Both the position numbers and the translations under genes were made by a program. DNA of 64,000 bases, taken from the NCBI RefSeq assembly GCF_000021965.1, contig NC_011832.1, positions 2,645,242 to 2,709,241 of the forward strand. The letters run 5' to 3'. The notes beneath the pieces were generated by a model. The model saw only the letters and a list, made by a program, of their open reading frames with translations. It searched no databases and was not told the origin of the DNA. The stretch is from Methanosphaerula palustris E1-9c (GTDB lineage Archaea > Halobacteriota > Methanomicrobia > Methanomicrobiales > Methanospirillaceae). Positions 1 through 64,000 of this stretch are shown piece by piece (the first letter of the stretch is position 1; every line of letters starts with the position of its first letter).

Positions 1-238
1 GCTTTAAGGGTATCTTTATGTCCTGTATGTTCCGCTATTGCTAATGTTTAATAGGTAAAAAGACCAATTCATTCTCATACGACTAGATGATTTTTTTGAT
101 TGAGCCAGTTGACAGTACCGTGAATGCTGACACCGGAAAGATGCCATGCCACCCTGCAATGCAGAAAGGCCCGGGGCACCGGCAATTCACCACTGCACCG
201 GTTTGCTTCTCATCTGGTGATCAGGGAGGGATCCCGTT
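1..238. other. Leading intergenic stretch, no gene seen
   Basis: The first 110 bases are A+T-rich and the rest is mixed. Short overlapping reading frames occur on both strands, but none has a recognisable domain or a good ribosome binding site. The stretch probably holds the promoter of the small DNA-binding protein that follows, or the end of something outside the window. Confidence 0.4.
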
Positions 239-541
239 ATGGAACACACCCGAGTCAGAGAATTTATAGCCCTCTCCCCAGACAGCAGAGTATGGGGGGA
301 GATCATCACAGAACCACTGTTGACCGTCGCACAGGTGGCCGCGATCCTGCAGATCCGCGAAAAACTGGTCCGGAACCATATCAAGGAAAAACGGCTCAGA
401 GCGGTTAAGATCGGTAAATACTGGCGGATCAAGTCGGAAGACCTTTCAGATTTTATTGAAGGAAGGACCGGGTCATCTGAAAGCACAATCCCGTCCCATG
501 GGGTTGAGGATGATCCTGACCTCAACGCCGATAAAGAATAG
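239..541 (+). CDS. Excisionase-family (MerR-like) DNA-binding protein
   Basis: This 100-residue protein contains a winged helix-turn-helix of the HTH_17/excisionase type at about residues 26-76: a 'LLTVAQVAAIL' helix, then a recognition helix, then 'AVKIGKYWRI', the usual wing before the last helix. About 25 residues precede the domain and a short acidic tail follows. The start is supported by GGGAGGG about 8 bases upstream. No integrase, toxin or phage gene lies beside it, so it may be a solitary regulator. The target is unknown. The fold is clear; the role is not. Confidence 0.7.
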   Translation: MEHTRVREFIALSPDSRVWGEIITEPLLTVAQVAAILQIREKLVRNHIKEKRLRAVKIGKYWRIKSEDLSDFIEGRTGSSESTIPSHGVEDDPDLNADKE

Positions 542-550
542 TCCCGCCGC

Positions 551-556
551 TTTTTT
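551..556 (+). terminator. T-run terminator after the HTH gene
   Basis: A run of six T residues starts ten bases after the stop codon, preceded by GC-rich sequence (CCCGCCGC). This is the usual archaeal oligo-T termination signal, placed between two convergent genes. Confidence 0.45.
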
Positions 557-635
557 ATTATTTCCACAGGCTGATTGGAGGAGATCCAAACCAGTCGGAT
601 CCTGCAAATATAAAGAAAAAAGATGTGGGGCAGTC

Positions 636-1034
636 CTATGACTGCTCGTCAGGGACGAACTTGGTCCCATAGTAGATCACTCCACTGTTCCCCTCGGTTG
701 CGACCTTGCGGAAGACACTCTTGACCCGCATCCCGATCCTGATCTCTTCTGGAAGGCAGATAACCTGTGCGGTGAACTGAGGGCCCTCGTCCAGTTTTAT
801 GATCGCAAGCACATAGGGGGTCTGCTGTGAGAACTGGTCCGAGGCTGACCTGATCACGGTGTGGGTGACGACGGTCCCCTTCCCCTCGAAGGTATGGTCC
901 TCGATGACCCCAGTCCGCCTGCAGTCCGGGCAGAAAGTCCGGGGCGGGAAGAACCTTCTCCCGCAGGTGGTGCACTCAGTCCCGACCAGATTGTACCGCT
1001 GCGGGATCTTGCGCCAGAATCGTGCGACCGGCAT
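636..1034 (-). CDS. DUF35 OB-fold zinc-ribbon protein, partner of thiolase and HMG-CoA synthase
   Basis: The 132-residue protein has an N-terminal rubredoxin-like zinc ribbon with two CxxC pairs (CTTC and CPDC, about residues 21-38) followed by a DUF35 OB-fold. In archaea this family bridges acetoacetyl-CoA thiolase and HMG-CoA synthase, channelling acetoacetyl-CoA in the mevalonate pathway. The gene order fits exactly: it is the last gene of a minus-strand operon and starts 3 bases after the thiolase stop. It is expected to act in the cytoplasm as a scaffold rather than a catalyst. Length is normal for the family. Confidence 0.9.
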   Translation of the reverse strand: MPVARFWRKIPQRYNLVGTECTTCGRRFFPPRTFCPDCRRTGVIEDHTFEGKGTVVTHTVIRSASDQFSQQTPYVLAIIKLDEGPQFTAQVICLPEEIRIGMRVKSVFRKVATEGNSGVIYYGTKFVPDEQS

Positions 1035-1036
1035 GA

Positions 1037-2203
1037 TCAGGCCCTCCCGAGGATATGGACAGCCACCGAAGCCCCGGTTCCGCCGACATTCTGAGTCATT
1101 CCAATCTCTGCACCGTCGATCTGCCGCTTGCCGGCCTCCCCACGGAGTTGCTTCACGATCTCCCAGACCTGCTTGATCCCGGTCGCGCCGACCGGGTGGC
1201 CACAGGCCTTCAGCCCGCCGCTGGTATTGACCGGAAGCTTGCCGTTCAGTGCGGTCACGCCCTCCTCGGTCAGTTTGCCGGCCTCGCCCTTCTTACAGAA
1301 CCCGAGATCCTCGATCGCACAGATCTCTGCGATCGTGAAGCAATCGTGCACCTCGACCAGATCGATATCCTTCCGTTCGAGCTTCGCCATCTTGAAGGCC
1401 CGGTCTCCTGCAGCAACCGTCGCGTCCATCGTACTGATGTCCCGTCGATCATGAAGAGCGATCGTGTCCGATGCCTGTGCGGTAGCAAGCACCTTGATAG
1501 GGGTATCGGTGAACTCGTGCGCCCGCTCCAGTGGAGCCAGGATCACCGCGGCCGCCCCATCGGTGATCGGAGAACAGTCAAAGAGTCGCAACGGGTCAGC
1601 GACCAGCGAGGAGTTGATGACGGTGTCGATCGAGATCTCATGCTGAAACTGTGCGATCGGATTCCTGGCCCCATTATAGTGGTTCTTGACGGCGACCTGT
1701 GCCAGCTGCTCTCTGGTCAGCGGGTACCGGTTCATATAATCAGTGGCGATCATCGCGTACAGCCCAGGGAAGGTGGCTCCGACGAACCCTTCCCATTCCC
1801 GGTCTGCTGCCGCTGCCAGGGCGTCCACGCTGGTTGGGGTGTCGACATCGGTCATCTTCTCGACCCCGCCGGCGACCACGATATCCTCCATGCCGCTAGC
1901 CACCGCGATGACAGCCTGACGGAACGCAAGCCCGCCTGAACAGCAGGCCGACTCAACCCTCGTCGAGGGGGTGTGCTCTGAGGCGAGACCGGAATAGTCC
2001 GCGATCAGGGCGCCGATATGCTCCTGATCGATGAACCGGCCGGCACTCATGTTTCCGACATAGAGGGCATCGATCGTTTCGCCTGATATATTGGCGTCCT
2101 CGATGGCCATTCCCCCCGCCTCGACAAAGAGGTTCCTAAACGATGTCCCCCACTTCTCTCCAAAGGTGGTACATCCCACTCCAATCACTGCGACATCTCT
2201 CAT
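1037..2203 (-). CDS. Acetyl-CoA C-acetyltransferase (archaeal thiolase)
   Basis: A 388-residue thiolase-fold enzyme that condenses two acetyl-CoA to acetoacetyl-CoA, the first step of the archaeal mevalonate pathway for ether lipids. The nucleophilic cysteine lies in 'ESACCSGG' (about residues 87-88), and the C-terminal catalytic region is seen as '[14 protein letters not shown]', with the conserved Cys-Gly-His. It resembles the archaeal SCP2-like thiolase branch. Its start overlaps the HMG-CoA synthase stop by 4 bases (ATGA), and the DUF35 gene follows at once, so the three proteins are probably made together and form the known channelling complex. Confidence 0.92.
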
Positions 2204-3252
2204 TCTTGCATCACGATCTTTCCTTTGTGTCTTGCATACAGTGCATAGTCCAGGTAGATAGGGTTCTTCAGCAGGTCCTCCACTGAAGGGGCCGCCTTCC
2301 TGTTGATCAGGTCGGATTCGATATGATCAGTTACTTCGATGTCGAACGCATCGCTGCCGGCGCCTGACCCAAACGAGGCGACGAAGATCCGGTCACCTGC
2401 CTTCGCGATATCGAGCGTGGCTGCGAGGCCAATCATCGAGGCCCCGGAATAGGTGTTTCCAAGCCGTGGAACCACGAGCCCAGGTCTGATCTGTTCGGGA
2501 GTGAACCCGAGCATCTTGGCGACCTTCTGTGGGAACTTCGCGTTGGGCTGGTGGAAGACGGCGTAGTCGTAGTCCTTCGGTGACTTGTCGATCTGATCGA
2601 AGAGGAGGTTGACCGCTCCCATCGTGTGCTTGAAATAACCGGGTTCACCGGTGAACCTGCCGCCATGCCGTGGATAACTCTGCCCTTCGCGCCTCCAGAA
2701 GTCAGGGGTGTCGGTGGTGAACGAGACGGTGTGGTGGAGTTCTGCAATCGGATCGTCCTTACCAATGATGAACGCCGCTCCGCCTGCCGCTGCCGTGTAT
2801 TCGAGGGCATCGCTCGGTGCACCCTGCGCAACATCCGAGCCGATCGCCACGCCGTACTTGATCATGCCGCTTCCGACTAGACCCATGCAGGCCTGGATGC
2901 CAGCGGTTCCCGCTTTGCAGGCAAACTCATAGTCGGCCGCGGTCATGTTCGGAGTCGCGGCGATTGCCTCACCAACGGTACACGCGGTCGGCTTGACGGC
3001 GTACGGGTGCGACTCGCTCCCGACATAGATGGCCCCAATCGCCTCGCGATCCACATCCCGTCGCTTCAGCGCGTTCCTGGCCGCTTCGACCGCCATCGTG
3101 GCGGTGTCCTCATCCAGGTCAGGGACCGACTTCTCCTTCACCCCGAGCCCTGATGTGATGTCATGTGCGTTGTCCCCCCAGACCCGGGCGATCTCTTCGA
3201 GTTTGATCCTGTACCGGGGGATATACGCCCCGTATGTGATGATGCCTACCAT
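2200..3252 (-). CDS. Hydroxymethylglutaryl-CoA synthase
   Basis: Condenses acetoacetyl-CoA with acetyl-CoA to HMG-CoA, the precursor of mevalonate and archaeal isoprenoids. I start it at the internal ATG giving '[14 protein letters not shown]', the standard archaeal N-terminus, which makes 350 residues. A longer open frame upstream runs into the preceding gene and lacks conserved sequence. The catalytic cysteine is Cys112 in 'FACKAGTAG'; the 'HQPNAKFP' segment carries the conserved histidine. The start overlaps the regulator stop by 7 bases and the end overlaps the thiolase start, so it is a tightly coupled operon gene. Confidence 0.93.
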
Positions 3253-3956
3253 TCCTGACCTCTCAGTACTGCAATAATCTTCTCTATCTCCATACTCGTG
3301 CAGAGGACCGTGATCCGGTCTTTGTCTGCAAGCAGTGGTACAATTGGATGCACCTCCTCGGGCGTGATCCCCTGTAGCACCACACATCGTGGTTTAAACG
3401 AGGTGACTCTGATCGCAACCATCGGGGATTTGCCATTTGAAACCCCGTTGAAGATCATTGCACGCTCGGTCGACCAACCGTAGAGTCGGTTGAACTCATT
3501 TGAGGAGAGCTGCACAATCGCATTCTGGCTGTTGATCACTGTGTATCCGTACAGCGACTGGTCGAGCGAACCGCAGAGGTGGGTCGCATTGATCACCTCT
3601 GCAAACTCCCGAAGGGGGACCTGGACTGCGTACTCATGCATATCATAGATCACCTCGTCGTCGAAGTCAGCATAGAGCATCGTGCTGAACTTCTGGATAT
3701 ACCGCCCTCCCTGGGCCTCGTCCATCGAGAGGATCGTGTCGACGATCTTTCCGACGACTGCGGTCCCCGGCGATTTCCTTCGCCCGCTCTCATAGTCGCT
3801 GATCACAGATGGGGATACCTCAAGCCGTTCTGCGAGCACACCCTGCGGAATGTCAAAACTCATCCGCCACTTCTTTAGGGCCTTCCCTGGTGAGTCCGAA
3901 AGCGTGATCTCACCAGCCATCTTTTCGGCGAGTTGATGACGCAGTCCGGATTTCAT
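3246..3956 (-). CDS. XRE-type HTH transcriptional regulator heading the mevalonate operon
   Basis: A 236-residue protein with an XRE/Cro-like helix-turn-helix at about residues 25-80 ('[24 protein letters not shown]') and a conserved archaeal C-terminal domain of about 150 residues. Proteins of this type are known next to HMG-CoA synthase in many euryarchaea. As first gene of the operon, overlapping HMG-CoA synthase by 7 bases, it likely controls this operon or itself. The C-terminal domain may sense a ligand; the sequence does not show which. Start supported by length and position after an AT-rich promoter region. Confidence 0.85.
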
Positions 3957-4073
3957 AGTATACCATCTGGGCGGGTATATTAAATAATTAACGAATGGTC
4001 ATTCGACATATCACGTATCTCACCAATATCCCACTCCAAAATCCATAAATAGTAAGCATCTCAATTTTGATAT
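3957..4073. promoter_or_regulatory. Divergent promoter region between the mevalonate operon and ribK
   Basis: This 117-bp A+T-rich gap separates divergently transcribed operons. Leftward, a TATA-like stretch (TTATTTAATATA on the minus strand, 3980-3991) sits about 25 bases before the regulator start. Rightward, CATAAATAG at about 4045-4053 is a candidate TATA box for ribK and would give a very short leader. No riboswitch-like structure is evident. Confidence 0.5.
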
Positions 4074-4742
4074 ATGCTAGAAGCAGAGGATCTCCAGTGC
4101 CTGAAGGCGATTGCACTGATCGGCGGGTGCAATGGCCCGGTCCTGATCTCGTCGCAGACCCTGGCCGGGACACTCGGGATCAGCCCGCAGACCGCCTCCC
4201 GCCGGCTCATCGCCCTCGAAGCCGGGCTATTAATCACACGGTCGCTCCATCCTGATGGTCAGTATGTGACGATCACCAGGGATGGCGAGGAGGCCCTGCA
4301 TCGGGAGTACTCAGATTACTGCAGGGTCTTTGAGCGGAAGGTCGCCCAGTTTCAGCTGAACGGGACGGTGGTCAGTGGCGTCGGGGAGGGGCGGTATTAT
4401 GTCGGACTGCCCCATTATCGCGAGCAGTTTCATAAGAAACTCGGTTTCTCCCCGTTCCCCGGAACCCTGAACATTCGGCTGAATGGACCGAGCGTTCAGG
4501 TCAGAAAGAGACTTGAATCTGTGGACTGGGTGCCAATTGAAGGTTTTACTGCAGATGAACGGACCTTTGGGGGGGCCAGGGCCCTCCCCTGCAGTATACA
4601 GGGATATCGGTGTGCGATCGTGGTCCCTGGCAGGACCCATTACCCAGACGATGTGATCGAGGTGATTGCTGCCGAAGGGCTGCGCGAGACCCTGCAATTG
4701 AAGGATATGGATACTGTAACCGTGGAGGTACTGGATGATTGA
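4074..4742 (+). CDS. ribK: CTP-dependent riboflavin kinase with N-terminal HTH
   Basis: Phosphorylates riboflavin to FMN using CTP, as in the archaeal RibK family. Of 222 residues, about 1-90 form a winged HTH ('GISPQTASRRLIALE') and about 95-222 the RibK domain, with the conserved 'FPGTLNIRLNG' segment, the 'FGGARALPC' segment, and a final 'TVEVLDD'. The HTH fusion is common in euryarchaea and suggests it may also control its own operon. The stop overlaps the following ribB start by 8 bases, so riboflavin synthesis and FMN formation are translationally coupled. Confidence 0.93.
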   Translation: MLEAEDLQCLKAIALIGGCNGPVLISSQTLAGTLGISPQTASRRLIALEAGLLITRSLHPDGQYVTITRDGEEALHREYSDYCRVFERKVAQFQLNGTVVSGVGEGRYYVGLPHYREQFHKKLGFSPFPGTLNIRLNGPSVQVRKRLESVDWVPIEGFTADERTFGGARALPCSIQGYRCAIVVPGRTHYPDDVIEVIAAEGLRETLQLKDMDTVTVEVLDD

Positions 4743-5541
4743 TGATGCATTGAACGCACTACGCGAAGGAAAGATGATACTGCTCTATGACTTTGAAACC
4801 CGGGAAGGGGAGACTGATTTCGCGATCTGTGCCGACGCGGTCACACCACAGCACATTCTTCAGATGAGGAAGGACGGTGGCGGCCTGATCTGTACCGCAA
4901 TCGATCCAGTGGCAGCAGAACTGCTTCATCTCCCGTTCGCTACGGACCTGCTGCAGGCTACGGGTGTGGTTGAACAGGACGGGGAGATCCCGTATGATCG
5001 GAGCAACCACTCCTCGTTCTCGATCTGGGTGAATCATAAGAAGACCTTCACCGGGATCCCTGACCGCGATCGTGCGCTGACGATCTCGTCGATCGGCGCC
5101 CAGGTGAAGAAGGTGCTGGCCGGCGAGCCTGATACCTTTCATGCCGAGTTCCGTACCCCCGGTCATGTGGCGCTGCTGCGGGCCGCAGACGATTTGCTCG
5201 CCCAGCGGCGTGGACAGACAGAACTCTCGGTGACTCTGGCCCGGATGGCCGGCGTGACACCGGCTATTGCGATCTGCGAGATGCTCGACGATGAGACCGG
5301 CCTGGCCCTGAAGAAGGACGATGCGATCCGATATGCAGAAGAGCATGGACTGATCTTTGTCTCAGGGAAGGAGGTTCTGGACGCCGTCAGGCTCTCCAGC
5401 AACAAACAGGGATGCCAGCGTTCGATGGAGGGTCCGGGCAGTTCTCATAACACCAGCGATGTTGTTGCTGCCAGAGGACTGTGTGATACGCTGCATGGAA
5501 CAGATACCACCGTGACCATGGAGGCTCAGAATGATCGATGA
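4735..5541 (+). CDS. ribB: 3,4-dihydroxy-2-butanone 4-phosphate synthase, copy 1
   Basis: Converts ribulose 5-phosphate to 3,4-dihydroxy-2-butanone 4-phosphate and formate for riboflavin. The 268-residue protein shows the family motif 'REGETDF' (about residues 23-29, metal and substrate binding), 'FRTPGHVALL' with the catalytic histidine, and 'CEMLDDETG' near the end of the domain. The usual archaeal length is about 220-230 residues; this copy has an extra C-terminal tail of about 45 residues, rich in Ser, Gly and Thr, without a known domain. It overlaps ribK upstream by 8 bases and the second ribB downstream by 11. Both copies look catalytically complete. Confidence 0.9.
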   Translation: MIDDALNALREGKMILLYDFETREGETDFAICADAVTPQHILQMRKDGGGLICTAIDPVAAELLHLPFATDLLQATGVVEQDGEIPYDRSNHSSFSIWVNHKKTFTGIPDRDRALTISSIGAQVKKVLAGEPDTFHAEFRTPGHVALLRAADDLLAQRRGQTELSVTLARMAGVTPAIAICEMLDDETGLALKKDDAIRYAEEHGLIFVSGKEVLDAVRLSSNKQGCQRSMEGPGSSHNTSDVVAARGLCDTLHGTDTTVTMEAQNDR

Positions 5542-6230
5542 TGCCCTGAACGCACTGCGCGATGGAAAGATGATCCTGCTCTACGACTTTGCAGATCGGG
5601 AAGGGGAGACCGACTTTGCAATCTGTGCCGATGTGGTCACACCACAGCACATTCTTCAGATGAGGAAGGACGGTGGCGGCCTGATCTGCACTGCGATCGA
5701 TCCGGTGGCTGCAAAACTGCTTCATCTCCCGTTCGCTACGGACCTGCTGCAGGCTACGGGTGTGGTCGAACAGGACGGGGAGATCCCGTACGATCGGAGC
5801 AACCACTCCTCGTTCTCGATCTGGGTGAATCATAAGAAGACCTTCACCGGGATCCCTGACCGCGATCGTGCGCTGACGATCTCGTCGATCGGCGCCCAGG
5901 TGAAGAAGGTGCTGGCCGGCGAGCCTGATACCTTCCATGCCGAGTTCCGTACCCCCGGTCATGTGGCGCTGTTGCGGGCCGCAGACGATTTGCTCGCCCA
6001 GCGGTGCGGGCAGACCGAACTATCAGTGACTCTGGCCCGGATGGCCGGTGTGACGCCAGCCATTGCGATCTGCGAGATGTTGGACGACGAGACTGGTCTA
6101 GCCCTGAAGAAGGACGATGCGATCAGGTATGCACAGGATCACGGGCTGGTCTTTGTCGAGGGGAAGGACGTCTTCGAGGCTACCGGGATCTCTTGCTTAC
6201 ATGAGGGTGTATGCCAGACGAGCGGTACGA
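4735..6230 (+). repeat. Tandem gene duplication of ribB (unit about 796 bp)
   Basis: Two direct copies of about 0.7-0.8 kb, starting at 4735 and 5531. The best conserved block covers roughly 4830-5330 and 5626-6126. The overlap of the copy 1 stop with the copy 2 start mirrors the overlap of ribK with copy 1, which suggests an in-frame unequal crossover. The very even similarity of the core points to recent duplication or continuing gene conversion. Confidence 0.9.
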
Positions 6231-6250
6231 ACACTACCGTGGACTGCTGA
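5531..6250 (+). CDS. ribB: 3,4-dihydroxy-2-butanone 4-phosphate synthase, copy 2
   Basis: Tandem paralogue of the preceding gene, 239 residues, with all the same active-site motifs ('REGETDF', 'FRTPGHVALL', 'CEMLDDETG'). From about residue 35 to 200 it differs from copy 1 at only a few positions, and long DNA blocks are identical or differ only in synonymous bases. The N-terminus and C-terminal tail have diverged more. Both tails end in similar Cys-X-Thr...Gly-Thr-Asx-Thr-Thr-Val sequences, so the tail was part of the duplicated unit. The end overlaps the following HEAT-repeat gene by 40 bases. Confidence 0.88.
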   Translation: MIDDALNALRDGKMILLYDFADREGETDFAICADVVTPQHILQMRKDGGGLICTAIDPVAAKLLHLPFATDLLQATGVVEQDGEIPYDRSNHSSFSIWVNHKKTFTGIPDRDRALTISSIGAQVKKVLAGEPDTFHAEFRTPGHVALLRAADDLLAQRCGQTELSVTLARMAGVTPAIAICEMLDDETGLALKKDDAIRYAQDHGLVFVEGKDVFEATGISCLHEGVCQTSGTNTTVDC

Positions 6251-6516
6251 TTGATCCCAACCCTACCGCCCGGTGGAAGGGGGCTGAAGCTCTCGGCAGG
6301 CTTGGGGACCCCAGGGCGGTCGACGATCTGATCGGGGCGCTTCAGGACGAGGATCGGTTCGTTCGGAAGAAGGCGGTCTGGGCTCTCGGCAGACTTGGGG
6401 ATCCACGGGCGATTCCCCCGCTCCGAGGGCTCTACCGGACTGAAGACCCTGATATCCAGAATCTGATCCGTGAGGTCCAGCAGATCATTCTCCACACTGT
6501 CTCCTCTCGACGTTAA
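6211..6516 (+). CDS. Small HEAT-repeat protein
   Basis: A 101-residue protein with two clear PBS-lyase-type HEAT repeats: 'ARWKGAEALGRLGDPRAV' and 'VRKKAVWALGRLGDPRAI', each about 31 residues, plus a partial third. Such proteins act as protein-protein interaction modules. No enzyme motif is present. It overlaps the end of ribB copy 2 by 40 bases in another frame, so it is probably co-transcribed with the riboflavin genes, but nothing ties it to riboflavin. An oligo-T run follows at about 6529. Confidence 0.75.
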   Translation: MPDERYEHYRGLLIDPNPTARWKGAEALGRLGDPRAVDDLIGALQDEDRFVRKKAVWALGRLGDPRAIPPLRGLYRTEDPDIQNLIREVQQIILHTVSSRR

Positions 6517-6545
6517 GATCGTCTCCTCTTTTTACTGATCGTGGT

Positions 6546-7172
6546 TCAGGTGACTGACAGGAGGGTCGATAGGTAGTAACCACCGAAGAGGATCAGCAGC
6601 ACCCCACACCCCTGCAAGATCATGCGGTAGGCCGGTTCAGGGAGGATCTCTCCTCCCCGGTGGACCCCTGTCGAGACTGCTGTGAACCAGCCAAGGTCTG
6701 CAGCCCAGTGACCTGCCATGAAGGCAGCCACGGCCAGGGCTCCGATGCCGATCGAGTCGACCAGAAATCCGCTCCCGATCGAGAGCCACCATATCCAGAA
6801 GTACGGATTGGCCACGCTGGTCAGCATCCCGGCAAGAATCGGTCCCTGTGTCGTGACAGCCCCACTCTGGTTCAGCGAGGCCGATGAGACGCCGCGGAGG
6901 GTCAGCAGACCAAAACCGATCAGGGCGCAGCCGCCGACCGCCGCGATCAGACTGGTATACCTCTGCACCACCGTCGCGACCCCGGCCAGGATCAGCAGGG
7001 CGACCAGCGCCTCGATGGCGATATGCCCGAGCGTGACCTTCGGGCCAGCGGTCCACCCACCCTTCATCGAGGCGGTGATGGTCGCAACCAGGGTCGGCCC
7101 CGGGGCCAGTGCACCGGTGAGCCCTATGAGGAAAGAGAAGAGTATGATCCCCACCAGTGACTGCGGCATCAT
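6546..7172 (-). CDS. LysE-family transporter
   Basis: A 208-residue membrane protein of the LysE/RhtB exporter family, six predicted transmembrane helices. The family signature near the N-terminus is seen in 'GALAPGPTLVATI' (about residues 20-32), and the central helix motif in 'SVANPYFWIWW'. Family members export amino acids or related small molecules; the substrate cannot be told from sequence. It stands alone, convergent with the HEAT-repeat gene and divergent from the phosphoesterase gene. Confidence 0.85.
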   Translation of the reverse strand: MMPQSLVGIILFSFLIGLTGALAPGPTLVATITASMKGGWTAGPKVTLGHIAIEALVALLILAGVATVVQRYTSLIAAVGGCALIGFGLLTLRGVSSASLNQSGAVTTQGPILAGMLTSVANPYFWIWWLSIGSGFLVDSIGIGALAVAAFMAGHWAADLGWFTAVSTGVHRGGEILPEPAYRMILQGCGVLLILFGGYYLSTLLSVT

Positions 7173-7250
7173 ACTCTAGAGATAGATGCTGATCCTATTT
7201 TTGTCAAGGGGTCTTCCCTTTATCAGGTCGGGTCTCCGACCATTATTGAT

Positions 7251-8525
7251 ATGGAAACGTCCTCCTGGTCCATTGCCCTCACCCCGTCCACCGCGGACTG
7301 GCGGCTCCGGCAGCTTCAGCGGGAGGTTATGGAGCGGGCCCCCGGCGAGGTCTCACCGATCCCTCCAATATTGACCCTGACCGGGCCGTTCACCTCCCAG
7401 CCGGGCGTCGAGTTTATGAACCTTCAAGAGGCCGTCGCCTCTGCAGGGGTTCTGGGGCCGGTTGGGTACCTGCTCGACGGTTGGGGCTGGAGGCGGGGCA
7501 TGGAGGGCTGGATCCTTGGCTGCAGGGTCGTCCCCTCAACGGCGCTGATAACTCTCGCCGATACCCTGCATAGAATGATGTTGCCGCTCGTCGGGGACGA
7601 CGATCTTGCTCCTCCCCATTGGGAAGTGCCGCTGGTTCGGGCCCCTGGTTTTCAACCGCCGGAATCTCTCACCGCGCCTACTGCCCCTCAAAAAGACCAG
7701 AGCCTGTTCTCCCGGTTCACCTCATGGGTCCGGCCACGAGAGCCAGCCTCCTTTGAGGTCAATGCGGGAATCCCTCCTCTTTGCCTTCCGCTGGAAGGAC
7801 TCCGGCTGATGCTTCTTGCAGGGGAGCAGCCCGTCGGCGGGTACGATCTGGTCCTGCAGACCTGGCTGAACCGGTACCGTTCGACCTCTCAGGAGGCATG
7901 GTCTGATACCCTCGCCGGCTATCGGGAGCGGATCCTATGGTCATCACCCCGGCGGGGAGGACCACCGTACCTGATCAGTGACCTCCACCTCGGCCACGCC
8001 GACATCATCCAGTACTGTAGCCGGCCGTTCCCTGATCGTTCCACAATGAACCAGGCTCTGATCGTCGGTTGGAACCAGGTGATCTCTCCCGGGGATCAGG
8101 TACTCTTCCTCGGGGATCTCTGCGGCAGCCCGACCCAGGTTCCAGAGTTCCTGTCCGCCCTCTCAGGGGCGATCACCTGGGTGCAGGGGAACCACGACCC
8201 CTCCTCTGGGGAGGTCTGCGAACAGCTGACCCTGACCGTCGACGGGGTCGACCTGCTACTGGTCCATGACCCTGCCGATGCGCCACCGGCGTTCGACGGC
8301 TGGGTGGTTCACGGGCACACCCACAACAGGAGGCTGCACCGGTACCCGTTCCTCTCTGTCCGGGGACGGACGATCAACGTCAGTGCGGAGGTGATCGGTT
8401 ACCGGCCGGTCAGCCTCTCCTCGCTCGTCGCGATGATCCGTACCTCCGATCAGGATCTGCTGGTCTTTCCCCTCCAGGGGGCTGAGGACATATGCCATCC
8501 GGAGCCCTTATCTGACCAGACGTGA
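7251..8525 (+). CDS. Two-domain protein: 2H-like N-terminus plus calcineurin-like metallophosphoesterase
   Basis: Residues about 235-424 form a metallophosphoesterase of the COG4186 type: 'LISDLHLGHADII' (metal ligands Asp, His), 'FLGDLCG', 'GNHDPSS' and 'VHGHTHNRRLH'. This domain alone would be a complete small enzyme. The first 230 residues are unusual. They begin 'SIALTPS' and contain 'ILTLTGPF', like the first motif of 2'-5' RNA ligase-like (2H) phosphoesterases, where the histidine of HxT is replaced. This part may be a degenerate 2H domain; that is inference. The substrate is unknown, probably a phosphodiester or nucleotide. Start gives a short leader after a T-rich promoter. Confidence 0.75.
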   Translation: METSSWSIALTPSTADWRLRQLQREVMERAPGEVSPIPPILTLTGPFTSQPGVEFMNLQEAVASAGVLGPVGYLLDGWGWRRGMEGWILGCRVVPSTALITLADTLHRMMLPLVGDDDLAPPHWEVPLVRAPGFQPPESLTAPTAPQKDQSLFSRFTSWVRPREPASFEVNAGIPPLCLPLEGLRLMLLAGEQPVGGYDLVLQTWLNRYRSTSQEAWSDTLAGYRERILWSSPRRGGPPYLISDLHLGHADIIQYCSRPFPDRSTMNQALIVGWNQVISPGDQVLFLGDLCGSPTQVPEFLSALSGAITWVQGNHDPSSGEVCEQLTLTVDGVDLLLVHDPADAPPAFDGWVVHGHTHNRRLHRYPFLSVRGRTINVSAEVIGYRPVSLSSLVAMIRTSDQDLLVFPLQGAEDICHPEPLSDQT

Positions 8526-8538
8526 GATTAGTATATCA

Positions 8539-9273
8539 ATGAAGGAACAGAAGAATCCGGGGGCAGGGAAAGGCAAGAAGCCTTCTCAGAAGGCAACTCA
8601 GCCCACCACTGCGAACTGGAAGAAGATTCTGGTCATCGGGGTCGGGGTGCTCTTTGTGGTCCTGATGGTCGTCTCCTCGATGGGGATGAGCTGGCTCAAT
8701 ACATTCAGCACCGTTCAGAACGGCTCCGTGGTGACTGCAGACCTGACCATTCGGGACGATCTCGGACGTCCGATCATCACCTCGGATAAGGTGGTCTACG
8801 CTGCTGCAGCCAAACAGAATCAGACGGTCCTGCTGACGAACCAGCTCACCGTCCCTGCAGGCGGGGTCTATGATAATACGAGCATGCAGTCCCTCCCGGT
8901 GACCGCACCACAGTCGGCCAACTTCACGGTCTTTGGCGATGAGTATCAGAGGCTGGTGGACGGGCTGATTGGGATGCATGTCAACCAGATGAAGACGGTC
9001 CCCTTCGATCAGAACTCCTCTGAGACGCAGAACGTGACGATCAGCTCTGCCCAGTTCGAGCAGCTCGGTATGAACTTCACCAATGCGACGATCAATGAAC
9101 AGGTCGTCCTCTCCCGTGCAGAGGGGCTCGATGACACGACCGATGTGAATGCGACCCCGACCGGGTACTCGCTCAGGACCACCAAGGTCGTCGACAAGAG
9201 TGCCGATAACCTGACGCTGAGCTTCGCCTACAAGGGCGTCGACCTGACGGTAGCCTCCATTGCGTCGACCTGA
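8539..9273 (+). CDS. Membrane-anchored FKBP-like protein
   Basis: The 244-residue protein has a basic N-terminus (about 25 residues), one transmembrane helix (about 29-48, 'ILVIGVGVLFVVLMVV'), then an extracellular part with many N-glycosylation-type Asn-X-Ser/Thr sites. The 'VVTADLTIRDD' start and the 'LVDGLIGMHVNQMKTV' segment resemble the beginning and the bulge/helix of SlyD-type FKBP prolyl isomerases, followed by a 'insert-in-flap' style region. Key prolyl-isomerase residues are hard to place, so activity is uncertain. It lies 13 bases after the phosphoesterase and could be co-transcribed. Confidence 0.6.
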   Translation: MKEQKNPGAGKGKKPSQKATQPTTANWKKILVIGVGVLFVVLMVVSSMGMSWLNTFSTVQNGSVVTADLTIRDDLGRPIITSDKVVYAAAAKQNQTVLLTNQLTVPAGGVYDNTSMQSLPVTAPQSANFTVFGDEYQRLVDGLIGMHVNQMKTVPFDQNSSETQNVTISSAQFEQLGMNFTNATINEQVVLSRAEGLDDTTDVNATPTGYSLRTTKVVDKSADNLTLSFAYKGVDLTVASIAST

Positions 9274-9282
9274 AGGAACACC

Positions 9283-9304
9283 TTTTTTTCTATGCCTTTT
9301 TTTC
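9283..9304 (+). terminator. Double T-run terminator
   Basis: Two runs of seven T in a tandem repeat (CCTTTTTTTCTATG and CCTTTTTTTCTATG) follow the FKBP-like gene within 35 bases of its stop. Repeated oligo-T tracts are typical archaeal termination signals. Confidence 0.6.
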
Positions 9305-9568
9305 TATGTAGTTCTCCTCAAAGGCGGAGAGGGACTGATGGCTCTGGAGAGTCCAAGCTCTCCCCATACTGCAGCGCAACCTCACACCAAGGGCCGTCAC
9401 AGTGAAAGGGGAGGATCTAGATAGATCGAACATGCCAACGGAGATAGTTCTGCAGATCCTTCGTGTGGATGGGTGAATGAAGCAGGTTGCAGGAGAGGGC
9501 ATAGGATCAGAAGGAAATTATTTGAATTTCAAACAGTGTGATCTTCTCTCGACTTTATAAAATGTAGG
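9305..9568. other. Gene-poor stretch
   Basis: This stretch holds only a short minus-strand frame (9290-9502) without recognisable domain or good codon pattern. It lies between a terminator and a decaying gene and may be old gene debris; I cannot identify a parent family. Confidence 0.3.
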
Positions 9569-9985
9569 TTAGAGGAATTTTTCCAGATCTGAAATGTTTT
9601 TTGCGATCTTCCCTTTGAGAACTCCAAGAATTAGTGGGTTATCCAGATTACCCATTAAATAACGAGAATCAGTCTTTAAACCAATGCATTTTTTTGTTTA
9701 AGGCGTATGCAATGCCCAAGTTCTACACATGGCCCTTTCATCTGGAACACGGCCGTCTAATATGAGGAGAAGAATATCCGCCTTTTTAATCTCGTCGACA
9801 TCAAGATTAAAAATCGTTTGTATTGCGCTTTCTTTTGATTCTCCTTCTCTCAACAACTCAGCCAGTAATTTCCCGTCTCTTTGTGGAAGAAATGTCAAAT
9901 ATCCTTTTGTTTCCACATAATCATTTTTTTCATTAAAGTCTAACTCAGCTCGAGAGAACAGAGGTCCAACAATATAGATCTTTTT
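9569..9985 (-). pseudogene. Nucleoside 2-deoxyribosyltransferase-like gene with frameshifts
   Basis: Joining frames gives a protein of about 138 residues: N-terminus 'KIYIVGPLFSRAELDFNE', then 'ADILLLILDGRVPDE', then in the next frame 'GPCVELG', then 'IAYALNKK', then back in the first frame 'GLKTDSRYLMGN' to a stop at 9569. These are the nucleotide-binding and catalytic motifs of the nucleoside 2-deoxyribosyltransferase family (purine/pyrimidine base exchange or 5'-phosphate hydrolysis). Three single-base insertions occur within 50 bases, each in a homopolymer (AAA, GGG, A7). No start codon lies before the conserved N-terminus; a TAA precedes it at 9986-9988. Either a decayed gene or, less likely, base-calling errors. 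Confidence 0.75.
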
Positions 9986-10255
9986 TTATCTCTTGATCAT
10001 CTCTCTTTTTTGAATTCTCTCAGTTATGGTTCTCCGATATTTCTTTAAATCCCATGTTGAGGTTTGATGTGAATGGAACGATTTTATAATTGTGGCTCTG
10101 TTGGACCTCTCAAAAATAGACTTATTTACACCTCTCGTTGATGGAGGAAGAGGGATATTGGAGTATGATTGGAATTTTTCAACAGAGCTGAATTATCAAT
10201 CACTTTCACCCACTATTCTCTTCGGTTTATCTCCTCCTCCATCTCACATTCCTTC
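9986..10255. other. A+T-rich spacer between two decayed genes
   Basis: No reading frame with recognisable content. A+T-rich with scattered T-runs; probably the promoter debris of the two flanking broken genes. Confidence 0.35.
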
Positions 10256-10736
10256 ATGACAACCAAGTCACCAGCATTCAGACTCGCCGGCTTCATCCTC
10301 CTCGTCAGCGACAGGAACAGTCGAAGCGATTCTACGGGATCTCTTCGGGCAGGAGATTGCCATGGATGTCGGACGCAATGTGGGATTCACGAGCGGTCTG
10401 GCCCTCTGGCAGAGGGACTACGCCCTGACCGTGATTTATAGAGAGAAAGTTGAGCCCAGGAAGGGAAACGATGTGGAGGTCTACTTCGAGGCAGAAGAGA
10501 TCGACGAGGTCTGAGAGATGATCCAGGGTCGGGATATCCCCGTCGTCCACGAACTCCGGGAGCAGCCATGGTGTCAGCGGGTCTTCCGGGTCTATGACCC
10601 CGATCGGTTCATCGTCGAAGTTGCAGAACCGATGGACGCGGTGGTCAGGCGGCTTCAGAAGGCCGGCAATTCAGAGGAGGAGATCGTGCAGAAGACGATG
10701 ATGCCGGCGGCGATCATCGGGGCGATCCTCGGGTGA
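10256..10736 (+). pseudogene. VOC/glyoxalase-superfamily gene, broken
   Basis: Conceptual joining gives a typical VOC (glyoxalase/bleomycin-resistance fold) protein of about 155 residues. The N-terminal 'FILLVSDRN' is in one frame; 'SKRFY' follows in another after loss of one base; 'RDLFGQEIAMDVG' follows in a third. Near 10512 a TGA interrupts the last frame between 'AEEIDEV' and 'EMIQGRDIPVV'. The end has 'VYDPDRFIVEVAEPM', the usual C-terminal VOC strand, then a helical tail. Two single-base deletions and one nonsense codon show real decay. The 72-residue frame at 10518-10736 is only the C-terminal remnant. Confidence 0.8.
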
Positions 10737-10891
10737 AGGGGGCGTCTGGTCATCACTCTGGATAGTAGTCTCTCTAGCGATGCAACCAAAAAGAACAATG
10801 AGTCATTCAAGGGAAACCCTTGAGGTCTCTTGGAATCAATTTTTACTCGAGAACTACTGATGAAAGTGCAGTGACCAATCAGCAATCCTTC

Positions 10892-11422
10892 TCATTCATA
10901 GAACACTTTCGGATACATGACTGTTCCTTTCACCTGATCGAGGCTACCATTCACCAGTTCCAGCGCCATGAACGCTTCTTTCGATACGTCAAACGGGGCC
11001 TTGATTCCCCAGGTATGTGCCGGTTTGAACCCGAATCTGGGGTAATAGGTATCGTGCCCGAGCACGATCACCGATCTAAAGTTAAGATCTCTGGCAATCT
11101 CCAGGCTCTTCCGGATCAGGGCACTGCCGACCCCTTTCTTCTGATGCCCGGGTACAACGGAGACCGGGGCCAAGGCCAGGGATTCGTGCTGCTTCTCACC
11201 ATCGCGGATCATGAGTTTTGTGAGCATGATATGTCCGACAATCACCCCCTCATCTTCTGCCACCAGGGAGAGTTGTGGTACAAATACATCGCTCTTTCTC
11301 AGATTGGCAACTAAATTATGCTCAGTATGGTCGCTGAATGCAGCATGTTCAAAAGCCTCTTCAACGACCTGTGCTGAGACCAGATAGTCCTTTTCAGTCT
11401 CCTGTCTGATGTGTATCGTCAT
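10892..11422 (-). CDS. GNAT-family N-acetyltransferase
   Basis: A 176-residue acetyltransferase. The acetyl-CoA binding motif A is 'VVPGHQKKGVGSALIRKSL' (about residues 96-114), preceded by the beta-4 strand 'LALAPVSV', and 'VIVLGHDTYYPRFGFKPA' is the conserved motif B end. The overall pattern matches the YhbS-like branch of predicted N-acetyltransferases. The substrate is unknown. A solitary gene with its own promoter; the downstream side faces the VOC pseudogene. Confidence 0.88.
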   Translation of the reverse strand: MTIHIRQETEKDYLVSAQVVEEAFEHAAFSDHTEHNLVANLRKSDVFVPQLSLVAEDEGVIVGHIMLTKLMIRDGEKQHESLALAPVSVVPGHQKKGVGSALIRKSLEIARDLNFRSVIVLGHDTYYPRFGFKPAHTWGIKAPFDVSKEAFMALELVNGSLDQVKGTVMYPKVFYE

Positions 11423-11511
11423 CTCACCATACTCCTTTCAGCGTGGAATAGAATAGAGAAGTGAATCTATCTAAAAATTGCCGTATAAAAACCTGATATG
11501 TTCCGGTCAGA

Positions 11512-11784
11512 TCAGGATCGGACGGCCCGGCTACTTTCAAGGGTCGCAAGGCCCATCTCGGTGACCTCGTCTGCGACGTTCACCAGCCGGAGCCACATGT
11601 TCAGGGCGGCCCTGAGTGCAGCCAGATCCTCGGCCTCGATCGTCATCACCAGCGTGGTCTGATCAACGCAGGCGAGGTCGACGGTCGACCGCATCCCCTC
11701 CTGGTCGATCAGTTCTGGTGCCAGCGCCCGATACAAGAGGGGGGCCGTGGGCGTGCAGAAGGTGAACCATGCCTGATGTGCCAT
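11512..11784 (-). CDS. KEOPS complex subunit Pcc1
   Basis: A 90-residue protein matching archaeal Pcc1, the small dimerising subunit of the KEOPS complex that makes threonylcarbamoyl-adenosine (t6A37) in ANN-decoding tRNAs. The typical C-terminal helix is 'DLAALRAALNMWLRLVNVA' (about residues 53-71), and the first strand has 'PLLYRALAPEL'. It is the last gene of the minus-strand translation/proteasome operon, starting 5 bases after the Brix gene, as in many euryarchaea. Confidence 0.85.
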   Translation of the reverse strand: MAHQAWFTFCTPTAPLLYRALAPELIDQEGMRSTVDLACVDQTTLVMTIEAEDLAALRAALNMWLRLVNVADEVTEMGLATLESSRAVRS

Positions 11785-11788
11785 TCTC

Positions 11789-12187
11789 TCACCTGAGTTT
11801 CAGGAGGAACTGCTTCTTCTGTGGGCCATCATATAAGAGGGTCCGAGCTCCGTTCCCTTCACTGAGACTGATCTCAATGTATGGGGAGAGCGCCTCGAAG
11901 AGACCCTGGTCCGAGACCGTGATTCCATGGGTGATCGTTCCCATCCGTTCACGCATCTCGGTTGAATCAACCCAGAACTCGGTGATCGTGCTGTTCTCCC
12001 GTATCAAGGCGACCCGGATCGACTTCGCCTCACCAGAGACTAAAAAAAGGAGTGGGCCCCATTCATTGAGGTCCTGTACGCCCATCTTCCCACGGGTCAG
12101 GTACTGCCATCCCAGAGCAAATGCCAGCCCTTTTGCAAGGGTTCTTACTTCAGGGACCGGTTTACGGGAGGTCGTGACGAAGGTCAT
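11789..12187 (-). CDS. Archaeal Brix-domain (IMP4-like) rRNA processing protein
   Basis: The start at '[18 protein letters not shown]' gives 132 residues, the size of archaeal single Brix-domain proteins. 'TTSRKP' with 'VRTLAKGLA' is the family N-terminus, implied in ribosomal RNA binding during ribosome assembly. This start overlaps the rpoP stop by 4 bases (ATGA). A longer open frame upstream overlaps rpoP and is not conserved. Position between rpoP and pcc1 matches the classic archaeal operon. Confidence 0.85.
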
Positions 12188-12318
12188 CGAGCCTTTAACT
12201 CTTTGATCCCGCCGCCCCGTTCCTTGAAGAGGATCCGGTGGCCACAGAAGGGACATCTGACATTGACGTCGATCTCAACCCTGTGCTTGCACCGTGCACA
12301 TTTGTAGGTGGCTGTCAC
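12184..12318 (-). CDS. rpoP: DNA-directed RNA polymerase subunit P (Rpb12-like)
   Basis: This small gene encodes 44 residues with a zinc ribbon: '[11 protein letters not shown]' and '[14 protein letters not shown]', four cysteines in two CxxC pairs, as in archaeal RpoP/Rpb12. I choose the GTG start because AGGAGG lies 10 bases upstream; an in-frame TTG 9 bases earlier would sit only one base after that sequence. It starts 6 bases after the L37Ae stop and overlaps the Brix start. RpoP holds the Rpb3/Rpb10/Rpb11-type assembly platform of the polymerase. Confidence 0.9.
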
Positions 12319-12323
12319 CTGGA

Positions 12324-12614
12324 TCAAGCCTCCTTCTGGAGGGCCCTCTCGATGGTGCGGAGGGCGACGTTATGAACCGGTGTCTGTGGTACATAGGCTC
12401 CCCCGGCGAATTTAAAACCGCACTTGCGGCATTCCCAGATCCCAGTACCCCGTCGCTGGACAGCTACGGTGTCACACCGCAGACAGCGGTGGAGTGCACC
12501 TGAGACCTTCTCCATCTCGTTCACTCTCTTCCTTACAAAGCGACCGTACCGGCAGCCGAAACGTCCGGCACTACCAGTGACCTTTCCTTTTGCTTTCTGA
12601 TGATGGCTGGCCAT
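12324..12614 (-). CDS. rpl37ae: 50S ribosomal protein L37Ae (eL43)
   Basis: A 96-residue ribosomal protein with a C4 zinc finger, '[33 protein letters not shown]', where CLRC and CRKC bind zinc. N-terminus '[16 protein letters not shown]' is the family signature. It sits directly before rpoP as in other archaea and gives rpoP its ribosome binding site (AGGAGG within the last codons). Confidence 0.95.
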
Positions 12615-12657
12615 TCTCTTTCACCCCAAATTTATCTTTATCTATAGGTTCTCAAAC

Positions 12658-13362
12658 TTAATATATCTGATTGAGTTTCTTGACCTCGCCCTCACCCTTG
12701 GTGAGCCGGTTGACGGTCGTATAAAACTCGTTCTGGATGCCTGCCGGGATCCTGACCACGCAGATCCATGAGCCGTCCCGCTGCCATTCGTCCTTCTCGA
12801 TCACAGCACCTGCCCTAATCTCAGGGAAGGACTTGGCTGCATAGTCCGGCGGGATCTTCACGGCGAGCCGGAGTTCCTCAAACCGGATCGGGATCAACGG
12901 GCGGAGGGCCTTCATCGTATCCTTGACCAGATCGTCAAGGTGTCTGAACGGGTCGATGTTCACCCTGGCCTCCTCCATCGCCATCTCGATCCGCGTTGGC
13001 GGATGCGGGTACCCGGTCTGCGGGTTCACGGCGTTGCGAGCAATGAAGTTCACCACCTGTTTGCGCTTGTCTGCGATCATATGCCTCCGCTGGTCGGAGG
13101 TCAGGTGGATCTCCCCCTTCTCGATGATCCTCTTTGCGATCGTTGGAAAGTCCAGCGTTCCAAAGACCTTCATCAGGGTCTCGTCCGAGGCCCTGTCCCC
13201 ATGGGCGGCATTCTCAAATACATTGAGCGCTGCGACGATATCCTCAATCTCGATCAGCTCCCCCTGCTTGAACCTGCTCGCCTCATCCGGGTCGACGAGC
13301 AGTTCAAACCGTTCGGCATGGCTCTCCAGCCTGGCCACCACGGCTTTGTCCAGTGGAATCAT
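12658..13362 (-). CDS. Ribosome maturation protein SBDS (SDO1)
   Basis: Acts in 50S subunit maturation with EF-2-like GTPases. The start 'MIPLDKAVVARLES' gives 234 residues and all three SBDS domains: N-terminal FYSH domain ('RFELLVDP...GELIEIEDIVAA'), central helical domain with 'LTSDQRRHMIADKRKQVV' and 'HPPTRIEMAMEEA', and a C-terminal ferredoxin-like domain. A 10-residue upstream extension runs into the psmA end and is not conserved. Downstream, exosome genes rrp4/rrp41/rrp42 would be expected in many archaea, but L37Ae follows directly. Confidence 0.93.
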   Translation of the reverse strand: MIPLDKAVVARLESHAERFELLVDPDEASRFKQGELIEIEDIVAALNVFENAAHGDRASDETLMKVFGTLDFPTIAKRIIEKGEIHLTSDQRRHMIADKRKQVVNFIARNAVNPQTGYPHPPTRIEMAMEEARVNIDPFRHLDDLVKDTMKALRPLIPIRFEELRLAVKIPPDYAAKSFPEIRAGAVIEKDEWQRDGSWICVVRIPAGIQNEFYTTVNRLTKGEGEVKKLNQIY

Positions 13363-13369
13363 GGAAACA

Positions 13370-14095
13370 TCACGACTGTTCGATCTGTTCAACGAACGAG
13401 GCGACTTCCTGTCTGCTCATCTTTCTGAACGCAGGCGTGTCATTGTTGACAACCCCGATCTCGACAGTGTTCACATCAAACTTTCCTTCGGTTGCAGCGT
13501 GCAGGGCCTTGAGACCGAGCAGAATCGCGTCGCGGATGCTGGCTTCGGGATTGTACTCCTCCTCAAAGACCTTCATCACGGCATTCCTCCCGATCCCGAT
13601 TCCAGTCGCTTTGTACTCGAGCAGCGTGCCGCTCGGGTCGGTCTCAAAGAGCCTGAACTGACCGTCGCTGATCCCGGCGATCAGCAGTGCCGTTCCGTAT
13701 GGGCGTGCACCGCCGAACTGGGTGTAGGTCTGCATATGATCGCAGAGTTTCTTTGAGAGCATCTCGACGTCGATCTGCTCATCGTAGCTGACCCGGTTCA
13801 CCTGGGACTCCACCCTGGCCCGATCGACCAGTGAACGGGCATCCCCGACCAGGCCTGAAGAGGCGACACCGATATGATTATCGATCTTGAAGATCTTCTC
13901 TATCGACGAGGGCTCGAGCAACTTGGAGTTCACCCGCTTGTCAACAAGCAGGACGATTCCATCGTTGCATTTGATCCCAACCGCAGTCGTGCCGCGTTTG
14001 ACCGCTTCACGTGCGTACTCTACCTGATAAAGCCGGCCATCTGGGCTGAACACCGTTATGGCCCGGTCATATCCCATCTGATATTGTGGTTGCAT
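13370..14095 (-). CDS. psmA: Proteasome subunit alpha
   Basis: A 241-residue 20S proteasome alpha subunit. The N-terminal signature 'GYDRAITVFSPDGRLYQVEYA' region (about residues 8-28) builds the gate and outer ring; 'GTTAVGIK' follows. Alpha subunits are not proteolytic; they dock the PAN or Cdc48 ATPase. The beta subunit is not in this window. The start overlaps the Rnp2 stop by one base, in the usual archaeal order rnp3-rnp2-psmA-SBDS. Confidence 0.96.
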   Translation of the reverse strand: MQPQYQMGYDRAITVFSPDGRLYQVEYAREAVKRGTTAVGIKCNDGIVLLVDKRVNSKLLEPSSIEKIFKIDNHIGVASSGLVGDARSLVDRARVESQVNRVSYDEQIDVEMLSKKLCDHMQTYTQFGGARPYGTALLIAGISDGQFRLFETDPSGTLLEYKATGIGIGRNAVMKVFEEEYNPEASIRDAILLGLKALHAATEGKFDVNTVEIGVVNNDTPAFRKMSRQEVASFVEQIEQS

Positions 14096-14577
14096 TATCT
14101 CTCCTGAAGATCCTGTTCAACAAGGAACAGTAGCTTTTGACTGTTACATCCCTTCTCTATTAAATCAACCTTTTGTGATTCCCTGACATGGACCTCGTAG
14201 ATCACGCCATCCACTTCCAGGTCCTCACGTTCTGGTCGTTCAACCGGCTGTCGCATCCGTCTGCGGAGGGCATGGATCGTCCCCGATGTCGCGAGGGTCC
14301 TGAAGGCAACCCGCTGGCCATCTACCTCGGTGACCACGGCGAGGGCTGTGGCAAGGAACTGCTCGCTCCCCCGACTGCAACGTGCGATCAGGTAGCCGTC
14401 ACCGGCGAATACGACGGCATGGTGGAGGGCTGCCCCTGCACCATCGCCGTACAGTCCGGTTATCGCCTCTGCGATCGCAACGTACAGGACTTTCGAGTCG
14501 ATAGAAGGGTAGTTCGGTACTATCGCAGCCAGCACATACCGCTTCTTGATCCGCATCGTCGGCGGTCTGGGTTTCAT
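14095..14577 (-). CDS. rnp2: Ribonuclease P protein component 2 (Pop5)
   Basis: A 160-residue Pop5 homologue, one of the archaeal RNase P proteins that support 5' maturation of tRNAs by the RNA subunit. The N-terminus 'RPPTMRIKKRYVLAAI' is the family signature. The RNP2 fold runs to about residue 115; the last 40 residues are a less conserved extension. It overlaps rnp3 upstream by 4 bases and psmA downstream by 1. Confidence 0.9.
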   Translation of the reverse strand: MKPRPPTMRIKKRYVLAAIVPNYPSIDSKVLYVAIAEAITGLYGDGAGAALHHAVVFAGDGYLIARCSRGSEQFLATALAVVTEVDGQRVAFRTLATSGTIHALRRRMRQPVERPEREDLEVDGVIYEVHVRESQKVDLIEKGCNSQKLLFLVEQDLQER

Positions 14578-15218
14578 TCGACCACCCTGACTGGCAGCAG
14601 CTGGTGCAGTACCCCTGGCAGCGAGGTGAGTCCCCTGATGACCTCTTCCTTCTCCATCCCAAAGAGGGCACAGAGCAGGGTCATCTCCCTGACCGATCGC
14701 TGATCGAGGATCGAGCGTGCGAACGATCCGATCACAAATGGGAACTCATATCGTCGGTGCAGGGTCAGCAGGTCGGCGTACCGCTGCAGCACGCGCTGCC
14801 GCTGCAGCCCCTTCAGATACAGCAGGGGAAAGAGGTCGATTGTAACCCCCACATTCTTCTCAGCGGCGAGCCGGGCGGAGACATGGTCGAAGGCGTTCTT
14901 CCGCTGTCGCTCGACCCCAGCCAGCAGGTGGACCCCGCGGAGCGGGACCACACCCCTGATGAACGAGGCATCCCCGGCCATGACGATCATAACCTGACCC
15001 TCTTTCGTACGCCCGAGGTCCCTGATCACCTCACGGACATGCCGTGTCTCGATCACCCGTGCCGGCAGCACACTGACATTCCCGATGACTGCCGGCTGCT
15101 CCACGGGCAGCACGATGGTGTCAAAGCCGAGAGCTCCGGCCTCCATCGTCATTCTGGTCAGGGAGGAGTCTCCTGCCGGATACGAACAGGTACAGATGTC
15201 AGTGCAGTGCATGACCAA
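14574..15218 (-). CDS. rnp3: Ribonuclease P protein component 3 (Rpp30)
   Basis: A 214-residue Rpp30 homologue with a PHP-like TIM-barrel fold. It shows 'DTIVLPVEQPA' at strand two and 'MAGDASFIRGVV' in the middle, then 'VTIDLFPLLY' and 'FVIGSFARSILDQRSVREM', the conserved C-terminal segment. Works with Pop5 in the RNase P holoenzyme. Two Met codons lie at residues 1 and 3; either may be the start. Confidence 0.88.
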   Translation of the reverse strand: MVMHCTDICTCSYPAGDSSLTRMTMEAGALGFDTIVLPVEQPAVIGNVSVLPARVIETRHVREVIRDLGRTKEGQVMIVMAGDASFIRGVVPLRGVHLLAGVERQRKNAFDHVSARLAAEKNVGVTIDLFPLLYLKGLQRQRVLQRYADLLTLHRRYEFPFVIGSFARSILDQRSVREMTLLCALFGMEKEEVIRGLTSLPGVLHQLLPVRVVE

Positions 15219-15232
15219 AAAAAGAGATCGGG

Positions 15233-15823
15233 TTACTTACCCTTATTTGCATTTGAGCGGATGGACGGACGGGTCTTCTCAGTCCCTCTGCCCCGGGTTC
15301 GCATACCACGGCCCTTCATCCCTGCACTGGTCTTACCGCGCTCTGCACGTCCACGCTGGGTTGCATTTCCAAACCAGCTCAGCCGTGGATCGCTCAGCAC
15401 TACGGGGTGGTGACCGTCGACGAGGATCACTTCATACCACTTCTGTCTGCCGTCCTGGCCGACCCAGTACGAGTTGAGAACCTCCATGTTTGGGTACCGG
15501 GACGAAGCACGCTCCTCACCGATACGCTGCAGGCTCTTTCCTGGGGTCAACTTGCGCATCCCCATGTTGGCTGTTCTCCGTCCGCGGATGTACCGTGAGG
15601 CTCTCCGCCCACCCCGTCTGACCTTGACCCTGACCACGATGATGCCCTGCTTGGCCTTGAATCCAAGGGAGCGGGCCCGATCGATACGAGTTGGGTGTTC
15701 GAGTCTGACGACGGTTCCTTCCCGCCGCCATACCTGCATACGGTCCCAGAGGAGCTTCTTAACACCGGTCTCCTCGGGTTTCTTCCATGCCTCACGAACG
15801 TAGGCATACATAGATTTTGACAT
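15233..15823 (-). CDS. rpl15e: 50S ribosomal protein L15e (eL15)
   Basis: A 196-residue basic ribosomal protein. Start at '[16 protein letters not shown]', the conserved N-terminus, gives normal length; 4 residues upstream are dispensable. Conserved '[18 protein letters not shown]' and '[12 protein letters not shown]' are visible. It is first gene of the minus-strand superoperon. The 98 bp before it contain TTTATATGTC on the plus strand (15890-15899), so the AT-rich promoter is near 15850-15900. Confidence 0.95.
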
Positions 15824-15933
15824 GATCTTCACCAAGGTTCAGCTCAAATTTTGAGCTACATTCCTTTACGGGACGGATCCCGTATTCCTTTATATGTCGA
15901 CCACCCGGTTATTAATAACAGCGGTGATCCTGG

Positions 15934-16398
15934 TCAGCCCTTGATCTTCTCGATCACCCGGATATCGCTGATCCCGGTCACTGGGTACTGTCCGTTCTCG
16001 TCCTTCTCCGCCGATTTGACCATGTCCCAGATGGTCAGCAGCGCTACCGAGACCCCGGTCAGCGCCTCCATCTCGACCCCGGTCCGGCCGTACGAAGTGA
16101 CAGTCACCTCTGCCGTGATCGACACCTCTGTATCAGTGAAGTCGACGGTGATCGCTCCGATTGGGATCTGGTGGCAGAGCGGGATGAGCTGCGGGGTCTG
16201 CTTAACAGCCAGCGTCGCAGCGATCCTGGCCGTGGCGAGCACGTTCCCCTTCAGCACGGTCCCGGTTCTGATAGCGGCCACGGTGTCGGACCGCAGGGTG
16301 ATCGTCCCCTCGGCCCGGGCCATCCGTTTCACCTCACCCTTGGCGGTGATGTCCACCATCTGCACCTTGTCGCCGTTGATATGGGTAAACTCAGGCAT
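15934..16398 (-). CDS. moaC: Cyclic pyranopterin monophosphate synthase
   Basis: Converts the MoaA product (3',8-cyclo-GTP) to cyclic pyranopterin monophosphate in molybdopterin synthesis, needed for formylmethanofuran dehydrogenase in methanogens and for the MsrP-like enzyme near 60 kb. The start '[18 protein letters not shown]' gives 154 residues. The conserved 'IPLCHQIPI' and '[19 protein letters not shown]' catalytic segments are intact. Its start overlaps the NnrE/D stop by 8 bases, an operon with NAD(P)HX repair as seen in other methanogens. Confidence 0.94.
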
Positions 16399-17743
16399 CC
16401 TCTTCCTCCATGAAGAGTTCGCGGGGAATACACTCAAGCATATCGGAGGCGATCAACCCTTCTCCTCTTTCTGCCGCAGCCCGTTCGCCTGCCCTCCCAT
16501 TCACATAGGCCGCCACCGTTGCTGCCTCGAATGGGGAGAGCCGGCAGAGGAGGGCCCCGGTGATCCCTGCCAGCAGGTCCCCGGTGCCGCCGACCGTCAT
16601 CGCCGGCGACCCGGTCCGGTTGAACCTGACCCGTTTCGCATCGGCGATCAGATCGATCGATCCCTTGAGGAGGATCGTCCCGTTCACGGCCGCAGCCGCG
16701 GCCCTGACCGCCCGTCCGCGCTCCCGAAGGGAGGACGGCGCTGGGGAGCCGTTCATCCGTGCAAACTCTCCACCGTGCGGGGTGTAGATCGTCTCCTCGG
16801 CCACCGGCAGTGGCAGCCTGATGGCATCGGCGTCGAATACCGCCTTTCTGCAGAGCGGCGCCAGATGGGTGATCACCAGCTGGGAGGAGGGGCCGATGCC
16901 GTTGCCGGCCACCACCACGTCGGCCCGTCTGACCTCCCCTTCGAGGGTGGCCAGGTGCGCCTCACTGATCGTCGCCCCTGCGAGCGGGATATGGATCAGG
17001 TCAGGATACTGCTGGGCGACCGGCGAGGCGACCCTGACAATATCGGCCCCTGCCCGCAGGGCTGCGAGGCCGGCCAGGTACGGCGCTCCCTGGTAGGGTC
17101 CGCCGCCAATCACCAGCACCTGCCCGCCGACCCCTTTATGGCTCGCGAACGGCCGCCGCTTCAGCACGGTCAGGTCGCCGGGGCCGATGCAGCACTCGGC
17201 CTCTATCGGGATCCCGATATCAGCCACCTCGGACCCTACCACCTTGGGGCGGTGGAATCCCAGGACCAGCGTGGGTCGGATCCCCGGCGTCGGCAGGTCG
17301 GCGGCGATGATCGGCACCCCGGCTCGGTTCGCCTCTTCGACACAGCCACTTAAAGGTTCGCGGAGTTCTCCCGACCCCCCGGTGCCGATCATCGCATCGA
17401 TGATCAGGTCGGCCCCGGAAAAGTGCCCGGCCAGGGCGGCCACGTCCCGGTCGGACCTGACCGGGCAGAGATGGACGGCCGCATGGGTGAGCAGCGCATG
17501 CTCGGCAGTCCAGGCGCTGGTCGCGTGGCCGCAATCCGGATAGATGACGGTCGTCTCGGCGGTCATCTGCAGGTACCGGGCGGCCACCAGCCCGTCCCCG
17601 CCATTGTTGCCCCTGCCGCAGAGGATCAGCACCGAACCGGGCGAGTACCTGAGCGCCACCTCGGCCAGGGCCCGCCCGGCACTCTCCATCATCTGCAGCA
17701 CGCCGAGCCCCAGCGCTGTTGCGTTCCGATCGACCGCCTTCAT
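16391..17743 (-). CDS. nnr: Bifunctional NAD(P)H-hydrate epimerase / ADP-dependent dehydratase
   Basis: Repairs hydrated NAD(P)H. Residues 1-190 are the epimerase (YjeF N-domain: '[15 protein letters not shown]', '[16 protein letters not shown]'); residues about 200-445 are the dehydratase ('[22 protein letters not shown]', '[10 protein letters not shown]', and '[15 protein letters not shown]' with the catalytic Asp). The ATG at 17743 has no ribosome binding site, and the family usually has about 10 more residues before 'MKAVDRNA'. The frame stays open upstream to a CTG at 17785 that has AAGGAGGAG 5-6 bases before it, which may be the true start. Confidence 0.92.
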
Positions 17744-17823
17744 CCGCGCAGGGGTGATGATCCCGCGTTCAGCGAACTCTTTCAGTTTTATCTCCTCCTT
17801 CGCGCACTTTCTTGTGCATTGAG

Positions 17824-19239
17824 ATGCCAGTTATGATCAGGATGGGCTTTAATGATGATGTAACTGCAGCCGCAGAGCGGATCGCTGCTGCAGAGGAGGT
17901 GACCATCATCTCCCATATCGATGCCGACGGGATCACCAGCGAGGCGATCCTCGCCGAAGCGGTGCAACGAGCCGGGATCCCAGCCACCACACACTATATC
18001 CGGCAGCTTGATCCCCTGACGATCCGGACGGTGCCGGAGGACCGGTCGCTGAAGGTCTTTGTGGATCTCGGGGCCGGGCAGCAGAACCTGCTCGAGGAGC
18101 GGGGGCTCACGGTCGACGAGGTGCTGATCGCCGACCATCACGTGGCCCAGCCGGCCACCCTCCCGTACCAGCAGGTGAACGGGGTTCCGTACGGGCACAC
18201 CCGCCTTTCGGCGGCTGGAGTGGCCTACCTGATCGCAAAAGAGATGGACCGGAAGAACACCGACCTTGCCTCGGTCGCGGTGGTCGGGAATGTCGGGGAT
18301 ATGATGGCCCGCGAGACCCTCGGGTTGACGGGGATCGCACGGACGATCGTCGACGACGGGGTGGCCAACGGCTCGATCCGGGCGACGGCCAGGGATCTGA
18401 ACTGTTATGGAACCTCGACCAGGCCGATTCATGTCTGTCTCTCGTACAACGACGACCCCCTCCTCCCGGGGATCAGCAATGATATCAACGGATCGCTTCG
18501 CTTTCTGCAGAAGGTTGGGGTTCCGCTGAAGACCCGGGACGGGCGATGGCGGGTCTGGGAGGAGCTTGAGCCCGATGAAAAGCGGGCGATCACCAGTGCG
18601 CTGGTCCAGCAACTGCTCGCCCATGGCGAACCGGTCGACCGTCTCTTCGCCGAGACCTATGTCTTTCCGAACGAGGCGGCCAGGACGCCCCTCCGGAACG
18701 CCTCCGAGTTCGCGACGGTGCTGAACGCCTGCGGCCGCTGGGCTCGCCCACTGGTCGGGAGTGCGATCTGCAGGGGTGATCGCGGCACTCAGTACCGTGA
18801 GGCCGAGTATATGCTGAACAACCACCGGACGATCATCCGCGAGCTGCTCACGTATATCATTGAGACCGGGGTGACCGAGCTCTCCCACCTGCAGTACCTG
18901 CATGTCGGGGACCGGTTCCCCGATACGATCGTCGGGATAGGGGCTGGGATGGCACTATCCAAGTTGAACTGGCGGAAGCCAATCCTGATCATGTGCACCC
19001 TGCCCGACGACCCGACCCTGACGAAGGTCTCGATGCGGACCAACGAATGGGCGGTCAGGCAGGGTGTCGACCTGCAGGCGGTGCTGACCGCGGCATCAGC
19101 GACGATCGGAGGGGCCGGCGGGGGCCACCCGATCGCAGCAGGGGCATTCATCCCGCACGATGTTGAAGAGGAGTTTGTTTATTGTGTCAACCGATTGCTC
19201 GGAGAACAGTTCGCTGTTCCGGATCAGAACCATCGCTGA
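17824..19239 (+). CDS. DHH-family RecJ-like phosphoesterase
   Basis: An archaeal RecJ-like protein of about 471 residues. The DHH domain has 'ISHIDADGITSEAI' (motif I), 'VDLGAGQ' (motif II), 'IADHHVAQ' (DHH motif III) and 'NVGDMMARETLG' (motif IV). The DHHA1 domain at the C-terminus ends in 'GGAGGGHPIAAGAF'. Family members are single-strand exonucleases, including GINS-associated nuclease of the archaeal replisome; which branch this one is I cannot tell. Several ATG codons at 17824, 17833 and 17842 could be the start. The end overlaps the next gene. Confidence 0.87.
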   Translation: MPVMIRMGFNDDVTAAAERIAAAEEVTIISHIDADGITSEAILAEAVQRAGIPATTHYIRQLDPLTIRTVPEDRSLKVFVDLGAGQQNLLEERGLTVDEVLIADHHVAQPATLPYQQVNGVPYGHTRLSAAGVAYLIAKEMDRKNTDLASVAVVGNVGDMMARETLGLTGIARTIVDDGVANGSIRATARDLNCYGTSTRPIHVCLSYNDDPLLPGISNDINGSLRFLQKVGVPLKTRDGRWRVWEELEPDEKRAITSALVQQLLAHGEPVDRLFAETYVFPNEAARTPLRNASEFATVLNACGRWARPLVGSAICRGDRGTQYREAEYMLNNHRTIIRELLTYIIETGVTELSHLQYLHVGDRFPDTIVGIGAGMALSKLNWRKPILIMCTLPDDPTLTKVSMRTNEWAVRQGVDLQAVLTAASATIGGAGGGHPIAAGAFIPHDVEEEFVYCVNRLLGEQFAVPDQNHR

Positions 19240-19663
19240 GTACCAGTTCGGCAGAGGAGCAGGGGAAGCCCTCTTTCCGGAGGGGTGTACGTTTCAGTAT
19301 TCGACCACCGGCAGGATCCGGCATGCTCTGTACGGAAAGGACCGGCTCGCCACCATTCGCGCGCAGGACGGGCGGCTCACGCTCGGGATCAGAGGGGCTG
19401 AACGGCTCCATGAGAGCCTCCCGCCCGACAGGTACCGGGTAGTGATCGCAGCCGATGTGCTGGAGTTCGTCTCTGCCGGGAAGAATGCGTTCGCCCGGCA
19501 TGTGATCCGCGCAGATCCTGGGATCCGCGGGGGTGACGAGGTGCTGGTCGTGGACGAGGAAGGACAGCTGGTCGCGACCGGCACCGCAATGCTCTCCGGT
19601 TTCGAGATGATGGAATTTAAGTATGGGGTTGCGGTAAAAGTTAGGGCAGGAAAGGTGAACTGA
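19184..19663 (+). CDS. PUA-domain protein
   Basis: The protein, about 159 residues from the GTG start at 19184, has an N-terminal pre-PUA region ('FRIRTIAEYQFGRGAG') and a C-terminal PUA domain (about residues 85-155, 'VSAGKNAFARHVIRAD' and 'GGDEVLVVDEEGQLVATGTA'). Archaeal proteins of this kind are often labelled uncharacterised PUA proteins or related to archaeosine transglycosylase PUA domains. It probably binds RNA, perhaps tRNA. The start overlaps the RecJ-like gene by 56 bases; GAAGAGGAG lies about 13 bases upstream. An earlier TTG at 19160 is also possible. Confidence 0.75.
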   Translation: MSTDCSENSSLFRIRTIAEYQFGRGAGEALFPEGCTFQYSTTGRIRHALYGKDRLATIRAQDGRLTLGIRGAERLHESLPPDRYRVVIAADVLEFVSAGKNAFARHVIRADPGIRGGDEVLVVDEEGQLVATGTAMLSGFEMMEFKYGVAVKVRAGKVN

Positions 19664-20007
19664 TGTTACCAGGGAATATTAATCCAAAGCAGATGAAGGC
19701 GATGATGAAGAAGATGGGTATGCAGATCGACCCCATCGAGAATGTCGAGAAGATCGTGATCACGACCCCTGAAGGGACCTACACCTTCGATGAGGCCGAG
19801 GTGGTCGGGATGACGATGCAGGGGGTCACCACCTATCAGGTGACCGGGACGCCCCGGTTCGATGCGGCAACGCCGGCGATCCCCGAGGAGGACGTCGCCA
19901 TGGTGCAGGAGCAGACCGGAGCCTCTGAGCAGGCCTCCCGGGATGCGCTTGCAGCGACCAGGGGTGACATCGCTGAGGCGATCCTGAGGCTCGCTTCACA
20001 TGATTGA
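19663..20007 (+). CDS. nac: Nascent polypeptide-associated complex protein
   Basis: The 114-residue archaeal NAC forms homodimers at the ribosomal tunnel exit. The N-terminus 'NPKQMKAMMKKMGMQ' and the NAC domain (about residues 25-70, 'EKIVITTPEGTYTFDEAEV') are followed by a C-terminal UBA domain (about residues 78-113, 'VAMVQEQTGASEQASRDAL'). Length is normal. Start overlaps the PUA gene stop by one base; end overlaps trmI by 8. Confidence 0.93.
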   Translation: MLPGNINPKQMKAMMKKMGMQIDPIENVEKIVITTPEGTYTFDEAEVVGMTMQGVTTYQVTGTPRFDAATPAIPEEDVAMVQEQTGASEQASRDALAATRGDIAEAILRLASHD

Positions 20008-20725
20008 GGCCGGCGATCGTGTACTGCTGATTGGGAACAGCAGAGCCTATTACGTGACTGCTGGCGAGGGGATGCTCAGCACGGACCTGGGTATGATCCC
20101 TCTCTCTGACCTCATCGGCAGGGAGGGCGGGGACCAGGTCGTCACCCACCTCGGCACCGGGTTCTCTGTACGGATTCCGCGGCCGACAGACTTCTTCGTC
20201 CATGCCAAGCGGAGCGGAGCCCCGATGCACCCCAAGGACATCGGGTCTGTGATCGCCTATACCGGGATGAACAAGAAGGATCATGTGCTAGATGCTGGGA
20301 CCGGTTCCGGGGTGGCGGCGATCTTCTTCGGTTCGATCGCAGCGTCCGTGACCACCTATGAACAGCGGCCCGAGTTCGCGAAGCTGGCCGAGAAGAACCT
20401 CCAGGACGCGGCCCTGGACAATGTGACGGTTGTAGCCGCGGACATGCTGACCGCGACCGGCACCTATGATGTGATCAACCTCGACATGCAGATCACGCCG
20501 GAGCATATCCAGCACGCCGCGACGCTGCTGAAGCCCGGCGGGTACCTGGCCTGTTATACCCCGTTCCTGGAACATCTTTTTCTGGTATTGGATACGGCGA
20601 AGAACCTCTTCTCCGAGGTTGTGACGCACGAACTAATCGAACGGGAGATGACCCGGACCGACCGGGGCACGCGACCGTCGACCCGGGTCTGTCATACCGG
20701 GTACATCACCATAGCACGGCGATAA
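20000..20725 (+). CDS. trmI: tRNA (adenine-N1)-methyltransferase TrmI
   Basis: A 241-residue SAM-dependent methyltransferase. N-terminal beta domain carries 'DFFVHAKRSGAPMHPKDIG', the typical TrmI signature; the Rossmann domain has motif I 'VLDAGTGSGVAAIFFG' and 'TYEQRPEFAKLAEKNL' (acidic loop). Archaeal TrmI methylates N1 of A57/A58 in the T-loop. It is in a plus-strand cluster with nac and pyrB, with 8-base overlap with nac and 1-base gap to pyrB. Confidence 0.9.
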   Translation: MIEAGDRVLLIGNSRAYYVTAGEGMLSTDLGMIPLSDLIGREGGDQVVTHLGTGFSVRIPRPTDFFVHAKRSGAPMHPKDIGSVIAYTGMNKKDHVLDAGTGSGVAAIFFGSIAASVTTYEQRPEFAKLAEKNLQDAALDNVTVVAADMLTATGTYDVINLDMQITPEHIQHAATLLKPGGYLACYTPFLEHLFLVLDTAKNLFSEVVTHELIEREMTRTDRGTRPSTRVCHTGYITIARR

Positions 20726-20726
20726 C

Positions 20727-21623
20727 ATGAAGGATTTTATCTCAATTCGGGACTTTGACCGGGCTGCGATCGACCGGTTGATTGCAGAGGCCGAGAGGAT
20801 CGATCACCATCAATACGATCCCCTAGAAATGAAAGGAAAGATCCTGGCCCTCCTCTTCTTTGAGCCGTCGACCCGGACCAGGATGTCGTTCGAGGCCGCG
20901 ATGGCCAGGCTCGGGGGGACGTCCCTGACGCTCAGTTCGTTCGAGGCATCGTCGATGGCCAAGGGGGAGACGCTGGCCGATACGATCCGGGTGGTCAGCG
21001 GCTATGTGGACGCGATCGTCCTCCGCCACCCCCGTGAAGGGGCAGCCAGGCTGGCGAGCGAGGTCTCGTCGGTGCCTGTGATCAATGCCGGTGATGGTGC
21101 TGGACAGCATCCCTCTCAGACGCTGCTCGATCTCTATACGATCCGACAGTCGATGCCGATCGATGGGATCAACATCGGGCTGCTCGGGGACCTGAGGTAT
21201 GGCAGGACTACCCACTCGCTCACCTACGCACTCTCCCTGTACGATGCTGTGATCCACACGGTTGCCCCTGCAGGGCTGAATCTCCCATCCGGGCTGGTGC
21301 ACGAACTACGGGAGCTTGGCACCGAGGTGATCGAGCACGAACAGATCGAGGATGTGATCAAGGAACTCGACGTGCTCTATGTGACCAGGATCCAGCGGGA
21401 ACGATTCCCCGACACGGCTTCGTACTTCAACGTCGCCTCCAGTTACCGGATCACGCCGGAGCTGCTCAGGGGGACGAAGGAGCACATGGTCGTCCTCCAC
21501 CCGCTCCCCCGCGTCGACGAGATCGACCCGCGTGTAGATAAAATGAAGAATGCCCGATACTTCGAGCAGTCGCACAACGGGGTGCCGGTCAGGATGGCCA
21601 TGCTCAAGCAGGTGATCGCATGA
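20727..21623 (+). CDS. pyrB: Aspartate carbamoyltransferase catalytic subunit
   Basis: Makes N-carbamoyl-aspartate in pyrimidine synthesis. 298 residues, normal length. The carbamoyl-phosphate site 'FFEPSTRTRMSFE' is at about residues 48-60; 'HPREGAARLA', 'GDGAGQHPSQTLLDLYTI' and 'HPLPRVDEI' (aspartate site) are present. It is followed by pyrI with a 4-base overlap, so a dodecameric, allosteric enzyme of the E. coli type is expected. Confidence 0.97.
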   Translation: MKDFISIRDFDRAAIDRLIAEAERIDHHQYDPLEMKGKILALLFFEPSTRTRMSFEAAMARLGGTSLTLSSFEASSMAKGETLADTIRVVSGYVDAIVLRHPREGAARLASEVSSVPVINAGDGAGQHPSQTLLDLYTIRQSMPIDGINIGLLGDLRYGRTTHSLTYALSLYDAVIHTVAPAGLNLPSGLVHELRELGTEVIEHEQIEDVIKELDVLYVTRIQRERFPDTASYFNVASSYRITPELLRGTKEHMVVLHPLPRVDEIDPRVDKMKNARYFEQSHNGVPVRMAMLKQVIA

Positions 21624-22087
21624 CCGACGAGGGCCTCACCGAAGGGCTGCTGATCAGCCCGATCCGGAACGGCACGGTGATCGACCATATCAAGGGCGGC
21701 GAAGGGCTGAACGTGCTTCGGATCCTCGGACTCACCGGTACCTGCACCGTCTCGCTCTCGGTGGCCACCAATGTGACGAGCCGGCAGATGGGGAGGAAGG
21801 ACATCGTGAAGATCGAGAACCGGGAACTCCTCAAGGAGGAGGTGGACCGGATCGCGCTGATCGCGCCGCAGTCCTCGATCAACATCATCCGGGAGTTCCG
21901 AGTCTTTGATAAGAAGGGGGTCGATATCCCCAACCAGATCTGCGGGGTTATCCGGTGCCCGAACCCCGGATGCATCACCAACACCAACGAACCGGTCACC
22001 AGCCGATTCACCATCCAGCAGTCAGGGCTGCGATGCCATTACTGCGACTGGCTGATCACGAAGGACATCGCGTCCCATATCATCTGA
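21620..22087 (+). CDS. pyrI: Aspartate carbamoyltransferase regulatory subunit
   Basis: A 155-residue regulatory chain. The N-terminal nucleotide-binding domain includes 'ISPIRNGTVIDHI' and 'GRKDIVKIENREL'; the C-terminal zinc domain has four cysteines (C-X4-C then C-X4-C type: 'VIRCPNPGCI' and 'LRCHYCDWL'). It binds NTP effectors and docks pyrB trimers. Overlaps pyrB by 4 bases and ends 4 bases before the convergent coaD. Confidence 0.96.
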   Translation: MTDEGLTEGLLISPIRNGTVIDHIKGGEGLNVLRILGLTGTCTVSLSVATNVTSRQMGRKDIVKIENRELLKEEVDRIALIAPQSSINIIREFRVFDKKGVDIPNQICGVIRCPNPGCITNTNEPVTSRFTIQQSGLRCHYCDWLITKDIASHII

Positions 22088-22091
22088 TCGA

Positions 22092-22550
22092 TCATCCGAT
22101 CACACGGCCATGCGGGTCGATCTCGCCGCGGTAGATCCGGGTCGACGAGATCCACCGACCGTCATCGGCCAGCACGCAGGTGATCTGGTGGATGTCGACC
22201 TTCCGCCGCCCCTCTTTTCGCCGGAGCGTATTGATCTCCATCGCCACAGGGAGCGTCTCTTCACTGACGATCAGGGCATCGAAGTCGATCTTCAGGGCCG
22301 ACCCGAACCGGTCCTCAAGCGGCTCCACCGACCATGCCGCCTGGAACCCTGACTCCTCGATGAACCGGGTCAGTTCCTCCTTCCGCTTCTCATATGGCCT
22401 GACCGGATGGACCTTTTGCGAAGCGAACCGGTCTGATGTGAGGCCGATGATCACAGTTCCCTTCGGCCCGGCGAGTTGAAACGATCTGGAAAGCAGCCGT
22501 TTATGCCCGTCGTGGAGGGGATCGAAGGTGCCCCCTACCATAATCTTCAT
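22092..22550 (-). CDS. coaD: Phosphopantetheine adenylyltransferase, archaeal type
   Basis: The start 'MKIMVGGTFDPLHDGHKRLL' gives 152 residues. 'GTFDPLHDGHKRLL' is the nucleotidyltransferase HxGH-containing motif and 'WISSTRIYRGEID' the ISSTxI motif. It transfers AMP to 4'-phosphopantetheine in CoA synthesis. The archaeal branch lacks close similarity to bacterial CoaD but has the same fold. Convergent with pyrI; divergent from the carbonic anhydrase gene, with a 31-bp shared promoter gap containing an AT-rich box (22557-22578). Confidence 0.9.
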   Translation of the reverse strand: MKIMVGGTFDPLHDGHKRLLSRSFQLAGPKGTVIIGLTSDRFASQKVHPVRPYEKRKEELTRFIEESGFQAAWSVEPLEDRFGSALKIDFDALIVSEETLPVAMEINTLRRKEGRRKVDIHQITCVLADDGRWISSTRIYRGEIDPHGRVIG

Positions 22551-22581
22551 AGCGTCTGGATTGTTAATTTCTAATGTTATT

Positions 22582-23103
22582 ATGCATACTGGTACAGTGA
22601 CCGGATCAGAGGTCTTTGTCGCGAGGAATGCGACCGTCATCGGGGACGTGGTGATCGGCGATCATGCAGGGATCTGGTTTGGTGCCGTGATCAGGGCTGA
22701 CAAGGATAGTATCACGATCGGCAGTCACTCGAACATCCAGGACAACGCCGTCGTCCATACGAGCCGTGGCCACCCGGTCAGGATTGGGAACCAGGTCTCG
22801 GTCGGCCATGGAGCGATCCTGCACGGGTGCACCGTTGAGGACCAGGTGCTGGTGGGGATGGGGGCGATCGTGCTGAACGGAGCGGTGATTGGCAGCGGTT
22901 CTATCATTGGCGCTGGCGCCGTGGTGACCGAAGGAAAGCAGATCCCGCCCGGTTCGATGGTGCTCGGGGTGCCGGGCAAGGTGATCAAGGAGACGACTCC
23001 TCTACAGCAGGAGGAGATCGTGAAGAACGCTGAGAGTTATACCGTGCTCGCAGAAGAGTATATCAATGCCGGGGAGCATGCACAGGAGTATACCCATGCG
23101 TGA
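22582..23103 (+). CDS. Gamma-class carbonic anhydrase family protein
   Basis: A left-handed beta-helix protein of 173 residues from 'MHTGTVTGSEVF', built from hexapeptide repeats ('ATVIGDVVIGDHAG', 'ITIGSHSNIQDNAV'). Zinc-ligand histidines lie in 'VVHTSRGHP' and 'VGHGAILHGC', as in CamH-type gamma carbonic anhydrases. The acidic loop with Glu62 of Cam is missing, as in CamH. Probable function is CO2/bicarbonate interconversion, useful to a CO2-reducing methanogen. Its end overlaps the HdrA-like gene by 8 bases. Confidence 0.85.
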   Translation: MHTGTVTGSEVFVARNATVIGDVVIGDHAGIWFGAVIRADKDSITIGSHSNIQDNAVVHTSRGHPVRIGNQVSVGHGAILHGCTVEDQVLVGMGAIVLNGAVIGSGSIIGAGAVVTEGKQIPPGSMVLGVPGKVIKETTPLQQEEIVKNAESYTVLAEEYINAGEHAQEYTHA

Positions 23104-24370
23104 AGTCGCCGTCATCGGGGCTGGGGTGGCCGGGATTCAGGCCGCCCTCGATATCGCGAATCATCAGGTTCACGTCCATCTGATCGAGCGGGAGCCCTCG
23201 ATCGGCGGGCATATGGCGCAGCTCGACAAGACCTTCCCGACCAACGACTGCTCGATGTGTATCCTCTCCCCAAAGATGGTCGAGGTGGGCCGCCACCCCT
23301 GGATCACCCTCCACACCTGTACCGAGGTGACCGCCATCGAGGGGGAGGTCGGGGACTTTTCGGTCACCCTTCAGACCAACCCCCGATTCATCGACCCAGA
23401 TCTCTGCAATGGCTGTGGCGACTGCGAGGAGGTCTGCCCGGTCGAGGTCTACAACCGGTTCGATGCAGGGATCGGGGTCCGGAAGGCGATCTACAAGCCG
23501 CATGCCCAGGTGGTCCCGAACATCATGATCAAGGACCCGGACCACTGCATCGAGTGCGGGCTCTGCTATGATATCTGCGGCAGAAACGCGGTTCTGCGGG
23601 AGCAGTCTCCCGTGGAGACGACGGTCCATGTCGCGAGCGTCGTGATCACCACAGGATACCAGGTCTTTGATCCAACAAAAAAACCACAGTACGGCTACGG
23701 GCTCGTCCCTGACGTGATCACCAGCCTGGAACTGGAACGGATGATCAACGCCGGCGGGCCGACGAGCGGGGAGGTACGGCGGGTCAGTGATGGCCAGTCA
23801 CCCCGCTCGATCGTCTTCATCCAGTGCGTCGGTTCACGGGATCTGCAGGTGAACCGGCCGTACTGCTCGTGTGTCTGCTGCATGGCGGCGATCAAGAACT
23901 CGTTGCTGATCCGGGAGAAGCACCCTGAGATCGAGGTCGCGATCTGTTACATGGACATCCGGGCATATGGCAAGGGCTACCAGGAGTTCTATCAGCGGGC
24001 ACAGGATCTCGGGGTCCGATTCGTCCGTGGGATGCCAGGCGCTGTCATCGACAGTACCGGCCCGATGGAACTGCAGGTCGAGGATACGCTCTCAGGCGAG
24101 TTGCTCCAGCTCCATCCCGACCTTGTCGTTCTCTCGGTCGGAATGGAGCCTGCCAGTGATCCTGCGGTGGTTGCCGCCCGGTTCGGTCTTACCTGTGAAG
24201 AGAGTGGGTTCCTTGAGGGGGCACACGCGGCTATGAACACCGTCGGCACCATCCGGCCCGGGATCTACATCGCCGGGACCGCGACGGCGCCCAAGGATAT
24301 TCCTGACTGCGTGACCCAGGGTCAGGCCGCCGCGATGCGGGCCTATACCGACGCGATCAGGGTGAACTAA
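23096..24370 (+). CDS. HdrA-like FAD and iron-sulfur protein, short form
   Basis: A 424-residue protein related to heterodisulfide reductase subunit A. It has an FAD-binding motif 'GAGVAGIQAALDIA' (residues 8-21), the N-terminal cluster-region signature 'NDCSMCILSPKMVEVGRHP', two 4Fe-4S motifs ('CNGCGDCEEVCP' and 'CIECGLCYDICG') and the distinctive 'CVGSRDLQVNRPYCSCVCCM'. Full-length HdrA has about 650 residues; the C-terminal ferredoxin region is missing here. It is not next to hdrBC or mvhD. It may be an alternative electron-transfer flavoprotein. The start overlaps the carbonic anhydrase gene and mtnA follows immediately. Confidence 0.88.
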   Translation: MREVAVIGAGVAGIQAALDIANHQVHVHLIEREPSIGGHMAQLDKTFPTNDCSMCILSPKMVEVGRHPWITLHTCTEVTAIEGEVGDFSVTLQTNPRFIDPDLCNGCGDCEEVCPVEVYNRFDAGIGVRKAIYKPHAQVVPNIMIKDPDHCIECGLCYDICGRNAVLREQSPVETTVHVASVVITTGYQVFDPTKKPQYGYGLVPDVITSLELERMINAGGPTSGEVRRVSDGQSPRSIVFIQCVGSRDLQVNRPYCSCVCCMAAIKNSLLIREKHPEIEVAICYMDIRAYGKGYQEFYQRAQDLGVRFVRGMPGAVIDSTGPMELQVEDTLSGELLQLHPDLVVLSVGMEPASDPAVVAARFGLTCEESGFLEGAHAAMNTVGTIRPGIYIAGTATAPKDIPDCVTQGQAAAMRAYTDAIRVN

Positions 24371-25423
24371 ATGGATGAGATCAGGACCCTCTGGTGGGAT
24401 CGCCCGTCAGGGGATCTCCGGTACATCGATCAGACTTTGTTGCCAGGAGAGTACAGAATCAGGCCCTGTGCCGATCCCGAAAACCTCGTCCTTGCGATCA
24501 AAACCCTTGCGATCCGTGGTGCGCCGGCGCTCGGCGTGGCCGGAGCCTATGGGGTAGCCCTGGTGGCAAAGGCCTGCCGGGCGCTGGGCCATGACGAGGC
24601 CCTTTCAAGGATCATCGCAGGTGCCGCCGGCGTGGCCAGTGCCCGTCCGACGGCTGTGAACCTCTCCTGGGGAGTTGGGCAGGTGCTCTCCCAACTCGAA
24701 ATGGTGGCTGGTGGGGACGGGGCTGACCTCTACCTGGCCGCGATCAGCGCGGCCGATAAGGTCGCCTCGGCAGACCTGCAAACCTGCAAGGATCTCGGGG
24801 GATGCGGGGCGACCCTTCTTCCTGGTCACTGCACGGTGCTGACCCACTGCAATGCCGGGGCTCTGGCCTGCAGTGGATGGGGGACGGCGCTCGGGGTGGT
24901 CAGGTCTGCAGTGACGGCCGGCAAACAGGTGCAGGTGATCGCCTGCGAAACCAGGCCCCTGTTGCAGGGGGCCCGGCTGACCGCCTGGGAACTGGCCAGG
25001 GACCATATCCCTGTGACAGTGATCCCTGACAGCGCTGCGGCTTATCTGATGGCACGCGGGGAGATCGATGCGGTGATCGTCGGGGCGGACCGGATCACCT
25101 CTGACGCGGTCTTCAACAAGATTGGTACCTATTCGCATGCGGTGAACGCCCGGCATCATGGAATTCCCTTCTATGTCGCGGCCCCGGCCTCGACCTTTGA
25201 TTGGCAGTTATCAGCCTGCTCGGTCGTCGTCGAGGAGCGGAGGCGGGACGAGGTGACCGGTTTCTTCGGCAGGGAGACAGTCCCAGCCAGCGTCCCGGTC
25301 AGAAACTACGCCTTCGATCAGACCCCGCTCGACCTGGTCACGGCCATCATCACCGAACACGGGGTCTTCTCGCTGCCAGGGGATGCAGAGAAGATGAGAG
25401 CGGCGACAGGCGGGCGGTCCTGA
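24371..25423 (+). CDS. mtnA: S-methyl-5-thioribose-1-phosphate isomerase
   Basis: Isomerises methylthioribose-1-phosphate to the ribulose form in methionine salvage; archaeal members may also act on 5'-deoxyribose-like substrates. 350 residues, usual length. Signature 'IRGAPALGVAGAYGVAL' (about residues 49-65), catalytic Cys in 'THCNAGALACSGWGTALG' and Asp in 'VGADRITSDAVFNKIGTY'. The related ribose-1,5-bisphosphate isomerase is shorter and lacks this pattern. Directly follows the HdrA-like gene and precedes the DUF116 gene. Confidence 0.92.
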   Translation: MDEIRTLWWDRPSGDLRYIDQTLLPGEYRIRPCADPENLVLAIKTLAIRGAPALGVAGAYGVALVAKACRALGHDEALSRIIAGAAGVASARPTAVNLSWGVGQVLSQLEMVAGGDGADLYLAAISAADKVASADLQTCKDLGGCGATLLPGHCTVLTHCNAGALACSGWGTALGVVRSAVTAGKQVQVIACETRPLLQGARLTAWELARDHIPVTVIPDSAAAYLMARGEIDAVIVGADRITSDAVFNKIGTYSHAVNARHHGIPFYVAAPASTFDWQLSACSVVVEERRRDEVTGFFGRETVPASVPVRNYAFDQTPLDLVTAIITEHGVFSLPGDAEKMRAATGGRS

Positions 25424-25425
25424 TC

Positions 25426-26124
25426 ATGGTCGAGCTCACCCTCCTCGATCACTTTCTCTTCATCATCGGCGAGGTGACACTGCTGCTGCTGATCGCACTC
25501 GGTCTGCTGATCCTGGTGCTGCTGATCCTCACGCTGGCCTCGTTCCACAGCGGCAGGCTCTACTTTCCAAGGATCTTAAAGCCCGGCTTCACGGCGCTCG
25601 AAGGGGTGATGCGGGCGATCTTCAAGTTCATCGGTCTCGACGATCAGGAGATGCTGGCCTTCTCGGTCCGTCTCCTCAATACAATGAACCTGAAGGCCTT
25701 CGCCGCGATCCCGGTCAATGAACGGGCGATCTTCCTTCCGCAATGCCTCCGTGCAGCCCGGTGCCCCGCCCACCTGACCCCGGAAGGGCTCAAATGCGTT
25801 TCGTGCGGGCAGTGTGGTATCGGGGAGATTCGACCGGCGCTCGAGCACCTCGGTTACCGGGTCTTTCTGGTGCCAGGCTCCTCGTTCATCAAGCGGATGG
25901 TAAAACAGTACCACCCTCGTGCCCTGGTAGGGGTCGGGTGTCTGCTGGAGGTGAAGGAGGGGCTTGAGATGGCCGACAAGATGCACCTGATCGGGCTCGG
26001 TGTGGTGACGCTAAAAGATGGGTGCGTGGAGACTCTGGTAGATTGGAATGCCCTCTTCGAGGTCGCGACCCTCGGGCTCGATCCATCAACTATTCCCGTA
26101 GACCTTCACGTGCCGGCCGCTTAA
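25426..26124 (+). CDS. DUF116 membrane protein
   Basis: The ATG at 25426 gives 232 residues. A long N-terminal hydrophobic stretch (about residues 8-40) forms one or two membrane helices. The DUF116 domain follows with a conserved cysteine cluster: 'CLRAARCPAHLT' and 'LKCVSCGQCGIG', then 'PGSSFIKRMV' and 'VGVGCLLEVKEG'. The cysteines likely bind a metal or iron-sulfur cluster. Function unknown. The end overlaps the convergent polymer-forming protein gene by 39 bases. Confidence 0.82.
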   Translation: MVELTLLDHFLFIIGEVTLLLLIALGLLILVLLILTLASFHSGRLYFPRILKPGFTALEGVMRAIFKFIGLDDQEMLAFSVRLLNTMNLKAFAAIPVNERAIFLPQCLRAARCPAHLTPEGLKCVSCGQCGIGEIRPALEHLGYRVFLVPGSSFIKRMVKQYHPRALVGVGCLLEVKEGLEMADKMHLIGLGVVTLKDGCVETLVDWNALFEVATLGLDPSTIPVDLHVPAA

Positions 26125-26499
26125 TCCACCACTCTTAATCTTGCCGTAGATCCAGATCGTACCGGTGGTCTGGACGCCATGTGCGACCACGCCCGGCCGG
26201 AGGATCACGGTTCCTTGTGCCTCGACCGGTCCGAGGTGGGCGTTATCTGAGATCGTCACATCTCCTGTTGAGGTCAGGCTCCCTTCGATGGTGGCCCATG
26301 CCCCAATCACCGCCCGTCCGCACCAGACCGATCCTTTAATCTGTGAACAGGGGCCGAGGTCGACCCTGCCGGAGACGACCAGGCTACCCCAGATATTGGT
26401 CTTCGCTGGCAGGATCAGATCTCCATCGATCTTCACATTGCCGGCAAAGACCGCTCCGGGCGGCGCGATATAGGTATCTCCAATCTGACGGATCTTCAT
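26086..26499 (-). CDS. Polymer-forming (bactofilin-like) beta-helix protein
   Basis: A 137-residue protein made of short repeats like 'GNVKIDGDLIL', 'GSLVVSGRVDLG', 'GSLTSTGDVTIS', 'GTVILRPGVVAHGVQ', each ending a turn of a right-handed beta-helix, as in bactofilins and the 'polymer-forming cytoskeletal' family. These form filaments in bacteria; archaeal versions are hardly studied. No signal peptide. Its own promoter lies in the AT-rich 26500-26580. It is convergent with, and overlaps, the DUF116 gene. Confidence 0.72.
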   Translation of the reverse strand: MKIRQIGDTYIAPPGAVFAGNVKIDGDLILPAKTNIWGSLVVSGRVDLGPCSQIKGSVWCGRAVIGAWATIEGSLTSTGDVTISDNAHLGPVEAQGTVILRPGVVAHGVQTTGTIWIYGKIKSGGLSGRHVKVYGNS

Positions 26500-26582
26500 T
26501 CCATTTCACCTGGAGCCGACTCTATTATGCCGGCCTCGTTTATCTTCTAAACTCTTCGCGCCAGAACCATTTAGCATTAGTA

Positions 26583-27428
26583 TCAGAGGATGAGGGCTGA
26601 GGCGGTAAAGGCAGCGAGGGCTGTGAACATCCCGCCCTTCAGCAGGAGGGTCGCGCGACTGTTTCTGAGGGTGGTACTGTCGACAGATCGAAGACCCTGA
26701 AGGGCGCCGGCCAGGATCAGCAGGTCCGGGAGAGCGATCAGGACCAGGTACTCCTGCCCCCAGGTCAGGTACGGGAGGAACGAGGCCCCGATCCCGGCCA
26801 GGGCAAAGAGGAACGCGACCCACCCGGTCTTCTGTACGCCGATCAGCATCGGCAGGGTGCGGGCCCCTCCGGCCCGGTCCCCTTCGATGTCCTCGCCGTC
26901 CTTGAGAAGTTCACGAGCCACCATACCGAGGAAGGTGATCGCAGCGATCGGGAGGGTTATCAGTTCCCCGGTGGTCCCGGAGAGTGCCCCGCCGAAGATG
27001 AAGATCGAGCCGGCCAGGTACGAGACGGTCAGGTTCCCGATCAGAGGGACCGCCTTGAGGCGTGCTGCATACAGGACCAGGAGCAGTGTGTTGAAGACAG
27101 CCAGGAGGGCACAGAGCGGGGTGGTGCCGAAGGAGAGGAGCACCCCGACGATGAAGAGGAGGATAGCATACCTTCTCGCGCCGGCGAGCGAGACAGTGCC
27201 GGAGGGGATCGGACGGTTCGGGCGGTTGACCTGGTCGATCTGATAGTCAAAGTAGTCATTGATCACGTTCCCTGCACCAGTGATCAGGGTCACCACGGCG
27301 ATCAGCAACGGTACTGGTCCGTCCAGTCTCCCGGTGGCAATCAGCACGGCCAGAGCTGCGGTCAATCCGGAGACAAAGGCATTGACCGGTCGGACCACCT
27401 TCAGGTACCCTGTCAACGTCATCATCAT
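26583..27428 (-). CDS. Digeranylgeranylglyceryl phosphate synthase (UbiA family)
   Basis: Attaches the second geranylgeranyl chain to form the diether core of archaeal membrane lipids. 281 residues, about eight membrane helices. The aspartate-rich motifs of UbiA prenyltransferases are 'NDYFDYQIDQVNRPNRP' (about residues 56-72) and 'DGEDIEGDRAGG' (about residues 176-187). Three Met codons open the gene; the first is used here. Downstream AT-rich sequence ends in the bactofilin promoter. Confidence 0.9.
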   Translation of the reverse strand: MMMTLTGYLKVVRPVNAFVSGLTAALAVLIATGRLDGPVPLLIAVVTLITGAGNVINDYFDYQIDQVNRPNRPIPSGTVSLAGARRYAILLFIVGVLLSFGTTPLCALLAVFNTLLLVLYAARLKAVPLIGNLTVSYLAGSIFIFGGALSGTTGELITLPIAAITFLGMVARELLKDGEDIEGDRAGGARTLPMLIGVQKTGWVAFLFALAGIGASFLPYLTWGQEYLVLIALPDLLILAGALQGLRSVDSTTLRNSRATLLLKGGMFTALAAFTASALIL

Positions 27429-27504
27429 GATCGTCGGCAGGGATCTATTAGAAGGATGCGGAGAAAGGGGGAATGCATCAGGCGAAACGATGCAAAAAAA
27501 TGAA

Positions 27505-27579
27505 CGGGCGTGGAGGGATTTGAACCCCCGACCATTAACTTAGGAGGCTAACGCCCTATCCAGACTAGGCCACACGCCC
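27505..27579 (-). tRNA. tRNA-Arg (anticodon CCT)
   Basis: A 75-base cloverleaf on the minus strand. The acceptor stem GGGCGTG pairs with CACGCCC, the T-arm is GGGGTTCAAATCCC, and the anticodon stem TTAGC/GTTAA holds the loop CTCCTAA with anticodon CCT at 27542-27544, reading AGG codons. CCA is not encoded. The discriminator base is G. Confidence 0.95.
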
Positions 27580-27640
27580 TGTGGGTATTAGGTTGGCAGA
27601 GGAAGGTATAAGTTTAACGCGCTTCTACCTGTCCAGAACC
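27580..27640. promoter_or_regulatory. Shared divergent promoter of tRNA-Arg and trm1
   Basis: The 61-bp gap contains GGTATAAGTTTAA at 27606-27618. It reads as a TATA box for the trm1 gene to the right and its complement as a box for the tRNA to the left, about 27-39 bases before the tRNA start. Confidence 0.5.
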
Positions 27641-28756
27641 ATGGATCTGATCGAGGTGACTGAGGGGAGGACCACATTTCGGATCCCGGTTCAGGATCCG
27701 AACTCCCCGTTTCCACCATCCAGTGCACCGGTCTTCTTCAATCCGAAGATGGCCATGAATCGGGACGCGACAGTACTTCTTCTCTCGGTGCTGAACCCTG
27801 AGGAATACCTGGACACGATGGGCGCAAGCGGTGTCCGGGGGTTGCGGGTGGCCGGCGAGTGTCGTATCCCTGTGGTGATCAACGACCGGGATCCAGCAGC
27901 CGCCGATCTGATCCGCGCCAACCTGGCCGGTGCCGGCCTCGAAGGGAGGGTGACCGTCGAGGATGCGAACGTCCTCCTCTCGCGGGAACGGTTCGATGCG
28001 GTGGACCTGGACCCGTTCGGCTCCCCGGCCCCGTTCACCGATGCGGCCTGTCGGAGCGCCAAACGCTACCTCTTTGTGACCGCGACCGATACGGCCCCGC
28101 TCTGTGGAGCGCATCTGAAGGCCGGGATCCGGCGGTACGCGACGAAGCCGTTGAACACCGAGTACCATGCCGAGGTCGGCCTTCGGATCCTGCTCGGGTA
28201 TGTGGCCAGGACGATGGTCAAGTACGACCGGGGGCTCTCACCGCTCTTCTGCTTTGCCAGCGCCCATTTCCTGCGGCTACACCTGCAGGCCGAGAAGGGG
28301 GCTGATGCCGCTGACCGGACGGTAGCTAGGCTCGGATTTCTGTATCATTGCCCCTCATGCCCGGAGAGGACTGAGGAACCGGGGGTGCTTCCCCATGACC
28401 ATGTCTGCCCCCGCTGCGGCACGACGATGCTCCCGATCGGGCCGCTCTGGCTCGGTTCTCTGAGCGATATGGCACTGCTCGATCAGATGAAGGAACGCCT
28501 TCCCGACCTCTCTCTCTCGACCGAGCGAAGGCTTGGGAAACTGCTGGACGTGCTCAAGGTTGAACTTCCGACTTCCAGCCACTATGACTATCATCGGATT
28601 GCAAAATGGATTGGGGGTTCGCCTCCTGCGATCGATGTGGTGATCGCCCGGCTGATACAGACAGGGTACCGGGCGAGCCGGGCGCACTACTCAGGCACGG
28701 CCCTCAAGACCGATGCCCCGCTCGATGCGATCGCTGCGGCACTCAGTGCTCAGTGA
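27641..28756 (+). CDS. trm1: tRNA (guanine-N2)-dimethyltransferase Trm1
   Basis: Start 'MDLIEVTEGRTTFRIPV' gives 371 residues. The SAM-dependent Trm1 fold shows 'FFNPKMAMNRDATVLLL', motif I 'DTMGASGVRGLRVAGE' and 'DLDPFGSPAPFTDAA' (catalytic motif IV). The C-terminal zinc-finger region has 'YHCPSCPERT' and 'HVCPRCGTTML'. It dimethylates G26 in tRNA. A 20-residue upstream extension overlaps the tRNA-Arg promoter and is not conserved. Ends in a 14-base overlap with the convergent GTPase gene. Confidence 0.92.
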   Translation: MDLIEVTEGRTTFRIPVQDPNSPFPPSSAPVFFNPKMAMNRDATVLLLSVLNPEEYLDTMGASGVRGLRVAGECRIPVVINDRDPAAADLIRANLAGAGLEGRVTVEDANVLLSRERFDAVDLDPFGSPAPFTDAACRSAKRYLFVTATDTAPLCGAHLKAGIRRYATKPLNTEYHAEVGLRILLGYVARTMVKYDRGLSPLFCFASAHFLRLHLQAEKGADAADRTVARLGFLYHCPSCPERTEEPGVLPHDHVCPRCGTTMLPIGPLWLGSLSDMALLDQMKERLPDLSLSTERRLGKLLDVLKVELPTSSHYDYHRIAKWIGGSPPAIDVVIARLIQTGYRASRAHYSGTALKTDAPLDAIAAALSAQ

Positions 28757-29855
28757 TGATCGAGAGGATATCACTGTCTATGATCTGATGTGGCAGCCCG
28801 ACCCGCTGGCCAGGGTGCTTGACCGATCTTCCCCAGACCCGGGCATACCGGAACCTGCTGACAAAGTCACGGTGGAGTTTTCTGCAGATATCGGCGACGG
28901 TCGACCCAGTCCTGATGATCAGCGGTTCTTCAAGGTCTGCGACCCCGTTCTGCGGCTTTAAGAAGACCCGCATGAACCCGAGTTTGTTATAGACCTCGTC
29001 CTTGAGTTCGTCCATGTGGAGCCCGCTGTGTGCCGAGATCATCAGCGGTTCGACCCCGATCTCATCGACGATCCCTCTCCTTATCTCCTCCTGGGTCTCG
29101 GCGTCAACGAGGTCGACCTTGTTGACTGCGATAAATGCAGGAATGTAGACCCGGCTCCCAATCATCGCATCGATCAGGTCGTCCTGGGTCGCACCGCCCC
29201 TGACCAGCACATCGGCGTTCATGATCTTGTTCTCTGCAAGGATCGACCTGACCTCCTCGATCTCAAGGTCCAGGGTCCCGACCGCATGGAGCAACACCCC
29301 GCCGTTTGAGGTCCTCTTGATGGTGATGTCGGGCTTTGGCTTATTGATCCGGATTCCGGCATCGTACAACTCCTTGAGCAGCACCCCTGCATGGGCGCCA
29401 TTGAAGACATCAAGGAGGATCACGATGATGTCGGCCGACCGAACGACGCCGATCACCTCCTTGCCGCGCCCCCTCCCCATCGCTGCGCCGGCAATCAGAC
29501 CGGGGATATCAAGGATCTGGATCTTCGCTCCCTTGTAGTCCATCGACCCTGGCACCACCGTCAGGGTCGTGAACGCATAGGCGCCGACCTCGCTCTTGGT
29601 CCCGGTCAGTTTGTTCAAGAGGGTACTCTTACCGACCGATGGGAACCCGACCAGTACGACTGTGGCATCACCTGACTTCTTGACTGAGAACCCCTCCCCG
29701 CCACCACTGGCCTTCATTGCCCTGGTGACCGCCTCGTCCTTGAGTTTGGCGATCTTGGCCTTCAGGCGTCCGATATGTTTTGAGGTGGCCTTATTATAAG
29801 GGGTCCGCTCAAGTTCAGCTTCCAGTTCCTGTATCTGATCTTCAAGGCCGCTCAT
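28743..29855 (-). CDS. DRG-family GTP-binding protein
   Basis: A 370-residue GTPase of the OBG/DRG group. G1 'GFPSVGKSTLLNKLTG' (about residues 68-83), G3 'DIPGLIAGAAMGRGRGKEV', G4 'NKVDL', then a C-terminal TGS domain ('VFLKPQNGVADLEEPLI'). N-terminal coiled coil ('LEAELERTPYNKATSKHIG') is typical. DRG proteins act with ribosomes, but the exact role in archaea is open. A promoter upstream of 29855 lies in the AT-rich 29880-29910. Confidence 0.93.
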   Translation of the reverse strand: MSGLEDQIQELEAELERTPYNKATSKHIGRLKAKIAKLKDEAVTRAMKASGGGEGFSVKKSGDATVVLVGFPSVGKSTLLNKLTGTKSEVGAYAFTTLTVVPGSMDYKGAKIQILDIPGLIAGAAMGRGRGKEVIGVVRSADIIVILLDVFNGAHAGVLLKELYDAGIRINKPKPDITIKRTSNGGVLLHAVGTLDLEIEEVRSILAENKIMNADVLVRGGATQDDLIDAMIGSRVYIPAFIAVNKVDLVDAETQEEIRRGIVDEIGVEPLMISAHSGLHMDELKDEVYNKLGFMRVFLKPQNGVADLEEPLIIRTGSTVADICRKLHRDFVSRFRYARVWGRSVKHPGQRVGLPHQIIDSDILSIITEH

Positions 29856-30006
29856 TGTCTATCCTAAGAGTTTGTTCTCTCTATTAATAGGAAAGCGGGT
29901 GCAATATAAGTGTGGGTTGGGGATCTGGCGGATGATCTCGCGCACCCTTCCATTTCATCAGATTTGAAGTCCAAGCCGGCTGGCATTTCTGGATGTGGTA
30001 GAAATG

Positions 30007-30014
30007 TTTAAATC
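30007..30014 (+). promoter_or_regulatory. Box A promoter of tRNA-Glu
   Basis: TTTAAATC, about 30-37 bases before the tRNA-Glu gene, matches the archaeal TATA (box A) element. An adjacent GC-rich palindrome (TCTCCGGAGA) follows. Confidence 0.6.
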
Positions 30015-30043
30015 TCCGGAGATATCATGTTATTAGAAGATCT

Positions 30044-30118
30044 GCTGCTATAGTGTAGACCGGCCAATCATGAAGGACTCTCACTCCTTCGACCTGGGTT
30101 CGAATCCCAGTAGCAGCA
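30044..30118 (+). tRNA. tRNA-Glu (anticodon CTC), integration target
   Basis: A 75-base tRNA. Acceptor stem GCTGCTA/TAGCAGC, D-arm region GTGTAGACCGGCCAATCAT as in archaeal tRNA-Glu, anticodon stem AAGGA/TCCTT with loop CTCTCAC (anticodon CTC, 30080-30082), T-arm CTGGGTTCGAATCCCAG, discriminator A. No encoded CCA. The 55-bp att repeat begins exactly at the first loop base (30078), so the intact gene has its 3' part supplied by the att repeat. It is complete and should be functional. Confidence 0.96.
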
Positions 30119-30406
30119 TCCGTTTTTGGTTAATGCGTCTGCTTCAGTAAGTTTATTTTGGGTTTGTACTTCCATATGTCGTTCTAATGACTGGCGCGCG
30201 GTATTTATCTTCTCATTCAGTGATTCTTGAGTAATAACTGATTCTTTTTTGTCCAATGGTAATACGATAAAAGCACCATCAAGGTCCACGATGCCGGCAT
30301 TTTTCCCGATTAAATTATTGCGCGTGTTCTTTGGGAACCTTAATACGGTGTATTTGTAACCTTTTTTTGGTTCTTCTTTTTTGAATTGGATAACATCAAC
30401 CTGCAT
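30068..30406 (-). pseudogene. Integrase N-terminal fragment, int(N)
   Basis: The frame starts at ATG 30406 and reads leftwards: about 92 unique residues, then 'TKNGCCYWDSNPGRRSE', the antisense translation of the tRNA-Glu 3' half in the att repeat, then two further residues and a stop in host DNA. The N-terminal part is a SSV-like integrase N-domain: 'VLRFPKNTRNNLIGKNAGI' (about residues 21-39) plus a helical linker. The fragment has no catalytic residues. Joining it to the right-end fragment at the repeat gives one frame. I mark it a fragment produced by integration, not by decay. Confidence 0.9.
30078..30132 (+). repeat. attL, left copy of the 55-bp att repeat
   Basis: Identical to 38347-38401. 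It covers the tRNA-Glu anticodon loop to 3' end (30078-30118) and 14 bases beyond, ending TCCGTTTTTGGTTA. The bases just outside differ (A left against G; A right against T), which defines the repeat ends. Confidence 0.97.
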
Positions 30407-30916
30407 GGAATGGGATTGTAGTAAGATAAGAAGAAGATGACGACTATCGATATCCTCTAAAGTTTCAACCCCTGATGGTGGAGATAAAACAGGAGTAAAT
30501 CATCTACAATCGCATTCTTGCCATCAAGCATTGAACATAGAGTAAAGGGACTGTCACTCTTCAATCAGGCGAACGTGAAGGTACTTTACTTTGACTTTAA
30601 TTTTCAGTTCAATGTTCTCTATGTCTTTGGGAAACTTATCTGATAAAATTAATATAGTGACGAGGTATTGCGCTCAATATCCGAAAATAAGCCCGATTCA
30701 TCGGAAAGTCGAAGGGGGTGGGCCGTTTTTTATGGGTGGTTACATTGCGCATAAAAAATTTTACAAAATTTGAAAGTTGTATGAATAGTATTATGAATTT
30801 AATTTGATTGGTTTGAACCGCTTCATGAATCAAGGGATAATCGCCGTTTTGGGATCACCTCTTCAATAATTATTTCGTGACTATAAATTAATCATCTTTT
30901 ATTGTGTAGGTATTTT
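30407..30916. other. Left interior of the element, no gene recognised
   Basis: About 510 bp A+T-rich. Upstream of int(N) the minus strand stays open for about 35 codons without a start codon ('VETLEDIDSRHLLLILLQ'), perhaps the remains of a longer N-terminus. Short plus-strand frames (30591-30773) show no domain. A TATA-like sequence, CTATAAATTAAT at 30881-30892, lies 25 bases before the zinc-ribbon gene at 30917. Confidence 0.4.
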
Positions 30917-31201
30917 ATGGTGAAAATTCAGGAATATCAACGGACATGCCGGCATTGTGGAAAAGTCTGGCATTCGTTAGTTTCAAGAGAGAGGTCATTA
31001 TCTCTCAGGAGAACGGGCGCTGTATTAGGAGAATGTGGAAGTCAAATGCAATCTGCTTCCCTTTGTTTTATGTGCAATTTTGGTGCTCCCCAATATGAAA
31101 GAAATGCTGATGCCACTACAAGTGAAATTGATAGATTAAGATCATGCCCGGCATGTGGATCGAAAAACTACTCAGAAAAGATAATGACTTATGACCAATA
31201 A
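30917..31201 (+). CDS. Small triple-CxxC zinc-ribbon protein
   Basis: A 94-residue protein from ATG 30917. It has three cysteine pairs: '[10 protein letters not shown]' (about residues 11-20), 'CFMCNF' in the middle and '[10 protein letters not shown]' near the end, so one zinc ribbon plus another possible metal site. No enzyme motif. The end overlaps the yidD-like gene by 11 bases, so the two are translationally linked. Function unknown; could bind DNA, RNA or protein. Real gene by codon pattern, TATA box and coupling. Confidence 0.7.
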
Positions 31202-31430
31202 TCCATTCACAATCGTATCAATTATCTTGATAAAAAAGATTTGGCATGGACGTTTAGGATTCCGGTATAAATCAAAACGAAACATAATCTGCCGGTTCTA
31301 TCCCACCTGTTCAAATTATGCAATAATGGCATTAGGTAAATATGGTTTTATAAAAGGTTGGGTTTTGACATATAATCGTATAAAACGATGTAATCCAAAA
31401 AATACAGATTCTTGTATCGATTTTCCATAA
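31191..31430 (+). CDS. yidD: YidD-family membrane insertion efficiency factor
   Basis: The 79-residue protein carries the unmistakable DUF37/YidD core '[19 protein letters not shown]' (about residues 34-52), followed by '[14 protein letters not shown]'. The N-terminal amphipathic helix '[19 protein letters not shown]' corresponds to the part that sits at the membrane. In bacteria YidD helps insert membrane proteins, together with YidC. The usual GGxDPVP tail is degenerate here (SCIDFP). It is rare in archaea and its presence on an element suggests a bacterial origin. It overlaps the zinc-ribbon gene. Confidence 0.85.
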
Positions 31431-31554
31431 GAACAATAAATTCTCATATTCAGCTAAATCGGAAGTCACCGCCCCTATTTTCGATTTTCTGTTCGCAACA
31501 TCAAAGATGTCGACAAGGCCCTAGGTAATGATCAAAAAAGGTGAGAGGGATGGC

Positions 31555-32790
31555 CTATACTGGAAGTTTGGCACCTGCCAGATTCAAGTAAATTGTAGCC
31601 TTCTTCAGGTGCTGATTTGCTTCGTCCAACTTGGATGTGAATGCCGAACCTTTTCCATCTTGGAAATATTGCATCGCATCAGCCAATGCGTCGCCGTAGG
31701 CTTTCACTTCCGGTAGGGCTTGGAGGTATGCGTCTTCCCCCTCCTGGAAATTCGATGAGACTTGTATAGGGGTTATCTTGTTGTACCAGAACTGCGTCCG
31801 AGTGGACAGTTTTGAACCTAGGGTTTTAACTGTCGAATAATGGTAGGAACCCAACTCAGTGTTAATGGCGGTGATGATCGGTGTAAGTTCTTGTCCCGAA
31901 CTTATGTAAGCATCAATAAATTTCTGATCGTCATTAGCACTCTGATACGTCCTCTGTACCGCTACTGTTTGTTGATATGTGTTCTGCAACGTTGTTGACA
32001 CAGTTATTGTCTGCCGATACGTCATCTCCACTGTCGGGGAAGTTGAAGGCACCTTGGCACCCTGATGGGACGCATCCGATGCCCAGTCATCACCATTGGC
32101 CTTCTTATCTAACAGGGCCTGGAGGTATGAGTACTTCTGATCCTGATAATTCGATGAAACTTGCATGGCGTCGATCTTGTTGTACCAGAATTGTGCATGG
32201 GCAGACAAGTCAAACCCCAGGGTTCCGGCTGTTGAATAATCGTTGGCGTTAATTGCATTGGAAAGTTTGTCAACAATCGGATTAAGATCGGCTCCGGATC
32301 TCTCCACGGCATTGATAAATGTCTGGTCGTCATTCGTACCCTGCAACGTCGGTGATGTAGACGTTACTGCCACAGTTGTTTGTGAATCTACCACAACTTG
32401 GGAATTCCCCGCAAAAGAACTGCTACTCGGCGAGGATGGATGATACAAAATGAGAGAAATTGCTCCGTATAACATCACCAGAAAAAATAACCCAATACCT
32501 CCTACACAAATTAATTTGATCACACGACTGGCACTAATTTTATGTGCTCTAATCTCTGTTTGAGGATGATAATCTCTGTTTACTGTATGGCAATAAGGGC
32601 AAAACTCAACATTATCATCGTAGACTTTTCCACACTTATGGCAGGGGAGAACTTCTATCCCTTTTCGTGGTTCTTTTTTAACCTTTTCTTGAGGATCTTG
32701 GTGAAGTATATTTACTGTATGGCAATATGGGCAAAACTCAACAAAATTATCGTAAGATTTTCCACACTTATGGCAGATACGAGTGGTCAT
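31555..32790 (-). CDS. Membrane protein with duplicated zinc ribbons and duplicated outer domain
   Basis: A 411-residue protein with internal duplication at both ends. N-terminal zinc ribbons 'ICHKCGKSYDNFVEFCPYC' (about residues 5-23) and 'CHKCGKVYDDNVEFCPYC' (about 50-67) are nearly identical, also at DNA level. A transmembrane helix lies at about 91-116. Outside the cell, two repeats of about 90 residues each contain 'NDDQ-FI-A', 'QFWYNKI' and 'QVSSN-Q....YLQAL' (about 151-240 and 289-378), separated by a Thr-rich linker. Topology: ribbons inside, repeats outside. It may be a surface or sensing protein of the element. I know no described family for the outer repeats. Confidence 0.75.
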   Translation of the reverse strand: MTTRICHKCGKSYDNFVEFCPYCHTVNILHQDPQEKVKKEPRKGIEVLPCHKCGKVYDDNVEFCPYCHTVNRDYHPQTEIRAHKISASRVIKLICVGGIGLFFLVMLYGAISLILYHPSSPSSSSFAGNSQVVVDSQTTVAVTSTSPTLQGTNDDQTFINAVERSGADLNPIVDKLSNAINANDYSTAGTLGFDLSAHAQFWYNKIDAMQVSSNYQDQKYSYLQALLDKKANGDDWASDASHQGAKVPSTSPTVEMTYRQTITVSTTLQNTYQQTVAVQRTYQSANDDQKFIDAYISSGQELTPIITAINTELGSYHYSTVKTLGSKLSTRTQFWYNKITPIQVSSNFQEGEDAYLQALPEVKAYGDALADAMQYFQDGKGSAFTSKLDEANQHLKKATIYLNLAGAKLPV

Positions 32791-32957
32791 ATTTAATTCC
32801 TATAACGAAAATCATTGTTGCCATTGCTTTAAAATACATTGATTTGATCTTTTGAAGGTTGCGGGAAAGATAATAATGGGGCGTGGTATATTTGTTAGGC
32901 AACACAATTCAAGAAAATTCAGAACAAAAAAGATGTCTAATACGTATTGTAAAATTA

Positions 32958-33542
32958 TTACATGTCATTAAGTCGCTTCATCAGAGTTGAGTACTTAATT
33001 CCCATCTTCTTAGCAATTTCAGTATATTTTATTCCTTTCTCATCGTGAAGACGAGCGACTTTCTTCATATCGATATCTACCCAGGGCCGACCCAATGTCT
33101 TACCTTGTCTTTTTGCATTTTCCAATCCAAGTTTTGTTCTCTCCACCAAATTTTCGCGTTCCCTCATTGCGCACCAGGACATCACAGATGTGATAAGAGA
33201 ACGAATTGAAGGATCACATTGGAGCCATGATTCAGTAGGCGAAAGGGACCGTAAACACACGTTCATATTATCGAAGTCTCGTAACACATTCAAGGTGTCA
33301 GTAAGATCACGGCTTATCCTTGATAGTTCAAAGGTGTAAATGTGAGTAATGCCGGCGGTTTGAATGGCTTCAATCATCTTCTGAAATCCCGGTCTTTGAT
33401 GGGGAGGCACTGCACCACTAATACCAACATCAGTGAAGATTAAGTCTGATGGTATGCCGGCTTCAAGCAACTTATGAGTTTGATTCTCAATCTTTTCTGA
33501 TGCCAAAGAGGTCCGAGCATATCCAACAATTGAGCAATTCAT
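32958..33542 (-). CDS. Serine recombinase (resolvase/invertase family)
   Basis: A 194-residue small serine recombinase. The catalytic serine lies in 'VGYARTSLASE' (about residue 12), then 'IFTDVGISGAVPPHQRPGF' and 'YTFELSRISRDLTDTLNVL' with the conserved Arg pair, then the E-helix. The C-terminus has a helix-turn-helix ('LHDEKGIKYTEIAKKMGIKYS') for DNA binding. Such proteins resolve plasmid dimers or invert DNA. I see no matching inversion segment. It is divergent from the HTH gene across a 233-bp AT-rich region. Confidence 0.92.
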   Translation of the reverse strand: MNCSIVGYARTSLASEKIENQTHKLLEAGIPSDLIFTDVGISGAVPPHQRPGFQKMIEAIQTAGITHIYTFELSRISRDLTDTLNVLRDFDNMNVCLRSLSPTESWLQCDPSIRSLITSVMSWCAMRERENLVERTKLGLENAKRQGKTLGRPWVDIDMKKVARLHDEKGIKYTEIAKKMGIKYSTLMKRLNDM

Positions 33543-33775
33543 ATTAAACCACCTTTAATAGTAATACTAGTGTTACATGATATAAAAACATTTGCAATTT
33601 TCGGCCTAAAAAATTCTTATTATCAATCGTTCGATTAATAGAATTTATATATGATGATATAATCATCAAATATCGCATTAATTGGTTGTTATATTGATAT
33701 TGTAGTTTATTTAGTTAATTATATTCAAGTACTTATATATGCATGTACGTCCAATTATATCAGGAGGTAAAAATT
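33543..33775. promoter_or_regulatory. Divergent regulatory region with palindromes
   Basis: A+T-rich gap between the serine recombinase and HTH gene. It holds a 17-base palindrome TGATGAT-ATA-ATCATCA (33652-33668), a smaller one AATCG-TT-CGATT (33625-33636) and a TATA box TTATATAT (33733-33740) 36 bases before the HTH start. Likely the binding site of the HTH protein or recombinase; could also be part of an origin. Confidence 0.6.
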
Positions 33776-33970
33776 ATGAAAACCTTAAGAAAATCGGATT
33801 TCTTCACGATTGAAGAAATTGCGAAATTAACGAATCGCTCAACGCATACAGTTTATCGCTGGATTCGAGAAGGACGTATGGAGTCCTTTAAGACAAAATT
33901 ACGTACCGTTTATGTGAACAAAAAAGAAGTGGAACGGTTTCTGACTGTGAATCAGATTCCGATCTACTAA
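33776..33970 (+). CDS. Excisionase-like HTH protein of the element
   Basis: A 64-residue winged HTH (HTH_17 type): 'FFTIEEIAKLTNRSTHTVYRWIREG' is helix-turn-helix followed by a wing and a final 'VERFL' helix. Start at 33776 is supported by a strong ribosome binding site (CAGGAGGT, 7 bases upstream). It may act as recombination directionality factor for the integrase, or regulator of the primase gene 22 bases downstream. Confidence 0.85.
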   Translation: MKTLRKSDFFTIEEIAKLTNRSTHTVYRWIREGRMESFKTKLRTVYVNKKEVERFLTVNQIPIY

Positions 33971-33992
33971 TGATTAAAATTGGTATTCAAAT

Positions 33993-35516
33993 ATGATCTA
34001 TACTTGTAAGTACTTTAATTTTACTCCCTCAAATTCCCCGATTTTAAGGGAATTATTCAAAACCTATCAAGAGTATGCTGAGGAATATGAAAAGACAGTT
34101 GAACAAGATGGCTTTCAGGGAAGCATCGACCCGTATACGTACGTGAATGGCTTAATTTCCACTTGGGAAAAGTCGTGGAAGGAAAATCCCTCCCGATTCA
34201 CTTATCAACCGGATCCAAACAAATCAACAAAGAAGCCAAATCTTGACACAATTATGGATTACGTTATCAAGCATTTTGCTGCTATAACGTTTAAAGATGT
34301 AATTTACATTTATGACCAGAAAACAGGGACCTATCGTCCAGATGAAGGAGAAATTAATGGATTAATTATGGATCTTCTTCATTCAGAGGGATATACGAAT
34401 AATAACAAGATTGCCGAACTGTTTAGGGAAATACAGACTCGAATAAAGGCGCGAAATATAATTACTAAATATCCATTCAATCTGGTTGCTAATCTGATCC
34501 CATGTAAGAATGGTGTACTTGATCCACTAACTCAAACAATTGTTCCTCGTTCACCTGCATACGGCTTCACATATATGATAAATGCTGAGTATCTTCCTGA
34601 AGTGGATTGCATATTTATTAAAAAATATCTCAGGACTTTGGTAGCACCAAAAGATTATGAGATGCTGCTTAACTTAGGAGCCTCGTGTTTGATCCGTGAA
34701 TCTCAGAAGAAGATGTACCTCATCTACAACAGGAGTGGAAATAATGGAAAAACAACACTTCTCAATCTTCTAACAGACATGCTTGGGAAAGAGAATACAT
34801 CTTCATTATCCCTTCAAGATTTTGATAAAGGTGGATTTCGGGTTGCAGAGATCGATGGAAAGATTGCAAATATTTCTGGAGATTTACCTACTACAAGAAT
34901 CTCGGATACCTCAGTTATCAAGCAGTTAACAGGAGAAGATTTCATTATGATAGAGCGAAAATATGGCCAGCCTTATGAAATCCAAAACCGAGCAATATTG
35001 ATCTTTGGTGCGAATGAGCCCCCAGTATTCAATGATACAACTGATGCATTTTACTCCAGGATGGTTATGATAGAATTTCCAAATCAATTCAAGGTAGACT
35101 TGGATTTTAATAAAAAGCTCAAAGAACCGGAAAATTTAAGCGCACTGCTAAAGGTATTCGTGGATCATATCCCTACGCTCCTTAAGTCAGGGATAACCAC
35201 AGACACAGAAGCGATGAAGAACCAATACCTAAGGGAGAGCGATTCCGTATATCGCTTCTTTGAAGATAATTTAGTCAAAGATCAATTTGGAGAAATCGAT
35301 CTTGATCTAGTCTATGACGTATACATAGATTACTGCACAGTGAACAAAGTAAAAAAAGTAGGGAAAAAAGCCTTCAGTGTACGGATGTCAGAGCATTTCG
35401 ATGTCTCAACAAGACGCAGGGGTTCAACAGGCGAACAGATCGCATATCTGAAAGGTGTCAAGTTTAAGTCTGCTAAACAACAGACATTTGATCAGATTGA
35501 GATGACTGCGGCTTGA
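33993..35516 (+). CDS. P4-family primase/helicase (phage and plasmid replication)
   Basis: A 507-residue replication protein. The C-terminal part (about residues 230-430) is a SF3-type helicase of the D5/P4 family: Walker A 'NRSGNNGKTTLLNLL', Walker B region 'KIANISGDLPTTRI', sensor region 'ILIFGANEPPVFNDTTDAF' (motif C Asn). The middle (about 150-230) is the D5_N region. The N-terminal domain has no recognisable primase motif, so priming by this protein is uncertain. It is the likely replication initiator. It forms an operon with the HTH gene. Confidence 0.9.
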   Translation: MIYTCKYFNFTPSNSPILRELFKTYQEYAEEYEKTVEQDGFQGSIDPYTYVNGLISTWEKSWKENPSRFTYQPDPNKSTKKPNLDTIMDYVIKHFAAITFKDVIYIYDQKTGTYRPDEGEINGLIMDLLHSEGYTNNNKIAELFREIQTRIKARNIITKYPFNLVANLIPCKNGVLDPLTQTIVPRSPAYGFTYMINAEYLPEVDCIFIKKYLRTLVAPKDYEMLLNLGASCLIRESQKKMYLIYNRSGNNGKTTLLNLLTDMLGKENTSSLSLQDFDKGGFRVAEIDGKIANISGDLPTTRISDTSVIKQLTGEDFIMIERKYGQPYEIQNRAILIFGANEPPVFNDTTDAFYSRMVMIEFPNQFKVDLDFNKKLKEPENLSALLKVFVDHIPTLLKSGITTDTEAMKNQYLRESDSVYRFFEDNLVKDQFGEIDLDLVYDVYIDYCTVNKVKKVGKKAFSVRMSEHFDVSTRRRGSTGEQIAYLKGVKFKSAKQQTFDQIEMTAA

Positions 35517-35528
35517 TTATATACCAAT

Positions 35529-35676
35529 ATATATCACTCCATTTTTAAATTTAAGCCAATATTTCACATATATTAATATTTATATATAATAAATATAATT
35601 TTAAAATTTATTAGAGAGGGTAGATAAGGTGATATACGTGAAATATTTGGTTTAAATCGAAAAAGGAGTGATATAT
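35529..35676. repeat. Long imperfect inverted repeat with AT-rich core: candidate origin
   Basis: Left arm 35529-35573 and right arm 35631-35676 are imperfect reverse complements over about 45 bases, starting with 12 perfect bases (ATATATCACTCC / GGAGTGATATAT) and including a second conserved block around TATTTCAC / GTGAAATA. The 57-base core is nearly pure A+T on its left side. It lies 13 bases after the primase/helicase stop, between convergent genes. Replication origins next to the initiator gene often look so. A double terminator is the alternative. Confidence 0.75.
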
Positions 35677-35801
35677 TCGTCTTTTCTCCAAATTTCAATT
35701 GAACTTGTTCCGTTCTTTACTCCAGATGGGGGGACGTGATAGCATCCTGCCATCAAGGGTATGATCTAGAATTTATTTCGGAATGGCCTCATGAAGAAAA
35801 T

Positions 35802-36599
35802 TCAAACAATCTTTTTCACATTTTCAATCAGTTCCTTAACTTGCCCTTTATTGACCTCAAAGGGATGATCACAGAAATTTCGAATACTCGCCAGATGTTC
35901 AATTTTTTTCTTCAAGATAAGATCGATTTTATTTTCATCATAGAGTTTTTGAACCAAAGGAACCATTGTTTCCTTCTTGTTGTAATCGATTTGATTTTTA
36001 TCACATTGTGTTCTGAGATATTGCTCTAATGCAACGCCCGCTAATGCTCCGGCTGCTCTTTCAAAACCTTTTTCGTATAAATATTCGGATTGTTCAATTT
36101 CCCTTTCGATATAATCCCCAGATATTATATCTCGTAATTTATGCTCACTTATTTTTGCAACATAAGGTACTGAATATAAGATACTTCTTTGAATTTCAAA
36201 TCGATTAACGAATTCATCAATAATTTTTACCTTACTTTCTGCCTCTTGAGAGTGACGGAATTTGAGATAATCCATAATTCCCGGTTGAAACGGCGTACGT
36301 CCTCCAGATTCATAGCATTCTGAGAATTCCCTCTCTTTTTCAGGACGAAATTCCTTGATAAAATGCAGCCCCACGGAGTAATATCTTTCATAATCTCGAA
36401 TTGCAATTCGTTGATTTTCTTTTTGATCATCGTCAACTCTTTGCCAGATATAATATGATTGATCACCAAAATCTCCATATGGATGGGTAATATGTGATAA
36501 TGGAGTTTCATACAGCAGTTTTCTTGCTGCTTCTTCAGTTTTACAGGCCAATCGTTCTAGTTCATCAATTTCTCTATTAATATAATCAATATCTGACAT
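35802..36599 (-). CDS. HEPN-like C-terminal domain protein
   Basis: A 265-residue protein of two parts. Residues 1-150 have no recognisable domain. The C-terminal part (about 165-265) has the pattern of HEPN or DUF4145-like proteins: a helix 'GFERAAGALAGVALEQYLRT' and, later, 'RNFCDHPF', an Arg-X4-His as in HEPN ribonucleases. HEPN proteins often act as toxins or abortive-infection RNases. No antitoxin gene (for example MNT) lies beside it. Function as a defence or addiction factor is inference. Promoter is in the 271-bp divergent gap. Confidence 0.6.
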   Translation of the reverse strand: MSDIDYINREIDELERLACKTEEAARKLLYETPLSHITHPYGDFGDQSYYIWQRVDDDQKENQRIAIRDYERYYSVGLHFIKEFRPEKEREFSECYESGGRTPFQPGIMDYLKFRHSQEAESKVKIIDEFVNRFEIQRSILYSVPYVAKISEHKLRDIISGDYIEREIEQSEYLYEKGFERAAGALAGVALEQYLRTQCDKNQIDYNKKETMVPLVQKLYDENKIDLILKKKIEHLASIRNFCDHPFEVNKGQVKELIENVKKIV

Positions 36600-36870
36600 T
36601 ATCCGCTCCTATGCTTCCATAACGAATATCCTAATCAGAAAATTCTCCAAGAGTCGTTCATCTCTTTCTTCAGAACCAGAATCTCGTAATAATAGATCAT
36701 CGGACCTCATGAAAAACTGAACCTCGGATGGGTAGAGTCAAACAATGGTATTCTGTTCATCGGGAAGTGTTATCTGATCTCTTATAGCCACTATCCCGGA
36801 AATATCCATTACTAAGTATATTTATAATCAAATAATAATATATAGAAATAAAACCAATTTAATACTCAAT
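36600..36870. other. Divergent intergenic region in the element
   Basis: A+T-rich 271-bp gap between the HEPN-like gene and the coiled-coil gene. A TATA-like TATTTATAATC lies at 36819-36829, about 42 bases before ATG 36871. No other frame of interest. Confidence 0.4.
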
Positions 36871-37194
36871 ATGACGTCCATTTTACCAATAAAATCATTA
36901 ACGAAGGAATCAGCAAATAAATTGATGGTCCAATTAGTTAATGAATGTATTGCCCCAATGGAAGAACCATATAATTCCAATTATGCCAGGGAGAAATTGG
37001 CCAGGATACGTCAGGCCATCAAGGTTTTGGAGTTGTATATCATCCATCAGGAACACCAGGAAATTACATCAAGAGTTGAAGAAATCGAGCGGTTGATTAC
37101 ACAAATCGATGATGTAACGCATGATATAAAGGAAGAGAGATGGGCAGAAATATGGGCAGAAAGACGAGCAAACGAGGCTGCTAATAATGCCTAG
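36871..37194 (+). CDS. Small coiled-coil protein of the element
   Basis: A 107-residue, mainly helical, charged protein. Residues 35-100 have coiled-coil character ('EKLARIRQAIKVLELY', 'VEEIERLITQIDDVTHDIK'). No enzymatic motif or known family. A frame of 44 residues overlaps its end (37187), indicating a two-gene unit running toward the integrase fragment. Real gene by promoter and coupling; role unknown, perhaps DNA-partition or regulatory. Confidence 0.55.
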   Translation: MTSILPIKSLTKESANKLMVQLVNECIAPMEEPYNSNYAREKLARIRQAIKVLELYIIHQEHQEITSRVEEIERLITQIDDVTHDIKEERWAEIWAERRANEAANNA

Positions 37195-37321
37195 AACGAA
37201 GTCAAATGATCTAATGCATCGATTATCTCAGGCAGAGGTCCGGTTAAAAAAAATAAAACGTTCTATTGGATGGGGAGGTGATGTAAACATCCCGCGAGAA
37301 GCGTGGTTACGAGTAAGATAA
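37187..37321 (+). CDS. Small 44-residue basic protein
   Basis: The ATG overlaps the stop of the coiled-coil gene (AATGCCTAG). The product (44 residues) begins 'MPRTKSNDLMHRLSQAEVR' and is basic with a short amphipathic helix, which suggests nucleic acid binding. Overlap-type coupling is the main evidence. No family recognised. Confidence 0.45.
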   Translation: MPRTKSNDLMHRLSQAEVRLKKIKRSIGWGGDVNIPREAWLRVR

Positions 37322-37370
37322 AGATATCTGGATGGCTTGCTGCCATCGGAGGTGAAGATACCTAATTGAC

Positions 37371-38346
37371 TCAATTAAGTGTTTTCTTCTCGTTATCCTC
37401 AAATTCAATTGGCCCCCATGCTTGTATATATGCTTCATAAATCTGCTGATAAGTGAAGTTCTTATAATGCCGCCACTGTACCGAATTCATCTGATTACTG
37501 ACAATATAATCTCGATAATCGTTATTGAGGCCGATTGCGGTTGATTTCTGGATGAAATACTTTCGTAAATGCTTCACGAGAATGTACTTGGTAGGAATAT
37601 TTATTTGGTGTAGCCGATGGTTCTTTAAATAGGTCGCTATCTTTTCTGAATCAAATATTGTATCATTATCATCTTTGCCTTTGATCAACTCATTTAGAAT
37701 TGGTATTAGTTGCGGGTGAATTGGTACGTAATGTTCTGTTTCAGTTTTATCAATATCAGACTCTACATAGATACAAGGATTAGGGGAGAGAGATAAGGCA
37801 TCTTTGATGTGTTTTACTGTTAACCTGTCGCATGTTGCCTCACGCATACCTGTATATGACATGAAATATACGAGGGCAATTGCAATATTTGGGTCTGTTA
37901 TACAATCCTTTCCGTTCTGAATATGGCTGATGAGATTACGAATATCTCCATCAAACATAATATCCCGGTTGATCTGTTTCGGCTTTTTTAATCTAACCAA
38001 ATCGATCTGCCGTAAAAAAGGTTTGAGATTTATCCCATCTTTCGTGTCGTTTAAATAGTTCAGGTAGCGTTTGAAGAATCCTAACCCTTTATGACGGCTA
38101 CTATAGGTTGAGTATGTGGTGGTGATCTTATCAATCACAGCACTGGTCGTAGCGTTGTTAATCACACCTTGTGTGCAGGGATAAATAAAGTCTCTCGCAA
38201 AGCGTGTATTGGTCTGTTGTGTTGTAATAGCGCGCTCGATGTTGATCTGGTCTACAAAATTATATAGTTCGTCTTCTGTAAAAACTGGGGTATCACCATT
38301 ATTCGGAATATGAGAGGAGGGAAGAAAATCATTGGTTAGATTTATG
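37371..38346 (-). pseudogene. Integrase C-terminal fragment, int(C), catalytic domain
   Basis: A tyrosine recombinase catalytic domain of about 325 residues. It has the first Arg in 'SYTGMREATCDRL', the His-X-X-Arg in 'VKHLRKYFIQKS' and a C-terminal helix 'WRHYKNFTYQQIYEAY' with the candidate nucleophilic Tyr. The open frame runs on through attR (antisense tRNA-Glu, 'NGCCYWDSNPGRRSE') into host DNA up to 38471, so no native start codon remains. Joined to int(N) it gives one protein of about 435 residues. The fragment holds all catalytic residues but lacks the N-domain. Confidence 0.92.
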
Positions 38347-38401
38347 CTCTCACTCCTTCGACCTGGGTTCGAATCCCAGTAGCAGCATCCGTTTTTGGTT
38401 A
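38347..38401 (+). repeat. attR, right copy of the 55-bp att repeat
   Basis: Identical to 30078-30132. It contains the tRNA-Glu 3' part (38347-38387) and 14 further bases. This is the duplicated, non-functional tRNA fragment left after integration. Confidence 0.97.
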
Positions 38402-38472
38402 TTTCTTTATTCAGTCTGTAGATAAGTATTCCTTCTCTTCTCCGGGACGTCGCGCGTTCTTTATCTCTCACG

Positions 38473-41007
38473 TCATGGCACGATCGGACTGTCGACTACT
38501 CTAGAGATACTGCCTGTATATCGGTGAATCGGTAGATAGGCTCCCTTCGGTACCGTGATCTCAAACCGTGCGCCCTTCCCTAACTCGCCAGTTTCGGTGA
38601 TTGTGATCCCGGTGATGGAGAGGATCTCCTGACTGAGAAAGAGACCAAGGCCGGTGTGCTTCCCAAACCCCCGGGTGAAGAGGCGTTTTTTGTCGTCTGC
38701 AGAGATCCCTTTCCCGTCATCCTCGCAGACCAGGATGAGATGCCCCCCTGATTCATGGGATGAGATCCGGATGGTTGTCATCGATTCGCCGCCATATCTG
38801 AGGGCGTTGTCGATGAGATTGTAGAAGACCTTCTCAAAGAGGAGATCGGCGAAGATCTCGCAATCGGCACAATCCTTCTTTACGGTCACCTCCCTCATGG
38901 GCAACAGAGTTACTGCTTTCTCCACGCTCGCCAGTACGTTCTGCCATGTCGGGGCGTTCACGCCGAGGTCCTGATACTCACCGGTGAAGGTGATCTGCCT
39001 TTCGAGAGAATCTGCAATTATTCCTTCATTCCTGATGAACTTCGCCCGCATCTCCTCATCCGGTTCTTCCTCGGAGAGATCGATATACCCCTTGAGTGCA
39101 GTGAGCTGGTTCAACATGTCGTGTCGGGTGACACTCGATAGAAGGTTCAATTTTTTGCTCGCCAGCGCCAGTGCATCCTCTGCCTGTTTGCGCTCGGTGA
39201 TATCCATGGCAACCAGAAGGATTCCAGAGATCGTTCCCTCCTCGTTCCTGAGCAGGATCTTGTCGATCTGGATCCAGAGATGTTCTCCGCTTGCGGTGGT
39301 CATCGATTCGATGATGCCGATCTTTGATCTGCCTGAGGCGATCACCTCCAAGTCATCCAGGTAATATTTTTCTGCCAGGTCCGGAAAGAGTTCCGCGGCG
39401 TTTTTGCCTTCAATCTCTTCGATGGGTATCCCAAACGCCTGTGCACCAGCCGGGTTGATCCTGATGAAAGTATTCTTCGTATCCTTGTACCAGATCATGG
39501 CCGGCGTATGCTCGATGATCGCCCTGTGATCCGCACTCAACTGGCGGAATGCGGCTTCACCCTGTTTGCGCTGGGTGATATCCCTGATCGTCCCTTCGAT
39601 AGCAGCCAACTCTCCAGCATCATCATAGATCTGGTGGCAGCTGACCGATGCCGGGATAGTGCAGCCGTCCCTGTGCTTGAGGGTGATCTCGTATCCCTGG
39701 ACCTCACCGGTGCATCTCAGTGTCTCAAGCAGGCCGGCCCTCTCTTCAGGGAAGGGATATAATTCGTAGACCGGGTGACCGATCAGATCCTCCGGTGCCC
39801 ATCCGGCGAGTCTCTTGACCGAAGGGGAGAGGATGGTGATGATGCCATTTTGGTCGGTCTGATAGTAGAGGTCAGGGAAGGAATTGAAAATCGACCGGTA
39901 TTTCTTCTCGCTCTCCTGCACCTGTTTCTCTGCTAGTTTCCTCTCAGAGATATCCCGGAGGATATGAACACTTCCGAGGATTGTGCCAGAAGGGTCCCGG
40001 ATGGGGGATACGGTCAGGACAAAGTCCCCGTTTAATGTTTCTTCACGGATATCTGTCGAATGGTACTGGCCGTCCAGGAGGAGTTTTTTGTGCAGGCAGG
40101 TGGCCGGTGGTGTACCGGTGTGATGAACGACTTCATAGCAGGTCAGCCCCACCGTCTCGTTTGGTGAAACTCCCAGATGGTCGGCCATCGCTCTGTTCAC
40201 CTGGACGATCCGAAAATGATCGTCGATGATGGCGATCATATCCGGGACCGCGTCGAAGGTCCGTTCCCACCGGTCCTTCGCGTTCAGGATCTCGTTCTGG
40301 AGCTGCTGCCGCTCGGTGATGTCATGGGCGAGCTCTGATATCCCGATGATCCCCCCGGCATTGCTCCGGATCGGAGAGAGCGAGAGGGAGACTTGTATAC
40401 GTTGACCGTCTCTGGTGATTCGTTCGGTCTCGACATGTTCGACCATCTCCCCCTGCAGGATCATTTCGAGCATCAGGTGATGTTCTTCCTTCAATTCGGG
40501 GGGAATGAGACGGAAGATCGAATTGCCTTTCATTTCGTCTGACGTATATCCATACAACCGTTCAGCGCCGGCATTCCAGTCGGAGACAAAGCCCTCAGGG
40601 GTTTTACCGATGATCGCATCACCTGAGGATCTGACCACCGAAACGAGCCGGCGGCAGATCTGGGTGTCGTGATGCATTTGTCCGCTCAGGAATGATACCA
40701 CCCCAGCGACCACGAGGAATACGCCGGCACGTATGATCGCGGAGAGTATTTCAACGGCTGCCGGGGTGACGACGAAGAATGAGACTGCACAATAACTGGC
40801 AGAGAGGAGAGCGGCGAAGAGAAGACCGCGTCGCGGATAGTAGTAGGCGGTCAGGATGATTGGGATGTAGAGCAGGTGCGGGAGCACATAGGTGATACCA
40901 AGCCTGAGCCCATACACAATCAGGAGGAAGGATGCAATGGAACTTGCGACGATGAGGGCTGGAACAAGATTTTTTTTCTGTAACTCATCGAAGAATAAGA
41001 AGTCCAT
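38473..41007 (-). CDS. Membrane sensor histidine kinase with four PAS domains
   Basis: An 844-residue kinase. Four membrane helices at about residues 15-105, then PAS domains at about 115-235, 240-360, 365-485 and 490-610, each with the C-terminal 'DITERK' type PAC ending. The kinase core has the phospho-accepting His in 'SVTRHDMLNQLTALKGY' and an HATPase domain with 'YNLIDNALRYG', 'CEDDGKGIS' and 'GLGLFLSQ'. It belongs to the archaeal multi-PAS kinase type. No response regulator lies beside it. Possible ligands or redox signals cannot be told. Its end is only 72 bp from attR. Confidence 0.92.
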   Translation of the reverse strand: MDFLFFDELQKKNLVPALIVASSIASFLLIVYGLRLGITYVLPHLLYIPIILTAYYYPRRGLLFAALLSASYCAVSFFVVTPAAVEILSAIIRAGVFLVVAGVVSFLSGQMHHDTQICRRLVSVVRSSGDAIIGKTPEGFVSDWNAGAERLYGYTSDEMKGNSIFRLIPPELKEEHHLMLEMILQGEMVEHVETERITRDGQRIQVSLSLSPIRSNAGGIIGISELAHDITERQQLQNEILNAKDRWERTFDAVPDMIAIIDDHFRIVQVNRAMADHLGVSPNETVGLTCYEVVHHTGTPPATCLHKKLLLDGQYHSTDIREETLNGDFVLTVSPIRDPSGTILGSVHILRDISERKLAEKQVQESEKKYRSIFNSFPDLYYQTDQNGIITILSPSVKRLAGWAPEDLIGHPVYELYPFPEERAGLLETLRCTGEVQGYEITLKHRDGCTIPASVSCHQIYDDAGELAAIEGTIRDITQRKQGEAAFRQLSADHRAIIEHTPAMIWYKDTKNTFIRINPAGAQAFGIPIEEIEGKNAAELFPDLAEKYYLDDLEVIASGRSKIGIIESMTTASGEHLWIQIDKILLRNEEGTISGILLVAMDITERKQAEDALALASKKLNLLSSVTRHDMLNQLTALKGYIDLSEEEPDEEMRAKFIRNEGIIADSLERQITFTGEYQDLGVNAPTWQNVLASVEKAVTLLPMREVTVKKDCADCEIFADLLFEKVFYNLIDNALRYGGESMTTIRISSHESGGHLILVCEDDGKGISADDKKRLFTRGFGKHTGLGLFLSQEILSITGITITETGELGKGARFEITVPKGAYLPIHRYTGSISRVVDSPIVP

Positions 41008-41189
41008 GTCTGCGCCACTCCGAACGAATGATATGTATAATTTCCAGAATGGCTTAATAATTATTTAGATCTGAACAGTTCGAAATATGACAGAAACGAT
41101 CAGATCATAGTCCTCCCTCCTCTCCAGTTCTGTTCAGGGTAATCGCTTTTTCCCCCATCGCCACCCATTCCAATCCAGCGATGCCTTCC

Positions 41190-41650
41190 ATGGAATACCG
41201 GGTGACAGATGAACGGGACTCGACCTGATCCGGCTGTTCTTGAACCAGCTGAACAGCCATCACCTGAGTCGGTCGACCGTGTTCCGGCGCCATTTCCACG
41301 AGCAGACCTTCGAGGACCGGAAGGCGTACTTCACGAGGATCACGGCCGCCGGCTCTCTACGGGTGGACCTCGCCTTCAACCCCGAAGCAGGGCGGTACGT
41401 CGGCTCCTGTGTAAGTTCTCTCTAGGCAGAGATAGAGGGGGAGTCGAGTCGATCCTTGTCGAGGAGGGGTACCGGGAGCAGGGGATCGAGTCGACCCCGA
41501 TGACCCTCGCCCTCTCCTGGCTCGACACAAACGGTTCGATCAGGAACCGGGTCTCTGCCGGGGAGGGGAACGAGGAGGCTTCGGGATTTACGAGCGGTTA
41601 GGGTTCTCTCCCCGGCTGACGGTGCTCAAACAGAGGAGGGAGGGATCATT
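41190..41650 (+). pseudogene. GNAT acetyltransferase gene with frameshifts
   Basis: Four frames must be joined: 'MEYRVTDERD', then 'DLIRLFLNQLNSHHLSR' to 'AGRYVGSCVSS', then 'VESILVEEGYREQGI' to 'GNEEASGF', then 'YERLGFSPRLTVLKQ'. Together they give a GNAT protein with the acetyl-CoA motif 'VEEGYREQGIESTPMT' and the usual C-terminal 'GFYERLGF' segment. Three single-base changes break the frame. The changes are not all in homopolymers, so decay is more likely than base-calling error. Confidence 0.8.
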
Positions 41651-41762
41651 ATGGGAGATGGCGGTTCGCTGGCGGTACCGGAAGCCGGTTGGGTTCTGCA
41701 GTGGAACATTCCCGGGATCGGATTGGCAAAACGTGATACAGTGATCGATCGAAAACTATGGT

Positions 41763-42203
41763 ATGGCAAAAGCAGACGAGGCGGTCACCTCATTCAAGAG
41801 GGGTTTCTCCTGCTCACAGGCGGTGCTCTCCTGTTATTCAGAGGAACTGGGGCTGGACCGGGATGTCGCGAACAGGGTTGCCTGCGGATTCGGGGGCGGC
41901 ATTGCACGGATGGGGAACATCTGCGGTGCGGTAGCCGGCGCCATCATGGTCATCGGTATGAAACGGGGCACGACCCGGCCGGATGATACTGCCGCACGGG
42001 AGAGGACCTATGCCCTCGTTCAGCAGTTCATCAGGGACTATACGACGAAGAACGGATCGATCGCCTGTCCGGACCTCCTCGGGCATGATATGGCTGACCC
42101 GGTGCAGTTCAAAGAGGCTCTGGAGAAGAAGGTCGCCGCCCGAATATGCCCTGGGTTGGTAGAGGATGCCGTGACCGTCCTCGAGCGTATTCTGAACGAG
42201 TGA
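41763..42203 (+). CDS. C_GCAxxG_C_C family protein
   Basis: A 146-residue protein of the C_GCAxxG_C_C family, named for conserved cysteines and glycines: 'GFSCSQAVLSCYSEE' (about residues 14-28), 'ACGFGGGIARMGNICGAVAGAIM' and a later pair 'CPDLLG...CPGLVEDA'. The family is probably redox active or binds a metal cluster. Function is not established. It stands between two decayed genes. Start at ATG 41763 has only a weak ribosome site. Confidence 0.85.
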   Translation: MAKADEAVTSFKRGFSCSQAVLSCYSEELGLDRDVANRVACGFGGGIARMGNICGAVAGAIMVIGMKRGTTRPDDTAARERTYALVQQFIRDYTTKNGSIACPDLLGHDMADPVQFKEALEKKVAARICPGLVEDAVTVLERILNE

Positions 42204-42404
42204 TGGGATGGACTCCGGGATTTCGATCCGTTTCGGCTAAGGGTGCAGATGCCTATATTCAATGGTTTCAACGAATCTGGAATTTAATTAACTTCACTAT
42301 ACCAGAAATAATTGACTTTTTTCCCACCTTTCATCACCGTTTCCCCTGACGCTGGCGACGTTACCAGCCGGACCAGGCAGTTGCTGGGGAGATAGGAAAA
42401 AAGG

Positions 42405-42997
42405 TTATGGCTGATTCCTGGCCTTTGTCGCATTCAGACCATTCGTGGTGACCGTCACTGCCGGCCCGCTGTAAACACAGGAGCCGAGGAACCAGTCGTC
42501 GTCCACCTTCTCTACATACCCGAGCTTCGCTTCGACCGTATTGTTCTGGGCGGAGTTGGCGTAATAATACCAGGAATAACCGCTTCCGTTCCTGGCCGCG
42601 TCGCTCATGTTCCAGATGAAGAATTCTCCCTGTGGGTCGATCTCATTCATACGGTTGATGCCGATCTTCTCTGGGTTGAACGGGAGGGCCAGGGTGGTGC
42701 CGTTGAAGTCATAGGCATAGATGTAGAGTTCGCCTTTGATGAACGAACCGTTCGGGTTGTTGAATTCTGCCAGGGCCTTCTCCCTGCCGTTGGTCTTTAC
42801 ATAGGCGACGGCGCTGTCGACAAAGGAGACGAGCGAGGCATTTGAGGTGATGTTCCCCTGCTACAGGGGAGTGGTTCCCGCCGGCAGTGTGGTGGTTGTC
42901 GGGGTGGTTGACTACGGGCTGGTTCTGGACGCAGCCGGCGATAAGGAGGGATGCGCTGATGACGAGCAGGATCAAAAACGAAAGTGACTTCTTTCAT
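42405..42997 (-). pseudogene. Cache-type lipoprotein gene, broken paralogue
   Basis: A damaged copy of the intact lipoprotein at 48952-49521. It starts 'MKE', shifts to 'SLSFLILLVISASLLIAGC' (lipobox), then shifts to a Thr/Pro linker with a TAG at 42863-42861 where the intact copy has Gln, and continues to 'SFVDSAVAYVKTNG' and 'VEKVDDDWFLGSCVY' with a stop at 42405. Two frameshifts and one nonsense codon inactivate it. The C-terminal half is long and still well conserved, so the loss is recent. Confidence 0.88.
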
Positions 42998-43304
42998 ACG
43001 TGAGATGAAGTATTCCTGATATTATAAACAGGCGGGTTTCATCCAGACACTTACAAGAGCCGGTCCAACGGGTTAGAAAAAATTGGACAGGAGAGTGAAA
43101 GATCCGCCGGGGATACAAATTATGGATCCTATCATCGCCCAGTGAACAGGGGGATTGACGCTGTGTGACCCGCACGGGGACCCGGGCGACTCTGATCACG
43201 GTCTGTTGAGCAGGAACAGATGAATCCGATTGATGTCTTTATATGCCTGAAAGAACACCCGTTCACCTGTTCTGGTCTCCATGGATCGGAACAGGTTTGG
43301 TGAA
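42998..43304. other. Intergenic region with DJ-1 gene promoter
   Basis: About 300 bp without a gene. CTTTATATG at 43237-43245 is a good TATA box for the DJ-1-like gene. Nothing else recognised. Confidence 0.5.
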
Positions 43305-43823
43305 ATGATGAGCAGAATTGCGGTAATAATCACTGATATGTTCGAGGATGTGGAATACCAGCAGCCCGCGGAGGCGTTTCGAAAAGCAGGGCACGAACTC
43401 ATCCTTGTGGGGCTCAGTGCAGGATCGATCGTGAAAGGAGAGCATGGGGCCGTCGCAATGATCGACAGGGCGGTTCATGATCTCCCGGCAGATGACTTTG
43501 ACGCCCTCTTCATCCCGGGGGGTTACTCCCCTGACAGACTCCGGATCGACCCCGACGCGGTCCGGTTCGTGAAGGAGTTCTTTACCGGCAACAAGCCGGT
43601 CTTTGCGATCTGCCATGCACCCCAACTCCTCATCACGGCGCAGGTGCTGAAAGGCCGGCGCCTGACCGGTTGGATGTCGATCGTGCAGGATATCAAGAAC
43701 GCCGGCGCAGAATACGTTGATGAGGAGGTGGTCGTCGACAACAACCTCGTCTCAAGTAGGAAGCCGGCAGACATCCCTGCATTCATCCGCGAAGCACTCG
43801 CGATGCTTGCAAAGCAGGGGTGA
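43305..43823 (+). CDS. DJ-1/PfpI family protein
   Basis: A 172-residue protein of the PfpI/YhbO subgroup. The nucleophilic elbow with Cys is 'FAICHAPQLLI' (about residue 105), preceded by 'DALFIPGGYSPD'. Family members act as deglycases, proteases or chaperones under stress. Start could be at 43281 (8 residues earlier), 43305 or 43308; a GGTGA sits just before the last two. A TATA box lies 60 bases upstream. Confidence 0.88.
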   Translation: MMSRIAVIITDMFEDVEYQQPAEAFRKAGHELILVGLSAGSIVKGEHGAVAMIDRAVHDLPADDFDALFIPGGYSPDRLRIDPDAVRFVKEFFTGNKPVFAICHAPQLLITAQVLKGRRLTGWMSIVQDIKNAGAEYVDEEVVVDNNLVSSRKPADIPAFIREALAMLAKQG

Positions 43824-43952
43824 TCCCCGTATCTGGTTCGACATGAAACCGGGTGGGATCCGGTGGCTTGAGGGAAGTCCCCCAATCCGCCCCGGAGATC
43901 CCGGCCCGTCCTCTCTGCCTCGGTTCCGGGTCCCTGGATCTTCAGAAGACCT

Positions 43953-46352
43953 TTACAGGTTCTCTATCGGGGCGAAACTGTTTCCGGGGTGGAGCACAAC
44001 CGTCCGGGGGAGTTCGATACCGAGCGCCTCCCGCAGCACCTCCTCGACGGTCTCCACCGGCACGAAGGCCAGTTCGCTCCGGACATCCTCAGGGACGTCC
44101 GCAAGATCCCGCTCGTTCTCCTTCGGCAGGATCACCTTCCTGATCCCTGCCCGGTGTGCGGCCAGGATCTTCTCCTTGATCCCGCCGACTGGCAGCACCG
44201 CCCCGCTCAGGGTGATCTCACCGGTCATGGCCAGGTTCGGGTCGACCGTCCTGCCAGTGATCAGGGACGAGAGGGCCGTGAAGAGGGTCACCCCCGCAGA
44301 CGGCCCGTCCTTCGGCGTTGCCCCCGATGGCACGTGGACGTGGATGTCGCTCGTCATGAAGTTGAACCCGTTCTGCGTGTTCGCCAGCCGTGAGCGTATG
44401 AGGCTGAGCGAGATCGTCGCCGACTCCTTCATCACGTCCCCAAGCTGACCGGTGAGGGTGAGCTTGCCGGTGCCGGGCATGAACGTCCCCTCGATGAAGA
44501 GGATCTCCCCGCCGACCGGCGTCCATGCCAGACCGGTCACGACACCCGGGACCGGTTCCTTGCGAGCCACCTCCTGCCGGATGATCTCCTTTCCGAGGAT
44601 CTCCTGGAGATTGTCCACCGTCACGATGAACGGCAGTTCGGCGGTGCCGGAGACGATCTTCTCGGAGACGTACCGTGCGGTCTTCGCCAGTTGTTTCCCG
44701 AGCCATCGGACACCCGCCTCACGGGTGTACTTTTCGATGATCACCTTCAGAGCTTCGTCGTCGATCTGGAGCATATCGGCATCGAGACCGTGCTCCTTCA
44801 GGGTCTCGGGGATCAGATGATCTTTTGCGATGGCGAACTTCTCGTTCTTGGTGTAGCCCGAGATCTCGATCAGTTCCATCCTGTCGAGCAGGGGTGGAGG
44901 GATGGTGGCGAGGGAGTTGGCCGTGGCGATGAAGAGAACATCCGAGAGATCATACGGAACCTCCAGGTAGTGGTCCGAGAACGAGTTGTTCTGTTCCGGG
45001 TCGAGGACCTCGAGCAGAGCACTCGCCGGGTCGCCGGCGTAGGACGATGCCAACTTGTCGATCTCGTCCAGAATGAAGACTGGATTCTTCGTGCCGGCTT
45101 TCTTCATACCCTGGATGATTCTCCCGGGCAGCGCCCCGACATAGGTCCTCCGATGTCCCCGGATCTCGGCCTCGTCCTTGATCCCGCCGAGGCTGATCCT
45201 GATGTACTTCCGTCCGAGCGCCTCGGCGATGCTCTTCCCGAGGCTCGTCTTGCCAGTACCGGGCGAGCCGGCGAAGAGGAGGATCGAGCCCTGCTTCTCA
45301 TGCTTCAGTTTCATCACCGCGAGGTGCTGGATGATCCGCTCTTTCACCTTCTCGAGGCCGTTATGGTGGCTCTCGAGGACGCGGCGAGCCTCGCCGATAT
45401 CGATGCTCTTCTTCTCCTCGGTGACCCAGGGGAGGTCGAGCAGGAGGTCGAGGTAATTCCGGATGATGGAACTCTCATGGTTCTGGCTACCACCGGTCTC
45501 CAGTTTCTTCACCTCGGTCAGTGCCTTTTTGCGCACATCATCCGGCATCCGTGCCTTCTCGATCCGGTCCCGATAGTTTCCATCACCGCCGGCACCGTCA
45601 CTCTCGCCCAGTTCCTCCTGAATGACCTTCATCTGCTCACGCAGCATCGCCTCCCGGTTCGATCTGTTCACCCGTTCGGAGACCTTTTTGGCCATCTCGA
45701 TCCGGATGGCGATCTCCTCCCGCGCCCGAACCAGGATCTCAAGGAACGTGACGTACCTCTCCCGGACCGAGACGATCTCTAAGAGTGCCTGCTTCTCGGC
45801 GAGGCCGACCGGTATGAAGGGCATGACGAAACCGATGATCTGGTCGATGGAGTCCATCCGGTCGATCGGCTGAACGAACTGTTCAGAGCCGTTGAAGTGG
45901 CTGCTGATCTCGTGGATCGTGGATTTTATCTCCGCCAGGATCTGGTCTTTTTGATCCTCTTCGAGATCCAAGCGATTGGAGACCAGTTCGTAGATGGCGT
46001 AGAACCGCCCGTCTCTCTCTGACAGGGAATGAACATTCACCCGGTGGACGACCTGGGCACAGACCAGGTACCCGTCCTCAGCTGGCTGCATATGCAGGAC
46101 CCGGAACAGGTTGCCGATCGTATACAGCGAATCGGTGTTCACTTCTGCAGGGGATATGCCGCTCTTCACGGTCAGCCCAACTGCATACGCGACCTGTTCG
46201 TCCTTCATTGCTTTTTGCAGGAGGTCTCCGGTGGCCCGGTCGACCGGGAATTTTGTCCGGCTGTCCGGGTAGACGACGATCTCAAAGAGGGGTATGACCG
46301 GTTTTTCTAATGTATCATCAGTTCTTTCTGAGTGCATGATTTCCTCATTCAT
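43953..46352 (-). CDS. lon: ATP-dependent Lon protease, bacterial LonA type
   Basis: A 799-residue soluble LonA: N-terminal LAN domain (about residues 20-215, 'IPLFEIVVYPDSRTKFPV'), AAA+ domain with Walker A 'GSPGTGKTSLGKSIAEALG' and 'ILDEIDKLASS', and the Lon serine protease with Ser in 'PKDGPSAGVTLFTA' and Lys in 'GGIKEKILAAHRAGI'. Archaea usually have membrane-bound LonB; LonA in methanogens is held to come from bacteria. A MarR gene lies just upstream and the lon start has a box like the MarR operator, so stress-dependent control by MarR is likely. Confidence 0.96.
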   Translation of the reverse strand: MNEEIMHSERTDDTLEKPVIPLFEIVVYPDSRTKFPVDRATGDLLQKAMKDEQVAYAVGLTVKSGISPAEVNTDSLYTIGNLFRVLHMQPAEDGYLVCAQVVHRVNVHSLSERDGRFYAIYELVSNRLDLEEDQKDQILAEIKSTIHEISSHFNGSEQFVQPIDRMDSIDQIIGFVMPFIPVGLAEKQALLEIVSVRERYVTFLEILVRAREEIAIRIEMAKKVSERVNRSNREAMLREQMKVIQEELGESDGAGGDGNYRDRIEKARMPDDVRKKALTEVKKLETGGSQNHESSIIRNYLDLLLDLPWVTEEKKSIDIGEARRVLESHHNGLEKVKERIIQHLAVMKLKHEKQGSILLFAGSPGTGKTSLGKSIAEALGRKYIRISLGGIKDEAEIRGHRRTYVGALPGRIIQGMKKAGTKNPVFILDEIDKLASSYAGDPASALLEVLDPEQNNSFSDHYLEVPYDLSDVLFIATANSLATIPPPLLDRMELIEISGYTKNEKFAIAKDHLIPETLKEHGLDADMLQIDDEALKVIIEKYTREAGVRWLGKQLAKTARYVSEKIVSGTAELPFIVTVDNLQEILGKEIIRQEVARKEPVPGVVTGLAWTPVGGEILFIEGTFMPGTGKLTLTGQLGDVMKESATISLSLIRSRLANTQNGFNFMTSDIHVHVPSGATPKDGPSAGVTLFTALSSLITGRTVDPNLAMTGEITLSGAVLPVGGIKEKILAAHRAGIRKVILPKENERDLADVPEDVRSELAFVPVETVEEVLREALGIELPRTVVLHPGNSFAPIENL

Positions 46353-46358
46353 TTAGTT

Positions 46359-46375
46359 TTAGTTTACCTAACTAA
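46359..46375. promoter_or_regulatory. Operator-like palindrome before lon
   Basis: TTAGTT-TACCT-AACTAA, six-base arms with five-base spacer, 7-23 bases before the lon start. Its complement contains TTAGTTAGGT, identical to the box before the marR gene (46827-46836). Confidence 0.7.
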
Positions 46376-46392
46376 TTGGCAGGAAAAAAAAA

Positions 46393-46812
46393 TTACCTGA
46401 CCTTCCGCAGGATCTCTATCAGGAGTTCCTGTTCGTGTTCATCCAGCGAATGCACCAGCCGTTCAATCATCCGGCGCAGTGCGTTCTGCTCGGCCTCGGC
46501 AATCTTCCGTCCTTTGTCGGTCAGACGGATGTACAGGATCCTGCCGTCACTCGGGCAGGATTCCCGGTACACACACTCCATCCGGACGAATTTGTTGATC
46601 ATCTCGGTGATCGTGGGTTTTGAGTTCCTCGTGATCTCAGCAAGCCTGCTGAAGGTGACATCCCCCTGTTCATCGATGACTTTCAGATAGGCGATCTGTT
46701 TCACCGTTATATCTGACAGTCCGCATTCGGAGAAGATAGAGCAGGAGCATTCGTTCCTCATTCGGTGTAGGTTTTCAAATACTTCAAGCAGATGCTCTTC
46801 TCTCTCCACCAT
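46393..46812 (-). CDS. MarR-family transcriptional regulator
   Basis: A 139-residue MarR-type regulator: winged helix with 'LTVKQIAYLKVID' like helix and 'FSRLAEITRNSKPTITEMINKFV' recognition helix, then a wing 'CPSDGRILYIRLTDKG'. N-terminal Cys pair (residues 22 and 24) plus Cys30 could serve redox sensing. Adjacent genes: lon downstream on the same strand with its own operator-like box; an ABC exporter further upstream. Expected to act as repressor of itself and lon. Confidence 0.92.
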   Translation of the reverse strand: MVEREEHLLEVFENLHRMRNECSCSIFSECGLSDITVKQIAYLKVIDEQGDVTFSRLAEITRNSKPTITEMINKFVRMECVYRESCPSDGRILYIRLTDKGRKIAEAEQNALRRMIERLVHSLDEHEQELLIEILRKVR

Positions 46813-46826
46813 ACTCTGATCCTCAG

Positions 46827-46845
46827 TTAGTTAGGTTTTACCTAA
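46827..46845. promoter_or_regulatory. Operator-like palindrome before marR
   Basis: Contains TTAGGT-TTT-ACCTAA (46831-46845), perfect six-base arms, within TTAGTTAGGTTTTACCTAA. It is 15-33 bases before the marR start, overlapping the likely TATA region (AATTATAAAGG just upstream in minus sense). Shared decamer with the lon box. Confidence 0.75.
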
Positions 46846-46995
46846 TTATAAAGGTGACGGTAAGGGATCTCTGTTCAGTGCTGATCTCCTTTATCATGTT
46901 CTCGAAGTTATTTCCCCGAAAAAGAGGGATCATCTGACTTCAGTGCTCAGAGAAAAAGGGAGAAGAAGACTCGGTTAACCGATCTTTTCTCTTGG

Positions 46996-47745
46996 TTATA
47001 TTTTGATCTTCCGGAAGAGGAACGCTCCGATCACCGTCATGACCAGGGAGAAACCACCGATCACCGCAAGACAGACCACCGGGTTGATCTGGGACACCCC
47101 GGTCAGGCCGTACCGGATCCCTTCCACACCATAGGTCAGGGGATCGATGAGGATGATCGGCGTTATCCATGAGGGGAGCGAACTGATCGGGAAGAGCGCC
47201 CCTGATAGCCCGAATATCGGGAAGATGACGAAGTTCATGATCAGCTGGAAACCGGTCATATCCTCCATCCTCGACGCGATGGCGATACCAAAGGCCGTGA
47301 AGGAGATGCCGATCAGCACCATAAAGACGAGTGCGACCAGGAATCCGAGCGGGTTTGAGAGGTGAAGCCCGATGAAGAGGGAGAGGACGAGGATGATGAA
47401 TCCCTGCAGGACGGCGGTCGACGCCCCGCCGGCGGTCTGGCCCAGCATGATCTCCAGCCGTGAGACCGGTGCGACGAGGGTCTCCTTCAGAAAGCCGAAC
47501 TGCTTATCCCAGATGACCTGGATGCCGGAGAAGACAGAGGTGAACATCACGCTCATCGCGACCATCCCCGGGATCAGAAATCCCATATAGTCGCCGTTCA
47601 TCCCAGGCAACTGCACCACGGAGTTCAGGCCGAAGCCGAGGAAGAGGAGGAAGAAGAGCGGCATGCTGATACTGCCGATGATTCGGCTCTTTGAGCGAAC
47701 GTACCGCTTCATGTTCCGGAGCCAGATGGTATAGATGATATCCAT
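46996..47745 (-). CDS. ABC-2 type transporter permease
   Basis: A 249-residue permease with six membrane helices, of the DrrB/NodJ type (ABC2_membrane). It has 'FGLNSVVQLPGMNGDYMGFLIPG' in the second helix/loop region and the conserved C-terminal part 'PLTYGVEGIRYGLTG'. It pairs with the ATPase 2 bases upstream. Likely exports hydrophobic drugs or lipids; the substrate is unknown. The next downstream region up to 46853 holds no gene. Confidence 0.93.
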   Translation of the reverse strand: MDIIYTIWLRNMKRYVRSKSRIIGSISMPLFFLLFLGFGLNSVVQLPGMNGDYMGFLIPGMVAMSVMFTSVFSGIQVIWDKQFGFLKETLVAPVSRLEIMLGQTAGGASTAVLQGFIILVLSLFIGLHLSNPLGFLVALVFMVLIGISFTAFGIAIASRMEDMTGFQLIMNFVIFPIFGLSGALFPISSLPSWITPIILIDPLTYGVEGIRYGLTGVSQINPVVCLAVIGGFSLVMTVIGAFLFRKIKI

Positions 47746-47747
47746 GA

Positions 47748-48734
47748 TCAGTGCCTCCCCATTCTCTGGTGTGTCCGCATCTGCTCCTTATGGTCTGCTT
47801 CCTGCTCCCGAATGGTCTTCCCGGTGAAGGAGAGGAAGACATCCTCGAGGGTGGGCTTGTGGATCGCGATCGAGGTGATCGGCACCTCCCTCTCGTTGAG
47901 GAGCGTGACGATCGTGCTGACGAACTGCTCGGCATTCTTCAGACTGACGACCACGTCATCGTTGTGGGTCTCCACCCGAATCACCCAGGGTTGCTTGAGG
48001 GCTTCGACTGCAGCTGCCGGCTGGGGGGACCTGATGGTGATCAGATCCCCGCCGAGACCGTTCTTCAGATTCTCCGGGGTGTCGATGGCGATGATCTTAC
48101 CATGATCGATGATGGCAATCCGGTGACATAACCGGTCCGCCTCCTCCATGTAATGGGTCGTGAGGATGATAGTGATCCCTTTCTCCCTGGCGAGCGTGTC
48201 GATGTACTGCCAGAGATGATTGCGGGTCTGGGGGTCGAGGCCGAGGGTCGGTTCGTCGAGGAAGAGGACCGAAGGGTGATGGAGGAGGCCGCGAGCGATC
48301 TCCAGCCGGCGTCTCATCCCCCCGGAGAAGGTTTTGACGATATCGTCCCTGCGATCGTTCAGTTCGACGAGCGTGAGGAGTTCGGTGATCCGCTGGTGAC
48401 GGGTCTCTGCCGGGATGCGATAGAGTCGGCCATGGAAGTCCATATTCTCCCATGCGGTCAGTTCTTCATCGAGGCTCTGGTCCTGGAAGACGATACCGAT
48501 GGCTCTCCTGACCCCGTCCGGGTCCCGTTCGATATCGATGCCGTTGATCGTGGCTGAACCGGATGTGGGGGTGAGCATGGTGGAGAGCATCGAAAGAGTC
48601 GTTGTCTTTCCGGCGCCGTTGGGTCCCAGCAGGCCGAAGATCTCCCCCTGATCGATATCGAAGGAGATATTGTCGACGGCGACCAGATCGTTGAAACGCC
48701 GGGTCAGGTTCTGGATATGCAATGCAACTGTCAT
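47748..48734 (-). CDS. ABC transporter ATP-binding protein, DrrA type
   Basis: A 328-residue ATPase. Walker A 'GPNGAGKTTTLSMLS', Q-loop 'VFQDQSLDEELTA', signature 'KTFSGGMRRRLEIARGLL', Walker B 'VLFLDEPTLGLDPQTR' and H-loop 'LTTHYMEEADRLCHRIAII' are intact. The C-terminal 85 residues are the DrrA-type regulatory domain. Encoded 2 bases before the permease gene. Drug-type exporter by family. Its promoter has a 7-base-arm palindrome. Confidence 0.95.
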   Translation of the reverse strand: MTVALHIQNLTRRFNDLVAVDNISFDIDQGEIFGLLGPNGAGKTTTLSMLSTMLTPTSGSATINGIDIERDPDGVRRAIGIVFQDQSLDEELTAWENMDFHGRLYRIPAETRHQRITELLTLVELNDRRDDIVKTFSGGMRRRLEIARGLLHHPSVLFLDEPTLGLDPQTRNHLWQYIDTLAREKGITIILTTHYMEEADRLCHRIAIIDHGKIIAIDTPENLKNGLGGDLITIRSPQPAAAVEALKQPWVIRVETHNDDVVVSLKNAEQFVSTIVTLLNEREVPITSIAIHKPTLEDVFLSFTGKTIREQEADHKEQMRTHQRMGRH

Positions 48735-48764
48735 GAGATCGTCTCCTCTCTGTCAATATCGGAA

Positions 48765-48786
48765 AGTAGTATGCTATATTACTACT
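48765..48786. promoter_or_regulatory. Palindrome in the ABC exporter promoter
   Basis: AGTAGTA-TGCTATAT-TACTACT, perfect 7-base arms and an 8-base spacer, 31-52 bases before the ATPase start. It encloses a TATA-like sequence, so a bound regulator would block transcription. The sequence differs from the marR/lon box. Confidence 0.7.
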
Positions 48787-48951
48787 CTGTTCTGTTAATA
48801 TGCTTTTTATAGAAGTCCCGAGAGAGCTGAACGGGCCGGGTGCATCTCTTTGGGATGGTGACCATCAGTTCCATCCCCCGATACCATCCTCTTCGTCCCG
48901 GGTGACAGTCAAGGGTGTGCACCTGGTTCAGCGCCAGGGAAGGAAAAAAAG

Positions 48952-49521
48952 TTATTGCTGTTGTTTCATAGTCTTCTTTGCGATCGTGTTTACCGGCCCG
49001 TTATAGATTCCGGAGCCGAGGTACCAGGTATCGTCCACCTTCTCCACATACCCCAGTTTGGATTCGACCGAATTGTTATGTGCTGGGTTGATGTAGGCAA
49101 ACTGGACAAAACCAGTTCCATTCAAGGCCATATCAGTCAGGTTCTTGATGAAGAGCCCTCCCTGTGCATCGGTCTCGTTCATACGGTTGATGCCGATCTT
49201 CTCAGGGTTGAATGGATGGGCGATGGTGGTGCCATTGAAATCATAGGCATAGATATAGAGTTCCCCTTTGACAAACGAGCCGTTCGGATTGTTAAATTCT
49301 GCAAGGGCTCTCTCTTTGCCGTTGGTCTTAGCATAGGCAACGGCGCTGTCGACGAAGGAGACGAGCGAGGTATTTGAGGTGGCGTTCGCCTGCTGCAGGA
49401 GGGTGCTGGTAGGTGCCGGTGTCGTGGTGTTGACAACGGGCTGGTTCTGTACGCAGCCGGCGACGAGGAGGGATGCGCCGATGACGAGCAAAATGAGGAA
49501 CGAAAGTGATTGTTTTTTCAT
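48952..49521 (-). CDS. Cache-type (sCache_2-like) lipoprotein
   Basis: Start 'MKKQSLSFLILLVIGASLL' gives 189 residues with a lipobox 'LLVAGC' (Cys about residue 23). After a Thr/Pro linker, a single Cache-like domain follows (about 45-185): 'FVDSAVAYAKTNGKERALAEFNN', 'ELYIYAYDFNGTTIAHPF', 'DAQGGLFIKNLTDMALNGTGFV' and 'KLGYVEKVDDTWYLGSGIY'. The domain pattern is that of extracellular small-molecule sensing units. As a free lipoprotein without kinase it might deliver a ligand to the nearby kinases. A broken paralogue is at 42405-42997. Confidence 0.88.
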   Translation of the reverse strand: MKKQSLSFLILLVIGASLLVAGCVQNQPVVNTTTPAPTSTLLQQANATSNTSLVSFVDSAVAYAKTNGKERALAEFNNPNGSFVKGELYIYAYDFNGTTIAHPFNPEKIGINRMNETDAQGGLFIKNLTDMALNGTGFVQFAYINPAHNNSVESKLGYVEKVDDTWYLGSGIYNGPVNTIAKKTMKQQQ

Positions 49522-49694
49522 TCGGTTATATTGGATATATCTGCTGATAAATCTGGCAGATTTATTCCAGATGACGATGAAACCGGTCACTTGAGGTATA
49601 ACAGATGCGTGTGCATACAAACCGGTTTCTCTTTTCCTGCGCTATCTATCCCATCGGGATTACTTTAATCTGGTCAGCACGAGAGAAGGTATCC

Positions 49695-50330
49695 ATGATG
49701 CGTTCACTCTACCTTTATATCCTGGATTCGCTGGCTGACTGGGAACCCGGGTATGTTCTTGCCGAGCTTCGATCCGGTCGGTACCTCAGGGATCCCTCGT
49801 ATCAGTATGACGTTATATTATGCGGCCGCTCAATGGATGCCGTCACAACCATGGGTGGATTGTATCTATCTCCTGATGTACTGATCTCTGATATCCACCC
49901 ATCTGCCGGCGACGTGCTTCTCTTGCCTGGAGCGGATACCTGGCTGGACCCGTCACAGCAGCAGACCCTCGCCACCGTGGGTCGGTTGCTGGGCGAGGGG
50001 ATGACTGTTGCCGCGATCTGCGGAGCCACGCTCGGGCTTGCCAGTGCCGGGTTGCTGGACAACCGTCCCCACACCAGCAACGATCTCGCGGTGCTCACCA
50101 TGTTCTGCCCGGCCTACCACGGGAAAGAATACTATGTCGACGAACCTGCGGTCACTGATGGCAATCTGATCACCGCGAGCGGGCTCGCACCGGTGGAGTT
50201 CGCGTATCACCTGTTCAAGAAACTGGAGGTGATGAACCCTACGACGCTCGAAGCATGGCATGGGCTCTATTCTGTGCGGAAACCCGAATATTTCTACGCA
50301 CTTATGGGGTCTCTCCCGGGTCCGCGGTAA
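49695..50330 (+). CDS. DJ-1/PfpI family (type 1 glutamine amidotransferase-like) protein
   Basis: A 211-residue protein of the DJ-1/PfpI superfamily, branch YoaZ/'glutamine amidotransferase'. The nucleophile elbow is 'VAAICGATLGLASAGLLD' (Cys about residue 114), preceded by 'DVLLLPGADTWLDP'. The C-terminal part is 'ITASGLAPVEFAYHL'. Start taken at 49695 ('MMRSLYLYILDSLADW') for the conserved N-terminus; a 30-residue upstream extension lacks similarity. Function unknown. Confidence 0.85.
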   Translation: MMRSLYLYILDSLADWEPGYVLAELRSGRYLRDPSYQYDVILCGRSMDAVTTMGGLYLSPDVLISDIHPSAGDVLLLPGADTWLDPSQQQTLATVGRLLGEGMTVAAICGATLGLASAGLLDNRPHTSNDLAVLTMFCPAYHGKEYYVDEPAVTDGNLITASGLAPVEFAYHLFKKLEVMNPTTLEAWHGLYSVRKPEYFYALMGSLPGPR

Positions 50331-50402
50331 CGGCTTTCCCCTGGAGGGATCAGGCCGGGGATTTTCAGGATCAAAAAAAGTGAGATCAGGTACATCTCCT
50401 GA

Positions 50403-50843
50403 TTAATAAGGAGTTACTGGCTCCCCTTCGGTACTGTACCCTGTATCATGTTCCTTTACGAGGAGCATCAGCACGATCCCAAGCACGACAGTGCACATCA
50501 GGAAGAAAAAAACCAGATCAAACGCCCTGGCCATCTCTGTCGAGGAGAGCATGTGGACCGCTGTCTGTGCCATCTTTGATTCGGCCGCTACTGTCGTGAC
50601 CAGCATGACAAGTGCGACTCCGAGTGATGAACCCAGGTTGGACATCATTTTGATAAGGCCGGATGTTGCTCCCCGGTCTTTCAATGGCGCCTCACCCATG
50701 ACGGCACTGTTCAGCGGGGCATAGGCAAACCCGGTGCCGGCCGTCGTGCCTCCGACGGTGTGGGTTGCCTCCGGCGTGGAGGAGATAGAAACCGGGGCCG
50801 ATATGGCGGTGATTGTTGTCTGTGTCGTATTCGGGGATGACAT
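50403..50843 (-). pseudogene. Chimeric remnant: lipoprotein start joined to MFS (DHA2) C-terminus
   Basis: The last 110 residues are the C-terminal two helices and loops of a DHA2/EmrB-type major facilitator: 'GFAYAPLNSAVMGEAPLKDRG' and 'ATSGLIKMMSNLGSSLGVAL', then a last helix. A full MFS protein has 14 helices. The first 30 residues are Ser/Thr-rich and unlike MFS. Just before ATG 50843 the same frame reads 'YTLLSLLLIAGC', a lipobox without a start codon. So a lipoprotein N-terminus has been joined to a truncated transporter. Unlikely to work. Confidence 0.7.
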
Positions 50844-51179
50844 ACAGCCTGCGATCAGTAATAGGGATAATAAAGTATATATATAAAAATATTTGATATT
50901 CTGATAAGGTTTTTAGTAGTAATCTTAAGGCTTCTATTTCTTTCTATTAAGCCTCTCTCGTCCTCGAGAATAGTTCAATTTTTTCTGAAATAGAAAATTA
51001 TATACCCCACCCAATTATATTCAATAAATGTTGAAATAATCTCCTGGACGGCACCATTCCATCCAGGCCGGCGGGAAACGATCGTTTGATGAATAATGAG
51101 GTGGACAATGCCCCCCTGCATGGGGATGAGAGAGAAAGGTGAAGATCAAAGATGAACGATACCACGATGATGATCGAGG
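50844..51179. promoter_or_regulatory. Promoter region of the arsenic-type operon with ArsR-like palindrome
   Basis: A 336-bp gap without a clear gene. An ArsR/SmtB-like palindrome TATTCAA-TAAATG-TTGAAATA lies at 51018-51038. A TATA-like sequence (AATTATAT) is at 51013-51020. The permease start is about 140 bases downstream, so a leader or short gene (51090-51145, 17 codons, doubtful) may lie between. No ArsR gene is in the window. Confidence 0.55.
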
Positions 51180-52163
51180 GTGAAACCAGTGGTCTTTGAA
51201 GTGGTGCAGACGGCCGCCGACTGGCTGGCCTATACCGTCTTCGGTCTCGCCCCGACCTCGCAGGCCGGCAGCGCCCTGAACTTCTTCATCTATGACACGG
51301 TGAAGATCTTCATCCTGCTGCTGGTGATCATCTATGGGATCACCTTTCTGCGGAGTTTCTTTACCCCTGAAAAGACCCGGGCCTGGCTGGCCAAGCGGAA
51401 GGGATCGACCTTCGTCGGCAACATCCTCGCAGCCCTGCTCGGGATCGTGACCCCATTCTGCTCATGTTCTGCCGTTCCGCTCTTCATCGGCTTCGTCGAG
51501 GCCGGCATCCCGCTCGGGGTCACCTTCTCGTTCCTGATCGCGGCACCGATGGTGAACGAGGTGGCACTCGGGTTGCTCTACAGCCTCTTCGGCTGGCAGA
51601 TCGCCCTGACCTACATCGCAGCCGGTGAGATCATCGCGATCGTCGCCGGGGTCGTGATCAGCCGGCTCGGGCTCGAGCGGTACGTTGAGGAGTACGTCTA
51701 CCAGATCAAGGTCGGGTCGCTCGGGGCGGCTGGAGCAGCACCGACCCTCCCCGAACGGCTGAAGGAGGCTTGGGTTGGTTCGGTCGATATCATCAGGAGG
51801 ATCTGGATCTACGTGGTGATAGGGATCGCCATCGGCGCCTTGATGCACGGTTGGGTGCCGGCCGGAGCGCTCGCCGCCTATGCCGGCAGGGACAACCCGT
51901 TCGCGGTGATCGTTGCGGTGCTGATCGGCATCCCGCTCTACTCCAACGCAGCGGGCGTGATCCCGCTCGTCTCGGAACTGACCCGAGCCGGAGTCGCGAT
52001 GGGCACTGCCCTCGCATTCATGATGGCCGTCACCGCCCTCTCGATCCCCGAGATGATCCTCCTCCGGAAGGTCCTCAAACCGCAGCTCCTGGCCATCTTC
52101 ATCGGCGTGGTTGGGATCGGAATCATCTTCGTCGGCTACCTCTTCAACTTCCTGATGGGGTGA
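51180..52163 (+). CDS. ArsP_1-type (DUF318) permease
   Basis: A 327-residue permease with about eight membrane helices. The family motif 'GIVTPFCSCSAVPLFIGF' (about residues 87-104) has two Cys, and 'SFLIAAPMVNEVALGLL' follows. In the second half 'GIPLYSNAAGVIPLVSEL' repeats the motif without cysteine. Members of PF03773 export trivalent (methyl)arsenicals or other soft metals, with substrate not always known. It is the first gene of the operon with thioredoxin, DGC, ACR3, ArsC and MtrA-like genes. The GTG start is not certain; GTG codons at 51189 and 51204 are alternatives. Confidence 0.85.
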   Translation: MKPVVFEVVQTAADWLAYTVFGLAPTSQAGSALNFFIYDTVKIFILLLVIIYGITFLRSFFTPEKTRAWLAKRKGSTFVGNILAALLGIVTPFCSCSAVPLFIGFVEAGIPLGVTFSFLIAAPMVNEVALGLLYSLFGWQIALTYIAAGEIIAIVAGVVISRLGLERYVEEYVYQIKVGSLGAAGAAPTLPERLKEAWVGSVDIIRRIWIYVVIGIAIGALMHGWVPAGALAAYAGRDNPFAVIVAVLIGIPLYSNAAGVIPLVSELTRAGVAMGTALAFMMAVTALSIPEMILLRKVLKPQLLAIFIGVVGIGIIFVGYLFNFLMG

Positions 52164-52258
52164 CCAGTGGGAAGACCCCGGATAGGACCATACCTGACGA
52201 ACAATCGGAAGAATTGATGCAACGAAAAAAGAAACAGCGACAACAACAGGTGATTACC

Positions 52259-52501
52259 ATGACAACGATTGAAGTGATTGGAACCGGGTGTGCGAAGTGC
52301 CACCAGCTCGAAAAGAATGTGCTGGAGACGGTGAAAGAACTGGGGCTTACGGCCGAGGTCGTCAAGGTCAGCGACATCGCCGAGATCATGAAACGCGGGG
52401 TCATCTTCACTCCGGCCCTGATGGTCGACGGGGAATTGAAGGTCTCTGGCCGTGTCCCCTCGGTGAAGGAACTGAGCGGGATGCTCACGAAGGGGAAATG
52501 A
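52259..52501 (+). CDS. Small thioredoxin-fold redox protein
   Basis: An 80-residue protein of the 'redox-active disulfide protein' family. 'IGTGCAKCHQLEKNVLE' has the CxxC active site at about residues 11-14; 'IMKRGVIFTPALMVDGE' carries the cis-Pro. Start at 52259 has AGGTGA 7 bases upstream; an upstream ATG at 52217 would add 14 polar residues. Such genes commonly sit beside DUF318 permeases. It may reduce the ArsC disulfide or deliver thiols to metal proteins. Confidence 0.9.
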   Translation: MTTIEVIGTGCAKCHQLEKNVLETVKELGLTAEVVKVSDIAEIMKRGVIFTPALMVDGELKVSGRVPSVKELSGMLTKGK

Positions 52502-52503
52502 GC

Positions 52504-52956
52504 ATGGCTGAGACGTCATGTACCTGTGGCGAGGGGAAGCGGACTGTACTCTATGGATGCTCCGATGTATCGAATACCGGGCAGCTCGCGAATGCGGCTA
52601 CCGTCCGGCTGACCCAAGAGGGTAAGGGCCGGATCGGCTGTCTTGCCGGCATCGGGAGTCAGCAGAAAAGGTTCATCGCGGCCGCCAAAGCGGCAGACGA
52701 GGTGGTCGCGATCGATGGCTGTGAGGTTGCCTGCGTAAAGAAGACCCTCGAACTGGCCGGGATCATCCCTGACAGGCATATCATGGTGACCTATTTCGGG
52801 ATCACGAAGTCCGGGGACCTGACCCTCCACGACGAGGAGAGCGAGCGGGTGGTCGGAGCCGTTGCAACCGACCGGAAGCAGCCGCCAACCGGTGACCTGA
52901 ATGAAAAGAGCAGCGAGGGAGGCTGTGGTTGCGGCGGGGGCTGCAACTGCGGATGA
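52504..52956 (+). CDS. DGC-domain protein 1 (putative zinc-binding)
   Basis: A 150-residue protein of the DGC family (PF08859), with 'YGCSDVSNTGQLANAA', 'GSQQKRFIAAAKAADEVVAIDGCEVACVKKTL' containing the name-giving Asp-Gly-Cys, and about ten cysteines in all. A Gly/Cys-rich tail 'GGCGCGGGCNCG' ends it, like a metal-binding tail. The family is proposed to bind zinc; in this operon it could bind arsenite or another soft metal. It starts 2 bases after the thioredoxin gene and is followed by a second DGC gene after 4 bases. Confidence 0.85.
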   Translation: MAETSCTCGEGKRTVLYGCSDVSNTGQLANAATVRLTQEGKGRIGCLAGIGSQQKRFIAAAKAADEVVAIDGCEVACVKKTLELAGIIPDRHIMVTYFGITKSGDLTLHDEESERVVGAVATDRKQPPTGDLNEKSSEGGCGCGGGCNCG

Positions 52957-52960
52957 ACCG

Positions 52961-53296
52961 ATGCCGATTGTGCTGATCACCTGCTCGGGCCTCTCAAACG
53001 TCGGCCGGCTCACCGAACAGGTCGGCCGCCAGATCCTCACCCGCCGGCCGGGCCGGGTCGAATGGGTCCGGGCCCAGGCAGGTCCAAAGGCGATCGCCGA
53101 CGCGGTCGCTGAAGCCTCCTGCGTTTTCGTGCTCGACGGATGCAAAGACTGCTGCGGGAGCAAAAAGGCGGACGAGGCCGGTGTGAAACCCTCGATCCGG
53201 CTCATGGCCACCAAACTTGGCATCGTCAAGGACAGCCGGGCCGAGGTCCGGTACGACGAGATCGAGGCGATCCAGAACGCAACGGACCTGTTGTAG
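52961..53296 (+). CDS. DGC-domain protein 2 (putative zinc-binding)
   Basis: A 111-residue paralogue starting 'MPIVLITCSGLSNVGRL'. It shows the DGC motif as 'VFVLDGCKDCCGSKKADE', with a Cys-Cys pair. The 60-base upstream extension overlaps the first DGC gene and is not conserved. Two DGC proteins in tandem may form a heterodimer that binds metal. Confidence 0.83.
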   Translation: MPIVLITCSGLSNVGRLTEQVGRQILTRRPGRVEWVRAQAGPKAIADAVAEASCVFVLDGCKDCCGSKKADEAGVKPSIRLMATKLGIVKDSRAEVRYDEIEAIQNATDLL

Positions 53297-53338
53297 AAGT
53301 CACCCCCAAGGATCGGCATCACACCACGGAGCATTACT

Positions 53339-54424
53339 ATGTCAAAAACCACGAAACATCTCTCATTCCTGGACCGATACCTGACCCTCTGGATCTTTCT
53401 CGCGATGGCGATTGGGATCGGTCTGGGCTATTGTATCCCCTCTGTACCGAAGGTGATCACCGGCTTCTCGGTCGGCACCACCTCGATCCCGATCGCGATC
53501 GGGCTGATCGTGATGATGTATCCGCCACTCGTGAAAGTCCGGTACGAGGAGCTCGGCACGGTCTTCCGGGACAGAAAGGTGCTCGGCCTCTCGCTCTTCC
53601 AGAACTGGATCGTCGGGCCGGTGCTGATGTTCGCGCTCGCGGTCCTCTTCCTCTCTGACCGGCCCGAGTTGATGTACGGGCTGATCCTGGTCGGGCTCGC
53701 CAGGTGCATCGCGATGGTGATCGTCTGGAACGACCTGGCCGGCGGCAGCTGTGACTACTGCGCTGCGGTAGTCGGGTTGAACTCGGTCTTCCAGGTCTTC
53801 CTCTACTCGGTGTACGCCTGGATCTTCATCACGGTCCTGCCGCCCCTGCTCGGTGTCGGCGCCGGCACGGCCGTCGTCATCACAATCGGAGAGATCGCCG
53901 TCTCGGTCTTCATCTATCTCGGTATCCCGTTCATCGCCGGCGCCGTGACCCGGTTCGCCCTGCTCCGGGTGAAGTCCCGCGAGTGGTACGAGACCCGGTT
54001 CATCCCGCGGATCTCACCGCTCACCCTCGTCGCGCTGCTCTTCACGATCATTGTGATGTTCTCCCTGAAAGGGGAGTACATCGTGCAGATGCCGCTCGAT
54101 GTGGTCAGGATCGCGATCCCACTGCTCTGTTACTTCCTGGTGATGTTCCTTGTCTCCTTCTGGATGGCGCACCGACTCGACGTCGACTACGCCCGGTCGG
54201 CCACCCTCTCGTTCACGGCGGCCTCCAACAACTTCGAGCTGGCGATCGCCGTGGCTGTGGCCGTCTTCGGGATCGGTTCCACCGTGGCGTTCGCGACCGT
54301 CATCGGCCCCCTCGTCGAGGTGCCGGTGATGATCGGGCTGGTCAATGTGGCGCTGTACATCCGGAAGCGGTGGTATCACAGCGAGGGGGATGGGATCTGT
54401 CCGATCCGAAGGAGTGTACCCTGA
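53339..54424 (+). CDS. ACR3-family arsenite efflux transporter
   Basis: A 361-residue transporter with ten predicted helices. The ACR3 signature '[17 protein letters not shown]' (about residues 118-134), with its essential Cys, is present; also '[20 protein letters not shown]' and '[17 protein letters not shown]' of the C-terminal half. ACR3 exports As(III) with the proton motive force. It is followed 60 bases later by ArsC, the usual pair. Confidence 0.95.
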
Positions 54425-54484
54425 CATGATCTCGATCTCACGATCGAAAGGTATCTCAAAGGCAGCGATCCATGGAGGATCATC

Positions 54485-54898
54485 ATGAAAAAGCGTATTC
54501 TCTTCATCTGTTCCCACAATGCGGCCCGCTCCCAGATGGCCGAGGGCTACCTGCGGGAGAAGTACGGCGACCGGTACGAGGCGTTCAGCGCCGGCACGAC
54601 CGCGACCGCGGTCCATCCGCTCGCCATCCTGGTGATGGCCGAGATCGGGATCGATATATCAGGCCACCGGTCCAAGGACCTCGGCGGGTTCATCGGCCAG
54701 GAGATGGATGTCGTGGTTACAGTCTGCGATGCGGCGCAGGGGATCTGTCCGATGTTTCCCTGGGCGAAGGAGACGATCCATGCCGGCTTCTCCGATCCGG
54801 CCGCGGTAGCCGGAACCTCAGATGAACAGGTGACTGCGTTCCGGTCGATCCGCGACGAGATCACCGGCTGGATCGATACCACCTTCGGTGGGGCGTAG
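54485..54898 (+). CDS. arsC: Arsenate reductase, low-molecular-weight phosphatase type
   Basis: A 137-residue ArsC of the thioredoxin-coupled (LMW phosphatase) class. The P-loop is 'ICSHNAARSQMAEG' (Cys-X5-Arg at about residues 10-16). 'VVTVCDAAQGICPMFPW' contains the two further Cys of the redox relay (about 83 and 90). It reduces As(V) to As(III), exported by ACR3. A strong Shine-Dalgarno (GGAGGATC) precedes. The MtrA-like gene follows after 5 bases. Confidence 0.95.
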   Translation: MKKRILFICSHNAARSQMAEGYLREKYGDRYEAFSAGTTATAVHPLAILVMAEIGIDISGHRSKDLGGFIGQEMDVVVTVCDAAQGICPMFPWAKETIHAGFSDPAAVAGTSDEQVTAFRSIRDEITGWIDTTFGGA

Positions 54899-54903
54899 GG
54901 AGG

Positions 54904-55587
54904 ATGCTGAAGGTCCGGCCGCACCCGGAGTACCCTCCCGAGGAGGGGAGGTACCTGCGGGGCAACGACTTCTCGCCGGTGGCGGTCGCGATCGTGCTGA
55001 ACACCGACGAGGACAAGATCCCGCCCGAGATCGAGCATCTGGTCAGGGTCGGCGTCGAGACCGGGGCCGCCCTCTCGGGGACGGTCCAGACCCCGAACAT
55101 CGGGTTTGAGAAACTGATCTGGAACATCGTTGGCAACCCGAACATCCGATTCCTGGTGCTCGGCGGCCCTGAGTCAGAGGGGCACGCCACCGGAGCCGCC
55201 CTGAAGGAACTCTTTAAGAACGGCATCGACGAGCAGTCCCGTATCGTCGGGTCCGATGCTCCGTTTCCGTTTCTCTACAACATCCCCCGTCCGGTCGTCA
55301 ACCGGTTCCTTGATCAGGTCACACTCGTCGACTGCCAGTTTCAGGACGCGGCGACGATCCGCGAGGCGGTCAGGGCCTGCTTTCAGGAGCAGCCGGCCGT
55401 GTTCCGGGGGGTCATGGTCGGTGATCCCGGGGCATACCCGGAACCGTCGATCGGAGGCTCTCTCACCTGGAAGGTGACGCAGCCCTGGGCCGTGCCGAAG
55501 GACGAGAAGGAGCAGGCGGCAAAACAGAAAGCGCTCGACTTGATGGAGCGGCTCAGGGCACACAATGCCGGTCGACTTCACGAGTAA
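54904..55587 (+). CDS. Soluble MtrA-like protein (methyltransferase subunit A paralogue)
   Basis: A 227-residue homologue of the corrinoid subunit MtrA of the methyl-H4MPT:coenzyme M methyltransferase. The core shows 'SPVAVAIVLNTDE', 'SGTVQTPNIGFEKLIWNIVGNPNIRFLVLGG' and 'SEGHATGAALKELFKNGID'; the His in GHxTG corresponds to the cobalt-ligand region of MtrA. 'SDAPFPFLYNIP' and 'FLDQVTLVDCQF' follow. The C-terminal membrane anchor of true MtrA is absent. The gene ends an arsenic operon 5 bases after arsC. A role as methyl carrier for arsenic chemistry is suggested by place only. Confidence 0.88.
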   Translation: MLKVRPHPEYPPEEGRYLRGNDFSPVAVAIVLNTDEDKIPPEIEHLVRVGVETGAALSGTVQTPNIGFEKLIWNIVGNPNIRFLVLGGPESEGHATGAALKELFKNGIDEQSRIVGSDAPFPFLYNIPRPVVNRFLDQVTLVDCQFQDAATIREAVRACFQEQPAVFRGVMVGDPGAYPEPSIGGSLTWKVTQPWAVPKDEKEQAAKQKALDLMERLRAHNAGRLHE

Positions 55588-55606
55588 CAAGGCGAAGGTC
55601 AGGGGT

Positions 55607-55765
55607 TCACTGCTGGGGCGGATGACAGGTGCAGTTCGATCCGGCCGGATGGAGGGTCTCCCGCTCTTTTTGGTAACAGTCCTCGCAGAGGTAGACGAGG
55701 CCGTGGTCCCGGTGGATCGCTTTCACAAAACGGGTGCCCGGAGACCCGCAGAGGCTGCAGTTCAT
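55607..55765 (-). CDS. Small zinc-finger protein
   Basis: From ATG 55765, 52 residues: 'MNCSLCGSPGTRFVKAI' and 'YLCEDCYQKERETLHP' give two CxxC pairs, a four-cysteine zinc ribbon, with a short tail. It converges with the MtrA-like gene (stop 55587) and is divergent from the dioxygenase gene. Short but conserved-looking; function unknown. Confidence 0.65.
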   Translation of the reverse strand: MNCSLCGSPGTRFVKAIHRDHGLVYLCEDCYQKERETLHPAGSNCTCHPPQQ

Positions 55766-55849
55766 CGGTCCAGATCTGTTCTTCTGAGCTATAAACATAT
55801 GGTTCTATATCCCTCCGATCTCCACATCTGATCTTATGGAGAGCTATCG

Positions 55850-56632
55850 ATGACCAGCGGTCGGTTGCCGGCGATCTTCGTCTCACACGGAGCCCCGACG
55901 CTCCCGTTCGAGCAGATCCCGGCCAGAACGTTCCTGCAGGAACTCGGCAGGGAGTACAGTGATCTTTCAGCGGTCCTCTGCATATCGGCCCACTGGCAAA
56001 CAAGGGAACCCGCTGTCGGCACCGTGCTGCACCCCGAGACGATCCATGACTTTTCCGGCTTCCCCGACGAACTCTACCGGATTCAGTACCCTGCCACTGG
56101 GTCGCCCCCGCTTGCAGACCGGGTCGCCGGCCTGCTCCAAGGGGCCGGCCTCCCCTGCAGGACCGATCAGACCCGCGGCATCGACCATGGCACCTGGGTG
56201 CCGATGATGCTGATGTACCCGGATGCCCGTGTGCCGGTGGTCCAACTCTCGATCCAGCAGCACCTCGACCCAGCCACCCACTATGCCGTCGGTCGGGCCC
56301 TCGCCCCGCTTCAGGATGAGGGGGTGCTGATCATCGGCAGCGGCGGTGCCGTTCACCCGCTCGGGTACGCAAACCTGCGAGAGGGAGCGGACCCTGACCC
56401 CTGGGCCATCGCCTTCAACGACTGGTTGAACCGGGCCGTCACCACAGGCAACCACGACGCCCTCCTTCACTTCCAGGAACAGGCGCCGTATCCGGCCCGT
56501 GCCCACCCGTACCCCGATCATTTCATGCCGCTGCTGACGATCGCCGGCACCGCAGGCCCCGGGGCGAAGGGGACGATCCTGCACCAGAGCTGGGACCTCG
56601 GCGACCTCGGGATGGGTGCCTTTGCGTTTTAA
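55850..56632 (+). CDS. DODA-type extradiol dioxygenase (LigB family)
   Basis: A 260-residue class III ring-opening dioxygenase. Metal ligands are in 'VSHGAPTLPF' (His14), 'CISAHWQTREPAV', 'GSGGAVHPLGYANL' and 'YPDHFMPLLTIAGT'. It is the same type as E. coli YgiD, often called 4,5-DOPA dioxygenase, but the substrate in archaea is unknown. Zinc or iron could be bound. Solitary gene with TATA-like sequence before the start. Confidence 0.9.
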   Translation: MTSGRLPAIFVSHGAPTLPFEQIPARTFLQELGREYSDLSAVLCISAHWQTREPAVGTVLHPETIHDFSGFPDELYRIQYPATGSPPLADRVAGLLQGAGLPCRTDQTRGIDHGTWVPMMLMYPDARVPVVQLSIQQHLDPATHYAVGRALAPLQDEGVLIIGSGGAVHPLGYANLREGADPDPWAIAFNDWLNRAVTTGNHDALLHFQEQAPYPARAHPYPDHFMPLLTIAGTAGPGAKGTILHQSWDLGDLGMGAFAF

Positions 56633-56681
56633 GGGACCAAATCGCTTAATGCCACGACAACGCCAGTACTGTTGATCAACC

Positions 56682-57323
56682 ATGAAGGTCGTAGTGGTGA
56701 TGCACACGCCGGAGGAGCCGGCAGAGATGCTTGGAGAAGAGTTGACGGCGAACGGAGCCGAGGTCGAGGTGGTCAATGTCTACGAAACCGGCCACCTGGC
56801 CATGCCGGAATCAGCGACCCACCTGGTGCTGCTCGGGGGTCCGATGAGCGTGAACGATACGGCGACCCTCCCGTTCATCGGGGAGGAGCAGCAGGTGATC
56901 CGTGAGTTCGTCGCGTCAGGCAAACCGGTGCTCGGGATCTGTCTGGGTGCCCAGCAGATCGCCGCGGCCTTCGGCGGGGTGGTGACGAAGTCAGTGGAGG
57001 AGATCGGGTGGCGCATGATCGCCGGTGACAGGACGATCTTCCCGGACCGGTTCACGGCCTTTCAGCTCCATGGGGAAACCTTTTCAGTCCCGGCCGGAGG
57101 GACGCTCCTCTGCAGGGGAGAACAGGTACAGAACCAGGGATTTTTGTATAAATGTGCGCTCGGCCTCCAGTTCCACCTGGAGATGACCCCCGAGCGGATC
57201 GAGGCGCTGATCACCGATCAGTCACCTGCAGAGCAGGTGACTATCAGGGAGGAGAGCCTGGTGTATGCCGAACAGGGTCATCAGATCTGCCGTCGGGTGA
57301 CCGAACTCTTCCTCTCGCTCTAA
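56682..57323 (+). CDS. Type 1 glutamine amidotransferase
   Basis: A 213-residue class I amidotransferase domain with catalytic Cys in 'GICLGAQQIAAAFGG' (about residue 88) and His-Glu in 'GLQFHLEMTPERIE' (about 168-170). It resembles GMP-synthase-like amidotransferases that stand alone. Which acceptor it serves is unknown. It overlaps the convergent zinc-finger protein gene by 4 bases. A promoter with an A/T-rich box is at about 56638-56650. Confidence 0.9.
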   Translation: MKVVVVMHTPEEPAEMLGEELTANGAEVEVVNVYETGHLAMPESATHLVLLGGPMSVNDTATLPFIGEEQQVIREFVASGKPVLGICLGAQQIAAAFGGVVTKSVEEIGWRMIAGDRTIFPDRFTAFQLHGETFSVPAGGTLLCRGEQVQNQGFLYKCALGLQFHLEMTPERIEALITDQSPAEQVTIREESLVYAEQGHQICRRVTELFLSL

Positions 57324-57904
57324 TACCGGACGTAGGTCCCGTAGATCCGCTTGATCCTCCGGGCGAAGGCCTTCCACCCCTCCTTTCTGAGGATCGGACC
57401 GTCCCGGAGTTTGATATGTGAGATCCGGATCTTCTTGCCGGCGAAGTCATAGACTCCGTCCACAGCGAACTCCTCCTCTCCATCGCATTTCTGATACAGG
57501 GGGATCGTGATCCGCCCGTTGTGGACCGAGGCCTTCACGACGACATCCTCGACCGCCCTGGTCCAGAGGGTGTCAATCTCCGAGGCAGCGGCGATGATCG
57601 GCCGCTTGGCGCCGACCTCGATGGCCGTCACCTCGACGCCGACGGCTGTCTCGTCGTCCAGCTCAGCTACGAGCATGTCGCCGAGCGAGATCTTCTCGTC
57701 AGGGAGGAGATCGATCACACCGAGCCGGGACTGCGACTCTGCGCTGATCACCGTCTTCACATTGATGGGTTCGGGTTCTTTCTCCCGCGGCATATGATAG
57801 ATGTGGCCACAGGCACCGCACTGGACCAGCAGATCAGCGGCCTCGCGGAGCACCTGATGCGACGACTCCTCGCCGCAGGCAGGGCAGCATGCACGGATAC
57901 TCAT
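57320..57904 (-). CDS. HVO_0476-family zinc finger protein
   Basis: Start 'MSIRACCPACGEESSHQ' gives 194 residues. N-terminal zinc finger 'CCPACGEES' and 'VQCGACGHIYHM' (residues 6-38), then a region of beta strands with 'DEKISLGDMLVAEL' and 'AIEVGAKRPIIAA'. It matches the archaeal HVO_0476 family, conserved in euryarchaea without known function. A longer start (57946) adds 14 non-conserved residues. Gene before: HD-domain protein, same strand, 57 bases further. Confidence 0.85.
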   Translation of the reverse strand: MSIRACCPACGEESSHQVLREAADLLVQCGACGHIYHMPREKEPEPINVKTVISAESQSRLGVIDLLPDEKISLGDMLVAELDDETAVGVEVTAIEVGAKRPIIAAASEIDTLWTRAVEDVVVKASVHNGRITIPLYQKCDGEEEFAVDGVYDFAGKKIRISHIKLRDGPILRKEGWKAFARRIKRIYGTYVRY

Positions 57905-57961
57905 GCGGTACCTATTGGGGAGGGGGGTATATGAGCATGATTGCACCGGTCGGTCTTTGAC

Positions 57962-59170
57962 TCAGAGGATGAGCTTCCCCTGGGCGGTCGGTTTTCTGAT
58001 GTGGAGGATAGCAGCCGCCGCCAATCCGACCTGCTCTGAAACTGCGGCCGGGGCGTACACCCCGAGCCTCCACTGCCCCTGCCGGGTCTCGTTCAGGGTC
58101 TTCAACATCGGGGAGAGTTCCTCGAGCTGCACAGTCAGATGCCGGTGCCTGACCTGAACGGCCATCGACATCTCGTGCGGGAACTCGGGGATGTCGACCA
58201 GCACCTCCTCCTCCCTGACCCCAGCCTGATCGGCGATTGCAGCTGCGATCGCCCGTTCCTCGTGCTGTGGCCGGACCGCCGGGAGGGCAGCGGTATTGAT
58301 CTGGTCCTTACCAACGTACAGCGCCCGCTTGAAGAGATCCCGCTGGAGCAGCCGGGCCACCAGGAGCTGCGCCCTCTGGGCGGCGGAGTTCCTGAGTGTC
58401 TGGATGCAGGCCCCATCGTCCATCCGGACCAGAGCCGCCATATCAGTCTGGTCAACGCCGGTACTGATATGGTAATAGAGCGCCAGCCCGAAGATCCCCT
58501 CGGCGATCCGTCCTACATGATGAAAGTAGACCGCCGGGCGCATCAGGGTCCGTGCGATCAGCAGGGACTCGGCGGCATTGATCCCGCTCTCCCGCAGGAC
58601 CATGCCCCTGTCGGTCAACATCACCGATCGGATCAATCGGTGGGCGTCGACGGTGCCGTATGGCACCCCTGTGTAGTGGGCATCCCGCAGCAGATAGTCC
58701 ATCCGGTCCACGTCCAGGTCCCCGTGGATGATCCCGCCGAGCGGGTGCTCCCCCTCGATCAGGGCGCAGACCGCCTCAGGATCGATCCCGGCGTCATTTA
58801 TCAGATCCCAGGTACCGGTGCTGACCAGAACCTCCCTGATATGGTGATGGCTCCGCCCGGTGTACTCCTCCATGAACGGTTCGATCGCATGGGAGTACGG
58901 ACCGTGGCCGATGTCGTGGAGCAGGGCCGCGGTCTTCACCAGTAGTGTCTCCTCGGCAGGGAGGTCCAGCTGCCGCGCCATCAGCCCAGCCAGGTGCATC
59001 GTCCCGAGCGAGTGTTCGAAGCGGGTGTGGTTGGCCCCAGGATAGACCAGGTACGAGAACCCAAGCTGCCGGACTGCACGAAGCCGCTGCATCACCGGGG
59101 CGTCGAGGAGTGGGAGGAGGTGGTCATCCACCTCGACATACCCGTGGACTGGGTCTTTGATGATCTTCAT
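57962..59170 (-). CDS. HD-domain phosphohydrolase (dNTPase-like)
   Basis: A 402-residue HD-superfamily enzyme. The metal site is '[16 protein letters not shown]' (H), '[16 protein letters not shown]' (HD) and '[19 protein letters not shown]' (D), the pattern of SAMHD1/dGTPase-like proteins and of archaeal relatives. The C-terminal 120 residues are of unknown fold. It likely hydrolyses dNTPs or another nucleotide. Opposite strand of cofD with a 44-bp promoter gap. Confidence 0.92.
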
Positions 59171-59214
59171 CGTCGATAGATACTCTAGAGAGCGGCGGGA
59201 TAAACATATTCGTA

Positions 59215-60117
59215 ATGATCACAGTGCTGTCCGGGGGCACCGGCACCCCAAAACTCCTCCGTGGACTTCATGCCCTGGTCCCCGATGAAGAGATCACAGT
59301 CGTCGTGAACACCGCCGAGGACCTCTGGATCTCAGGCAACCACCTCTCGCCCGATGTCGATACCGTCATCTACCTGTATGCCGGGCTGTTGAACACCGAT
59401 ACCTGGTGGGGGATCAGGGGAGATACATTCCTCACCCACGAGGCTCTCGTCCCCCTATCAGCGAACGAGTTCATTGCGATCGGTGATCAGGACCGGGCTG
59501 TGCACATCGCACGTGGAGAGATGCTTCGGAACGGGTCCACCCTGACCGAAGCGACCCGGCATCTCTGTCGTTCCTTCGGGGTTAAGGCGCGGGTGCTCCC
59601 GATGTCCGATGCACCGGTCGGGACGATGGTGGCTACCGAGAACGGGCTGATCCACTTCCAGGAGTACTGGATCCGGCACCATGGCCAGGTCCCGATCACC
59701 AGCGTGGTCAGGCAGCCTGAGCGGTTCGAAGCCTCGCAGGCCGTCCTTGAGGCCCTGATGGAGTGCGATGCGGTGATCGTCGGCCCCTCGAACCCGGTCA
59801 CCAGCATCGGCCCGATCCTCGAGTGCATCTGGGTCCCGGATCTCCTCAGGGAGAAGCCGGTGATCGCAGTCAGTCCATTCATTGGGGATGCCCCGATCAG
59901 TGGACCGGCTGCGGCTCTGATGAAGGCCTCCGGGGTTGAGCCCTCGTCGCTCGGGACCTTCGGGCTGTACCGGGACTTTGTCGACATCTTCGTGCAGGAC
60001 ATCCGCGACCCGGTCGCCGTCCCCGGGGCGGTCCGGTGCGATACCCTGATGAAGGACCAGGAGAAGAGCACCGCCCTCGCCGCTGAGGTGCTCTCCCTGA
60101 TGAAGAGCCTCGCCTGA
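59215..60117 (+). CDS. cofD: 2-phospho-L-lactate transferase
   Basis: Forms coenzyme F420-0 from 7,8-didemethyl-8-hydroxy-5-deazariboflavin and a guanylated lactate (or enolpyruvyl) donor. 300 residues, full length. N-terminal '[14 protein letters not shown]' (residues 4-17) and '[19 protein letters not shown]' (about 31-49) bind the donor; '[13 protein letters not shown]' (about 196-208) is conserved. F420 is the central hydride carrier of methanogens. It stands in its own operon; TATA-like AAACATATTCG at 59203-59213 sits right at the start. Confidence 0.95.
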
Positions 60118-60163
60118 GTCGAGCACCTCAACCATTAAATCCCCGGTCCGCCATTCACTGCCC

Positions 60164-60838
60164 ATGGCACCTGCCCGCCTCTACCGGCTGGTCTTGGTCG
60201 TGGCGATCGTGATCGTCGGGGCAGTCTACCTCGCCGACCTCGCCCAGGACCGGTCGGCTACCAGACTCCCCTCCGCCGAGATCGCGGCCTACGAGGGGCA
60301 GCCACTGACCCCGATCGAGGGGATCCGGGAGAATTCGATCAAGGGACCGCAGCAGGTCGACATCGGGACCTACCACCTCACGGTGAGCGGGCTGGTCACC
60401 AAACCACAGAATTATACCTACCAGGAGGTGCTGGACCGGTTTCCCCACTACGAAAAGGTCGTCACCCTCCACTGCGTCGAGGGGTGGGACGCCACTCTCC
60501 TCTGGCAGGGGGTACTGGTCAGTGACCTGCTGAACAGTTCTGTGCCGGACGATCAGGGGTCGATCGTGATCTTTCAGGCGGCGGACGGGTATACGACCTC
60601 TTTCCCCAGATCGTACTTCACCGACCGGCCGATCCTGCTCGCCTACCAGGTGAACAATCTGACCCTCCCTGCCGAGCGGGGGTACCCGTTCGCCCTAGTG
60701 GCTGAGGATAAATGGGGATACAAATGGATCCGCTGGGTGACCGGGATCGAGGTCTCTGATGATACAGGTTACCGTGGGTACTGGGAGCAGCGTGGGTACG
60801 CCCCCGATGGCGATCTGAACCGGTCGTTCTTTGGATGA
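60164..60838 (+). CDS. MsrP/sulfite oxidase-fold molybdopterin oxidoreductase
   Basis: A 224-residue protein with an N-terminal membrane anchor or signal (about residues 5-24, 'LYRLVLVVAIVIVGAVYL') and a single oxidoreductase molybdopterin domain. The Mo-ligand Cys is in 'VVTLHCVEGWDATLLWQGV' (about residue 105). 'HYEKVV' before and 'PLRLVAEDKWGYKWIRWVTGIE'-like sequence after are typical of YedY/MsrP. It lacks the dimerisation domain of sulfite oxidases. Possible role: repair of oxidised methionine or other S-oxides outside the cell. Overlaps the small membrane partner gene by 4 bases. Confidence 0.85.
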   Translation: MAPARLYRLVLVVAIVIVGAVYLADLAQDRSATRLPSAEIAAYEGQPLTPIEGIRENSIKGPQQVDIGTYHLTVSGLVTKPQNYTYQEVLDRFPHYEKVVTLHCVEGWDATLLWQGVLVSDLLNSSVPDDQGSIVIFQAADGYTTSFPRSYFTDRPILLAYQVNNLTLPAERGYPFALVAEDKWGYKWIRWVTGIEVSDDTGYRGYWEQRGYAPDGDLNRSFFG

Positions 60839-61086
60839 GCGTTATGAGACGAACCGTGCTGAAGAAGTACATCGCGAACCTGCTGCTCCTACTGATCGCC
60901 CTCTACCTGCTCACCGGGTTTGGGATCGCCAATCCCGGGCTGGTCACGCCGTTGACCTTTGGCCTCCTCGGAAAGGCCCAGGCTCAGGACATCCATACGC
61001 TACTCTGGGGACCGTTTATCATACTGGTCCTCCTCCACCTGTACATGACCGCGTCATGGGGTGGGAATCCAAAAAAAGAGCATTGA
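60835..61086 (+). CDS. Small two-helix membrane protein, likely MsrP-like partner
   Basis: An 83-residue protein with two membrane helices (about residues 15-32 and 55-74). His residues 'DIHTLLWGPF' and 'VLLHLYMTASWGG' sit at the helix ends, as in DUF4405-like cytochrome b proteins that bind heme between two such His. It overlaps the molybdoenzyme gene by 4 bases (ATGA), so the two form one complex, most likely with electrons passed through it. Half the size of MsrQ-type partners. Confidence 0.7.
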   Translation: MSVMRRTVLKKYIANLLLLLIALYLLTGFGIANPGLVTPLTFGLLGKAQAQDIHTLLWGPFIILVLLHLYMTASWGGNPKKEH

Positions 61087-61106
61087 ATCGGAAAGAAACA
61101 GGTAGG

Positions 61107-61379
61107 TTACTCTGCTGCGTCCAGGTCCTTGAGCAATTCGTCGCAGAACCCCGAGAGCCTGCCGCAGGCCTCGCGGATCACGGCTATCGGGGATTTTTCG
61201 CCCTTGGTCGTGATGAAGAGTTCAGGGTCTGAAAACTGGTATTTGATCCGGTATCGTGCCACATCGACCTCAGGATCGGTCAGGATCTCCTCGGTCAGTG
61301 CGTTCATAAAGGTATTGCCCTCTCCTGCGATCAGAAGGCGTGCTTTATCCTTCTCCAGCTCAAGGATCTTGATCTCCAT
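61107..61379 (-). CDS. rpoL: DNA-directed RNA polymerase subunit L
   Basis: The 90-residue archaeal RpoL (Rpb11-like) starts 'MEIKILELEKDKARLLIAGEGNTF'-type: first strand 'MEIKILELEKDKARLLI', then 'NTFMNALTEEILTD' (the alpha motif with Leu-Ile) and 'YRIKYQFSDPELFI'. It dimerises with subunit D in the polymerase. A longer frame upstream to 61502 is not conserved. Ends 20 bases from the convergent membrane gene. Confidence 0.94.
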   Translation of the reverse strand: MEIKILELEKDKARLLIAGEGNTFMNALTEEILTDPEVDVARYRIKYQFSDPELFITTKGEKSPIAVIREACGRLSGFCDELLKDLDAAE

Positions 61380-61426
61380 GCCTTTATGGTTGGTAGGGGA
61401 AGAAGGATATAGGTATGGGTGATGCC

Positions 61427-62146
61427 TCAGAAGGAGAACATCTCGCCATCGTGCCCGGCATGGGGTGTGTCGAACGGGATCCTGTGAGAGAGGTGGACAC
61501 ATCGGAACTCCTTCGCCCCGCTCTCCTCTGCGATCTGGCAGGCCTCCTCATAGTTCATGTGCTTGTGGATGTGGAATCCGGGCGGAACAATCCCGTCGAT
61601 CAGGAGCAGGTCGGCTCCCTGCAACATGGCCCTGCTCGCCGGGTCGAGGTCGGCCCTGGTGTCGGCGGTGTAACAGATCACCGTCCCCTGGTGCTCGATC
61701 CGAAGGCCGGTAGTGTATGCCGGCGGATGGTTGACCGGGAAGAGGGTGATCGTCATCCCGAGCAGTTCGAACGGTTTGAACGGTGTGACCGGGTGCCTCT
61801 CGAATGGAAGGAACGAGAAGGTCTGGCCGCAGTACTCCAGCACCTCTGCCGCCCCGTAGACGGCCGGCGGCTTCTGCACCCGGTAGAACTCTCCAAATCC
61901 CATGAAATGATCATAATGGCCATGGGTCCAGATCACTGCGTCGATCTCTGGTGATCCTGCGCAGAGGAGCTGCTGCCGCAGGTCGGGCGAGGTGTCGATC
62001 AGCAGGTGGCGATCGTCCACCTCAATGAGCAGCGAGGTTCGAAGGCGTTGCTCCCCGGTTCTGTATGCCTCCATGCACTGGGGACAGGCGCACCTGATCT
62101 TTGGGGTGCCTATCGCATCCCCGGTACCGAGCAACCGAAGTTTCAT
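61427..62146 (-). CDS. MBL-fold phosphodiesterase (PhnP-like)
   Basis: The start 'MKLRLLGTGDAIGTPKI' gives 239 residues. A zinc-binding Cys group 'CACPQCMEAY' near the N-terminus is like PhnP, and the MBL motif is 'IWTHGHYDHFMGFGE', then 'HMNYEEAC' and 'VHLSHRIPFD' at the end. PhnP cleaves cyclic ribose phosphate; here the substrate is open. The start is adjacent to the AAA ATPase stop (62148), same strand, so they are one operon. Confidence 0.88.
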   Translation of the reverse strand: MKLRLLGTGDAIGTPKIRCACPQCMEAYRTGEQRLRTSLLIEVDDRHLLIDTSPDLRQQLLCAGSPEIDAVIWTHGHYDHFMGFGEFYRVQKPPAVYGAAEVLEYCGQTFSFLPFERHPVTPFKPFELLGMTITLFPVNHPPAYTTGLRIEHQGTVICYTADTRADLDPASRAMLQGADLLLIDGIVPPGFHIHKHMNYEEACQIAEESGAKEFRCVHLSHRIPFDTPHAGHDGEMFSF

Positions 62147-62147
62147 C

Positions 62148-63425
62148 CTACACCCAGCAACAGTCCTTGATGGTGTTCCGCTTCTCGACCATCTCGACAC
62201 CCTTCTCGATGTCGTCCTGGGAGATCATATGCTGACCCCGCATCAGTGCCGAGATCATCCCTTCCTTGACGATCATCCGGAGATCGGCCCCTGAGAACTT
62301 GGCAGTCTCCTCTGCCAGCTGGTCCAGGTTCAGGGACGAGTCCAGGGTTGCCGTCAGTTTGGAGAGGATCGTTCTGCGCATTCCGGTATCCGGGAGGGCG
62401 AACTCGATCACCTCGTCGAACCTCCGCCAGGCCGCGTCATCGAGCAGACGCGGGTGATTGGTGGCCCCGATCAGTACCACGCCATTCTTAACCAGGTTCA
62501 CCTGGTCGATGTTCTTTAAGAGGGCGTTCACGGCCCGCTTCATCGCGCCGTGATCGTCGTTGGTCCGGCTCTTCGCGATGAAGTCGAACTCGTCGATGAA
62601 GAGGATCGACGGGGTCAGTTTTCTCGCGAGGTCGAAGATCCGGTCGATGTTCTTGGAGGTCTCGCCGAGGTACTGCGAGGTGATCATTGAGAGGCGGACC
62701 TCAAGGATCGGCATGTGCAGCACATGCGACATCGAGAGCGCCAGCGAGGTCTTACCAGTACCGGGTGGGCCGACGAAGAGGAACTTGCCCACCTCATGGA
62801 TATCATGAGCCCGGAGGAAGTCCAGGTTGGCCATCGCCGTGTTGATCTTTCTGATGCTGTCCTCCTGCTCAGGGGAGAGGACCAGGTCCTCAAGCCGCTG
62901 GGTCACCTCTTCAGGGGCTGACACAATGATCAGGTCCAGCGCCCCCCGGATCTTCTCGTCATCGGCGATGATCGCGGAGATCTTCTTCTCCAAGTAGGCC
63001 CGAGTATCCTCGTACGGAATATTGGCGGCCTTGGCCTGCAGGTACGACACGTCGACCTGACGTTCCGTCTCATAGTACCAGGCGAGTGCAGGGTTCCGCT
63101 GGATCTGCGCGGTCCCTCCTTTCTTGACGAACCAGTCCGCCGCACCGGGCAGCGCGGTGATCCGCAGCCGCTGGCCGAACTCCTCGTAGGAGACGAACGG
63201 GTTCGCTTTCAGTTGTTCGGCGGCATCCGAGATCCCGAATACCTTTCTGATCATCCCTTCACTAACACTGACCGGCCGTTTCACCTCGGCAGACTTGCTG
63301 GTGACACCAAAGATCTCCCTGCAGACAGGAGTCAGATCGTTGATGTTGAGTCTCTGGTACTGGTTGTAGACCTCGGCTGTCAGGACAACCTCTGTCAGCT
63401 TCAGCATCTCATCGTCTCCGGACAT
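62148..63425 (-). CDS. AAA-family ATPase
   Basis: A 425-residue ATPase. The N-terminal 200 residues are of unknown fold; the AAA domain begins about residue 205. Walker A 'FVGPPGTGKTSLALSMS', Walker B 'ILFIDEFDFIAKS', sensor 1 'VLIGATNHPRLLD', arginine-finger region 'DAAWRRFDEVIEFALPD' and C-lid 'FSGADLRMIVKEGMI' are intact. It is close to the single-AAA branch of Cdc48/PAN but lacks their coiled coil and OB-domain. Function unknown; may act in proteolysis or remodelling. Start could be ATG 63425. Confidence 0.88.
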   Translation of the reverse strand: MSGDDEMLKLTEVVLTAEVYNQYQRLNINDLTPVCREIFGVTSKSAEVKRPVSVSEGMIRKVFGISDAAEQLKANPFVSYEEFGQRLRITALPGAADWFVKKGGTAQIQRNPALAWYYETERQVDVSYLQAKAANIPYEDTRAYLEKKISAIIADDEKIRGALDLIIVSAPEEVTQRLEDLVLSPEQEDSIRKINTAMANLDFLRAHDIHEVGKFLFVGPPGTGKTSLALSMSHVLHMPILEVRLSMITSQYLGETSKNIDRIFDLARKLTPSILFIDEFDFIAKSRTNDDHGAMKRAVNALLKNIDQVNLVKNGVVLIGATNHPRLLDDAAWRRFDEVIEFALPDTGMRRTILSKLTATLDSSLNLDQLAEETAKFSGADLRMIVKEGMISALMRGQHMISQDDIEKGVEMVEKRNTIKDCCWV

Positions 63426-63473
63426 AGATCTTAACCGTATCTATTCGCCGGCCCCTGCGATAAGCATATCCAA

Positions 63474-64000
63474 TCATGCAGTGGTGACGAAGGAACCTTC
63501 TTCGGTCACGATCAGGGTGTGTTCATGCTGCGAGACCATCGAACCTGGCTGGTCATGGAGGACTGGATAGCCGTAGCAGACACCGGCCCGGATCAGCGCG
63601 TTCAGTGCCAGATCCCGCTTTTGATCGGTGATCCACCTGCGTGCAAACGGCATTCCGTTTCGATCGCTGATATCCTCCAGCACCCTCCTCGCCGCCGGCA
63701 TCCTGACCGGATGGTTCCCGATCTGCTGCAGGATCTCGATCCTCTGTTCATCGTTCACCCGGCCGCTCCCGGTGGTCGCGAACGGTTCGATGGCGATCAC
63801 CATTCCCTCAACCAGGGGGGTGCCCCCGATCAGCCTGATGTTCGGGATCGACGGCTGGGTGTGGATCTGGAACTGCCCAAGGCCGTGACCGGTCAGGTTC
63901 GCGATCGGTTTGAACCCTTTCGCCTCGATGGTCTGCTGGATGATCCCGCCGAGTTCGCCGGTGGTGACTCCGGGCCTTACCGCCCGGATCGCTTCGGCGA
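63474..64000 (-). CDS. map: Type II methionine aminopeptidase, C-terminal part (cut by window end)
   Basis: The open frame enters the window at its right end. The visible 175 residues are the C-terminal part: 'GHGLGQFQIHTQPSIP' with metal ligand His, 'VIAIEPFAT' with ligand Glu, and 'SQHEHTLIVTEEGSFVTT' with the final conserved Glu, as in archaeal type II MetAP. It removes the N-terminal Met of nascent proteins. The start, with the first metal ligands Asp/Asp, lies beyond 64000. Confidence 0.93.
   Translation of the reverse strand, partial: AEAIRAVRPGVTTGELGGIIQQTIEAKGFKPIANLTGHGLGQFQIHTQPSIPNIRLIGGTPLVEGMVIAIEPFATTGSGRVNDEQRIEILQQIGNHPVRMPAARRVLEDISDRNGMPFARRWITDQKRDLALNALIRAGVCYGYPVLHDQPGSMVSQHEHTLIVTEEGSFVTTA

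Follow-up and report, generated by a model that had tools for sequence, protein, structure and literature searches.

A probable replication origin of inverted 9-bp iterons behind a D5-type helicase gene in an integrative element of Methanosphaerula palustris

Replication of the Sulfolobus islandicus plasmid pRN1 requires a stem-loop of 100 nt located behind orf904, and this stem-loop still functions after relocation. The authors of that work propose it as the origin, state that direct evidence is lacking and report that it contains no iterons (PMC4234260). In bacteria, PICI/SaPI origins lie immediately 3' of rep, where two iteron sets flank an A/T-rich region (PMC6092414), and SaPI Rep recognizes its origin through a C-terminal domain (PMC7581432). 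Cch2 of SCCmec binds direct repeats behind its own gene; its C-terminal domain has also been assayed (PMC7581432). The alpha protein of bacteriophage P4 has a bacterial-type primase domain and a winged-helix domain that binds repeats (PMC4234260).

Here we analyse an inverted repeat in the archaeon Methanosphaerula palustris E1-9c. The window, by which we mean the whole stretch of DNA analysed, is 64,000 nucleotides long. Within it, the repeat sits in an element of 8,269 bp bounded by 55-bp perfect att repeats at tRNA-Glu. Between the att repeats lie genes for an integrase, a serine resolvase, an excisionase-type protein and a helicase, a gene convergent with the helicase, and others:

30078-30132, no strand: att repeat at the 3' end of tRNA-Glu (30043-30121), from repeat search and tRNA position
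32958-33542, minus strand: serine resolvase (PF00239)
33776-33970, plus strand: excisionase-type HTH protein, 64 aa (TIGR01764, above cut-off)
33993-35516, plus strand: D5/P4-type helicase, 507 aa, proposed initiator (D5_N, DUF5906, Pox_D5; TIGR01613)
35802-36599, minus strand: convergent gene, not part of the proposed origin (weak HEPN-like C-terminus, below cut-off)
37371-38471, minus strand: tyrosine integrase (PHROG integrases; Pfam match below cut-off)
38347-38401, no strand: second att repeat, 55 bp identical, 8269 bp from the first (repeat search)

What kind of protein is the proposed initiator? It is a D5/SF3 helicase with a C-terminal Pox_D5 domain: D5_N, DUF5906 and Pox_D5 all score above their Pfam cut-offs, and the TIGR01613 match reaches 159.3 bits against a cut-off of 108.7. 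A preliminary description of this DNA had called it a primase/helicase. The helicase half of that name stands, but no primase domain was recognized in the 507 residues as a whole or in residues 1-136 alone. The best solved relative, 7ola/7om0, is annotated 'DNA primase'; we take it to be the SaPI5 primase-helicase. Compared with solved structures by itself, the C-terminus has no meaningful relative (best E 0.18), and AlphaFold models are too poor to use, with a mean pLDDT of 35.1 for the whole protein and 47.6 for the C-terminal part.

Directly behind this replication gene lies a large inverted repeat:

35529-35573, no strand: left arm of the inverted repeat (repeat search)
35632-35676, no strand: right arm of the inverted repeat (repeat search)
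35577-35628, no strand: A/T-rich spacer between the innermost iterons, candidate melting site (87% A/T)

The arms are 45 nt each, 82% complementary and separated by 58 nt. As the preliminary description had it, the left arm spans 35529-35573, the outer 12 bases of the two arms match exactly, and the repeat follows the helicase stop. Its finer measurements need small corrections: the right arm begins at 35632, not 35631, and the gap between the stop, which ends at 35516, and the left arm is 12 bases, not 13. The almost pure A/T core that it noted is real for the first 38 nt of the loop (35574-35611), which are 100% A/T, but the right part contains GAGAGGG, which brings the full 58-nt loop down to 84% A/T. 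When 50-nt windows of the element are ranked by A/T content, the top eight listed all fall in the loop region, at 96%, against 62% for the element overall. GC skew, which had been suggested as a check, does not point to the repeat; the extremes of the element's skew lie elsewhere.

Shuffled sequence does not approach the repeat. Its score of 28 in the 300 nt behind the stop was equalled by none of 60 and none of 100 dinucleotide shuffles, and no other inverted repeat listed for 29800-43300 exceeds 30 nt. It occurs once in the one-contig genome of 2,922,917 bases. Inverted arms this long on either side of a short A/T-rich core, with terminal TA, might also mark a MITE, a small non-autonomous transposon, inserted behind the helicase gene. 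A single genomic copy is poor company for that reading. So is the DNA search of the 232 genomes of the order, which returned the locus, its own mirror image and otherwise short matches alone (best E 0.006), and so is the occurrence, documented below, of the same layout with unrelated sequences behind homologous helicases. We find a MITE scarcely credible.

The arms are built on 9-bp iterons of sequence GTGAWATAY, five perfect copies and one degenerate, arranged in exact dyad symmetry around the most A/T-rich 50 bp of the element (the degenerate sixth was read from the sequence):

35529-35537, minus strand: iteron GTGAWATAY, outer left (pattern search)
35559-35567, minus strand: iteron GTGAWATAY, inner left (pattern search)
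35568-35576, minus strand: degenerate iteron TTAATATAT, mirror partner of 35629-35637 (read from the sequence; missed by the pattern search)
35629-35637, plus strand: iteron GTGAWATAY, inner right (pattern search)
35638-35646, plus strand: iteron GTGAWATAY, 9 bp on from the 35629 copy (pattern search)
35668-35676, plus strand: iteron GTGAWATAY, outer right (pattern search)

All five copies of GTGAWATAY in the 64-kb window are within the arms, and a genome-wide search for the pair pattern GTGAWATAY-N5-40-GTGAWATAY finds these two arms and nothing else. Allowing at most one mismatch, the right arm has three same-strand copies, a number reached in 5 of 2000 shuffles; the two same-strand copies of the left arm are unremarkable (1487 of 2000). 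Neighbouring units of the right arm match at 7 of 8 positions at an offset of 9.

Is it these units that matter, or the structure that the arms can form? The repeat could act as a DNA cruciform or as an RNA hairpin of 148 nt, serving as a small RNA or in copy-number control. The arms pair over 45 nt, the stretches between iterons included. As RNA, the 148 nt fold to -49.9 kcal/mol, where shuffles average -18.2 (z -10.4), and as DNA the fold has a z of -8.0; in neither case did any of 200 shuffles do as well. The pRN1 authors, too, favour a stem-loop (PMC4234260). A hairpin, however, does not predict tandem repetition within an arm, and the arms of relatives often comprise little beyond the iterons, with large unpaired loops. 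In the SCCmec experiments, Cch2 binding survives deletion of inverted repeats and is abolished by deletion of the direct repeats (PMC7581432). We therefore regard a purely structural role as very unlikely; it is probably the 9-bp iterons, and not the hairpin itself, that are the units of importance.

Does such a repeat also occur behind the helicases of other elements? Helicase matches are present in 57 of the 232 genomes of the order. We fetched the best 60 of 72 listed matches (one of the 12 left out is the second piece of a gene already taken) and dropped three at contig ends (L058, L066 and L093), which leaves 57 loci, the window included, in 53 shared-sequence clusters. A locus was counted if its inverted repeat, within 300 nt downstream of the stop, was equalled by at most 1 in 100 shuffles; half of this first set had been inspected before the test was fixed. 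Such a repeat follows the helicase in 35 of the 57 loci, compared with 17 of 222 other ORFs and 2 of 53 upstream stretches of 300 nt. With an over-represented 7-mer required as well, the counts are 16 of 57, 2 of 222 and 0 of 53.

A second set came from outside the order: 60 of 66 listed places were fetched and L163, L178 and L200 dropped, again leaving 57 loci. The same repeat test was applied, but each locus contributed no more than three control ORFs, against four in the first set. Here the repeat lies behind 18 of 57 helicases, 4 of 170 other ORFs and in 4 of 55 upstream stretches; combined with a 7-mer, it is found in 8 of 57, 1 of 170 and 2 of 55. The enrichment is weaker than in the first set, yet present. 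By this test 22 of the 57 loci of the order and 39 of the 57 outside it have no repeat. The 9-bp spacing recurs as well. An exact 8-mer is repeated 9 bp on behind 21 of 57 helicases in the first set (4 of 222 other ORFs, 1 of 53 upstream) and behind 9 of 57 in the second (1 of 170, 4 of 55), and in both sets no other offset from 5 to 20 is as frequent behind the helicase as offset 9. In five haloarchaeal plasmids no repeat stands out clearly (17, 2, 15, 43 and 48 of 60 shuffles equal the best one); a Halorubrum virus has a clear one (0 of 60). Two loci of a single genome, L187 and L188 in G509, have identical helicase scores and identical repeats and are probably two copies of one element.

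The same survey bears on transcription termination. In M. palustris the repeat is located between the convergent stops of the helicase gene (plus strand) and the 35802-36599 gene (minus strand), and the arms contain TTTTT and its complement AAAAA, which places T-tracts on each strand. Archaeal transcription terminates at T-tracts, and the repeat could be a bidirectional terminator. Across the 35 repeat-bearing loci of the order, however, the next ORF of at least 60 aa is co-directional in 21 and convergent in 12 (in 2 there is none in the stretch); the repeat is thus not tied to convergent genes. Nor does termination explain the 9-bp tandem iterons or their covariation with the helicase tail. 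pRN1 can do without its terminator-like hairpin but not without the large stem-loop (PMC4234260). Termination is very unlikely to be what the repeat is for, though such a role could coexist with that of an origin.

The preliminary description had made the origin depend on the presence of the repeat in close relatives of the element, and on this point the result is divided. The closest relative found is one element present in two genomes (L054 and L055), whose protein is 38-40% identical to the helicase. Its best inverted repeat has arms of only 9 nt, equalled by 56 and 50 of 100 shuffles. The motif, on the other hand, is kept: both loci carry GTGAAATAC behind the helicase, and of the 115 other loci these two alone have GTGAWATAY no further than 200 nt from the stop. 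Scans of genome and viral contigs with a single protein as query returned no close relatives of the helicase. A query made from a two-sequence alignment returned a distant viral contig (L120) and the MAGs Methanomicrobiales archaeon HGW-Methanomicrobiales-6 and Methanoculleus sp. SM3-B2.

Do the iterons vary with the helicase? We examined ten relatives, picked from 14 aligned loci for their common core; the iterons were framed and the test was made after the alignments had been seen. The ten have a near-constant core of 50-51 bp and differing iterons. Eight of the ten have a 9-bp tandem (at least 7 of 8 positions) in the left arm and eight have one in the right arm; seven have it on both sides. 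Over the 45 pairs, iteron similarity follows the identity of the C-terminal tails (Mantel r 0.67; 0 of 5000 permutations); with the 330 columns before the tail, the ATPase part, r is -0.10 (3560 of 5000). Individual pairs make the point. Between L080 and L084, identity is 98% in the helicase part and 45% in the tail, and their iterons are different; between L080 and L104 it is 83% and 78%, and their iterons are nearly the same. This pattern looks like a joint exchange of tail domain and iterons. L097 and L092 are an exception, with similar iterons (0.78) and tails that are 48% identical. In a wider set of 54 loci (the 53 with repeats and L054), tail similarity correlates with the sharing of arm 7-mers at 0.37 (0 of 2000), a correlation that common ancestry could explain.

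Might some other protein of the element bind the repeat? Candidates are its serine resolvase and its HTH protein, and the repeat could be, for example, a resolution site or a partition site. Resolution sites usually adjoin their resolvase gene, and the resolvase gene here is 2 kb away. It is the helicase gene that the repeats follow in many elements, and the helicase tail that their sequence tracks in the ten relatives. We consider a site for another protein highly improbable. An origin of the host's Orc1/Cdc6 type was considered and rejected: the region around the host cdc6 is without GTGAWATAY, and the four 9-mers that it has in common with the repeat are none of them within the repeated 12-mers found there.

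With good confidence we take the inverted repeat for the origin from which the 8.3-kb integrative element replicates, a site whose iterons the helicase would bind. It is, in other words, very probably the site where copying of the element's DNA starts, much as the preliminary description had proposed. An origin is the best explanation because homologous genes in many other elements are followed by the same architecture, and because the layout matches both the stem-loop required for pRN1 replication and the experimentally tested PICI origins. In the mechanism that we propose, the element would excise and circularize before it replicates. The helicase encoded upstream would then use its Pox_D5-type domain, at the C-terminus, to bind the GTGAWATAY iterons in the two arms. 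Since the iteron sets are opposed across the A/T-rich stretch, two helicase rings could assemble there head to head and melt it. No primase was recognized in the element, so the forks would presumably be started by the host primase and polymerase. The sequences themselves show how the repeat is built, that it is unique in the genome, that its like follows homologous genes, and that iterons and tail covary in ten relatives; binding, opposed rings, melting, recruitment of host primase and replication of the element as such are inferred from these.

How close is this locus to the described systems? In kind, the repeat agrees with the initiator-bound origins of pRN1 and PICI/SaPI. In pRN1, as here, the repeat is directly 3' of a D5/P4-type helicase gene, 58 nt separate the arms, and the protein has D5_N, DUF5906 and Pox_D5. 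By the scan used here, the pRN1 arms are 21 nt around that 58-nt loop (0 of 100 shuffles), shorter than the 45 nt of the element; pRN2 has a similar repeat (0 of 100). ORF904, unlike the 507-aa helicase, adds a Prim-Pol domain, and we therefore file the element not as a pRN-family replicon but only as one that works like it. We also observe that GGACA occurs twice, 9 bp apart, in the stem-loop arms of pRN1 (L213, 5084-5183), below the 7-of-8 threshold; it resembles the GGACAC iterons seen in methanogen elements, among them L095 and L104.

With PICI/SaPI origins the element shares two iteron sets that flank an A/T-rich region immediately 3' of the replication gene. It differs in its archaeal host and in that the iterons form one near-palindrome. 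No PICI-type genes for helper-phage induction, interference or packaging were recognized among the element genes scanned. Five satellite-type controls gave 1, 5, 5, 85 and 0 of 100 shuffles in the inverted-repeat test, and none has an exact 9-bp repeat; the match to PICIs is thus one of layout, not of repeat length or palindrome. SCCmec Cch2 is likewise a helicase of the Primase_Cterm/D5_N type with repeats downstream, but it has a partner primase, CCPol-MP, and no such partner was recognized in the element. P4 alpha belongs with the helicase in TIGR01613 and has a repeat-binding winged helix; it differs in its bacterial-type primase domain. The comparison with P4 made here is one of proteins.

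As a layout, this has precedents in the Sulfolobus plasmid and in the phage satellites of bacteria. What may be new is the comparison across archaea, together with the observation that tail and iterons vary jointly. Among the sources searched, which include few subscription journals, the literature on archaeal and methanogen elements with a primase-helicase and iterons or origins holds pRN1 as the sole close case; that on the pRN1 stem-loop or iterons, methanogen elements and archaeal satellites, with the same coverage, holds nothing closer. A broader idea, for and against which we see the case as evenly balanced, is that the 'stem-loop' origins of the pRN1 type and the 'iteron' origins of bacterial PICIs are one type. 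Its members would have short tandem iterons, in archaea mostly 9 bp apart, inverted across a core rich in A/T, and the neighbouring D5-type helicase would read these iterons with its C-terminal domain. Archaeal elements would swap tail and iterons jointly around a constant core, which would set incompatibility groups. The satellite controls, which are without the 9-bp spacing, weaken this idea. The analysis makes it testable whether pRN1-type stem-loops are iteron origins. It also supplies a predicted origin and a predicted cognate initiator for a methanogen integrative element, which could aid the construction of small shuttle vectors for methanogens, and a rule, inverted 9-bp iterons behind a D5-type helicase, for picking out candidate origins in other archaeal mobile elements.

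Some features of the element concern its other genes. The second att repeat falls inside the start of the listed integrase ORF (38347-38471), so the first integrase codons may differ between the integrated and the circular form. The 35802-36599 gene also matches PHROG 2039, whose function is unassigned, and is perhaps an accessory gene of the element. Inside the gene for a zinc-ribbon protein (31555-32790, minus strand), a 66-bp direct repeat (32579-32644 and 32711-32776, 89% alike) corresponds to duplicated zinc ribbons.
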